Below, piece by piece: positions 1 to 35,621 of a DNA stretch of 35,621 bases. Origin of the DNA: Ruminococcus sp. (GTDB lineage Bacteria > Bacillota > Clostridia > Oscillospirales > Acutalibacteraceae). The DNA lies in the NCBI GenBank assembly GCA_023665555.1, contig JAMPDR010000022.1:1-35621 (forward strand). Reading direction: 5' to 3'. How positions within the stretch are numbered: the first letter of the stretch is position 1; the number at the start of each line of letters is the position of its first letter. The position numbers and the translations under genes are program-made. The notes under the pieces are model-generated. The model saw nothing but the letters and a program-made list of their open reading frames with translations, did no database searches and was not told the DNA's origin.

Positions 1-29
1 TTTTGCGTACGTCAGAGTTTCTTTTTGGT

Positions 30-55
30 TACTTTTTCTGAACGCAGAAAAAGTA
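30..55. repeat. Short perfect inverted repeat (hairpin)
   Basis: An 11-bp perfect inverted repeat (TACTTTTTCTG at 30-40 and its complement at 45-55, loop AACG) lies at the left edge. A second weak stem, CCTGC at 56-60 with GCAGG at 76-80, follows at once. There is no T-run at its 3' side, so it is not a clear plus-strand terminator. It could end an unseen gene to the left or be a dispersed palindrome. The rest of 1-494 holds the repeat element at 80-295 and an AT-rich stretch without a confident promoter. Confidence 0.45.
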
Positions 56-79
56 CCTGCCCGTCAGCACTACGTGCAG

Positions 80-295
80 GTAATAGGTAAGAAGTAATAA
101 TGAATAGGTGCGGTCGCGAATGAGATTGCAACAATATGAAGTTTTTCATCCGCGGAGAAAAGAAACGTTTTAACAGTATTAAAAATCAAAATCTATAAAT
201 TTATCAGCTACGGCATTTCGCGGATATAATTTTAAAATATACTACTGCCTTCCCCGCGACCATACCTCTTCACTATGCCTTATTACCTATTACTT
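80..295. repeat. MITE-like inverted-repeat element, copy A
   Basis: The two ends form an imperfect terminal inverted repeat of about 38 bp. The left end (about 80-117) and the reverse complement of the right end (about 256-295) share TAATAGGTAA and end inward in GGTCGCG. The interior has no ORF. It shares an ATCTATAAAT core and a GCGG-rich inner border with the element at 2504-2722, so both belong to one family of about 215-220 bp non-coding elements. It lies just upstream of mreB. Confidence 0.6.
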
Positions 296-494
296 CAACT
301 TAATTCTGCGGACTCAATCTATTGATATCCGATAACTTTACACGCATCATTCTCAAATTCTAAAATAATAATCTTAAAATTTTTAAAATGGTATTGAGTA
401 AATGCGGCGATTAGGATATAATAATATATCTATAAATATTTTTATATCAATTTATCAAATTAATAGATTATATACTGCCGAAAGGAGTAAGGTA

Positions 495-1505
495 ATGTTA
501 TTTTCACAGGATATCGGAATCGACCTCGGTACTGCCAATACACTTGTTTTTGTTAAAAATAAAGGCATCGTTATAAGAGAGCCGTCGGTCGTTGCAATCA
601 ATGTCAGCGCAAGACCTGCCAAGGTTATCGCTGTCGGAACAGAGGCAAGGGAGATGATCGGCAGAACTCCCGGTTCAATCACTGCAATGCGTCCGCTTAA
701 GGATGGTGTTATTGCTGACTTTGATATTACAGCTGAAATGCTGAAAAAGTTTATACAAAAGGCTATGGGCGGTTCATTTTTCGCCAAGGCAAGAGTTGTT
801 ATCTGCATACCGTCAGGTGTTACTGAGGTTGAACGAAGAAATGTTCACGATGTTGCAATCGAAGCAGGCGCAAAATATGTAAGTCTTATTGAAGAACCTA
901 TGGCTGCCGCAATCGGTGCAGGTTTACCGGTCGGCGAAGCAATGGGCAGTATGGTTGTTGACATTGGCGGCGGCACAAGCGAAGTCGCTGTTATCTCATT
1001 GGGCGATATAGTAACTTCACGTTCAATCAGAGTTGCAGGCGATACCTTCGACAGTTCCATTTCACAGTATATCAAAAAGAAGTACAATCTTCTTATCGGT
1101 GACCGCACGGCTGAGGATATCAAAATTAAAATCGGCTCTGCCACAGAGTATGACGGAGAGGGTAAAATGGAGGTCAAAGGACGTAACCTTGTTGACGGAC
1201 TTCCGCTTAATATCACCATAACATCCGAAGAAATTCGCGAGGCGCTCTCAGACCCGGTTAATCAAATCCTTGACACGATTCGTGCCACACTTGAAAAAAC
1301 ACCACCTGAGTTGTCAGCCGATATTATCGACCAAGGTATCATGCTCACGGGCGGCGGCGCATTGCTCAGAGGTTTGGACAAACTTATTGCAAGCGAAACG
1401 GGTATGCCGGTCAATGTTGCGGATAATCCTCTTGACTGTGTTGTTGACGGAACGGGAATTTATCTTGAATCGGATGTATTGGGTGCTATTGGCAAAAGAT
1501 TTTAA
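495..1505 (+). CDS. mreB: Rod shape-determining protein MreB (actin homologue)
   Basis: MreB is the bacterial actin that forms membrane-bound filaments guiding the elongation machinery (MreC, MreD, PBP2, RodA). The 336-residue product has the usual length. It begins with the phosphate-1 motif GIDLGTANT (about residues 8-16), and phosphate-2 [10 protein letters not shown] lies near 154-163. The adenosine motif [12 protein letters not shown] is near the C terminus. An in-frame ATG exists at 402, but the ATG at 495 is preferred. It has AAAGGAG at 481-487 with good spacing, and the family begins with this [10 protein letters not shown]-like sequence, whereas the 31 extra residues look like translated AT-rich leader. 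It is first in the mreBCD-mrdA cluster. Identification is secure. Confidence 0.97.
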
Positions 1506-1609
1506 GAGATGTTAAAGTTGTTTTGCTAATGTTATTGCAGGCTGACTGCATGAGATTTTTGCAGCAGTTATTACAGTATCGGATTTTGTAAGAATTGAAA
1601 GGAAACGCT

Positions 1610-2470
1610 ATGCGGCGATTTATAAAAAGTATACAGTTTCGAGTGTTTGTTTTTGTTTTGTGTGCGTTGCTTGTCGGCACGATAATTGCGGTTGCAACGG
1701 AAAATTCTGTTTCACCTGCGTCAGCAGTTGTTGGAACGGTGTTCAGTCCGTTGCAGAAAGTGACAGGTAAAATTTCTGAGAAACTTTCGTGGTTTTCATC
1801 AAGTTTTGCTTCGGCAGGAACATATAAAAACGAAAATGACAGACTGAAAGAAAAAATAGCTGAATATGAAAATCAGCTTGCAGATTACAATGAGATCAAA
1901 CATAAAATCTCTTCATATGAAACTATGCTCGGTGTTAAACAGGACAACCCCGACTTTGAACTTGAACCGGCAAATATCATCGGTACAGACGCGGCTGATG
2001 CATTTTCATCGCTGATTATTGACAAGGGTTCCGGTGACGGTGTGAGTGTGAACGACCCTGTGGTTTACGGCAACTATCTTGTTGGTGTTGTCAGAAAGGT
2101 CAACGAGTCATACAGCATTGTTGAAACCATTCTCAATCCTGCTGTTAATATCAGTGCCATTGAAAGCAAAACAAGAGAAACGGCTTATGTCACAACGAAC
2201 ACCGCACAGTCCTCGGCAGGAAAATGTATTCTTGCCGGACTTGAGAGAAGCACATCAGTTTCACCGGGAGGAATCGTCATGACTTCGGGCATCGGCGGAA
2301 TTTATCCCAAGGGGCTTATTATCGGAACAGTGTCGCAGGTTTGTCAGAGCGAATATGATATTTCAAGCTATGCGGTTATCAATCCCGGCGCAGATGTCAA
2401 TTCAGTTGAAGATGTGTTCATCATAACATCATTCAAAGGTCAAGGCATTGAAGAGATTGCCGGTAACTGA
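1610..2470 (+). CDS. mreC: Rod shape-determining protein MreC
   Basis: MreC is a bitopic membrane protein that links the MreB filament to periplasmic-side wall synthesis and activates PBP2. The 286-residue product has a short basic N terminus, one membrane segment (about residues 8-29), a coiled coil (about 70-105, rich in E, K, N and L), and then the paired beta-barrel domains with Gly/Val-rich turns such as DKGSGDGVSVNDPVVYG. The ATG at 1610 is chosen over an upstream TTG at 1595 because GAAAGGA sits at 1597-1603. The gene is 104 bp after mreB. An inverted-repeat element separates it from mreD. Confidence 0.95.
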   Translation: MRRFIKSIQFRVFVFVLCALLVGTIIAVATENSVSPASAVVGTVFSPLQKVTGKISEKLSWFSSSFASAGTYKNENDRLKEKIAEYENQLADYNEIKHKISSYETMLGVKQDNPDFELEPANIIGTDAADAFSSLIIDKGSGDGVSVNDPVVYGNYLVGVVRKVNESYSIVETILNPAVNISAIESKTRETAYVTTNTAQSSAGKCILAGLERSTSVSPGGIVMTSGIGGIYPKGLIIGTVSQVCQSEYDISSYAVINPGADVNSVEDVFIITSFKGQGIEEIAGN

Positions 2471-2503
2471 TAAAAGTGAAGAAGTGAATTAACGGAAGCG
2501 TAC

Positions 2504-2722
2504 ATAATGAGGAATTAGGAGTGAGGAGTTTCGGTCGCGGAGAAAATAGCAATAATTTTTAATTATTCAACTGCGGAAAATAATGGGTTGTTTCGGTTAA
2601 AATTTATTATAATAACAATCTATAAATAGTTACTATCTATCTTTGCGGGTTAAAAGCTAACAGTAACCGATTATTTCCCCGCAACCTTCGTTCCTAACTC
2701 CTCACTCCTAATTCCTCATTAT
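2504..2722. repeat. MITE-like element with perfect 27-bp terminal inverted repeats, copy B
   Basis: Positions 2504-2530 and 2696-2722 are exact reverse complements over 27 bases (built of GGAATTAGGAGTGAGGAG-like purine runs). Inside them are weaker inverted matches (GGTCGCGGAGAAAA at left, TTTCCCCGCAACC at right). The 219-bp element has no ORF and shares an ATCTATAAAT core with the element at 80-295. It fills the mreC-mreD gap, so it would be transcribed as a long hairpin if the cluster is one mRNA. No clear target-site duplication was seen. Confidence 0.75.
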
Positions 2723-2752
2723 TAATATATGTCATAAAAGAAGGTGAAAACG

Positions 2753-3289
2753 GTGAGATTCTCAACCAACAGGAATATTTACATAAAAAGATTGATTTTC
2801 GCCGTTTTGTTTGTCATAACGGCTGCGGTTCAGCATACGGGCGGTTTGCTGCCTGTTATAGGTTCAGCGCATGCGATGCTGCTCATTCCGCTGACGGTGA
2901 GCGTTGCAATGTTTGAGCAAAGTGTTGCGGCTCTTATTTTCGGTGTGTTTGCAGGCTTTTTGTGGGATATGGCAAGCGTCAATGCTGACGGATATTTTGC
3001 AGTATTTCTTGCGGTGACCGGCTTTACGGTGTCGCTTTTGATGAGTTTTGTGATGCGCAATAATTTTCTCTGTGCTTGCCTTGTGAGCGCAACAGCGTCG
3101 ATCTTGTGCAATGTCGGATATTGGCTGTTTTTCATAGTCATCAGGGGTTATGACTCGCCGATTTACTTGCTTATGAATTATTATCTGCCGTCTGCAATTT
3201 ACACGGCAGTACTTATACCGATTTATTATTTTCTCATACGAGGTATTTCAAATCTTATGAAACCCGAAAAGCAAAGGGTGAACTATTAG
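2753..3289 (+). CDS. mreD: Rod shape-determining protein MreD
   Basis: MreD is a small polytopic membrane protein of the elongasome. The product (178 residues from this start) is very hydrophobic with about five membrane segments: IYIKRLIFAVLFVITAAV near the N terminus, then HAMLLIPLTVSVAMF, LIFGVFAGFLWDMAS, VTGFTVSLLMSFVM and a C-terminal pair. The FGVFAGFLWD motif is typical of the family. Two GTG starts are possible, at 2744 and 2753. The AGAAGG at 2739-2744 touches the first but lies 8 bases from the second, so 2753 is preferred. Position between mreC and the PBP gene supports the call. Confidence 0.88.
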   Translation: MRFSTNRNIYIKRLIFAVLFVITAAVQHTGGLLPVIGSAHAMLLIPLTVSVAMFEQSVAALIFGVFAGFLWDMASVNADGYFAVFLAVTGFTVSLLMSFVMRNNFLCACLVSATASILCNVGYWLFFIVIRGYDSPIYLLMNYYLPSAIYTAVLIPIYYFLIRGISNLMKPEKQRVNY

Positions 3290-3299
3290 ATTACGGGTT

Positions 3300-3326
3300 G
3301 TATTGTCGTGCGAAGCACGACAATAC
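3300..3326 (+). other. Strong hairpin between mreD and mrdA
   Basis: A 12-bp perfect stem (GTATTGTCGTGC at 3300-3311 and its complement at 3315-3326, loop GAA) sits in the 65-bp gap. Only five T follow, after an ACAATAG interruption, so it is a weak terminator at best. It may tune expression or mRNA stability between mreD and the PBP gene. Confidence 0.5.
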
Positions 3327-3354
3327 ACAATAGTTTTTAGAAAGGGGCGGTAAA

Positions 3355-5385
3355 ATGAAAGGGCAGAATGTTATTAAAAGACGCGGCAGAATTATTATGC
3401 TTGTTATTGCCGCTGTTTTCTTTTTGTTTCTTGCCAATTTGTTCAGAGTTCAGATTTTTGAAGCTGATGATATTGAAGACGCGGCATATTCAACCGTTGA
3501 CGTTGAAGTGGACGCGCTCAGAGGTGAGATTTTCGACAGAAACGGAAATCCGCTCGTTGTTAACAAGCAGATCAACACGATCGTGTTTAACTATCAGGTT
3601 TTTCCGAAAGGATCAGAGCCTGAAAAGAGAAATAAGGTTATTGTTGAACTTATCAAACTTTTTGACCGCTATAAACTGGAATGGAACGATAGTCTGCCGA
3701 TAATATATAAAAACGGAAAGCTGAAATTTGATTCTGAAAAAGAGGCGGAGATAAGCTATCTTAAATCAAGTGCATTTCTGAATCTTGAATATTATGCCGA
3801 TGTTCAAAACTGTTTTGATGCACTTGTTGAAAGATATTCTCTTGAAGATTACACTGTGAAACAGGCAAGGGATATCGCCTCAGTTTACTATTCAATGAGA
3901 AAGAACGGCTTTAATTCAAGCACTCAATATGTTTTTGCAACTGACGTTTCAGACGATGTTGTTGCCGCAATCAAGGAGAACAGTAAACTTTATGTGGGTG
4001 TTGATGTTCAGGTGCAGGCAACACGTGAATACACAGACGGAACAATTGCACCGCATCTTCTCGGTATCGTGGGTGCGCTCAGTTCTGATGAATATCAGGA
4101 AAAAAAGGATGAAGGTTATTCTCTCAACAGTGTTATCGGTAAAAGCGGAATTGAATATACCATGGAGAAAGAGTTAAAAGGTACTCCCGGTATTAAGCGG
4201 ATAACAACTGATTCGTCAGGCAATGTTGAAGAAGAATATATCAAAAATCCTGTTGCAGGTGACAATATTATTCTGACAATTGACAAAGATTTGCAGAAAG
4301 TATCCCAGGATTCGCTTGAGAAATTGATTAAAGAACAGCACTCAACAAGAGATGCCGTAACATCGGGCGCTGTTGTTGTTATGGATACGAGAAGCAATGA
4401 GATACTTGCATGTGCAAGCTATCCGACATATGACATCTCAAAATATAATGAGCAGTCGGCAAAGCTTAATGCTGATGTGACAAAGCCACTGTGGAACAGA
4501 GCACTCAGAAGTACATATACACCCGGTTCAACAATCAAACCTGCGGTTGCAATGGCAGGCCTTGAAGAGAGTGTTATTGATTCCTCAACGCTGATTGACT
4601 GCCGGGGAAGGTATACATATTATGAGGACTATCAACCCGGATGCACAAGTATCCACCGCAATCAAAATGTTGTTAACGCACTTTTCAACAGCTGCAATAT
4701 ATTCTTCTATGAAACATCGCGTCTTTTGGGCATTGAAAAACTCAATAACTATTTCACGATGTTCGGACTCGGAGAAAAAACAGGGGTTGAACTTGTTGAA
4801 AATGAGGGCACGGTTGACTCAGTAGACCTGCGAACACAGAAAGGTGAAATTTGGACTCCAGGTCTTACCATCCAGGCAGGTATCGGACACGGTGACAACC
4901 AGTTTACACCTGTTCAGCTTTGCTCATATGTTTCAACCATCGCCAATAAAGGTGTAAGATACAAGGCGCATTTCATCAAGTCGGTAAAATCTTATGATTA
5001 TTCCGAAACCAAAATGGAAGCAGAAACACAGATACTTTCAAAAGCAAACTTCAAAGATGAAAACTGGAAGCTTGTTCATCAGGGTATGCTTCTTGTGGGA
5101 ACAAAGAGTTATGCTGATTTCAGCAAAGTACCCGTTCAAGTTGCTGCTAAAACAGGTACAACAACTATTGAGAAAATAATCAACGGCAAAAAGGTGGATA
5201 CGTATAACGGACTCATTCTGACCTTTGCGCCATATGAAAATCCCGAAATTGCAATTGCGGTTGTTATCGAGGGCGCCGGCAGTGGTGGTTCAACTGCACC
5301 TGTTGCTTCAGCAATTATGGAATATTATTTTTCATCTAACGAATATAAAGATACGGTACAAAAAGAGGGTACACTTCTTAAATGA
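3355..5385 (+). CDS. mrdA: Penicillin-binding protein 2 (class B transpeptidase, elongasome)
   Basis: Class B PBP that cross-links peptidoglycan during side-wall growth, working with a RodA-type glycosyltransferase. The 676-residue product has one N-terminal membrane anchor (about 13-32), a PBP-dimerisation domain that starts near the conserved RGEIFDRNG, and a C-terminal transpeptidase domain. The three active-site motifs are visible: STIK with catalytic Ser392, SCN at 446-448 and KTG at 599-601. AAAGGGGCGG at 3341-3350 precedes the ATG. It follows mreD as in many Firmicutes. No rodA is seen in the window, so the partner must be elsewhere. Confidence 0.95.
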   Translation: MKGQNVIKRRGRIIMLVIAAVFFLFLANLFRVQIFEADDIEDAAYSTVDVEVDALRGEIFDRNGNPLVVNKQINTIVFNYQVFPKGSEPEKRNKVIVELIKLFDRYKLEWNDSLPIIYKNGKLKFDSEKEAEISYLKSSAFLNLEYYADVQNCFDALVERYSLEDYTVKQARDIASVYYSMRKNGFNSSTQYVFATDVSDDVVAAIKENSKLYVGVDVQVQATREYTDGTIAPHLLGIVGALSSDEYQEKKDEGYSLNSVIGKSGIEYTMEKELKGTPGIKRITTDSSGNVEEEYIKNPVAGDNIILTIDKDLQKVSQDSLEKLIKEQHSTRDAVTSGAVVVMDTRSNEILACASYPTYDISKYNEQSAKLNADVTKPLWNRALRSTYTPGSTIKPAVAMAGLEESVIDSSTLIDCRGRYTYYEDYQPGCTSIHRNQNVVNALFNSCNIFFYETSRLLGIEKLNNYFTMFGLGEKTGVELVENEGTVDSVDLRTQKGEIWTPGLTIQAGIGHGDNQFTPVQLCSYVSTIANKGVRYKAHFIKSVKSYDYSETKMEAETQILSKANFKDENWKLVHQGMLLVGTKSYADFSKVPVQVAAKTGTTTIEKIINGKKVDTYNGLILTFAPYENPEIAIAVVIEGAGSGGSTAPVASAIMEYYFSSNEYKDTVQKEGTLLK

Positions 5386-5425
5386 TACTGATATCTGAAC
5401 TAAAGCGGAGAGGAGATTTTCTTAA

Positions 5426-6145
5426 ATGGCAGAAAAAATAGTTATCGCCTCCGGAAAAGGCGGTGTAGGCAAAACCTCGCTTACAATCGGCATGGCAAAA
5501 GCGCTTGCTGATTCTGGCGAAAAGGTTCTGATTATCGACTGCGACACTCTTCGCAGTGTTGACATTGTTGTCGGAGCAGGTGAGAATATACTGTATGATT
5601 TTGGAGATATCATGCTTGGCAGGTGCAAAATCAACGATGCGATTTACAAGGCTGGGGATATATCTCTTATAACCTGTCCGCGGAATTTTCGCGGAGTAAC
5701 GATCAAAAAAATGAGGATACTGCTTGCTTTGCTCGACCCGAAATTTGATTACATATTACTTGATTCCCCTGCGGGAACAGACCTAGGTTTTGTGCTTGCA
5801 TGTATAGCGGCAGACAGAGGTCTTGTTGTGTCAACACCTGATGCAGTTTGTGTCAGAAGCGTATGCACTGCGGCGGATGAAATGCGTAAATACGGTATTT
5901 CAGATGTACGTCTTGTTATCAACCGAGTTATCAAAAAGGATATTTTGCGCAGTCGTTTTCTGAATCTCGACACAGTAATTGACAGAACCGAAGTACAGCT
6001 TATCGGCATCGTACCCGAAGATAAAGCGATTCGTTTTTCATCAATGGGCGGCGGCTCAATCTATCAAAAGGGCAGGCCGTCATATAAGGCTTTTAGAAAT
6101 ATTGCAGGCAGAATCAAAGGCGAAAGCATACCGCTGAAATTTTAA
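5426..6145 (+). CDS. MinD/ParA-family P-loop ATPase
   Basis: Deviant-Walker ATPase of the MinD/ParA class. The N terminus carries ASGKGGVGKTS with the signature Lys11 and P-loop Lys16; the switch region contains LLDSPAGTD, and VLIIDCDTLRS matches the usual Walker A' strand. In related Firmicutes minD lies in this position after mreBCD-PBP2, which suggests a role in placing the division site. The product is only 239 residues, shorter than typical MinD (about 260-270). It ends in GESIPLKF, without an obvious amphipathic membrane-targeting helix, and neither minC nor minE is adjacent. It starts 40 bp after mrdA with GGAGAGGAG upstream. The name MinD is therefore probable by position but not proven. 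Confidence 0.78.
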   Translation: MAEKIVIASGKGGVGKTSLTIGMAKALADSGEKVLIIDCDTLRSVDIVVGAGENILYDFGDIMLGRCKINDAIYKAGDISLITCPRNFRGVTIKKMRILLALLDPKFDYILLDSPAGTDLGFVLACIAADRGLVVSTPDAVCVRSVCTAADEMRKYGISDVRLVINRVIKKDILRSRFLNLDTVIDRTEVQLIGIVPEDKAIRFSSMGGGSIYQKGRPSYKAFRNIAGRIKGESIPLKF

Positions 6146-6325
6146 GTAATAGGTAATAAGGAATAGTGAAGAGGTATGCGGGGAAGATTGTACACACTGA
6201 AAGATATAGTCCGCATAATAAAAATAATACACAATACCGTAAGGTCGGCCACATGTGGTCGACCGAGAACTTATCCGCGACATTTAATACATATGTATAA
6301 TTATTCATTTCTTATTAATATCTTG
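6146..6325. repeat. Degenerate MITE-like element, copy C
   Basis: Positions 6148-6187 are nearly identical to the reverse complement of the right end of the element at 80-295 (AGTAATAGGTAATAAGG, one mismatch over about 34 bases). The opposite end, about 6285-6325 (CGCGAC followed by ATTATTCAT and TTCTTATTAATA), only loosely resembles the expected arm, so this copy seems decayed. A 22-bp near-palindrome centred on ACATGT at 6242-6263 lies inside. Between it and the mgsA promoter there is only AT-rich sequence. Confidence 0.5.
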
Positions 6326-6415
6326 GAAATTACTTCTTGGAAAATCCGCCGTAATTATAAAAAATGTTGATTATGTTGCATAAAAACACTTGCTTTATTT
6401 CAAGTTTTTTGCTAT

Positions 6416-6476
6416 TATAATAATAGATTACTTTTAGAAACTTTAACCACAGACTCTTTTACGAGTCTGCGGTTTT
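6416..6476 (+). promoter_or_regulatory. mgsA promoter -10 and leader hairpin
   Basis: TATAAT at 6416-6421 is a good -10; the -35 is weak (TTTATT at 6394-6399, 16-bp spacing). The leader then contains a 12-position stem with one mismatch (AACCACAGACTC at 6445-6456 and GAGTCTGCGGTT at 6463-6474) that runs into TTTT. It resembles an intrinsic terminator or attenuator, but the T-tract is short. AAGGAGG at 6498-6504 serves the downstream ATG. Confidence 0.5.
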
Positions 6477-6512
6477 AAATAACAATGAATGTGAAAGAAG
6501 GAGGAATCGGCA

Positions 6513-6917
6513 ATGAACATTGCACTTATTGCGCACGACGCAAAAAAAGAACTTATGACCCAATTTTGTATCGCATATTGCGGTACACTCAGCAAACACG
6601 ATCTTTGCGCCACAGGTACAACAGGTAAGATGGTAAGCGAAGCTACAGGTCTTAATATTATGAGATTTTTAACCGGATACCACGGCGGTGAGGAACAAAT
6701 AGCTTCCAGAATCGCCTGCAACGAAATTGATTTGCTGTTGTTTTTCAGAGATCCGCTCAATGCAAAGCCTAACGAGCCGAATGAGGCTAATCTTCTCAGG
6801 TTATGCGATGTTCATAACGTTCCGATTGCCACAAACATCGCAACAGCCGAGGCTCTTATCCATGCCCTTGAGCGCGGTGACCTCGACTGGAGATACATCG
6901 TAAATCCAAAAAATTGA
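6513..6917 (+). CDS. mgsA: Methylglyoxal synthase family protein with altered active site
   Basis: The 134-residue product is clearly of the methylglyoxal synthase family, which converts dihydroxyacetone phosphate to methylglyoxal and phosphate as a glycolytic bypass. Visible family motifs are [26 protein letters not shown] and [14 protein letters not shown]. However, compared with the E. coli enzyme as I remember it, the catalytic Asp71 in GGDQQ is Glu here (GGEEQ). His98 and Asp101 in PHDPD are Asn and Asn (PNEPN), and the substrate-loop SGPMGG is TGYHGG. Activity may therefore be lost or changed. The family often sits next to mreBCD/min genes in Clostridia. Strong AAGGAGG upstream fixes the ATG. 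Confidence 0.85.
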
Positions 6918-7000
6918 CGAAAAATCTGAATAATACAATGCGCAATCTTGTACTAATCAGAACTTCCTCGGAAACTCTGATTAGTAAGTTCTGAATAGAG

Positions 7001-7253
7001 TATAATATTTTATAATACATAATAAAAGCTATGACTGAAAAGAGTAGCCTGTTTCGCCGCTCAGAGAGGGATGCGGTTTGCTGTGAGCACCCTGCGTAAA
7101 TGAAAGAGGTGAAGACATTCACGAGCTGACGAAAGTCCGTTTGCTGCGTTAAAGCTTTTAAGTGGGGCGATTCTTCGCCCAAACAGGGTGGTACCGTGGA
7201 GCGTCGCTTCATCCCTATGATGTTGTTATCAGGGATGGCGATGCTTTTATTTT
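7001..7253 (+). promoter_or_regulatory. T-box leader of hisS-aspS (with -10 TATAAT at 7001-7006)
   Basis: A tRNA-sensing T-box riboswitch. A -10 TATAAT at 7001-7006 puts the transcript start near 7013. Stem I is recognisable from the GAGAGGGATGCGG and GTGAGCACCC elements (about 7060-7093), returning to the specifier loop GAAGACATT at 7111-7119. The highly conserved T-box core AACAGGGTGGTACCG lies at 7182-7196; its GGTG(G) bulge would pair with the uncharged tRNA acceptor end and stabilise the antiterminator. The specifier reads GAC (Asp, 7114-7116); two bases downstream CAT (His, 7116-7118) is also possible. Low tRNA charging should allow read-through into hisS and aspS. Confidence 0.92.
7200..7253 (+). 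terminator. T-box intrinsic terminator
   Basis: CATCCCT at 7210-7216 pairs with AGGGATG at 7231-7237; the lower stem, 7200-7207 with 7238-7245, continues after a TT bulge. A TTTTATTTT tract follows. The 5' strand of the stem directly follows the T-box core, with which the antiterminator would compete. Confidence 0.9.
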
Positions 7254-7359
7254 AGGTAATTACGCGCAAAGCATTGCCTTGATTTGACAAATATAAACGA
7301 AAAAACAAAGTTGGCTTTATAATGAGCAGCTTAACTAATTTTAACAGGAGGTAAAATTA

Positions 7360-8709
7360 ATGGCATTAGTCACAAAATCAATCAAAGGTACGCAGGATGT
7401 TCTTCCTGCCGAAAGTTATAAGAATCAGTTCCTTGAGCAGACCTGCCTTGAAATTGCAGGAAACTTCGGGTTCAAGGAAATCAGAACTCCGGTTTTTGAA
7501 CATACTGAATTATTTCAGCGCAGTGTCGGCGATACGACCGATGTTGTTCAAAAGGAGATGTACACATTCAACGATAAGGGCGGACGTTCAATCACACTTC
7601 GCCCGGAGGGTACAGCAGGCGCTGTCCGCTCATATCTTGAACACGGTTTATATAATGAACCGATGCCGCAGAAAATGTGCTATATAACGTCATGTTATCG
7701 CTATGAAAAGCCGCAGGCAGGACGGCTTCGTGAATTCCATCAGTTTGGCATTGAGTGCCTTGGCGCAGGCTCTCCCGCCGCTGATGCTGAAATCATTTCA
7801 GTTGCAAATGAGATTTTTAAATTTCTCGGTGTAAGAGGTCTTAAACTTGAAATAAATTCAATCGGCTGCCCAAAATGCCGCGCTGAATATCACAAGGCTT
7901 TGCATGATTATTTTGATGAAAGAAAAGATGAACTTTGCGGCACCTGCCGTGACAGACTTGACCGCAATCCGATGAGAATCCTTGACTGCAAAAGTCCGAT
8001 TTGCTCTGAAATCGCATCAGGTGCGCCGAAAGTGATTGACTATCTTTGTGATGATTGCCGTGAGCATTTTGACAAGGTTCAGCATTTTCTTAAGGCGATG
8101 GATATAGCTTTTGAGGTTAACCCGTCAATCGTGCGCGGACTTGATTATTACACAAGAACTGTGTTTGAATTCGTATCAACCGACATCGGTGCGCAGGGCA
8201 CTGTTTGCGGCGGCGGACGCTATGACGGTCTTGTTGAGGAAATCGGCGGCGGACACACCCCGGCGCTTGGCTTTGGCATGGGTCTTGAAAGATTGATGCT
8301 TGTTATGGAACAGCAGGGACTTCCGTTCCCTGAACCTGACAGATGTGAACTTTACATTGCGTCAATGGGCGAAAATGCGCTTGCCGAAGTTGCAAGAATA
8401 GCATCGTCACTTCGCACGGACGGCATACACACGGAAATTGATATTGTCGGACGCTCTGTTAAAGCACAGATGAAATATGCAAATAAACTTAAGGCAAAGT
8501 TCACTATGGTTCTCGGTGACAGTGAACTTGAAAGCAAAAAGGTCAAGCTGAAAAACATGGAAACAGGCGAAGAAACCGAAATGGAACTTGATACTTTCGA
8601 AGGTGACTTCATGCGTCTTTCAATCAGCGAAAGCCTGAAATCATTTGAGGATATGAAACTTGATGAAACACTTGACATCAATGCCATCCTTGGCGGCAGT
8701 CTATCATAA
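7360..8709 (+). CDS. hisS: Histidyl-tRNA synthetase
   Basis: Class II aminoacyl-tRNA synthetase that charges tRNA-His. The 449-residue product shows IKGTQDVLP at the N terminus, class II motif 2 around CYRYEKPQAGRLREFHQFG, the HisRS-specific signature GLDYYTRTVFE, GGGRYDGL, and motif 3 GFGMGLERL, followed by a C-terminal anticodon-binding domain. It has about 20-25 more residues than many HisRS, with an acidic C-terminal tail. AGGAGG at 7346-7351 gives a strong start. It forms an operon with aspS (17 bp gap) under the upstream T-box. Confidence 0.97.
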   Translation: MALVTKSIKGTQDVLPAESYKNQFLEQTCLEIAGNFGFKEIRTPVFEHTELFQRSVGDTTDVVQKEMYTFNDKGGRSITLRPEGTAGAVRSYLEHGLYNEPMPQKMCYITSCYRYEKPQAGRLREFHQFGIECLGAGSPAADAEIISVANEIFKFLGVRGLKLEINSIGCPKCRAEYHKALHDYFDERKDELCGTCRDRLDRNPMRILDCKSPICSEIASGAPKVIDYLCDDCREHFDKVQHFLKAMDIAFEVNPSIVRGLDYYTRTVFEFVSTDIGAQGTVCGGGRYDGLVEEIGGGHTPALGFGMGLERLMLVMEQQGLPFPEPDRCELYIASMGENALAEVARIASSLRTDGIHTEIDIVGRSVKAQMKYANKLKAKFTMVLGDSELESKKVKLKNMETGEETEMELDTFEGDFMRLSISESLKSFEDMKLDETLDINAILGGSLS

Positions 8710-8726
8710 GTAAAGGAGATATAATT

Positions 8727-10508
8727 ATGGATACAATGGCAGGACTTAAAAGAACCGACTACTGCGGAAGTTTTACCGCAAAAGACATAGACAGAGAAGT
8801 TGTTGTTGCAGGCTGGGTACAAAAGCAACGTGACCTCGGTGCCTTGATCTTCATTGATTTGCGCGACAGAACAGGTATTGTTCAGCTGGCTTTCGATGAT
8901 AACACTGCAAGGGATATTTTTGAAAAGGCATTTGCTGTCAGAAGTGAATATGTTCTCATGGCAAAGGGTGTTGTGCGCGAGCGCTCATCAAAGAATCTTG
9001 AAATCTCGACAGGTGAAATTGAAATTGCAGTTACTGATTTGCGTGTGCTCGGCGAAAGTGAAACACCGCCGTTTGACATCATTGAAAACTGTCCGACAAG
9101 CGAACTTACAAGGCTTAAATATCGCTATCTTGATCTTCGCCGCCCTGACTTGCAGAAAAATATAATCATGCGTCACAAGATTGCAAAAATCACGCGTGAC
9201 TACTTTGATGATAACGGATTTATCGAAATCGAAACACCGATACTCATCCGTTCAACTCCCGAAGGTGCAAGAGATTTCATCGTGCCGAGCCGTATTCACA
9301 AAGGCAGCTTTTACGCACTTCCGCAATCTCCGCAGCTTTATAAGCAGCTTTCAATGGTTGCAGGTTTCGACAGATACATGCAGATTGCGCGTTGTTTCCG
9401 TGATGAGGATCTCAGAGCCGACCGTCAGCCTGAATTTACTCAGATCGATGTTGAAATGAGTTTTGTTAATCAGGAAGATATCATGGCTATGATTGAAGGC
9501 TTTGTGAAAAAGTTGTTTAAAGAAGCAATTGATGTTGAACTTGACATGCCGCTTCCCAGACTCACCTATAAAGAAGCAATGGAGCGTTATGGCTCAGATA
9601 AGCCTGACACTCGCTATGCAATGGAAATTTTCGATATTGCGGACGAAGTTAAAAACTGCGGTTTCGGTGTGTTTACGGGTGCGCTTGAAAATGGCGGCAG
9701 AGTATGCGGAATCACCGCAAAGAAGGCTTTCAGCATACTCACAAGAAAAGAAATCGACAAACTTGTTGAATTTGTTAAGGGCATTGGTGCTAAGGGTATT
9801 GCATGGGTAAGACTTGCTGAGGATGGCAGTGTTGCATCGTCTTTTGCAAAGTTCATGAGCGAGGAAGAAATGGCTGCAATCATCAAAAAGGCAGATGCCG
9901 AACCCGGTGACGTTATTCTCATCGTTGCAGATAAAGAATCGGTCACACTTCCGGTTCTCGGCGCACTTCGCCAGAACGTTGCAAAGAAACTTGATCTCAT
10001 TGATAAGAGCAAATTCAATCTTCTTTGGATTGTTGAATTCCCGTTTTTCGATTGGGATGAGGAACTCGGTCAGTATGTTGCAATGCATCATCCGTTCACA
10101 GCTCCGCTTGAAGAATGTCTGCCCTATCTTGAATCAGACAAGGCAAACGTCAGAGCAACCTCATATGACCTCGTTCTCAACGGCGTTGAACTTGCAAGCG
10201 GTTCAATCAGAATCACAGACCCTGTTCTTCAAAAGAGAATCTTCTCATTGCTAGGCCTGAGTGATGAAGAAGCATATGAAAAGTTCGGATATCTGACAGA
10301 TGCTTTCAGATTCGGAGCACCTCCGCACGGCGGCATCGGACTCGGACTTGACAGACTTTGCATGCAGATGCTTTCTCTTGACAATCTTCGTGATGTTGTT
10401 GCATATCCTAAAGTACAGAATGCAAGTGAACCGATGACAGAGTGTCCTGCACCTGTTGACGATGTTCAGCTTGAAGATTTGGGAATTGGTATTTCGGCTG
10501 ATGAATAA
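8727..10508 (+). CDS. aspS: Aspartyl-tRNA synthetase (bacterial type)
   Basis: Class II synthetase charging tRNA-Asp (or a non-discriminating form also charging tRNA-Asn, which cannot be told here). The 593-residue product has an N-terminal OB-fold anticodon domain (about 1-110), and the catalytic core contains YRYLDLRRPDLQ, FRDEDLRADRQPEFTQIDVE (motif 2) and GIGLGLDRL (motif 3). The inserted GAD domain typical of bacterial AspRS lies between about 290 and 410. AAAGGAG at 8711-8717 precedes the ATG. The T-box ahead of hisS should control both genes. No clear terminator follows. Confidence 0.97.
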   Translation: MDTMAGLKRTDYCGSFTAKDIDREVVVAGWVQKQRDLGALIFIDLRDRTGIVQLAFDDNTARDIFEKAFAVRSEYVLMAKGVVRERSSKNLEISTGEIEIAVTDLRVLGESETPPFDIIENCPTSELTRLKYRYLDLRRPDLQKNIIMRHKIAKITRDYFDDNGFIEIETPILIRSTPEGARDFIVPSRIHKGSFYALPQSPQLYKQLSMVAGFDRYMQIARCFRDEDLRADRQPEFTQIDVEMSFVNQEDIMAMIEGFVKKLFKEAIDVELDMPLPRLTYKEAMERYGSDKPDTRYAMEIFDIADEVKNCGFGVFTGALENGGRVCGITAKKAFSILTRKEIDKLVEFVKGIGAKGIAWVRLAEDGSVASSFAKFMSEEEMAAIIKKADAEPGDVILIVADKESVTLPVLGALRQNVAKKLDLIDKSKFNLLWIVEFPFFDWDEELGQYVAMHHPFTAPLEECLPYLESDKANVRATSYDLVLNGVELASGSIRITDPVLQKRIFSLLGLSDEEAYEKFGYLTDAFRFGAPPHGGIGLGLDRLCMQMLSLDNLRDVVAYPKVQNASEPMTECPAPVDDVQLEDLGIGISADE

Positions 10509-10554
10509 TAAGTGAAAAAACGGTAAATTTTTTATATAAAATAATCAATTTTTA

Positions 10555-10583
10555 TTGACTTTGTTTGCTTTTAGTTGTATCAT
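10555..10583 (+). promoter_or_regulatory. Sigma-A-type promoter for the surface protein gene
   Basis: TTGACT at 10555-10560 and TATCAT at 10578-10583 are separated by exactly 17 bp. The predicted start is near 10590, 60 bp before the likely TTG start codon. Confidence 0.65.
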
Positions 10584-10649
10584 ATGAATGTATAAAATAG
10601 ATTACTATGATTCATTGTGTCGAATTACATAAAGAGGGAGGCTGACATT

Positions 10650-12497
10650 TTGAAATTAAAAAGAATATTCGGTCTTGTTATTTCAATTGTTGTGCTTTGC
10701 GCCTCGGTCGTAGCGCCGTTTTCCGCAAGTGCAATTGTAACAGCTGACAGTGGTACGCTCCAGGTGCTTCCGGGAAATACACAGTCGTCATCGCCGTCAT
10801 ACAGCATGGCATGGCTTGATAACATCATCATCCGTGATGATGCAACTGCTGTTACCGCATCAAAGGTTGTGCCGAAAGCGGACTATCCTTATAGCAAAAC
10901 CTATGAGGAGTATATAAGAGAAGTAAATCACTATTCTATCCTCACCACCATAAACGAGGAAACTATAGGTCAAAGTTACGATGCAGTTCTTGAAGTGCTT
11001 TATTATATGGTGACTGCTCTCGGAATGACTGATGATGAGAATATTATGCGCTCATACATCAGCGACTACGGCATAAAACTGCCCGCAAATCAAACCGCCA
11101 AGGATAAGATCAAGGTTTCAGTTGTTTATGCTGCTCTCAGATACAATGCTATTTATGCTCTTTATAATAAGAAAGTTGAATTTCCGAAAGGTATCAGCCT
11201 TGACGGAGCATCTGTAATCATTCTTGCCGCCGTTACAGGTGTCAGCCTTCCATCCGGAGTTGAATCTGTGAGCGGATTTGGTGTGCTTTGCGTTAAGAAT
11301 TATGTTGAAGAATTTGAAGATCTTCCGATCAGTCAGAATCCTGATGATGCAGAGGTTTTCCACTGGGCAAAGATTCTCACCGCGGCATCAAATGACTATC
11401 AGGTTCCTCTCACTCAGTATGACCAGACAACACAGGCTCAGAAAGACTATGTTGACTATGCATATTACGCATCAATTCTGAAAACAATTTACGGTGTCAA
11501 TGTCAACCCGATATATCTTGTTATGGCTGACGAAACTAAGGATAATGAAGCAGTACCTGCACTCATTCTCAGAACAATGCTTGATGAAAGCAAGGTTGCT
11601 TATAACAGCGATGAAAGCACTGAAAAGCTGTTCAAGCTTGCATGCGAAAACGGATGGTTCAATCTTGAAGATGAATTTTACAGCGATGTTTTTAACTATG
11701 ACATCTATGTAAAGAAAGATTGTGAAAAACTTTGGTTCACTCCGTTCATTCTTGCTGATCAGCTTGGCGGAAAAACAACGGATGTTAAGATTATGCTCGG
11801 CGATAAGGAGATGGCTCCGTCAGCAACAGCATATGCACCGCTTAATCCGTCAAAAGCAAAAGAAACCGTCAAAATGGTTGTTAACTATGACGACGGCAAT
11901 GACAACAAAGAATCAGTAACATATACTTTCAACGTTATCAAAACAGATGACAAGAAAACCACTGAAAATAACAACGAGATTCTTAACAAGGTGCAGGATG
12001 CTGTAGGAAGTGTGATTCCGCAAAACAGCGATAAGGCTACCAAATATGTTGATGACATCTTTTCTTCAATTGACGCAAAGCTGACAACAAAGCCAACAGC
12101 AGCCAATGATGAAAATGATAGCGAAAGCAAAAACGTGATTTCAACATATCCTCAGCAGGAGGCAAACGTATCTGCTTATGAAGGCAGTGCACAAAAGACA
12201 TCAGACGGTGTTGATTTTGAATATCTCAACGATTTGTTTGATCAGACTTATCCTACTGATGAAAACGGCAATGTAGTCACTTCAAAATCTCTCGGTACTA
12301 TTTTGAGTGATACAGATGATGACGGTGATTCTTTCGTTGAAAAGACGGTTGCGGTTATTAAAGAAAATCCGCAGGCGGCCGTTGCAACACCAACATCAAT
12401 CATTGCAATCGGCGGATTCTTAGGTTACTTCCTGAGCAAAAAACGCAAAGCAAATGCTGTAATACCGGAAGAAACCGAAACAGAGGAAGAACAATAA
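10650..12497 (+). CDS. Secreted, membrane-anchored protein of unknown function
   Basis: Not recognised as a known family. The product (615 residues from the TTG at 10650) begins with a signal peptide (KLKRIFGLVISIVVLCASV, then AFSASAI-like cleavage region). A large ectodomain is rich in Tyr, Asp and Asn; the part around residues 370-440 (DVKIMLGDKEMAPSATAYAP and following beta-rich sequence) resembles cadherin-like or Ig-like sandwich domains. A low-complexity Asn/Asp/Ser/Thr region follows, and the end has a membrane segment (about 580-596), the basic stop KKRK and an acidic tail. No LPXTG motif is visible. An in-frame GTG lies at 10617, but GAGGGAGG at about 10634-10641 fits the TTG. It is transcribed alone, between its own promoter and a terminator. 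Confidence 0.75.
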   Translation: MKLKRIFGLVISIVVLCASVVAPFSASAIVTADSGTLQVLPGNTQSSSPSYSMAWLDNIIIRDDATAVTASKVVPKADYPYSKTYEEYIREVNHYSILTTINEETIGQSYDAVLEVLYYMVTALGMTDDENIMRSYISDYGIKLPANQTAKDKIKVSVVYAALRYNAIYALYNKKVEFPKGISLDGASVIILAAVTGVSLPSGVESVSGFGVLCVKNYVEEFEDLPISQNPDDAEVFHWAKILTAASNDYQVPLTQYDQTTQAQKDYVDYAYYASILKTIYGVNVNPIYLVMADETKDNEAVPALILRTMLDESKVAYNSDESTEKLFKLACENGWFNLEDEFYSDVFNYDIYVKKDCEKLWFTPFILADQLGGKTTDVKIMLGDKEMAPSATAYAPLNPSKAKETVKMVVNYDDGNDNKESVTYTFNVIKTDDKKTTENNNEILNKVQDAVGSVIPQNSDKATKYVDDIFSSIDAKLTTKPTAANDENDSESKNVISTYPQQEANVSAYEGSAQKTSDGVDFEYLNDLFDQTYPTDENGNVVTSKSLGTILSDTDDDGDSFVEKTVAVIKENPQAAVATPTSIIAIGGFLGYFLSKKRKANAVIPEETETEEEQ

Positions 12498-12504
12498 AAT
12501 GAAT

Positions 12505-12538
12505 AAAAGCGGCTGTCTGTGAAAGGCAGTCGCTTTTT
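12505..12538 (+). terminator. Intrinsic terminator
   Basis: AAAAGCGGCTGTCT at 12505-12518 pairs with AGGCAGTCGCTTTT (two G-U pairs), followed by TTTTT. It directly follows the surface-protein stop codon. Confidence 0.85.
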
Positions 12539-12618
12539 AAGTAAATATAGTAATACAGAAAATGAAGATGCGAATATGCTGAATCAGAGCAATATTAAGC
12601 ATCGGAGGAATCTATACA

Positions 12619-13308
12619 ATGAAAAAATACACAACCATACTTTTTGATGTTGATGATACCCTTTTGGATTTTCATCAAGATGAGCATGATGCATTGAAAA
12701 CTACGCTTGAACAGTGTGATTTGCCGTCTGATGAAAGTATTATTGCCACATATTCAAAGATAAATTCTGCACTTTGGAAAGAGCATGAGCAGGGCAGGAT
12801 AACAAAAGAGGATATCAAAAATATGCGCTTTCACAAGCTTTTTGAGCGGTTTAACTTTATGTCAGATTATGCACCCAGACAGGTTAACGACATATATGAA
12901 AGAAACTTGTGCGGCGGTTCTAATGTTGTCAGCGGCGCATATAAAATTTGCGAAAAACTAAAAGAAGAATACAGATTATATATTGTTACAAACGGCATTG
13001 AATTTACACAGAAAAGCCGGCTGTCGCGCGGCGGATTTGATAAGCTAATGAGTGATATGTTTATTTCCGAAACCATCGGCATGCAAAAGCCTGACAGGAA
13101 TTTTTTCGATTATGTTTTTTCACGCATTGAAGAAACAGATAAAAGTAAGATTGTTCTGATAGGTGATTCGCTGTCGTCAGACATAAAAGGTGCGCTCGAA
13201 GCGGGTATTGACTGCATTTGGTTCAACAAAAGTGCAGCTGAAAACAATACTGAACTTAAACCGACATACATAATCGGCAGTTTAGAAGAAATTATGTCAA
13301 TTTTGTAA
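12619..13308 (+). CDS. YjjG-family HAD hydrolase (noncanonical pyrimidine nucleotidase type)
   Basis: HAD-superfamily phosphatase. Motif I is FDVDDTLLDF near residue 9 with nucleophile Asp and general-acid Asp; motif II lies around IVTNG (about 122-126); the Lys of motif III is in GMQKPDRNFFDYV; motif IV is IGDSLSSDIKGA. The 229-residue length, the LWKEHEQGRITKEDIKNMRF cap region and the spacing match the YjjG family, whose characterised members remove phosphate from pyrimidine nucleoside monophosphates, including damaged ones. CGGAGGAA at 12603-12609 supports the ATG. It stands alone between a terminator and the DUF4364 gene. Confidence 0.85.
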   Translation: MKKYTTILFDVDDTLLDFHQDEHDALKTTLEQCDLPSDESIIATYSKINSALWKEHEQGRITKEDIKNMRFHKLFERFNFMSDYAPRQVNDIYERNLCGGSNVVSGAYKICEKLKEEYRLYIVTNGIEFTQKSRLSRGGFDKLMSDMFISETIGMQKPDRNFFDYVFSRIEETDKSKIVLIGDSLSSDIKGALEAGIDCIWFNKSAAENNTELKPTYIIGSLEEIMSIL

Positions 13309-13350
13309 TTATTTATTTGCGGAAAATGTATTTATTTTTTTGCCTATATA

Positions 13351-13415
13351 TGGTAAAATACAAATGTTTAGTTAAATGTAATTAAGTGGAAAGGTCGGAC
13401 TCATTATAATGAGTC
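13351..13415 (+). promoter_or_regulatory. Extended -10 promoter and 18-bp palindrome ahead of the DUF4364 gene
   Basis: TGGTAAAAT at 13351-13359 is an extended -10 with only a weak -35. An 18-bp perfect palindrome, GACTCATTATAATGAGTC, lies at 13398-13415 in the predicted leader, 16 bases before the start codon. It could be an operator or a leader hairpin. No good Shine-Dalgarno is seen between it and the ATG. Confidence 0.5.
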
Positions 13416-13431
13416 TGAGAACGATTGTAAT

Positions 13432-13986
13432 ATGGAACAGAACACTTTCAGTGAGGGTATTGCGCCGGGCGGACTTCGTGAAAAAGCTGAAATAAAGTTG
13501 CTTGTGTGCTATCTTTTGAAAAAATTGAATCAGCCGCTGACGCGCACAACCATCAATGAGATTTTGCAGGAATATTCAATTGCGAATTATTTTGAGGCTA
13601 ATCAGGCAATCAGTGAACTTATTAAAGCGGAAAAAATCACATGTACGATGCAAAACAGTGATGAATTGCTTGAAATTACACCGAGGGCCATGTATGATGT
13701 TGCGGAGATTGAAAGGTCACTGCCTCGCTCAATTCGCGAAAAGGCTGTCAGTGCCGCGCTGAGAATCCTTGCACGCGAAAGAATCAAGCGCGAAAGCAAG
13801 GTTGAAGTTGATCCGCTTGAGCATGGCTATCATGTGACATTTACTGTTGTTGATGTTGATACTGAAATGCTTAAGCTTACACTGTATGTCGCCGATAAAT
13901 CGCAGGTTGAATTGGTCAAACGCAACTTTTTCAACAATGCGGTTGAAATCTATTCCGATGTTATTTCATCACTTACCGTAGAATAA
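13432..13986 (+). CDS. DUF4364 family protein (winged-helix type)
   Basis: A 184-residue cytosolic protein matching the DUF4364 family found in Clostridia. The N-terminal half has a winged-helix-like pattern (EIKLLVCYLLKKLNQPLTRT, then NYFEANQAISELIKAEKITC), and the C-terminal half is a small beta-rich domain (YHVTFTVVDVDTEMLKLTLY). The role is unknown; DNA binding is plausible but not shown. The start lacks a clear Shine-Dalgarno (only GAGA at 13417-13420), and a leader palindrome lies just upstream, which would fit feedback control. It is followed after 79 bp by the GH43-like gene. Confidence 0.82.
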   Translation: MEQNTFSEGIAPGGLREKAEIKLLVCYLLKKLNQPLTRTTINEILQEYSIANYFEANQAISELIKAEKITCTMQNSDELLEITPRAMYDVAEIERSLPRSIREKAVSAALRILARERIKRESKVEVDPLEHGYHVTFTVVDVDTEMLKLTLYVADKSQVELVKRNFFNNAVEIYSDVISSLTVE

Positions 13987-14065
13987 AATGCATATCTATT
14001 ATCATGTAATTCGGAGTTAGATATTTTGAGTTAAATTTATATTTCGTAGAAAGGGTAATCTGAGA

Positions 14066-16249
14066 ATGAAAAAAGTCATGCCTTATATTTTGACTGTTGC
14101 ACTGCTTTTTGCTGCGGTTTTTGTCATGTACTTCAAATATATGAGGGAAACGGAATTTCCCGTTTTTATTGAAAGCTTTGATCATGGTGTTGTCACAGTT
14201 GAAAACCGTGAAACTGTTGGCAAAGATGATAAATTTAAGGTTATATGCAAGCGCGGAGATACAATTACACTTAACATCAATCCTGAACGAACGGATTCGA
14301 AATATTACAATTTGTCTAAGCTGTTTGTCAACGGAATCAACGTTACAGATGAAGTTGATATGCTTCAATATAAGACCAAAGTTGACAGTAAGCTGACAAT
14401 TATTGCTCAATTTAAAAAGGGAAAGCGTCCGTCATCAAACACAGAGAAAACTTCGGTATCTTTCCCGTCTGAGCCTCGTATTGAAAATCCTGCTGATAAT
14501 GAATATCTCGGCAGCAGTGATGCCTATGATATAAAGGATCCGTCGATTATTTATGATGAACAATCGGGTTGGTATTATTGCTTCGGCTCTGATAATGCAG
14601 TTGTACGCTCAAAGGATCTTATTAACTGGAGCGGTCGCACATCATATTTTAAGTCTGACAGTGAATCCGATTCAGCAATGGATTTATCACAGTTCAGCAG
14701 TGTAAGCAAGTGGGCACAGATACACGGATATAACAGCAAAAAGGCTAAAACTGACAGTAAAAAGCCGACTGCACCGGATATTGTTAAAGCAGGCTCATAC
14801 TATTATCTCTATTTCTCTCTGATCAAAGAATCAAATGTGAATGAATCGGCGATTTTCTGTGTTAAAACCAAGAATTTAGAAACAGCGGTTAAAGATAAAA
14901 AGTGGACCGATGTAGGTGTAATCATCAGTTCATGTGCCGATGCCAAAAGCAACAGCTACGATCCTGCTTTTGCCGCGCATCCGAGTGTACTTGTCAACGG
15001 CAAAAAGATGTATATGGCATACGGTTCATATTTCGGAAAAGATAAGATGAACGGCGGAATTTATCTTTTGGAACTCGACTATAAAACAGGTAAACTCAAA
15101 AAGTCGAGTGATATCAGCAAAAACGGCGATGCAATGTCAACCATCCATGGTTCTGATATATATCAGACAGGAAAGCTAATTGCCAATCCGGGAAAGGTGC
15201 CTGCACTCAGCAAAAAAGAGGGCAGTATGGTCACCGCCGCTGATATCGTCTACAACAAAGATACTGAGTATTTCTATCTGTTCATGACCTACGGAGATGA
15301 ACAGACCAACTATAACATTCGTGTTGCAAGGTCGAAATCCATTGATGGGCCTTATCTTGATTTTAACTCTCAGTCGATGAGTGAATTTGGCAAGTCAAAG
15401 AAAAACAATCAATACACAAAGGGTTTGAAAGTTATTGGCGGCTATAATTTTGTGATGAGCAGTGGCGGCGGTGTTTCATATACTGATGTCGGTAAAGCGG
15501 CTGTAGGTGCTCCGAGCATTATCAAAAGCAGTGACGGAAAATGGTTCATGGCATCGCAGGCAAGGGCATATTACAAGGTTGAAGATGAAATTGTTACAGG
15601 TGACAAATATGCGGCAGACAATGAACTTAAGGCAGACACTGCACCCGCACTTGAAATAAGGCAGATTTTTTTTGGAGCGGATGATTGGCCGCTTGCAGTG
15701 CCTGAGGTATATGCCGGTGAGAGCGTTCTTAAAGCTGTCAAGGCAGATGATATGTACGGCAATTGGGACGTTGTTGTATTTGACAACAGCGGTGATCCGA
15801 ATGATACCAAGGCGATTGAGCGAAATGTATCTCAAATGATTTCGATTTTTGATGGTATGACGATCAGCAAAAAGAACATTGAGAGCAAGACTAATATTTC
15901 AAAGCTGAATTTTGAAAAGAAAGATAAAACCTCATACAGTATGCTGCTTGACGGAAAAACATACACGATTTATCCTGCTGTTGCATGGGATTGGGAACTT
16001 TCCGAGGGTGTGCTCACTTTCACGGGAACCAGTGAGGATGGCACAACCATTTGGGGCAAAAAGAACACCTCTGCATACATGGGCATTTATTCCGACACTT
16101 TTTGGTATCTGCTTTCAATGACAGACCGCGAAACGCAGGAGAAATACAAGGAAAAGGTTGAAAAAATCAGCGGAAACCCGTCACAAATCAATATTGACGC
16201 AATGACAAGGGAATTGATTGAGATTGTGACGAAAGCTGCAAATAAATGA
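14066..16249 (+). CDS. Membrane-anchored GH43-like (arabinanase-type) protein, possibly inactive
   Basis: A 727-residue protein with one N-terminal membrane segment (about 4-23). A small beta domain (about 30-115) is followed by a low-complexity linker, a five-bladed GH43-type domain (about 150-540) and a C-terminal beta/lipocalin-like domain (MYGNWDVVVFDNSGDPND onward). GH43 enzymes cut arabinan or xylan. Family features kept are the catalytic-base region KDPSII (Asp158), SYDPAF, NIRVARSKSIDGPY and a DDWPLAVPEVYAGE motif at the end of the catalytic domain. In arabinanases the general acid lies in IEAPYI; here the aligned segment is VTAADI, putting Thr390 at the Glu position, though Glu385 is nearby. 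The conserved metal-site His of GHNS also appears to be missing. AAAGGG at 14050-14055 supports the start. Confidence 0.75.
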   Translation: MKKVMPYILTVALLFAAVFVMYFKYMRETEFPVFIESFDHGVVTVENRETVGKDDKFKVICKRGDTITLNINPERTDSKYYNLSKLFVNGINVTDEVDMLQYKTKVDSKLTIIAQFKKGKRPSSNTEKTSVSFPSEPRIENPADNEYLGSSDAYDIKDPSIIYDEQSGWYYCFGSDNAVVRSKDLINWSGRTSYFKSDSESDSAMDLSQFSSVSKWAQIHGYNSKKAKTDSKKPTAPDIVKAGSYYYLYFSLIKESNVNESAIFCVKTKNLETAVKDKKWTDVGVIISSCADAKSNSYDPAFAAHPSVLVNGKKMYMAYGSYFGKDKMNGGIYLLELDYKTGKLKKSSDISKNGDAMSTIHGSDIYQTGKLIANPGKVPALSKKEGSMVTAADIVYNKDTEYFYLFMTYGDEQTNYNIRVARSKSIDGPYLDFNSQSMSEFGKSKKNNQYTKGLKVIGGYNFVMSSGGGVSYTDVGKAAVGAPSIIKSSDGKWFMASQARAYYKVEDEIVTGDKYAADNELKADTAPALEIRQIFFGADDWPLAVPEVYAGESVLKAVKADDMYGNWDVVVFDNSGDPNDTKAIERNVSQMISIFDGMTISKKNIESKTNISKLNFEKKDKTSYSMLLDGKTYTIYPAVAWDWELSEGVLTFTGTSEDGTTIWGKKNTSAYMGIYSDTFWYLLSMTDRETQEKYKEKVEKISGNPSQINIDAMTRELIEIVTKAANK

Positions 16250-16253
16250 TGAT

Positions 16254-16286
16254 AAAAAGAACAGGCTTCAAAAGTCTGTTCTTTTT
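16254..16286 (+). terminator. Intrinsic terminator
   Basis: A 15-position stem (AAAAAGAACAGGCTT at 16254-16268, loop CAA or similar, complement at 16272-16286 with one G-U pair) ending in T6. It follows the GH43-like gene. Confidence 0.88.
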
Positions 16287-16338
16287 TATTAGTAGGAAAT
16301 TCAATGCGGTGATGATTGAAGATTTTTATAAAATACTA

Positions 16339-16366
16339 TTGATTGTTGAGAAAATATGAGTATAAT
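16339..16366 (+). promoter_or_regulatory. Promoter for the glycerophosphodiesterase gene
   Basis: TTGATT at 16339-16344 and TATAAT at 16361-16366 with 16-bp spacing. The predicted start is near 16373. Confidence 0.6.
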
Positions 16367-16413
16367 CATTTCGGGTGAGAAATGCCTATAAAATCTTGAA
16401 AGAAGTGACTTTT

Positions 16414-17133
16414 ATGTCGAAAATTTTTGCACACAGAGGATTCAGCGGAAAATATCCGGAAAACACAATGCTTGCTTTTCAAAAGGCAGTTGAAATCGGT
16501 GTTGACGGAATTGAACTTGACGTACATTTAACAAAAGATAACGTGCTGGTGATTATTCATGACGAGGATATCAAGCGCACATGTAACGGTGAGGGTCTTG
16601 TCAGAGATATGACCTATGAGCAGCTTAAGCAGTTTGACGCGTCAGCAACTTACACAGGTGTATACGGCTTTAACGGTATTCCGACCTTACGTGAATATTT
16701 TGAACTTGTGAAAGATACTGACATTATAACAAACATCGAACTTAAAACAGGTATATTTGAATATCCAACAATTGAGAAACGCGTCATTGACATGATCAAG
16801 GAGTATGGCTTGCAGGAAAAGATTATTCTTTCGTCGTTCAATCATTACACTGTTTTGAGATGTGAGGAAATTGCTCCTGAAATCAAGCGCGGCTTCCTTT
16901 CTGAAAGCTGGCTTATTAACTATGGAAAATACACTGCCGATAACAACGTTCAGTGCTGTCATCCGATTTTCAGATTCCTTTCTGAAGAAACTGTTGCTGA
17001 AATGCACGGTGCAGGCTGTGAAATCAACACATGGACGGTTAATGAATATGAGGACATCAAGCGTCTTTCGGAAATGGGTGTGGATGCACTTATCGGAAAC
17101 TATCCGGACAGAATGATTGAAGTTTTAAGATGA
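16414..17133 (+). CDS. Glycerophosphodiester phosphodiesterase (cytosolic UgpQ type)
   Basis: Hydrolyses glycerophosphodiesters to glycerol-3-phosphate and an alcohol. The 239-residue product has the GDPD signatures AHRG with His7, PENTMLAF, ELDVHLTKD with Glu34 and Asp36, and IHDE with His49; INTWTVN near the C terminus is also typical. There is no signal peptide, so it is probably cytosolic. The ATG at 16414 is preferred to one at 16375 because the family starts at this point and AAAGAAGTG lies just before it. It has its own promoter. Confidence 0.93.
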   Translation: MSKIFAHRGFSGKYPENTMLAFQKAVEIGVDGIELDVHLTKDNVLVIIHDEDIKRTCNGEGLVRDMTYEQLKQFDASATYTGVYGFNGIPTLREYFELVKDTDIITNIELKTGIFEYPTIEKRVIDMIKEYGLQEKIILSSFNHYTVLRCEEIAPEIKRGFLSESWLINYGKYTADNNVQCCHPIFRFLSEETVAEMHGAGCEINTWTVNEYEDIKRLSEMGVDALIGNYPDRMIEVLR

Positions 17134-17205
17134 ATATTATCTAAAACATAAGCAAACTGCGGATAGATTTAAAGCTTCACTAAGATATCTGCCGGAGGAG
17201 TATAC

Positions 17206-17727
17206 ATGACAGAAGTACTGTATGATGTAATGAACGACAGTATATTTACATCAAGAATAGTGTCAGCTATTTCTAATATTGTGCCGATTTTGCTTTTCGT
17301 ATTCCTTGCAGTTCAACTTAAATCATCGGATAAACATGAGAAGAAGTTCAAGATAGGTGCTTCAATTATATTAACTATTTTTATGCTTTTTTGTGTTGTG
17401 AATATCGGCTTTGAATGTAATGATTATTTCAACAATTATTTTGTAAATCAATATAAGAATAATAATTATAAAGTTGCAAACGGATACGTTTCCGTAGATG
17501 ATGTATCTAATGCAGAAATTGAGTTTAGCGTTGGAAAGGCAAAGTTTATTTGCAAAAGCAAAAACTATAACAATCGCGGATATCATATTGAGGATTTTAA
17601 TGAAAAACCGTTCAATGACGGAGATCTTTTAAAGATATATTATGTATCCCGGAATGATGAATCAGTACTGGGAGGATATGAGGATGCTGTAATAGTTAAG
17701 ATAGAGAAGCTGAAAGTTACGTCATAA
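17206..17727 (+). CDS. Small membrane protein of unknown function
   Basis: Not recognised with confidence. The 173-residue product has two membrane segments (about 25-41, IVPILLFVFLAVQL, and about 50-68, ASIILTIFMLFCVVNIGF). An outside domain of mixed polar and aromatic residues follows; its beta-strand pattern (NGYVSVDDVSNAEIEFSVGK, then GDLLKIYYVSRNDES) is reminiscent of DUF3592-type proteins. GGAGGAG at about 17193-17199 gives a good start. It lies 72 bp after the glycerophosphodiesterase gene and ends at a strong terminator. Confidence 0.7.
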   Translation: MTEVLYDVMNDSIFTSRIVSAISNIVPILLFVFLAVQLKSSDKHEKKFKIGASIILTIFMLFCVVNIGFECNDYFNNYFVNQYKNNNYKVANGYVSVDDVSNAEIEFSVGKAKFICKSKNYNNRGYHIEDFNEKPFNDGDLLKIYYVSRNDESVLGGYEDAVIVKIEKLKVTS

Positions 17728-17737
17728 CAAAAGTAAT

Positions 17738-17782
17738 AAAGACTGCAACTAACCTGTATGGTTAGAATTGCAGTCTTTTTTT
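17738..17782. terminator. Strong terminator between convergent genes
   Basis: AAAGACTGCAACTAACC at 17738-17754 pairs with GGTTAG (17760-17765) and TTGCAGTCTTT (17768-17778), with an AA bulge. T7 follows on the plus strand and A-rich sequence precedes it, so it can serve both the plus-strand gene and the converging minus-strand kinase gene. Confidence 0.9.
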
Positions 17783-17795
17783 ACAGATTTTTGTC

Positions 17796-18800
17796 TTAAA
17801 CCGTAGTCTTGTAAAATCTTATAGTAAATCTTGCACCGCCTCCGCGTGCGTTGGATGCTTTGATTGTTCCGTTCTGACCGATAATAACAGCTTGTGCTAA
17901 CGAAAGACCTATGCCAAAACTGTTTACTGAAGAATTCTTGCCTTTATAAAACCGTTCAAATAGATGGGGAATGTCATCTTTTTCAAATCCGCAGCCATTG
18001 TCAGTAATGATAATCTCTGTGAAAACAGGTGTTTCACATGCTGAAACGCTGATTTTGCCGCCAATTGGTGTGTGTTCTGAGCAGTTTTTCAATATGTTTC
18101 CGATTGCTTCAATTGTCCATGCAAGATCGCCCGTGTATGTTTCATTGCGGATGTCAAGTTCCATGGTTTGCTCTCTGACGTCAAGCATAATTGCAAGCGG
18201 TTCTGACGATTTGGATATAAGTTCCTCGACACTGACTTCCTTTTGTTCAAAAGTAACGGTGCCTGCGTCTATTTTTGATATTTTTAAAAGTGTTGTCACA
18301 AGTCTGTCAATTCTGCGAGTCAGTTTTGTTAGTTCGTTTATCAGTTCGATGCGTCTATCTTCGGTTATATCAGGTGCTTGCAAAAGCGACAGTGCAAGAT
18401 TGATGCTTGTCAGCGGTGTTCGAAGCTGATGCGAAATATCTGCAATTGAATCTGACAGATATATCTTTTGTTTTTGCAGTTCCTCAGCCTGCTCACGAAG
18501 TCGGATAATCATTTTTTTGATTTCATTTTCAAGTATTGACAGTTCACCCTCATGCACTTCGCTTATTGTGAAATCGCTCTTGCCGTGCAGAATGTTGTCA
18601 ATGCTGTCAGTCAGAAACCGCATTTTTTCATATCTCGCGGCCGCTGATATCCATGAAACAGTAATAAAAATTATGCAGACGGCGGATGTATAAAGTCCGC
18701 AGCGAATATTAACAATGAAACCGATGAGAATAAGTACAGATGAGATTACCGATATAATAACAGCGGATCTTTTGAATTCGGGGTTTCTCATAATTTTCAT
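17796..18800 (-). CDS. Sensor histidine kinase with very short sensing region
   Basis: Partner of the response regulator directly upstream. The 334-residue product has two membrane segments (about 12-31 and 36-55) joined by only four or five residues, so there is no outside sensing domain; such kinases usually sense at the membrane or through a partner transporter. A coiled coil (about 85-115) leads to the dimerisation helix with phospho-acceptor His124 in SHQLRTPLT. The ATPase domain shows the N box NILKNCSEHT, G1 DNGCGF and G2 FGIGLSLAQ. The start at 18800 is preferred to one at 18818 because AAAGGTG lies 8 bases ahead. The gap to the regulator gene is about 21 bp. Confidence 0.92.
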   Translation of the reverse strand: MKIMRNPEFKRSAVIISVISSVLILIGFIVNIRCGLYTSAVCIIFITVSWISAAARYEKMRFLTDSIDNILHGKSDFTISEVHEGELSILENEIKKMIIRLREQAEELQKQKIYLSDSIADISHQLRTPLTSINLALSLLQAPDITEDRRIELINELTKLTRRIDRLVTTLLKISKIDAGTVTFEQKEVSVEELISKSSEPLAIMLDVREQTMELDIRNETYTGDLAWTIEAIGNILKNCSEHTPIGGKISVSACETPVFTEIIITDNGCGFEKDDIPHLFERFYKGKNSSVNSFGIGLSLAQAVIIGQNGTIKASNARGGGARFTIRFYKTTV

Positions 18801-18821
18801 AGAAAATTCACCTTTCATTGT

Positions 18822-19493
18822 TTATTCGCCGAGCATATATCCGAGTCCCCTGACGGTGCGGATTATGCTTGGGTTCTGAGCATCGTCTTCAATTTTGTCA
18901 CGCAGTCGTTTGATATATACGGTGAGTGTGTTGTCATTGACAAAGTCACCTGCAACATCCCAAATTTCAGCAAGCAGGTTTGCCCTTGAAAGCACCACTC
19001 CCGGATTGTTGAGAAACACAAGAAAAAGACGATATTCAAGTGCGGAAAGAAAAACATCTTTTCCGTTTTTTGTGACAATACCTTTATCCATGTCAACTGT
19101 TACATTGCCAAAAGAAGCAATTGACTGAGTTTTGCCGTATCTTCTCAAAACCGATTTGATTCGCGAAATTAGCTCACGCGGACGATAAGGCTTTTCAATG
19201 TAATCATCAGCGCCCATGTCAAGTCCTGTCACGACACTGTATTCATCACCTGACGCTGTGAGGAAAATAACCGGTGTATCTGATTTTGCTTTGATTGCCG
19301 AACATACTGCAAAGCCGTTGCCGTCTGCAAGAAAAATATCGAGCAGCAGCAGATCATAGCTTGTATTCGCAATCTTTTCAAGAGCGGCAGTTTGTCCCGT
19401 AGCATAGTCAACGGCGATGCTCTCTTTTGAGAGGATTTCCGAAAGAGCAGTTACGATGTTCATGTCATCTTCAACAAGAAGTATTTTAATCAT
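18822..19493 (-). CDS. OmpR-family response regulator
   Basis: A 223-residue two-domain regulator. The receiver domain has acidic Glu8, Asp9 and Asp10, phospho-acceptor Asp52 in LLLLDIFLADG, Thr in FLTASG and Lys in IEKPYRPREL. The C-terminal winged helix ends in DNTLTVYIKRLRDKI and RTVRGLGYML. The ATG at 19493 is preferred to one at 19526 because the family starts MIKILLVEDD and GGGAAGTGAAG precedes it. Together with the kinase gene it forms a two-gene operon. No BceAB- or MacB-type ABC transporter gene lies next to it, although such transporters often accompany this type. Confidence 0.93.
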   Translation of the reverse strand: MIKILLVEDDMNIVTALSEILSKESIAVDYATGQTAALEKIANTSYDLLLLDIFLADGNGFAVCSAIKAKSDTPVIFLTASGDEYSVVTGLDMGADDYIEKPYRPRELISRIKSVLRRYGKTQSIASFGNVTVDMDKGIVTKNGKDVFLSALEYRLFLVFLNNPGVVLSRANLLAEIWDVAGDFVNDNTLTVYIKRLRDKIEDDAQNPSIIRTVRGLGYMLGE

Positions 19494-19527
19494 GATCTTC
19501 ACTTCCCATTTAATTATTACTGTCATA

Positions 19528-19556
19528 ATTATAGCGCGTATTTATTTTTTTCGCAA
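19528..19556 (-). promoter_or_regulatory. Promoter of the two-component operon
   Basis: On the minus strand TTGCGA (19551-19556) and TATAAT (19528-19533) are separated by exactly 17 bp. Just upstream, about 19560-19580, TAATGA occurs twice in direct orientation 14 bases apart (start to start), a possible autoregulatory site. Confidence 0.6.
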
Positions 19557-19653
19557 CCTTAATGACATAATCGTAATGAAAGAAAGTTTCGCCGATAGAG
19601 CCATTTGCCATGTGTTTCCCCGCATATTGGACACTCCTGTTGGTTATTACAGG

Positions 19654-19682
19654 TTGATTTAATTTAAGAAATCACTTATAAT
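19654..19682 (+). promoter_or_regulatory. Promoter of the YhcH-GH29 gene group
   Basis: TTGATT at 19654-19659 and TATAAT at 19677-19682 with 17-bp spacing. The inverted repeat CCTGT-N8-ACAGG at 19636-19653 abuts the -35 and could bind a regulator. Confidence 0.65.
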
Positions 19683-19724
19683 ATAAGTATCTAATATGAT
19701 AATTTTATTGATAGGATGTTAACT

Positions 19725-20189
19725 ATGATTTTTGATGATATTCATAATATTTCCGATTATTTTGAGCAATTGCCGCTTTTGAAAAAAGTTGAAGAGTTTG
19801 TTCAAAAATTTAATGCTGAAAAACTTTCCGACGGAAGATATGAAATTGACGGAAAGCGAGTTTTTGCAATGGTTCAGTCATACCGTTCAAAGCCGCAAAC
19901 ACCCGATATGATGTTTGAGGCGCATAAAAAGTATATTGATGTGCAGTATATCGCAAATGGAATCGAAAAGATACGTTGGGCGAAACTTGAAAAAGTTGAT
20001 ATGGTCGAAGAGCGTTATACCAAAGGGGAAGATATTGCATTTTATGAGGGTGATGCCGCCTTTGATTTTGTTCTGACAAAAAATACATTTTTAGTTTTGT
20101 ATCCCAATGATGCGCATCTTCCAGGACTCAGTGCGGATAAAGATGTTAATGTGAGAAAGATAGTGTTCAAAATCCTGATTGAACAATGA
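19725..20189 (+). CDS. YhcH/YjgK/YiaL family protein
   Basis: A 154-residue cupin-like protein of the YhcH/YiaL/TabA/EbgC family. Members occur in sugar-use operons and are thought to act as sugar anomerases or small carbohydrate-handling enzymes. Family features are the N-terminal MIFDDI, FEAHKKYIDVQYI (metal-ligand His and Asp region), and the late LYPNDAHLPGL with its conserved His. Two in-frame ATGs exist; AGGATG at 19714-19719 fits the second (19725). It begins a group of four closely spaced genes that ends with a GH29 fucosidase, which fits sugar metabolism. Confidence 0.85.
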   Translation: MIFDDIHNISDYFEQLPLLKKVEEFVQKFNAEKLSDGRYEIDGKRVFAMVQSYRSKPQTPDMMFEAHKKYIDVQYIANGIEKIRWAKLEKVDMVEERYTKGEDIAFYEGDAAFDFVLTKNTFLVLYPNDAHLPGLSADKDVNVRKIVFKILIEQ

Positions 20190-20209
20190 AATAACGAAAG
20201 GAGAAACGT

Positions 20210-20545
20210 ATGGCTTCGAATATTGAATTTGTAAAATATGTTGCAGATCAGATTGCAGATGCAGGAGAAATTACATATAAAAAGATGTTTGGCGAATATG
20301 GTATATATTGCGACTCAAAAATTTTCGGTGTTATTTGTGATAATCAGCTCTTTATCAAAATTACCGAAGCAGGCATATCTATTGCACCTGATATGTTAAC
20401 AGGATCTCCGTATAATGGAGCAAAACCTCATTTTTTGATTGAGGATGTTGACAACGGGGAGTTTTTGACTGAACTTGTGAGGAAAACTGCGAAACAGCTT
20501 CCTTTGCCGAAACCGAAGAAAAACAGACAGAAAACAACCAAATAA
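20210..20545 (+). CDS. TfoX N-terminal domain protein
   Basis: A 111-residue protein consisting only of the TfoX/Sxy N-terminal domain: VADQIADAG, then KKMFGEYGIYCDSKIFGVICDNQLFIK and a C-terminal basic tail. In Proteobacteria the longer TfoX controls competence, but stand-alone forms in Firmicutes have no settled function. AAAGGAG lies before the ATG and it is 20 bp after the YhcH-type gene. The transfer of a competence role here is not justified. Confidence 0.85.
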   Translation: MASNIEFVKYVADQIADAGEITYKKMFGEYGIYCDSKIFGVICDNQLFIKITEAGISIAPDMLTGSPYNGAKPHFLIEDVDNGEFLTELVRKTAKQLPLPKPKKNRQKTTK

Positions 20546-20558
20546 AGGGAGAATGAAA

Positions 20559-20909
20559 ATGTTATTTATAGAATATCCTAAATGCGGCACCTGCCAAAAA
20601 GCAAAAAAGTGGCTTGAAGAAAACGGATTTGAGTTTGAATCAAGAAATATTAAAGAGCAGAATCCAAAATTTGATGAATTGAAAATGTGGTATCAACAAA
20701 GCGGTATGCCGCTGAAGAAGTTTTTCAATACCAGCGGTTTACTTTATAAATCAATGAATCTTAAAGATAAACTTCCTCAAATGAGTGAGGATGAACAGTT
20801 GCAATTGCTTGCAACAGACGGTATGCTTGTTAAGCGTCCGATCATAGTGGCAGATGATGAAGTGCTGACAGGCTTTCGCGAAAAAGAGTGGAGTGAAAAG
20901 TTGAGGTGA
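20559..20909 (+). CDS. ArsC/Spx-family thioredoxin-fold protein
   Basis: A 116-residue member of the ArsC/Spx/YffB family. It has CGTC near the N terminus (Cys9 and Cys12) and the family Arg-Pro motif in LVKRPIIV. This family includes arsenate reductases, the transcription factor Spx and many uncharacterised reductases; the CxxC form without arsenic genes nearby does not allow a choice. The ATG at 20559 is preferred over 20553 because AAAGGGAG ends at 20551 and needs spacing. The gene ends 6 bp before the fucosidase start. Confidence 0.85.
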   Translation: MLFIEYPKCGTCQKAKKWLEENGFEFESRNIKEQNPKFDELKMWYQQSGMPLKKFFNTSGLLYKSMNLKDKLPQMSEDEQLQLLATDGMLVKRPIIVADDEVLTGFREKEWSEKLR

Positions 20910-20915
20910 ACAGAT

Positions 20916-22268
20916 ATGACTGAGCAGGAAAGACTGGATATTTATACATCAATCGTACCTAATGAGCGTCAATTGATGATACAGGATATTAAGTTTTATG
21001 CTTTTGTGCATTATACAGTGAATACGTTTACAGGTAAGGAGTGGGGCGACGGTAAAGAATCTCTGTCAGTTTTCAACCCTACATCACAAGATACCGATCA
21101 GTGGTGTGAAGCGATTAAAGCGGCAGGAATGAAGGGTGTGGTGCTAACGTGTAAGCATCATGACGGATTTTGTCTTTGGCCGACAAAAACGACCGAGCAT
21201 TGCATAAGAAACAGTCCATATAAAAACGGCAAAGGCGATGTCGTTCGAGAGGTGGCAGAGTCATGTGAAAAATACGGATTGAAATTTGGAGTATATCTTT
21301 CACCGTGGGACAGAAACAGTCCGCTTTACGGAACGGATGCATATAACGATTTTTACATAGAACAGCTTACAGAACTTCTTACAAATTATGGTGAGATTTT
21401 CATGCTCTGGCTCGATGGCGCATGCGGTTCAGATGCGGACGGAAAGCCAAAGCAGAAATATGACTTTGAACGCATATGGTCAACGGCACTGAAACTTCAG
21501 CCGAACATTGTTTTGTCTGACTGTGCACCTGATGTGCGTTGGGTTGGCAACGAAAGCGGGATAGCACGAGAAAGTGAGTGGAATGTTGTTCCGAAGTTCC
21601 AATATGAAGTGCAGAATATTGCCGCAAATTTTCAAAGCGATGATAACATGAAAAAATTCCAAAAGCGAAGCAAGGATGTTATGGCGGCGGACATTGGTTC
21701 AAGGGATTTTCTTGCTTCTTATGATTCTTTTATCTGGTATCCCGCAGAGGTCGATGTTTCAATCAGAAGAGGATGGTTTTATCATCCGACAGAAATTTTT
21801 ACGCTTAAGTCACTGAAACATTTGATGAAAATATATTATGGTTCAGTCGGTAGTAACAGTCTTTTGATTTTGAACATACCGCCGAATAAAAAGGGGCAGT
21901 TTTGCAAGGCTGATGTGCGCCGTCTTAAGCAGATGGGAGAGTGGCTGAGAAAAGAGGATGAGTGCGTAATAGAAAGCTGCTGCACAGTTTCTGATGACAA
22001 AATGAAATTTGACATATCCTTTGAAAAGCAATCGGTTGACAGAATTCGTTTCAGTGAGGACACGACCAAATCACAGCGAATAGAAAGTTTTAAAATTTAT
22101 GCGAATGACGAATGTGTTTACAGTGGCACAGTAGTAGGCTTTTCAAAAATTGCAATTTTCAAAAAAGCGGTTGTTACGGATAGATTACAGCTTGTGATTG
22201 AGCAATGCAGGAAAGAACCGTATATTGAAAAAATTGAGGTTTGCAAAACTGGTGCGTATCGTATATGA
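20916..22268 (+). CDS. GH29 alpha-L-fucosidase (cytosolic)
   Basis: Retaining glycosidase that releases L-fucose from glycans. The 450-residue product has the family pattern: KFYAFVHYTVNTFTGKEWG at the N terminus, CKHHDGFCLWPTKTTEHC (substrate-binding His pair), GLKFGVYLSPWDR, and the nucleophile in MLWLDGACG (Asp167). A C-terminal beta-sandwich-like domain follows from about residue 350. There is no signal peptide, so it should act on imported oligosaccharides. GAGGTGA overlaps the end of the ArsC-type gene, and the ATG is 6 bp after it. No fucose kinase or aldolase lies nearby. Confidence 0.92.
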   Translation: MTEQERLDIYTSIVPNERQLMIQDIKFYAFVHYTVNTFTGKEWGDGKESLSVFNPTSQDTDQWCEAIKAAGMKGVVLTCKHHDGFCLWPTKTTEHCIRNSPYKNGKGDVVREVAESCEKYGLKFGVYLSPWDRNSPLYGTDAYNDFYIEQLTELLTNYGEIFMLWLDGACGSDADGKPKQKYDFERIWSTALKLQPNIVLSDCAPDVRWVGNESGIARESEWNVVPKFQYEVQNIAANFQSDDNMKKFQKRSKDVMAADIGSRDFLASYDSFIWYPAEVDVSIRRGWFYHPTEIFTLKSLKHLMKIYYGSVGSNSLLILNIPPNKKGQFCKADVRRLKQMGEWLRKEDECVIESCCTVSDDKMKFDISFEKQSVDRIRFSEDTTKSQRIESFKIYANDECVYSGTVVGFSKIAIFKKAVVTDRLQLVIEQCRKEPYIEKIEVCKTGAYRI

Positions 22269-22345
22269 CATATGAAAAAGTCTATAAATTATGTCGATAA
22301 TTTGTTCTTTAATGTTAACAAACTATAAATTATTTTAAATATTTA

Positions 22346-22374
22346 TTGTTATTCACTTTTCAGACTGATATAAT
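22346..22374 (+). promoter_or_regulatory. Extended -10 promoter for the Cys-module protein
   Basis: TTGTTA at 22346-22351, 17-bp spacing, TATAAT at 22369-22374 with an upstream TG (TGATATAAT). The start would lie near 22381, about 48 bp before the ATG. Confidence 0.65.
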
Positions 22375-22428
22375 TATCAGTAACAATTGTAAAATTTTGT
22401 CAAATTGTGCTGAAAGGTGTCGAAGTCT

Positions 22429-24420
22429 ATGTTCGAAAAGAATAAGCCTGTCATAAAAAAGCTTATTTTGTTCTGCATGGCACTGCTCTGTTCATCACTG
22501 TCAATCAAATATGTAACGCTTTCGGTTCATTCTATTCAGATTGAAAACGAAAGCGTTTTCTATTATAAAAATCAGAACGCTTGCAATCATGAGCACTCTG
22601 TTTATGCTGACATAAAACCTGCCACATGCACAGAAAACGGCTTTACCGAGGGTATATTCTGCATTGATTGCGGGCAATGGGTTTACGGCCATGAAACCAT
22701 TGAAAAGAATAATCACAAGTATTACACAGTGGTAACACCGCCGACATGTAATTTTGAAGGATATACTACACATATTTGTGAATACTGCAATGATTATTAC
22801 ATTAATTCTATAGTTGAACCGCTTGGACACGATCGAAGCATTATTATGGATTTTACAGATTCGACCTGCACAAATATCGGAACTAAAACAGCTAAATGTT
22901 CAACATGCGGTGAAATTGAAACGGTTGAAATACCGCTTAAAGCGCATACGCACAGCGATTGGATCGTTGACGCTGTTGCCGATTGCACAAACAGCGGTCA
23001 GCGCCACATCTCTTGCAACGTATGCAAACAGGTGCTTCAATTTGAGGTATCCGCACCTTTGGGACATCATTATACCGTCACACATATGTCGCCTACATGT
23101 GTAAAAGAGGGAGTGGATCTTTACACATGTTCAGCATGCGGAAACAGCTATAGTGAGGTCGTATCGCCTAAACTTAATCACGATTTAACAGATTGGCAAG
23201 AAATACAGGCGGCGGGATGCACACAAAACGGAGTGCGTGAAAGAAAATGCTTAAACTGTGATTATATTGAAAAATCAGAAATTGGTGCTGTTGGACATAA
23301 GACATCATCATGGATAACGGATAAAGTTCCCGACTGTGAAAACAGCGGATACAGACATCGTGACTGTACTGTATGCAAGCAGACTGTTGCAACGGAAAGC
23401 ATACCTGCCAAAGGCCATAAAATTGTCACGCAGAAAGCAGTTGCGGCAACATGCACCTCTGACGGAAAAACCGAGGGTTCACAATGTTCCGTTTGCAAAA
23501 AGACACTGAAAGCACAAACTGTAATCAAAGCTGTTGGTCACAAAACAAAGAACACAAAAACTGCCGCAACAACAAGCAAAAACGGAAGCTACGGTACAAC
23601 CTGCTCCGTTTGTAAAAAGGCAATTACGTCAACGGTAATTCCGAAAATTGCTTCTGTTAAACTTTCTGCCGCCTATTTTTCATATGACAAAAAGGTCAAA
23701 ACTCCGGAAGTGATAATCAAGGACAGTAAAGGCAAAACGCTCAAACGCAGTACAGATTATACACTGAAATATGACAGCGGAAGAAAGAATATCGGCACTT
23801 ACAGTGTTAATGTTACCTTCAAAGGAAACTACAGCGGCACTAAAAAGCTTACCTTTAAAATTCTGCCTAATAAGCCGAATGTCATTACAGCATCACAAAC
23901 CACCTCGTCAGTCAAACTTACATGGAGCAAAGTTACAGGTGCAGCCGGATACACAGTATATCAATATGACTCAAAGAAAAAGACATACGTCAAACTTTAC
24001 AGTACAACCAAAACAAACTATCAAATCAAAAAACTGAAATCTGCAACAATATATAAGTTTGCCGTGAAAGCCTATGCCAAGGTTAATAAGACGACTTACT
24101 TCAGCAACTCATATAGAGATATCTCAATTGCCACTCTGCCTACCGTTCCAACGTTCAAAGTAACCGCAGGCAGTAAAAAAGCAACGATAACCTGGAACAA
24201 GGTGAGCGGTGCAAGCGGATATGTAATATACATGTCAACAAGTAAGGACGGAACATTTAAAAACATTGCATCCGTCAAATCGAGTGCATCAGCGAAGTAT
24301 GAAAAAAGCGGGCTTACCAAGGGCAAAACATATTATTTTAAAATCCGTGCATATAAAACGGTCGGCAAGATTAAGGTTTATAGTGCATATTCGGCCGTTA
24401 AGAGTGTGAAGGTTAAGTGA
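22429..24420 (+). CDS. Secreted protein with nine Cys-x2-Cys modules, MBG-like and two fibronectin-III domains
   Basis: Function unknown. The product (663 residues from the ATG at 22429, with AAAGGTG at 22413-22419) starts with a signal peptide (KPVIKKLILFCMALLCSSLS). Residues about 45-405 contain nine modules of about 40 residues with the pattern T-C-x3-G-x5-7-C-x2-C, most ending in G-H: CIDC, CEYC, CSTC, CNVC, CSAC, CLNC, CTVC, CSVC, CSVC. An MBG/YDG-like beta domain follows (FSYDKKVKTPEV to KGNYSGTKKLTFKI), then two fibronectin-III domains with the WSKVTGAAGYTVY and WNKVSGASGYVIY repeats. The ending KSVKVK has no anchor. The Cys/His pattern suggests zinc- or disulfide-stabilised stalk modules. 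It has its own promoter. Confidence 0.85.
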   Translation: MFEKNKPVIKKLILFCMALLCSSLSIKYVTLSVHSIQIENESVFYYKNQNACNHEHSVYADIKPATCTENGFTEGIFCIDCGQWVYGHETIEKNNHKYYTVVTPPTCNFEGYTTHICEYCNDYYINSIVEPLGHDRSIIMDFTDSTCTNIGTKTAKCSTCGEIETVEIPLKAHTHSDWIVDAVADCTNSGQRHISCNVCKQVLQFEVSAPLGHHYTVTHMSPTCVKEGVDLYTCSACGNSYSEVVSPKLNHDLTDWQEIQAAGCTQNGVRERKCLNCDYIEKSEIGAVGHKTSSWITDKVPDCENSGYRHRDCTVCKQTVATESIPAKGHKIVTQKAVAATCTSDGKTEGSQCSVCKKTLKAQTVIKAVGHKTKNTKTAATTSKNGSYGTTCSVCKKAITSTVIPKIASVKLSAAYFSYDKKVKTPEVIIKDSKGKTLKRSTDYTLKYDSGRKNIGTYSVNVTFKGNYSGTKKLTFKILPNKPNVITASQTTSSVKLTWSKVTGAAGYTVYQYDSKKKTYVKLYSTTKTNYQIKKLKSATIYKFAVKAYAKVNKTTYFSNSYRDISIATLPTVPTFKVTAGSKKATITWNKVSGASGYVIYMSTSKDGTFKNIASVKSSASAKYEKSGLTKGKTYYFKIRAYKTVGKIKVYSAYSAVKSVKVK

Positions 24421-24577
24421 AGAAAATTAGGTTTGATAAACTTATTGCCGTATGCGGTAAAATCAGCAAGTGAAGTGGGGCAATTTAAAAATCTTGAAAG
24501 ATTTATAAAGCCGATCATAACTCACACATGCATCTGTAGACAGTCTGAGTCTGTTTGTATAATTTCGGCATTTTATA

Positions 24578-24606
24578 TTGACAAACAGAATACAGTCACA
24601 TATAAT
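24578..24606 (+). promoter_or_regulatory. Perfect consensus promoter of the sulfoquinovose operon
   Basis: TTGACA at 24578-24583, exactly 17 bp, TATAAT at 24601-24606: a full consensus sigma-A promoter. Such strength normally needs a repressor. The -10 overlaps the palindrome at 24602-24630. The 326-bp gap from 24421 otherwise contains AT-rich sequence with a few weak stems and no gene. Confidence 0.85.
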
Positions 24607-24630
24607 TAATTAACAACGTTAATTAATTAT
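24602..24630. promoter_or_regulatory. Candidate ROK operator O1 (over the -10)
   Basis: A perfect inverted repeat with two 13-bp arms and a 3-bp spacer; its core is TTAAC-AAC-GTTAA at 24610-24622. It covers the -10 and transcription start, as expected for repression. The same core half-sites recur at 24710-24722. Confidence 0.7.
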
Positions 24631-24704
24631 GGCGAAGTTAAAATCAAAGTATATTACAAACAGTAACTGAATTTAAAGTGACTTCGGTGAGGCTGTCTAA
24701 CAAA

Positions 24705-24727
24705 ATTGATTAACTAAGTTAACTAAT
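24705..24727. promoter_or_regulatory. Candidate ROK operator O2
   Basis: TTAAC-TAA-GTTAA at 24710-24722, with partly matching flanks (ATT outside left, AAT outside right). Its centre (24716) is exactly 100 bp from that of O1 (24616). It lies just before the AAGGAGG at 24732-24738 of the first gene, so a bound repressor could loop DNA or block elongation. Confidence 0.65.
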
Positions 24728-24746
24728 TATCAAGGAGGTTTGAGTT

Positions 24747-26744
24747 TTGGAATTTCACAGTATATCAAACGGTGTTGAGATTTTATATAATGATAAGCCT
24801 GTTTTCAAAGTGCAAACCGGTGATTATTTATGCACTCTCGGAAAAGGTTCTAATGATTATTCTATGTGGCACGGCTCGTTTAAAATCAAAGAGAAGATTG
24901 ATTTTAAAAAGAAGATAGCTGTTAAAAGTGTTACAGTTGAGAACGATAGACTGATTATCACTTCTGACGAGATTGAGTTTATCATAACTGCCGAAAACGC
25001 AAGCCGCATAAAGATTGAACCTGTTACATCGGATGATTTCAATCGCATGTGGATAAGTTTGCCTGCAACACGGGAAGAAACCGTATATGGTTGCGGAGAG
25101 AATTTCACTGAATTCAATTTGCGCGGAAAAAAGGTCAATGCTTGGGTTGCCGAGCATATAAACGGCTTGCAGACTGCAAAGAAAATTATCAAACAGGTTT
25201 TCGGTATAAAAAATACAACCAAAAAGCAAAAGTTCTCAAGCTATGAAACATACTATGCTGAGCCGACATTTTTAAGTTCGGAGAAGTATTATTTTCACAG
25301 TGAGAGCACAGCGAGATCTGAATTTGATTTTACAAACGACGATTGTCATGTTATCAAAACTGACAGTATCGCTCCTTTCTATATCGGTTTCGATGATGAT
25401 TTTGAAAGCGTGATTTCTGATTTAACCTTACTTCTCGGCAGACAGCCGGAACTTCCCGAATGGGTTTATGACGGTGCGATACTTGGCATACAGGGCGGTA
25501 CTGATATTATGATGAAAAAGGTTGATGACTGCCTAAAATGCGGAACGGATGTTTGCGGCGTTTGGATTCAAGATTGGGAGGGCAGACGTGTAACCGCAGT
25601 CGGCAAACAGCTTCAGTGGAACTGGCAATGGGATAAAGAACTTTATCCGGAACTTGACTTGAAAATAAAAGAACTGAACAGCAAGGGAATAAAAGTGCTC
25701 GGATATATCAATCCGTTCCTTGCAGTGGAGAAACCGCTATATAAAGAGGCTCACGAAAAAGGCTATTGCGTTAAGGACAAAGATGGAAACGATTACTATG
25801 TTAAAATCACAACGTTCCCTGCGGCTATGCTTGACTTCACTAACCCCGATGCATGTGATTGGATAAAAAACATAATCAAGAAAAATATGATTGAATTCGG
25901 TTTTTCCGGTTGGATGGCTGACTTCGGTGAGTATCTTCCGACAGATTGTGTGCTTTACAGCGGTGAAGACCCCGAACTTGTGCATAACACATGGCCGGCA
26001 CGTTGGGCAAAGCTTAACCGTGAGGCAGTTGAAGAATGTGGTAAACTCGGTGAGATAATGTTCTTTACAAGGGCGGGATATACCGATACGAAAAAATATT
26101 CAACCATGATGTGGAACGGTGACAACCATGTTGATTATTCAATTGATTTTGGTTTGCCGAGTGTTATTCCTGCGGCTTTGTCGCTGACGTGTTGCGGATA
26201 TGGCTTGTCACATTCCGATATCGGCGGATATACAACGTTTCTGAACCTCAAACGCTCTGAGGAATTGTTCATGCGTTGGTGCGAAATGAACGTATTCACT
26301 CCGCTTTTGCGCGGACACGAGGGATTGAATCCCGATGCAAATGCGCAGTTTGACCATAGCGAAGCGACTTTAAAGCACCATGCAAAAATGAGCAGGATAC
26401 ACAGTGCGCTCAAACCGTATATTAAAGAGTGTGTTAAATACAACGCTGAATCAGGTGTTGGTGTTATACGACCGCTGTTTTTCTATTATAATGAAAGCAA
26501 AGCATATAATGAGGTGTACGAATACCTGCTTGGCAGAGATATTTTGGTCGCCCCGATTTTAAAGGCAAATGCTAAAAGCAGAGAAGTGTATCTTCCCGAT
26601 GATGAATGGGTACACCTGTGGAGCGAAAAAGAATATGTCGGCGGAGTATATACGGTATCTGCCCCTGTCGGAGAAATCCCGATATTTATCAGAAAAAATG
26701 CGAAAGACTTTAACAGTCTTATTGCGTTAAACAAGATTAAATAA
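24747..26744 (+). CDS. GH31 sulfoquinovosidase-type glycosidase (YihQ-like)
   Basis: Retaining GH31 enzyme predicted to release sulfoquinovose (SQ) from plant sulfolipid glycosides in the cytosol. Over 665 residues it follows E. coli YihQ closely: GIQGGTD (Gln249), IQDWEG (Gln275), WMADFGEYLPTD with nucleophile Asp392, MMWNGDNHVD with acid/base Asp459, and HSDIGGYTT with Tyr495. As I recall the YihQ sulfonate pocket, it uses Gln262, Gln288, Arg301, Trp304 and Tyr508. All have counterparts here except Arg301, which is Gln288 in GKQLQW (Trp291 kept). Substrate is thus very likely an SQ-type glycoside but with a variant pocket; a plain alpha-glucosidase remains possible. The start is TTG with a strong AAGGAGG 8 bases upstream. 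First gene of the operon. Confidence 0.85.
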   Translation: MEFHSISNGVEILYNDKPVFKVQTGDYLCTLGKGSNDYSMWHGSFKIKEKIDFKKKIAVKSVTVENDRLIITSDEIEFIITAENASRIKIEPVTSDDFNRMWISLPATREETVYGCGENFTEFNLRGKKVNAWVAEHINGLQTAKKIIKQVFGIKNTTKKQKFSSYETYYAEPTFLSSEKYYFHSESTARSEFDFTNDDCHVIKTDSIAPFYIGFDDDFESVISDLTLLLGRQPELPEWVYDGAILGIQGGTDIMMKKVDDCLKCGTDVCGVWIQDWEGRRVTAVGKQLQWNWQWDKELYPELDLKIKELNSKGIKVLGYINPFLAVEKPLYKEAHEKGYCVKDKDGNDYYVKITTFPAAMLDFTNPDACDWIKNIIKKNMIEFGFSGWMADFGEYLPTDCVLYSGEDPELVHNTWPARWAKLNREAVEECGKLGEIMFFTRAGYTDTKKYSTMMWNGDNHVDYSIDFGLPSVIPAALSLTCCGYGLSHSDIGGYTTFLNLKRSEELFMRWCEMNVFTPLLRGHEGLNPDANAQFDHSEATLKHHAKMSRIHSALKPYIKECVKYNAESGVGVIRPLFFYYNESKAYNEVYEYLLGRDILVAPILKANAKSREVYLPDDEWVHLWSEKEYVGGVYTVSAPVGEIPIFIRKNAKDFNSLIALNKIK

Positions 26745-26766
26745 TATTTTTTTGGAGGACAAAATT

Positions 26767-27453
26767 ATGAAATACTTTTTAGACAGTGCAAAAATTGATG
26801 AGATCAGAGAGGCTTATGACACCTTCGGTATTGACGGTGTTACAACAAATCCGAAGCATATTATGGATTCGGGCAAGCCGTTTTTCACAGTTATCGGTGA
26901 ACTTGCTGAGTTTGCAAAGGAAAAAGGAATCGAGGGTTGGGATAAGTTCCCGATATCGGTTGAAATCAATCCGCATCTTGACAGTGCCGATGAAATGGTT
27001 GAAATGGGTAGCAAAATTGCCGCAATGAGTCCGAATTTTGTTATAAAAATTCCTTGCACCGAGGCTGGTATTGCCGCAGCAAGACGACTTGAGCAAAAGG
27101 GTGTCAGAACGAATCTTACTCTTGTTTTTTCAGCTTCACAGGCACTTATTGCTGCAAAAAATAATTCTCTGTTTGTTTCACCGTTCATCGGTTGGAAAGA
27201 AAACAGCGGTGAAGATTGTGTTCAATATATTCAGGATATTGTTTCAATTTATGAAAACTACGGCTTTATCGGCAAGACACAGATAATTTGCGCCGCCGTA
27301 AGAACAGGCAAGCAGTTTGTTGATTGCGCCGTTGCAGGTGCGGATATTGTTACCGCCGGTTTACAGGTGTTTAAAGACAGCTTCTATCATCCGTTCACAG
27401 ATTACGGCCTTGTTAAATTCCAGAACGCATGGGATAACACAATCACTGATTAA
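26767..27453 (+). CDS. sftT: Transaldolase, probable 6-deoxy-6-sulfofructose transaldolase
   Basis: A 228-residue single-domain transaldolase of the TalC/FSA size class, with Schiff-base Lys94 in FVIKIP, plus GVTTNPK, TNLTLVFSASQAL and FVSPFIGW. In the sulfo-TAL pathway (called SftT or SqvA in Bacillus) it moves the C1-C3 unit of sulfofructose to glyceraldehyde-3-phosphate, giving fructose-6-phosphate and sulfolactaldehyde. Differences from ordinary TalC are visible: VRTGKQ replaces the usual RHPxH-like segment, and ISVEINPHLDS replaces the usual VSAEV region. The ATG at 26767 is chosen over a TTG at 26752 because GGAGG at 26754-26758 precedes it. Assignment to the sulfosugar rests on the neighbours: 22 bp after the GH31 gene and before a reductase gene. 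Confidence 0.85.
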   Translation: MKYFLDSAKIDEIREAYDTFGIDGVTTNPKHIMDSGKPFFTVIGELAEFAKEKGIEGWDKFPISVEINPHLDSADEMVEMGSKIAAMSPNFVIKIPCTEAGIAAARRLEQKGVRTNLTLVFSASQALIAAKNNSLFVSPFIGWKENSGEDCVQYIQDIVSIYENYGFIGKTQIICAAVRTGKQFVDCAVAGADIVTAGLQVFKDSFYHPFTDYGLVKFQNAWDNTITD

Positions 27454-27474
27454 TCGACTTGAGGAGATACTGCA

Positions 27475-28341
27475 ATGAAAATTGGTTTTATCGGACTCGG
27501 TATTATGGGCGAGTCCATGTGTGAGAATATTGTAAAAAAGCACGATGATAAGGTTTATGTCAGTGACTTGAATAAAGCACAAGTTGAAAAACTTGCATCT
27601 ATTGGCGCGGTTGCCTGCGAGAATAACATTGAGGTTGCAGAAAATGCAGATGTTATTATCACAATGGTACCAAAGTCAGAACATGTTAAAGCGGTCTATG
27701 CAGAGATCTTGCCGAAACTTCATGAGGGCATGATCTGCATTGACATGAGCACAATTGATCCGTCGGTTTCAGTTGAGGTTGCCGAAACAGTTAAGAAAAC
27801 AGGCGCGCAGTTTGCCGATGCTCCGGTTGTTAAATCAAAGCCTGCCGCAATCAGCGGTACACTCGGTATTCTTGTCGGCTGTGAAGAAGAACTTTTCCCT
27901 GCTATTAAGCCGATTCTTTCATATATGGGCTGCAACATTATTCGTATGGGCGAAAATGGCAAAGGACTGGTTATGAAAATATGCCATAATGCGCTTGTTG
28001 CTCAGATACAAAACGGTGTCAATGAAACAATGCTGCTTGCTCAGAAAATGGGACTTTCCGTTGATGATTATTATACTGCAATATCCTATGGCGGAGGTCA
28101 GTGTTTCTATCTTGACGGTCAGTGGCAGAATTTGAAAAACGAAAACTGGACAACTGCATTTTCGCTTGAAAATGAGCATAAGGACCTTGGTATCTGTCAG
28201 CGTTTGAGCGAACAGGCAAATTTCAAAATGCCTGTTATGGAAATGGTCAAAAAAATATATGATAAGGGTGTTGAAGCAGGCATCGGTAAAGAGGACTGGC
28301 GAGCCACCTATAAAATCGTAAGAGGCGATTATGATGCTTGA
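27475..28341 (+). CDS. Beta-hydroxyacid dehydrogenase, probable sulfolactaldehyde reductase
   Basis: A 288-residue member of the 3-hydroxyisobutyrate dehydrogenase family, predicted to reduce sulfolactaldehyde to 2,3-dihydroxypropanesulfonate (DHPS) like YihU. It has the Rossmann motif GFIGLGIMG, Asp31 at the end of the second strand (fits NAD(H) rather than NADP(H)), DMSTIDPS, and catalytic Lys168 in GKGLVMKICHN. The usual glycine-rich DAPVSGG loop is DAPVVKSKP here; Lys120 falls where YihU, as I recall, has the sulfonate-binding Arg123 (the same offset relates catalytic Lys168 to Lys171). Reduction regenerates NAD+, useful to a fermenting cell. It is 21 bp after the transaldolase gene and overlaps the next gene. 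Confidence 0.83.
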   Translation: MKIGFIGLGIMGESMCENIVKKHDDKVYVSDLNKAQVEKLASIGAVACENNIEVAENADVIITMVPKSEHVKAVYAEILPKLHEGMICIDMSTIDPSVSVEVAETVKKTGAQFADAPVVKSKPAAISGTLGILVGCEEELFPAIKPILSYMGCNIIRMGENGKGLVMKICHNALVAQIQNGVNETMLLAQKMGLSVDDYYTAISYGGGQCFYLDGQWQNLKNENWTTAFSLENEHKDLGICQRLSEQANFKMPVMEMVKKIYDKGVEAGIGKEDWRATYKIVRGDYDA

Positions 28342-28999
28342 AAGGCTTAACAAGGTAAACGATGTAAAAATATACTCCGTGTTTGACAGTGAGTTTGAAG
28401 ATTACGGCGCAGTGATTGATGGTTTTGATTTTTCACCATGGATATCTTACATGAAAAGCGAAACAGCCGTTCCGAAACAAAACAACATCTATGTTCCGTC
28501 TGATTCGCGTATGGAGCAAGGTCAGCTTTTTGATGATGTGCAAAATATACTGTACGGCGGCATGCCGATTCAAGTTGGATATTGTAACGGAAGAAACAGT
28601 ACATACAACGGCTTTGAATATCACAAATGCTCGGAGATCAATGTTGCTGTAACAGATTTTATGCTTGTTCTCGGATTGAAAAAGCAGATTAAGGATAACA
28701 AGTTTTACGTCGGAAACGAAAAAGTGTTCTTTGTTCCGGCAGGCACTGCGATTGAAATGTATCAAACAACGCTGCATCTGAGTCCGTGCAAAGTCAGTGA
28801 TGACGGCTTCAAAGCGGTTGTTGTGCTGCTTAATGGTACAAACACTCCGCTTGAAAAAAAGCCGGTTTCGGACAACGCTGAAAGCAGACTGCTTTTGCAA
28901 AAAAACAAGTGGGTAATCGCTCACAAAGACCGTGAACCGCTGATTAAACAGGGAGCGTATGCGGGTCTGATAGGGGAGAATAAAGAACTTAAATATTAA
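28331..28999 (+). CDS. DUF4867 family cupin-like protein of sulfoglycolysis operons
   Basis: A 222-residue protein that I place in DUF4867, a family found with sulfo-TAL genes. The fold looks cupin-like: GFEYHKCSE gives possible metal ligands Glu96, His98 and Glu102, FFVPAGTAIEMYQTTLHLSP adds Glu142 and His149. Such folds include sugar isomerases and lyases, so it may isomerise SQ to sulfofructose or open the sugar ring; its exact reaction is not certain from sequence. Two tandem ATGs (28331, 28334) overlap the end of the reductase gene by 8-11 bases, a sign of translational coupling. AGAGG at 28321-28325 serves either. Confidence 0.75.
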   Translation: MMLERLNKVNDVKIYSVFDSEFEDYGAVIDGFDFSPWISYMKSETAVPKQNNIYVPSDSRMEQGQLFDDVQNILYGGMPIQVGYCNGRNSTYNGFEYHKCSEINVAVTDFMLVLGLKKQIKDNKFYVGNEKVFFVPAGTAIEMYQTTLHLSPCKVSDDGFKAVVVLLNGTNTPLEKKPVSDNAESRLLLQKNKWVIAHKDREPLIKQGAYAGLIGENKELKY

Positions 29000-29018
29000 A
29001 TTTGTTTCGGAGGCAAAA

Positions 29019-30365
29019 ATGAATATTGACTATGAATTTGAATATGCATATATTCCGATAGGTGTGCCGACCTTTCATCTTGAATCGGCACAAAAGGAGT
29101 TTGAACACTCAGCCGAACTGCTGAAAAAAATTGACGGCAGTGTGAAAGTTCCTGATGAGATGCTGCTGTCGATTGATAAACTCAATGCATTTCTTGATGA
29201 AATCAAACCTGATTTGCTGATAGTTCAAAACATTACTTTTGCAAACAGTGCTTATATCAGTGAGGTTATCAAACGCTTTGATTGTCCGATTCTTTTATGG
29301 ACACTGCGTGAGCCGGTGATTGACGGTGGCAGATTGCGCCTTAACTCGCTCACAGGGGCATTTTCAGCAGGCAATACTCTGAAAAATTACGGCAGGAACT
29401 TTGAATATATTTTCGGCTCACCGAGTGAAGGTGTTGTTGAGAAAAAAATCAGTGCCGTTCTGAAAGCTGCAAGGCTTAAAAAAGCCATGCGTTCATTGAA
29501 CTTCCTGCAAATCGGTCATACTCCGCAAGGATTCGGATTCGGCAGAGCAGGCGACCTTGAAATGCTCAAATGCTTCGGTGTGAATCTTCTCTCAATTGAA
29601 GCGAGAGAACTTATTGATACGGCAAAAAGTTACACTTATGAAGATATTGCAGAATATCTTGCTGATGCAAAAAGCAGAATAAACGGACTTGAAAATACGC
29701 CGGAAAAAAACAGAAACGACTTTGCAAGACTGTACAAAGCATATGCCGATTACTGCAAAGAAAACAAAATCGGCGCAGTTTCATCACGTTGCTGGCCTGA
29801 CTTTTTCACCGCATTCGGAACACCTGTTTGTGCAGTTTTGGCAATGCTTAACGACCTTGGTATTCCTGCCGCATGTGAGGCTGATACCTACGGCGGATTG
29901 TCGATGTTTGCAGGTCAGTTCCTGACTGATGCACCAACATTTTTCGGTGACCCCGTTTCAATGGATGAGGGCGAAAACACAATCACTTTTTGGCACTGCG
30001 GAACAGCGGCATGCTCGCTTGCAAGAGAGGATACGGGTGCATGTGCCGATGTTCACTGCAACAGAAAAATCGGTCCGACACTTGATTTTGGATGTAAGTC
30101 TAATGACAGTGCAACTGTTTTCCGAATAGGCAAAGATGCAGAAGGAAAATTTAGGATGTTTGTCGCAAGCGGAGAAATTCTCGATAAACCGAAGCAATTT
30201 AACGGAACTTCGCTTGTTGTGAAAACTAAGAACAATGCCGCAGATATTATAAACAAAGCAGTCAAAGACGGCTGGGAACCGCATTTTGCTGTTGTTTACG
30301 GCGATGTATGTGAAGAAATAAAAGCACTTGCAGGTATGCTTGACATAGAGGTGTTTGATTACTGA
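29019..30365 (+). CDS. L-fucose isomerase-like protein, candidate sulfoquinovose isomerase
   Basis: A 448-residue protein of the L-fucose/L-arabinose isomerase fold, shorter than true FucI (about 590). The metal site of FucI (Glu337, Asp361, His528 in E. coli as I recall) appears kept: Glu287 in ACEADTYGG, Asp311 in FFGDP (the same 24-residue spacing) and His326 in FWHCGT. It should therefore be an active aldose-ketose isomerase. In this operon the fitting substrate is SQ, giving sulfofructose for the transaldolase. A fucose role is less likely because no fuculose kinase or aldolase is present. GGAGG precedes the ATG; it is 19 bp after the DUF4867 gene, and its stop overlaps the next start (TGATG). 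Confidence 0.8.
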   Translation: MNIDYEFEYAYIPIGVPTFHLESAQKEFEHSAELLKKIDGSVKVPDEMLLSIDKLNAFLDEIKPDLLIVQNITFANSAYISEVIKRFDCPILLWTLREPVIDGGRLRLNSLTGAFSAGNTLKNYGRNFEYIFGSPSEGVVEKKISAVLKAARLKKAMRSLNFLQIGHTPQGFGFGRAGDLEMLKCFGVNLLSIEARELIDTAKSYTYEDIAEYLADAKSRINGLENTPEKNRNDFARLYKAYADYCKENKIGAVSSRCWPDFFTAFGTPVCAVLAMLNDLGIPAACEADTYGGLSMFAGQFLTDAPTFFGDPVSMDEGENTITFWHCGTAACSLAREDTGACADVHCNRKIGPTLDFGCKSNDSATVFRIGKDAEGKFRMFVASGEILDKPKQFNGTSLVVKTKNNAADIINKAVKDGWEPHFAVVYGDVCEEIKALAGMLDIEVFDY

Positions 30366-31096
30366 TGATAAGCAAAATTATTTTTCTGGTAATCGTCTTT
30401 CTATCAAATATCATTCAGTGCATAACAGGCTTTGCAGGTACGGTTTTGGCAATGCCGTTTTCGGTTATGTCAGTCGGATATGATGTGGCAAAACCAATAC
30501 TGAACGTACTCGGAATTGCCGCCTCGGCTTACATCGTCGTGAAAGACCGCAAGCATGTGAATAAAAAGGAATTTGCAAAGATTGTTGCTGTTATGCTTGT
30601 TGGTATCATAGCAGGATTTTTCCTCAACAAACTTATCGGTACTGATGGTGGCTTACTGTATAAGATTTTGGGTTGTGTCGTAATTGTGTTTGCAGTAATC
30701 AACGCATATAGGTTTTATACAAAAAAAGAGGATAAGCAGTTTCCGATTGTTGTATCTGCCGCTTTGCTGATTGTTTCTGGTATCGTCCACGGAATGTTCG
30801 TTTGCGGAGGTCCTCTGCTTGTTACATATCTCGGCGGTATCATAAAGGATAAACGCGAGTTTCGCGCAACAATTTCGGCAGTGTGGATCGTTTTGAACAC
30901 GATTATCATGTTTGGCGATATTCAGTCAGGATATTTTAACGCAGATTTAGCAATTTTGCTTGTCGTATCCTTGGCGGTACTTGCAGCTGCGCTCGTTGTC
31001 GGTAATCTGATATATAAAAAAATGAGCAGAAACGTTTTTTTGCAGTTGACTTATGCGCTGATGCTGATAAGCGGCATATCTCTGCTTGTGAAATGA
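30365..31096 (+). CDS. TSUP (TauE/SafE) family membrane exporter, probable sulfonate exporter
   Basis: A 243-residue membrane protein of the TauE/SafE family with about seven or eight membrane segments in two half-repeats. Each half starts with the typical Gly/Pro pattern: CITGFAGTVLAMPFSV near the N terminus and GMFVCGGPLLVTYLGG in the middle. Family members export sulfite, sulfoacetate or other C2/C3 sulfonates; in sulfoglycolysis operons they are the likely exit route for DHPS or sulfolactate. The ATG overlaps the previous stop by one base, so translation is probably coupled. Product exported is inferred from the neighbouring genes. Confidence 0.88.
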   Translation: MISKIIFLVIVFLSNIIQCITGFAGTVLAMPFSVMSVGYDVAKPILNVLGIAASAYIVVKDRKHVNKKEFAKIVAVMLVGIIAGFFLNKLIGTDGGLLYKILGCVVIVFAVINAYRFYTKKEDKQFPIVVSAALLIVSGIVHGMFVCGGPLLVTYLGGIIKDKREFRATISAVWIVLNTIIMFGDIQSGYFNADLAILLVVSLAVLAAALVVGNLIYKKMSRNVFLQLTYALMLISGISLLVK

Positions 31097-31104
31097 GGTG
31101 AACT

Positions 31105-32214
31105 ATGGAGCAAAGCGGATTGAATTTTAAAGAAGTAAAATCAAGAAATATCAGCAGTATACTTTATCTTCTCAACAACAGTGCAATGAGCCGCAAAGAC
31201 ATTGCTCAGACTCTTGGTCTTACTCCGGCGGCTGTCACTAAAATATGCAATCAGCTTATTGAAAAGGGTATGATTGAGGAGAAAGGTGAGCAGGCTGACG
31301 ATGTTGCAAGAGCAGGGCGAAAAAAGATACTTCTATCGCTCAAACTCGCCGATTACCGTGCTCTTTGCATAAACGCGGAACTTGACAAAATTACTGTTTC
31401 GGTTGCAGGACTTGACGGAAGATTATATGAATCCGAAAATTTTAATGATATCAGAAATGTTGACAAACTGATTGCAGTTTCAAAAAAGATGTTCGAGCAG
31501 TCGAATGAAGAAAAATCAAAGTTTTTATGCACGGCAATTTGTGTCATAGGCTCAGTCAGAAAAAGCGAAATCGGACTTTGGGATAATGACTGCGTGATAA
31601 AAAAACTTGAGAAAGAAATCGGTTTGCCTGTTGTGATGGATAACAATGTTCGCGCCTTTGCACTTGCGGAACTTATCTACAGTCACAGAATATATGAAAA
31701 CTCAGTCCTGTTTTTAAAGTGGGGTCCCGGTATCGGTTCAGCTATTGCGGCGAACGGAGAACTGCTTTCCGGAAGTGACGCAGGTATTGCTGAAATAGGC
31801 CACTACATCATCAACCGCAACGGAAAAAAGTGCAGATGCAACCGCTATGGCTGCCTTGAAACAGAGGTTTCATCAATGGCAATCACTGAAGAACTCGGCG
31901 GCATAATGACGTTTGAAGAAATTATCAAAAGCAGTGATGAAAGCATCTGTAACCTTATGGATATAAAAATTGATTCGGTTGCGCTTGCTTTGACTAACAC
32001 TGCAACAATTCTTAATGCAGAGAAAATAATACTTTTCGGCATGACATTTGAAAACGTGAGCATCGCTGATAAACTTTATAAACAGTGCAGACGATATAAC
32101 AACAATTTCAATTCAAACACAATTGAACTTTCACAGCTTAATGACAAAATAACATTTATCGGACCCGCGGCGCTTGCCGCTAAGCATTTTTTCTTTGAAC
32201 GAAGCAATGCATGA
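31105..32214 (+). CDS. ROK-family transcriptional repressor
   Basis: A 369-residue regulator of the NagC/XylR/Mlc class. An N-terminal winged helix (about residues 12-60, MSRKDIAQTLGLTPAAVTKI) precedes a sugar-kinase-like domain. The zinc motif CRCNRYGCLE (Cys243, Cys245, Cys250) with His233 in GHYI is intact. ROK repressors release DNA when they bind a sugar or sugar phosphate, here perhaps SQ or sulfofructose. It is inside the operon it probably controls, 8 bp after the exporter gene. The two TTAAC-N3-GTTAA palindromes at the operon promoter are the best candidate binding sites. Confidence 0.9.
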   Translation: MEQSGLNFKEVKSRNISSILYLLNNSAMSRKDIAQTLGLTPAAVTKICNQLIEKGMIEEKGEQADDVARAGRKKILLSLKLADYRALCINAELDKITVSVAGLDGRLYESENFNDIRNVDKLIAVSKKMFEQSNEEKSKFLCTAICVIGSVRKSEIGLWDNDCVIKKLEKEIGLPVVMDNNVRAFALAELIYSHRIYENSVLFLKWGPGIGSAIAANGELLSGSDAGIAEIGHYIINRNGKKCRCNRYGCLETEVSSMAITEELGGIMTFEEIIKSSDESICNLMDIKIDSVALALTNTATILNAEKIILFGMTFENVSIADKLYKQCRRYNNNFNSNTIELSQLNDKITFIGPAALAAKHFFFERSNA

Positions 32215-32239
32215 ATCTGATAAAAAAGGAGAAAATTTT

Positions 32240-33652
32240 ATGAGTGAGAAAATAAGTACACACGGAATTAAATTTAAGGATAAAATCGGCTATGCCATGG
32301 GTGACATGGGCGGTCTTATGACATTTGGATTGGTTTCAGCTTTCCTCAACATGTTCTATACCGATGTTCTCGGTATTTCCGCGGCGAGAATCACCGTTTT
32401 GATGATTGTTGCCCGTGTTTGGGATGCAATCAATGACCCGATATGGGGCGCATTTGTTGATTCAAAAAAGCCGACAAAATTCGGAAGATTCAGACCTTAT
32501 ATTCTTTGGGCATCGTTCCCGATGGCGGTTGCCGGATTCCTCATGTTCACAAAAATACCGGGTCTTTCAGATAATCAATATTTGATTTATGCTTATATTA
32601 CATATATTCTCTATGGAATGATGTACACCGGTGTCAACATTCCGTACGGTTCGCTGGCATCTGTAATTACCGACGATGAGATCGAGCGTTCATCGCTTTC
32701 AATGTGGCGCTCCATCGGTGCAGGCATCGGCGGACTTCCTGCACAGATTTTGCTTCCGCTCGTGGTTTATTCAACCGTTCTCGGCGCGGACGGAACATCA
32801 GCAAAAGTACTTGATCCAACGAAACTTTCAACCTCCGTTGGTATCCTCTGCTTGCTTTCAGTGGTAATCTTTGCTGTCCACTTTAAGCTGACTAAGGAAA
32901 GGGTACAGTTACCTCCGACTCAAAAGCAGGAGAACTACAATGTTTTGAAAACAATGCGCGTACTTGTTAAAAATAAACCGTTTATCGTACTTTGCATTGT
33001 TTCAATGCTGCTCATCTGCTTCCAGATGTACACACAAACCGTGTATAACTATTTGTTCAAAAACTATTTCGGCAACCCGGGACTTTACAGTATTGTAACA
33101 ATTTGCACCTATCTCCCAATGGCAATGTTTTTGCCGTTCATGGGCAAACTTATCAGAAAATTCGGCAAAAAAGAAATCTGTTCAGTTGGTCTTGCGTTTG
33201 CCGCCGCAATCAATATTATCATGTATCTGATGCGTTTCACGCCGATGGTCAGCAATCCGTATGTGTTCCTTGTTCTTGTATTCCTTTCGGGTGCAGGTCA
33301 AACATTCCTTGTTCTTGAGGTGTGGGCGCTTGTTATGGACGTAATCGACTATCAAGAGTTTCTTTCAGGCAGACGTGAAGAGGGTACTTCCTACAGTTTC
33401 TATTCATTTGCAAGAAAGCTTGGCCAGACGATTGCAGGTGTAGGTGCGTCGGGAATCCTCGGCATCATCGGCTATGACGGCAAGCTGGCATCACAGCCGC
33501 CGGAGGTATTGACAAAGCTTTATGACGCGGCAACGATACTGCCGGCAATCATGCTGATAATTATGTTTGTACTGCTGGCATTTGGCTATAAACTTTCCAA
33601 AAAGCAGCTTGAAGTCCTCCACAACGACCTTGATTCCATGAGAACGGAATAA
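32240..33652 (+). CDS. GPH-family (melibiose-type) sugar importer, probable sulfoquinovoside transporter
   Basis: A 470-residue, 12-segment transporter of the glycoside-pentoside-hexuronide:cation symporter family. Signatures are GYAMGDMGGLMTFG in the first segment, FYTDVLGISAARIT, DPIWGAFVDSKKPTKFGRFR between segments 2 and 3, and GAGQTFLVLEVWALVMDVID in the second half. E. coli YihO/YihP of the sulfo-EMP operon belong to the same family, so uptake of SQ or its glycerol glycoside is likely here. The ATG at 32240 is preferred to an upstream in-frame ATG at 32174 because AAAAAGGAG lies at 32223-32231. Last gene of the operon. Confidence 0.87.
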   Translation: MSEKISTHGIKFKDKIGYAMGDMGGLMTFGLVSAFLNMFYTDVLGISAARITVLMIVARVWDAINDPIWGAFVDSKKPTKFGRFRPYILWASFPMAVAGFLMFTKIPGLSDNQYLIYAYITYILYGMMYTGVNIPYGSLASVITDDEIERSSLSMWRSIGAGIGGLPAQILLPLVVYSTVLGADGTSAKVLDPTKLSTSVGILCLLSVVIFAVHFKLTKERVQLPPTQKQENYNVLKTMRVLVKNKPFIVLCIVSMLLICFQMYTQTVYNYLFKNYFGNPGLYSIVTICTYLPMAMFLPFMGKLIRKFGKKEICSVGLAFAAAINIIMYLMRFTPMVSNPYVFLVLVFLSGAGQTFLVLEVWALVMDVIDYQEFLSGRREEGTSYSFYSFARKLGQTIAGVGASGILGIIGYDGKLASQPPEVLTKLYDAATILPAIMLIIMFVLLAFGYKLSKKQLEVLHNDLDSMRTE

Positions 33653-33702
33653 TATAATGATATGATAATTCCCAAATCTTTCGTGTTTGATCCCCATAAG
33701 AA

Positions 33703-33734
33703 TATGCTCCGCTGTTTTGGCGGAGCGTATTTTT
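33703..33734 (+). terminator. Terminator of the sulfoquinovose operon
   Basis: ATGCTCCGC at 33704-33712 pairs with GCGGAGCGT at 33720-33728 (one G-U pair), followed by a TTTTT tract. It lies 50 bp after the importer stop codon. Confidence 0.88.
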
Positions 33735-33856
33735 GTGCTTGCGCACGGCTATGATGCGGGAAAGTGTGTGCGCGGCGGTAAGATTAAGTCCGCAGGTGCT
33801 TGCGTGCGGCTCATATGCGTTGGGGGATTGTGCTGATGATAAGATTCAGTCCGCAG
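33735..33856. repeat. Two tandem copies of a 61-bp unit
   Basis: Units 33735-33795 and 33796-33856 both start GTGCTTGCG and end with TAAGATT-A/C-AGTCCGCAG; the middles are more diverged. Equal length and abutting ends show a tandem duplication. No coding frame or clear promoter is seen in it. It fills the start of the 441-bp gap before the BspA-type gene. Confidence 0.7.
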
Positions 33857-33876
33857 AGAAAAAATGGTTGTAAACC

Positions 33877-33905
33877 TTGCATTTTAATTCACGTTGTGAT
33901 ATTAT
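33877..33905 (+). promoter_or_regulatory. Promoter of the structured leader RNA
   Basis: TTGCAT at 33877-33882, exactly 17 bp, TATTAT at 33900-33905. The predicted transcription start (about 33911-33913) coincides with the first base of the long inverted repeat that follows. Confidence 0.65.
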
Positions 33906-33910
33906 GTCAG

Positions 33911-34061
33911 TGTCACATAATTACATAATCTTCCGTTTAGGGAAACACTTTGGCAAAAGTGCTTTCTCTTATTTAGCTATTCTCTAAATGGAATGTAATT
34001 TGTGTGACAACAAATGAGAAGCATTTTTCGGTGCGTCTTGTTTGGGCGCACTTTTTATTTT
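33911..34061 (+). ncRNA. Candidate structured leader RNA or small RNA with terminator
   Basis: The predicted transcript starts with a nested long stem: 33911-33925 with 33994-34009 (one bulge), 33931-33943 with 33981-33993 (G-U pairs keep the pairing), and an inner hairpin CACTTT-GGCA-AAAGTG at 33946-33961. It ends in an intrinsic terminator: GTGCGTC at 34031-34037 pairs with GGCGCAC at 34045-34051, then TTTTTATTTT. The terminator lies about 20 bp before the AGGAGGAAG of the next gene. This is the layout of an attenuating leader or of an independent small RNA. It matches no riboswitch class I recognise. A MITE origin of the long hairpin cannot be excluded. Confidence 0.55.
34031..34061 (+). 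terminator. Terminator in the leader of the BspA-type gene
   Basis: Seven-base-pair stem (one G-U pair), loop TTGTTTG, and a T5-A-T4 tract. It lies between the promoter at 33877-33905 and the start codon at 34094, so it must be read through if that promoter drives the gene. Confidence 0.75.
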
Positions 34062-34093
34062 GTGCAAAGTAATTTTTTAGGAGGAAGTTTGAA

Positions 34094-35621
34094 ATGAGCA
34101 ACAAATTGAAAAGAGTAATCGCATGCTTAGCAACTATAATTATGTTGCTTTGTTCTGTGCCGATGGGGAATTTTGCAGGAGTTGATTTCGGATTTACTGT
34201 AAGTGCAGAAGGCGAAGCGACAAGCGGTCAGTGTGGTGATAATGTTTATTGGACGCTGGATGATGATGGAACTCTTACTATTAGTGGTGAGGGCGAGATG
34301 TGGAATTATGGTTATTATGGGGGAAATATTTCTCCGTTTTATGAAAATTCTGGCATTAAAAATGTTGTAATAGAAAATGGTGTGACGAGCATAGGCGATT
34401 TTATTTTTTATTGGTGTTTTTTTATTGAAGGCATAGAAATTCCAAACAGTATAATAACTATTGGTGATTGTTCATTTGAATATTGCAATAGCCTTAAGTA
34501 TATTACAATTCCTGACAGCGTAACAAGTATTGGTGATTATGCATTATTAGATTGTTGTAATCTTGTAAATATTGATGTAACCGAAGGTAATGCAAATTAC
34601 TCAAGTATGGATGGTGTATTGTTTAATAAAGACAAAACACAATTAATTCAATATCCTAGAGGAAAAGAATTAACGGAATATATTATTGAAAATAGTGTAA
34701 CAACTATCGGTGAGTTTGCATTTGGATATTGTGAAAATCTAAAAAGTGTAATAATGGCAAATAGTGTAACAAAAATTGGCAACAGTTCTTTTTACAATTG
34801 CTACAACCTTACGAATATTGAAATTTCAAATAATGTAAAAACCATTGGTGCTCTTGCGTTTGGAGGTTGCACAAGACTTTCTAATGTTACAATTCCACGT
34901 AGCGTTATAAGTATTGGTGATTATGCTTTTACAGATAATCCATTAGTTGCCACTAGAATGGATACAATACTAAATATATACTATAGCGGTTCAAAAAGTG
35001 AATGGGAAAAAATTCTATTAGGAGAAGAGGCGTTCAGTGAAAAAGCTACAATTCACTTCAGTGAATCAACTCACACCCACAACTACACTCCAAAAACAAC
35101 AAAAGCCGCCACCTGCACCTCAACAGGAATAAAAACCTACACCTGTTCATGCGGTGACACGTATACCGAAACAATTGCAAAAACGACTCACACACCTGTC
35201 ACCGACAAAGCGGTATCCGCAACCTGCACTACAGCAGGTAAAACGGTAGGTTCACACTGCTCAGAGTGCGGAACAGTGATTAAAGCACAAACAACAGTTA
35301 AAGCAACAGGTCACAAAACAAAAACCACAACCACAAAAGCGACAACAAGCAAAGCAGGCAAAACCGAAACAAAATGCACAGTCTGCGGAACAGTGACAAA
35401 AACAGTTACAATTGCAAAGGTTTCAACAGTCAAACTGTCAGCAACATCATATGTATATGATGGTAAAGCAAAAACACCGTCAGTAACAGTAAAAGACAGC
35501 AACGGCAAAACGCTGAAGAAAGATACTGATTATTCAATAAAGTACAGTGCAAACAAAGCAATCGGAAAAGCAACTGTAAAAATCACATTCAAAGGCAACT
35601 ACAGTGGTTCAAAGTCTTTGA
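34094..35621 (+). CDS. Secreted BspA-type leucine-rich-repeat protein with Cys modules (3' end outside window)
   Basis: The frame is open from the ATG at 34094 (AGGAGGAAG just upstream) to the window edge: 509 codons without a stop. A signal peptide (KLKRVIACLATIIMLLCSVP) ends near residue 38. About seven BspA-type LRR units follow, to about residue 300, with recurring motifs such as IPDSVTSIGDYAL and IENSVTTIGEFAFGYC. A linker, then three Cys modules (CSCG, CSEC, CTVC) with TCTxxG and GH spacing, and an MBG-like domain (YVYDGKAKTPSV) cut by the window end. The last two modules plus the MBG domain are collinear with the protein at 22429-24420. BspA-type repeats are found in adhesins; the ligand is unknown. 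Fibronectin-III domains probably follow outside. Confidence 0.88.
   Translation, partial: MSNKLKRVIACLATIIMLLCSVPMGNFAGVDFGFTVSAEGEATSGQCGDNVYWTLDDDGTLTISGEGEMWNYGYYGGNISPFYENSGIKNVVIENGVTSIGDFIFYWCFFIEGIEIPNSIITIGDCSFEYCNSLKYITIPDSVTSIGDYALLDCCNLVNIDVTEGNANYSSMDGVLFNKDKTQLIQYPRGKELTEYIIENSVTTIGEFAFGYCENLKSVIMANSVTKIGNSSFYNCYNLTNIEISNNVKTIGALAFGGCTRLSNVTIPRSVISIGDYAFTDNPLVATRMDTILNIYYSGSKSEWEKILLGEEAFSEKATIHFSESTHTHNYTPKTTKAATCTSTGIKTYTCSCGDTYTETIAKTTHTPVTDKAVSATCTTAGKTVGSHCSECGTVIKAQTTVKATGHKTKTTTTKATTSKAGKTETKCTVCGTVTKTVTIAKVSTVKLSATSYVYDGKAKTPSVTVKDSNGKTLKKDTDYSIKYSANKAIGKATVKITFKGNYSGSKSL

Follow-up and report, generated by a model that had tools for sequence, protein, structure and literature searches.

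A predicted ROK-controlled sulfo-TAL operon with a glutamine-type YihQ-clade GH31 glycosidase in a Ruminococcus genome

The window, i.e. the whole stretch of 35,621 nucleotides analysed here, contains eight genes (24747-33652) whose reading frames are all open and lie on the same (+) strand, with a promoter at the 5' side and a terminator at the 3' side. The features are as follows:

24578..24606, + strand: sigma-70-type promoter TTGACA-17-TATAAT, matching the consensus at 12/12 positions
24604..24628, + strand: first predicted ROK operator site, with its core TTAACAACGTTAA at 24610-24622; the site runs over the end of the -10 hexamer
24704..24728, + strand: second predicted ROK operator site, with its core TTAACTAAGTTAA at 24710-24722; the site lies just 5' of the ribosome-binding site
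24747..26744, + strand: G, GH31 glycosidase of the YihQ/SftG clade, 665 aa, glutamine type
25608..25610, + strand: codon CAG for Gln288 of G, aligned with the place of YihQ Arg301
26752..27453, + strand: T, SftT-type sulfofructose transaldolase, as judged from BmSF-TAL (8bc3, 314 bits)
27475..28341, + strand: R, SftR-type NAD-binding reductase (Pfam, NCBIfam), predicted to convert sulfolactaldehyde to DHPS
28331..28999, + strand: X, SftX-type DUF4867 cupin metalloprotein of unsettled role (9gyy, 221 bits)
29019..30365, + strand: I, predicted SftI-type sulfoquinovose isomerase (NF048012, 395 bits)
30365..31096, + strand: E, TauE/SafE (TSUP) exporter (PF01925), predicted to export DHPS
31105..32214, + strand: K, ROK-family regulator with a winged helix (PF00480 and HTH)
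32240..33652, + strand: P, GPH-type (MFS_2) importer (TIGR00792, 327 bits)
33695..33737, + strand: hairpin terminator, from the fold of 33690-33740

The Pfam families of the eight genes are GH31, TAL_FSA, NAD_binding_2/11, DUF4867, Fucose_iso_C, TauE, ROK with HTH, and MFS_2. R and X overlap by 11 bases, I and E by one base, and the remaining intergenic gaps are short; the probable start of T is the ATG at 26767 and that of P the ATG at 32240, as opposed to the TTG at 32174 in the list of reading frames. Note that the promoter-like matches of the region exceed those of shuffled sequences (a total of 39 versus 22.4 +/- 4.7), which is why only the perfect and correctly placed match was counted. 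The terminator segment folds with -27.8 kcal/mol (z -7.7), a value equalled by none of 200 shuffles. The arrangement of eight genes between a strong promoter and a terminator, proposed in a first-pass annotation of this DNA, is thus confirmed. The order G-T-R-X-I-E-K-P recurs in 21 of 80 related loci, all found through T, and is therefore more than chance; in many of the other 59, contig ends cut the operon or single genes are missing. Pfam and NCBIfam reveal no sulfofructose kinase, SQ (sulfoquinovose) dehydrogenase or SQ dehydratase among the eight genes, as the same annotation had stated, nor do these include the transketolase pair, RpiB-like and Fe-ADH genes by which a sulfo-transketolase operon would be recognized.

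There is good support for placing the operon in the sulfo-TAL (sulfo-SFT) pathway. T matches BmSF-TAL far better than the next solved family, which reaches at most 143 bits. Lys99 and the triad W148-K149-E150 are kept in 80/80 loci, and the triad occupies the place of an arginine present in 19/19 FSA-type transaldolases, which we take to be their phosphate-site residue. Judged by similarity and by this signature, and not by a tree, T does not group with non-sulfosugar transaldolases and is classified as an SF-transaldolase distinct from FSA/TalB. A scan of viral contigs for a viral origin gave no relative of T. The only NCBIfam match of I is SftI, at a score below the cut-off of 700 bits, as is also the case for the six relatives that were tested; by this similarity, likewise obtained without a tree, I does not fall among non-sulfosugar isomerases. 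For R, family and operon position are right, and V-K-S-K (119-122), K168 and N172 are present in all 74 readable sequences from 75 loci. The protein is nearer to other beta-hydroxyacid dehydrogenases, such as those of the 3-hydroxyisobutyrate type, than to YihU, which ranks 12th among 20 solved relatives (115 bits) in a comparison set lacking an SftR of known activity; this rank and the low SftI score weigh against the assignment. The expectation that automatic annotation would miss the pathway was borne out: NCBIfam names the GH31 protein 'alpha-glucosidase', the names of G and T are generic, and SftI stays below its cut-off.

These generic names would also suit an operon for a non-sulfonated sugar, in which transaldolase, isomerase and DUF4867 protein were all generic. 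Among the best 30 DUF4867 genes of a class search, examined with 1.5-kb flanks, eight lie beside FucI-like isomerases and eight beside FGGY kinases, which is compatible with such a role. However, the SF-TAL signature replaces the FSA-type arginine in every locus, no stand-alone sugar kinase occurs among the eight genes, and a TauE exporter belongs to the operon, so that we consider this reading highly improbable. In X, residues E96, H98, E102 and H149 correspond to the four metal ligands (2His-2Glu) described in PMC11968277. Within 51 sulfo-TAL loci with sufficient downstream room, 30 possess both X and K, five only X, none only K, and 16 neither. A general pairing of DUF4867 with ROK was considered and rejected, as a ROK neighbor was found in only one of the 30 DUF4867 loci, a GH31 locus (L224). 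Inspection of neighboring ORF sizes in a few X-less operons revealed no recurring gene that might act as a replacement mutarotase. The postulated DHPS end point agrees with the gene inventory: as the only PFL-family match in the genome is pyruvate formate-lyase, DHPS is probably the final product.

The sequence and fold of G place it within the sulfoquinovosidase (YihQ) clade, and it matches BmSQase (8r56) with 649 bits; a relative of G, in L120, is 84% identical to it. At the position of its Gln288, 5/5 aligned solved sulfoquinovosidase sequences carry an arginine, equivalent to YihQ Arg301, presumably the sulfonate-contacting residue; Gln262, Gln288, Trp304 and Tyr508 of YihQ are assumed to be further substrate-pocket residues. 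Among the GH31 pieces from the 80 loci, 71 have glutamine and one has arginine, and three are without a readable residue; the link between glutamine type and T in these loci exists by construction, as they were found through T. Glutamine replaces arginine in 86/97 aligned rows, positions 134, 137, 146, 149, 354-360, 441 and 461 co-vary with it, and the loops around the active site differ as well. By alignment, G is a member of this glutamine-type, mostly herbivore-gut GH31 group.

The exchange and its co-varying positions raise the question of whether the glutamine-type enzyme no longer acts on SQ glycosides and instead frees some other 6-substituted glucoside, free SQ being imported directly. 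When 398 genomes from the family were searched with G, 12/17 glutamine-type genes had T in the fetched stretch, which favors a continued role in SQ use, and 5/17 had no T there, which would suit a different substrate. Ten genus-mates keep the set G-X-I or part of it, and T and the exporter had no match in any of the ten; hence, G-X-I can exist without sulfo-TAL, which would also suit a different substrate. (A 918-aa ORF following I in genus-mates is an antisense frame in GC-rich DNA; in L024, the opposite strand carries a GH3 gene.) Against this proposal, G adjoins T in 74/80 loci; three of the other six are cut before T, and only L137, L156 and L174 truly lack G in spite of T and enough upstream room. 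Moreover, another glutamine-type G occurs in a sulfo-transketolase-like operon (L101, with SftI-like, DUF4867, Fe-ADH, TauE, GPH and RpiB genes). The catalytic Asp pair and the equivalents of YihQ Trp304, Gln262 and Gln288 are kept, that of Tyr508 in most sequences, and the fold is sulfoquinovosidase-like. A loss of activity on SQ glycosides is therefore unlikely in our view.

Instead, we think that G still cleaves SQ glycosides with a changed recognition of the sulfonate. SQ may not be its best substrate, because the sulfonate-site arginine is absent and the active-site loops are different. It is conceivable, at a little less than an even chance, that within the Clostridia a large clade, mostly from herbivore guts, possesses a second kind of YihQ-like enzyme, which would either bind the sulfonate without the hallmark arginine by means of Gln288 and the newly conserved basic residues His137, Lys146 and Lys149 of an N-terminal-domain loop, or prefer another sulfosugar glycoside. 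For known sulfoquinovosidases, kcat/KM is near 1e5 per M per s (PMC11968277).

The operon leader contains two copies of the palindrome AATTRATTAAC-NNN-GTTAAYYAATT. Its exact core was found 5' of G in 22/68 upstream regions; cores are rare, with 26 in 1.14 Mb, and 22 of these fall in the 25 kb preceding G. In the 51 loci with downstream room, a core precedes G in 18/30 with a ROK gene and in 0/21 without. This co-occurrence with the ROK gene among relatives makes the palindrome the likely operator of K. The competing view, that it is linked to the promoter and unrelated to the ROK protein, e.g. the site of a global regulator, draws on the 12 of 30 ROK-bearing loci without an exact core, on the smaller contrast after thinning to 27 clusters (6/15 versus 0/12, p = 0.02), and on L131 and L172, which have a core and no visible ROK gene on contigs that end before the position of K. 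Given the rarity of the core and its absence before G in all 21 ROK-less loci with downstream room, we regard it as rather improbable. No paper treating sulfoquinovose together with the ROK family was found in the searched literature, which leaves most subscription journals outside and thus gives weak evidence.

From the observed gene content, family membership, residue identities, conserved order and conserved palindrome, we infer that the genes very probably form a ROK-controlled sulfo-TAL operon with a Gln-for-Arg G; reactions, substrates and repression are deduced from sequence. P would take up SQ or its glycerol glycoside, from which G, with glutamine for the sulfonate-contacting arginine, would release SQ through a double displacement, as is usual for such enzymes. 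I would convert SQ to sulfofructose, with X helping at the SQ or the sulfofructose stage. T would transfer the C3 ketose unit to glyceraldehyde-3-phosphate, yielding fructose-6-phosphate and sulfolactaldehyde, which R would reduce to DHPS for export by E. K would bind the promoter and leader palindromes and keep the operon repressed until the sugar appears.

Gut bacteria that respire sulfite receive DHPS from the sulfo-TAL pathway, whose gatekeeper enzyme commonly serves as a marker gene. Should the many glutamine-type enzymes found in gut Clostridia recognize their substrate in another way, surveys that use this marker to follow SQ use would have to be recalibrated, and identifying a sulfoquinovosidase by its arginine would be too narrow a rule. 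If a second YihQ-like kind exists, gene surveys count it as ordinary YihQ. It could then partly explain why, according to the accessible part of PMC13219744, few of many rumen yihQ types are enriched by SQ, should those types carry the glutamine. For sulfo-TAL in uncultured Clostridia, the candidate ROK operator defines a regulon that can be put to the test.

The glutamine-type GH31 and the candidate operator look new, whereas the pathway itself is known: sulfo-TAL with DUF4867 has been published, Ruminococcaceae included (PMC8397734, accessible part), which the first-pass annotation overlooked, as it did the missing arginine of G. No treatment of glutamine at the YihQ Arg301 place in GH31 was found in the searched literature; with few subscription journals covered, this is weak evidence of novelty. 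In human-gut MAGs, sulfo-TAL clusters of Ruminococcaceae and Lachnospiraceae occur in 23 of 4,930 species bins; they share pathway and broad taxon with the window, as compared by description, and GH31 residues are undiscussed in that part of the source (PMC8397734). A study of rumen YihQ diversity reports, in its accessible part, rumen Clostridia with YihQ-clade GH31, as here; its SQ-enriched taxa use sulfo-transketolase, in contrast to the sulfo-TAL operon of the window, and its main text does not mention residue, motif, arginine or active site (PMC13219744). The same idea appears in PMC11465081 for GH188 sulfoquinovosidases, where a subset from sulfosugar gene clusters differs in a residue of the sulfonate site; GH188 is an NAD-dependent family unrelated to GH31. 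Bacillus (Priestia) megaterium provides the solved counterparts of T, X and G, and its BmSQase has arginine where G has glutamine. With Eubacterium (Agathobacter) rectale, the enzyme set SftG, SftT, SftR, SftX, SftI and SftE is shared, DUF4867 protein and exporter included (PMC11968277; PMC8397734, in part); there, too, SftG (6pnr) carries the arginine that is replaced by glutamine in G.

The first-pass annotation had described a single operon with one strong promoter, eight genes and one terminator, and this layout is borne out: the ORF listing of the window gives eight ORFs on the + strand from 24747 to 33652, with a perfect promoter match in front and a hairpin behind. The features are, from 5' to 3':

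24578-24606, + strand, sigma-70-type promoter, perfect match
1st of eight, + strand, G, GH31 glycosidase
2nd of eight, + strand, T, transaldolase
3rd of eight, + strand, R, reductase
4th of eight, + strand, X, DUF4867
5th of eight, + strand, I, FucI-like isomerase
6th of eight, + strand, E, TauE exporter
7th of eight, + strand, K, ROK regulator
8th of eight, + strand, P, GPH symporter
after P, + strand, hairpin, -27.8 kcal/mol, z -7.7, equalled by 0 of 200 shuffles

The window corresponds to contig C35 of a genome that measures 2.6 Mb and is 98% complete. According to Pfam, large fn3-type and BspA-type leucine-rich-repeat proteins lie on both flanks of the operon (22417-24420 and 34094-35620); a T-box leader (105.7 bits) is located at 7022-7219.

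Judged by sequence comparison, the pathway is sulfo-TAL, the transaldolase-type route for sulfoquinovose (SQ); this earlier claim is well supported by T, the SftI match of I and the metal ligands of X. T gave 314 bits with the solved sulfofructose transaldolase BmSF-TAL and 143 bits with the next family. The signature W-K-E is found in T, in BmSF-TAL (printed alignment with T) and in 80 of 80 close relatives (the best 80 of 457 loci); at this place, each of the 19 FSA-type transaldolases that the relatives search returned has G-R or N-R. The arginine of the FSA enzymes binds phosphate. The single NCBIfam match of I is SftI, with 395 bits at a model cut-off of 700; six relatives of I score between 172 and 414. 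In the related loci L101, L103, L104, L105 and L112, a second isomerase type (24-28% identical) occupies the isomerase slot beside a Gln- or Arg-type GH31 gene, the types being sorted by the residue at the place of YihQ Arg301; the second-type isomerases of L101, L103 and L112 reach 172-205 bits with the SftI model. R is a beta-hydroxyacid dehydrogenase. As YihU is just the 12th of 20 solved relatives listed, the assignment of R leans on its position and on the constant V-K-S-K stretch, K168 and N172, which are invariant in 74 of 74 resolved loci. The only PFL-family match of the genome is pyruvate formate-lyase (932 bits over a 590-residue stretch, cut-off 994); therefore, HpfG and HpsG, the PFL-family DHPS dehydratase or lyase enzymes, were not seen in this genome, and the pathway should end with DHPS, as previously proposed.

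X gave 221 bits with the B. megaterium DUF4867 structure 9gyy and keeps all four metal ligands reported in PMC11968277 (E96, H98, E102, H149); every one of the 52 X-bearing loci has E96 and H98, and every one of the 51 resolved loci has E102 and H149. DUF4867 has been proposed to open the SQ ring (PMC9594981); in PMC11968277, no mutarotase activity was detected. The protein is absent from 22 sulfo-TAL loci (L136, L137, L143, L144, L148, L151-L153, L155-L163, L166, L168, L174, L175, L177), where R and I directly adjoin (-4 to 25 bp), and seems dispensable in nature. Among X-less loci, 16 have sufficient flanking DNA; none of these carries a ROK gene.

The core TTAACNNNGTTAA occurs twice in the window, at 24610 and 24710, both within the operon leader; two copies were seen in 0 of 100 shuffles. 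It precedes G in 22 of the 68 loci with enough upstream DNA, and 22 of its 26 occurrences in 1.14 Mb lie in the 25 kb that these upstream regions make up. The extended palindrome, AATTRATTAAC-NNN-GTTAAYYAATT, often follows soon after TATAAT; mean pairwise identity is 57-63% in the 10-base extensions of the core and 32-37% in the next 20 bases. Of 36 loci that carry K, 20 have the core, as do 2 of the 32 that lack K (Fisher p = 1.6e-5, kinship uncorrected); the contigs of these two, L131 and L172, end before K's place. When the comparison is limited to the 51 loci with room downstream, the core is present in 18 of 30 with K against 0 of 21 without (p = 3e-6). Thinned to 27 clusters, the counts become 6 of 15 against 0 of 12 (p = 0.02). 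Of those 30 K-bearing loci, 12 lack the exact core. We infer that the palindrome is the predicted operator, at which K would act as repressor. No paper combining sulfoquinovose with "ROK family" was found in the literature searched. The predicted operator, which makes regulation testable, is worth a specialist's time.

For all eight proteins together, the closest full operons are those of G053 and G597 (77-93% protein identity), genomes from a different genus within the family, and T is missing in 32 of 33 other genus members searched; this pattern would be compatible with transfer of the entire operon and also with its loss from most members of the genus. Most of the nearest relatives of the operon are MAGs with the labels Clostridium, Eubacterium, Clostridia or Ruminococcaceae, and goat, sheep, deer, horse or rumen appear in many record titles. 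Genus-mates (L021, L023, L024, L026-L028, L030, L098) have SftG-SftX-SftI-like genes with no transaldolase, reductase or exporter nearby; in ten such genus-mates, no genome-wide match to T or to the window's TauE protein was found. The transaldolase gene of one genus-mate (L032/L040, G026 contig 181) contains one in-frame TGA.

YihQ Arg301 contacts the sulfonate. Alignments with G place an arginine there in YihQ (5aed, 5aee), BmSQase (8r56), E. rectale SftG (6pnr) and the Agrobacterium enzyme (5ohy); the window's G has Gln288 (codon CAG, 25608-25610, + strand) and keeps the equivalents of YihQ Gln262, Gln288, Trp304, Tyr508, Asp405 and Asp472. Of the 80 named loci ranked best among the 457 that the transaldolase alignment retrieved, 74 contain G, as 75 pieces: 71 have Gln, three are unresolved and one, L195 of Anaerotalea alkaliphila, has Arg. 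Several of these contigs recur in our other locus sets, so the sets overlap. Widening the GH31 set to 97 non-identical rows, each with 550 or more aligned residues, gave 86 Gln and 11 Arg rows. Positions 128, 134, 354-356, 358, 360, 441 and 461 have no residue in common between the two types; at 354-360, the window reads ITTFPAA and YihQ FGEFYGG. His137 and Lys146 (84 of 86 Gln rows each), Lys or Arg149 (76) and Lys329 (82) characterize the Gln type, whereas 0 of 11 Arg rows have a basic residue at these four positions. In a tree of 53 of the 97 rows, 40 Gln rows form one clade (100/100). As the two Gln rows of L113 fall outside it, the Gln type may have one origin or more. Both GH31 genes of L113 represent a separate Gln lineage, with Phe for YihQ Tyr508; the neighbours analysed with Pfam encode a solute-binding protein and Trk transport functions, and a search nearby found no member of the remaining seven operon genes. 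The sulfo-TAL loci L137, L156 and L174 have room upstream of T, yet no GH31 gene was found there; such loci may rely on free SQ or on a different glycosidase. The Gln-type GH31 merits a specialist's time, because the residue rule of a marker enzyme is broken across many gut genomes.

The pathway of the window is the published one; the finding is correct and the pathway not new. The four core genes were reported in 23 of 4,930 species bins, from Lachnospiraceae and Ruminococcaceae, in PMC8397734. PMC11968277 describes the same gene set in E. rectale, names an Oscillospiraceae bacterium as one example, and places DUF4867 in sulfo-SFT (= sulfo-TAL), sulfo-TK and sulfo-EMP clusters. The sulfo-TAL set of E. 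rectale comprises the same enzymes as the window, but its SftG has Arg where the window's G has Gln288.
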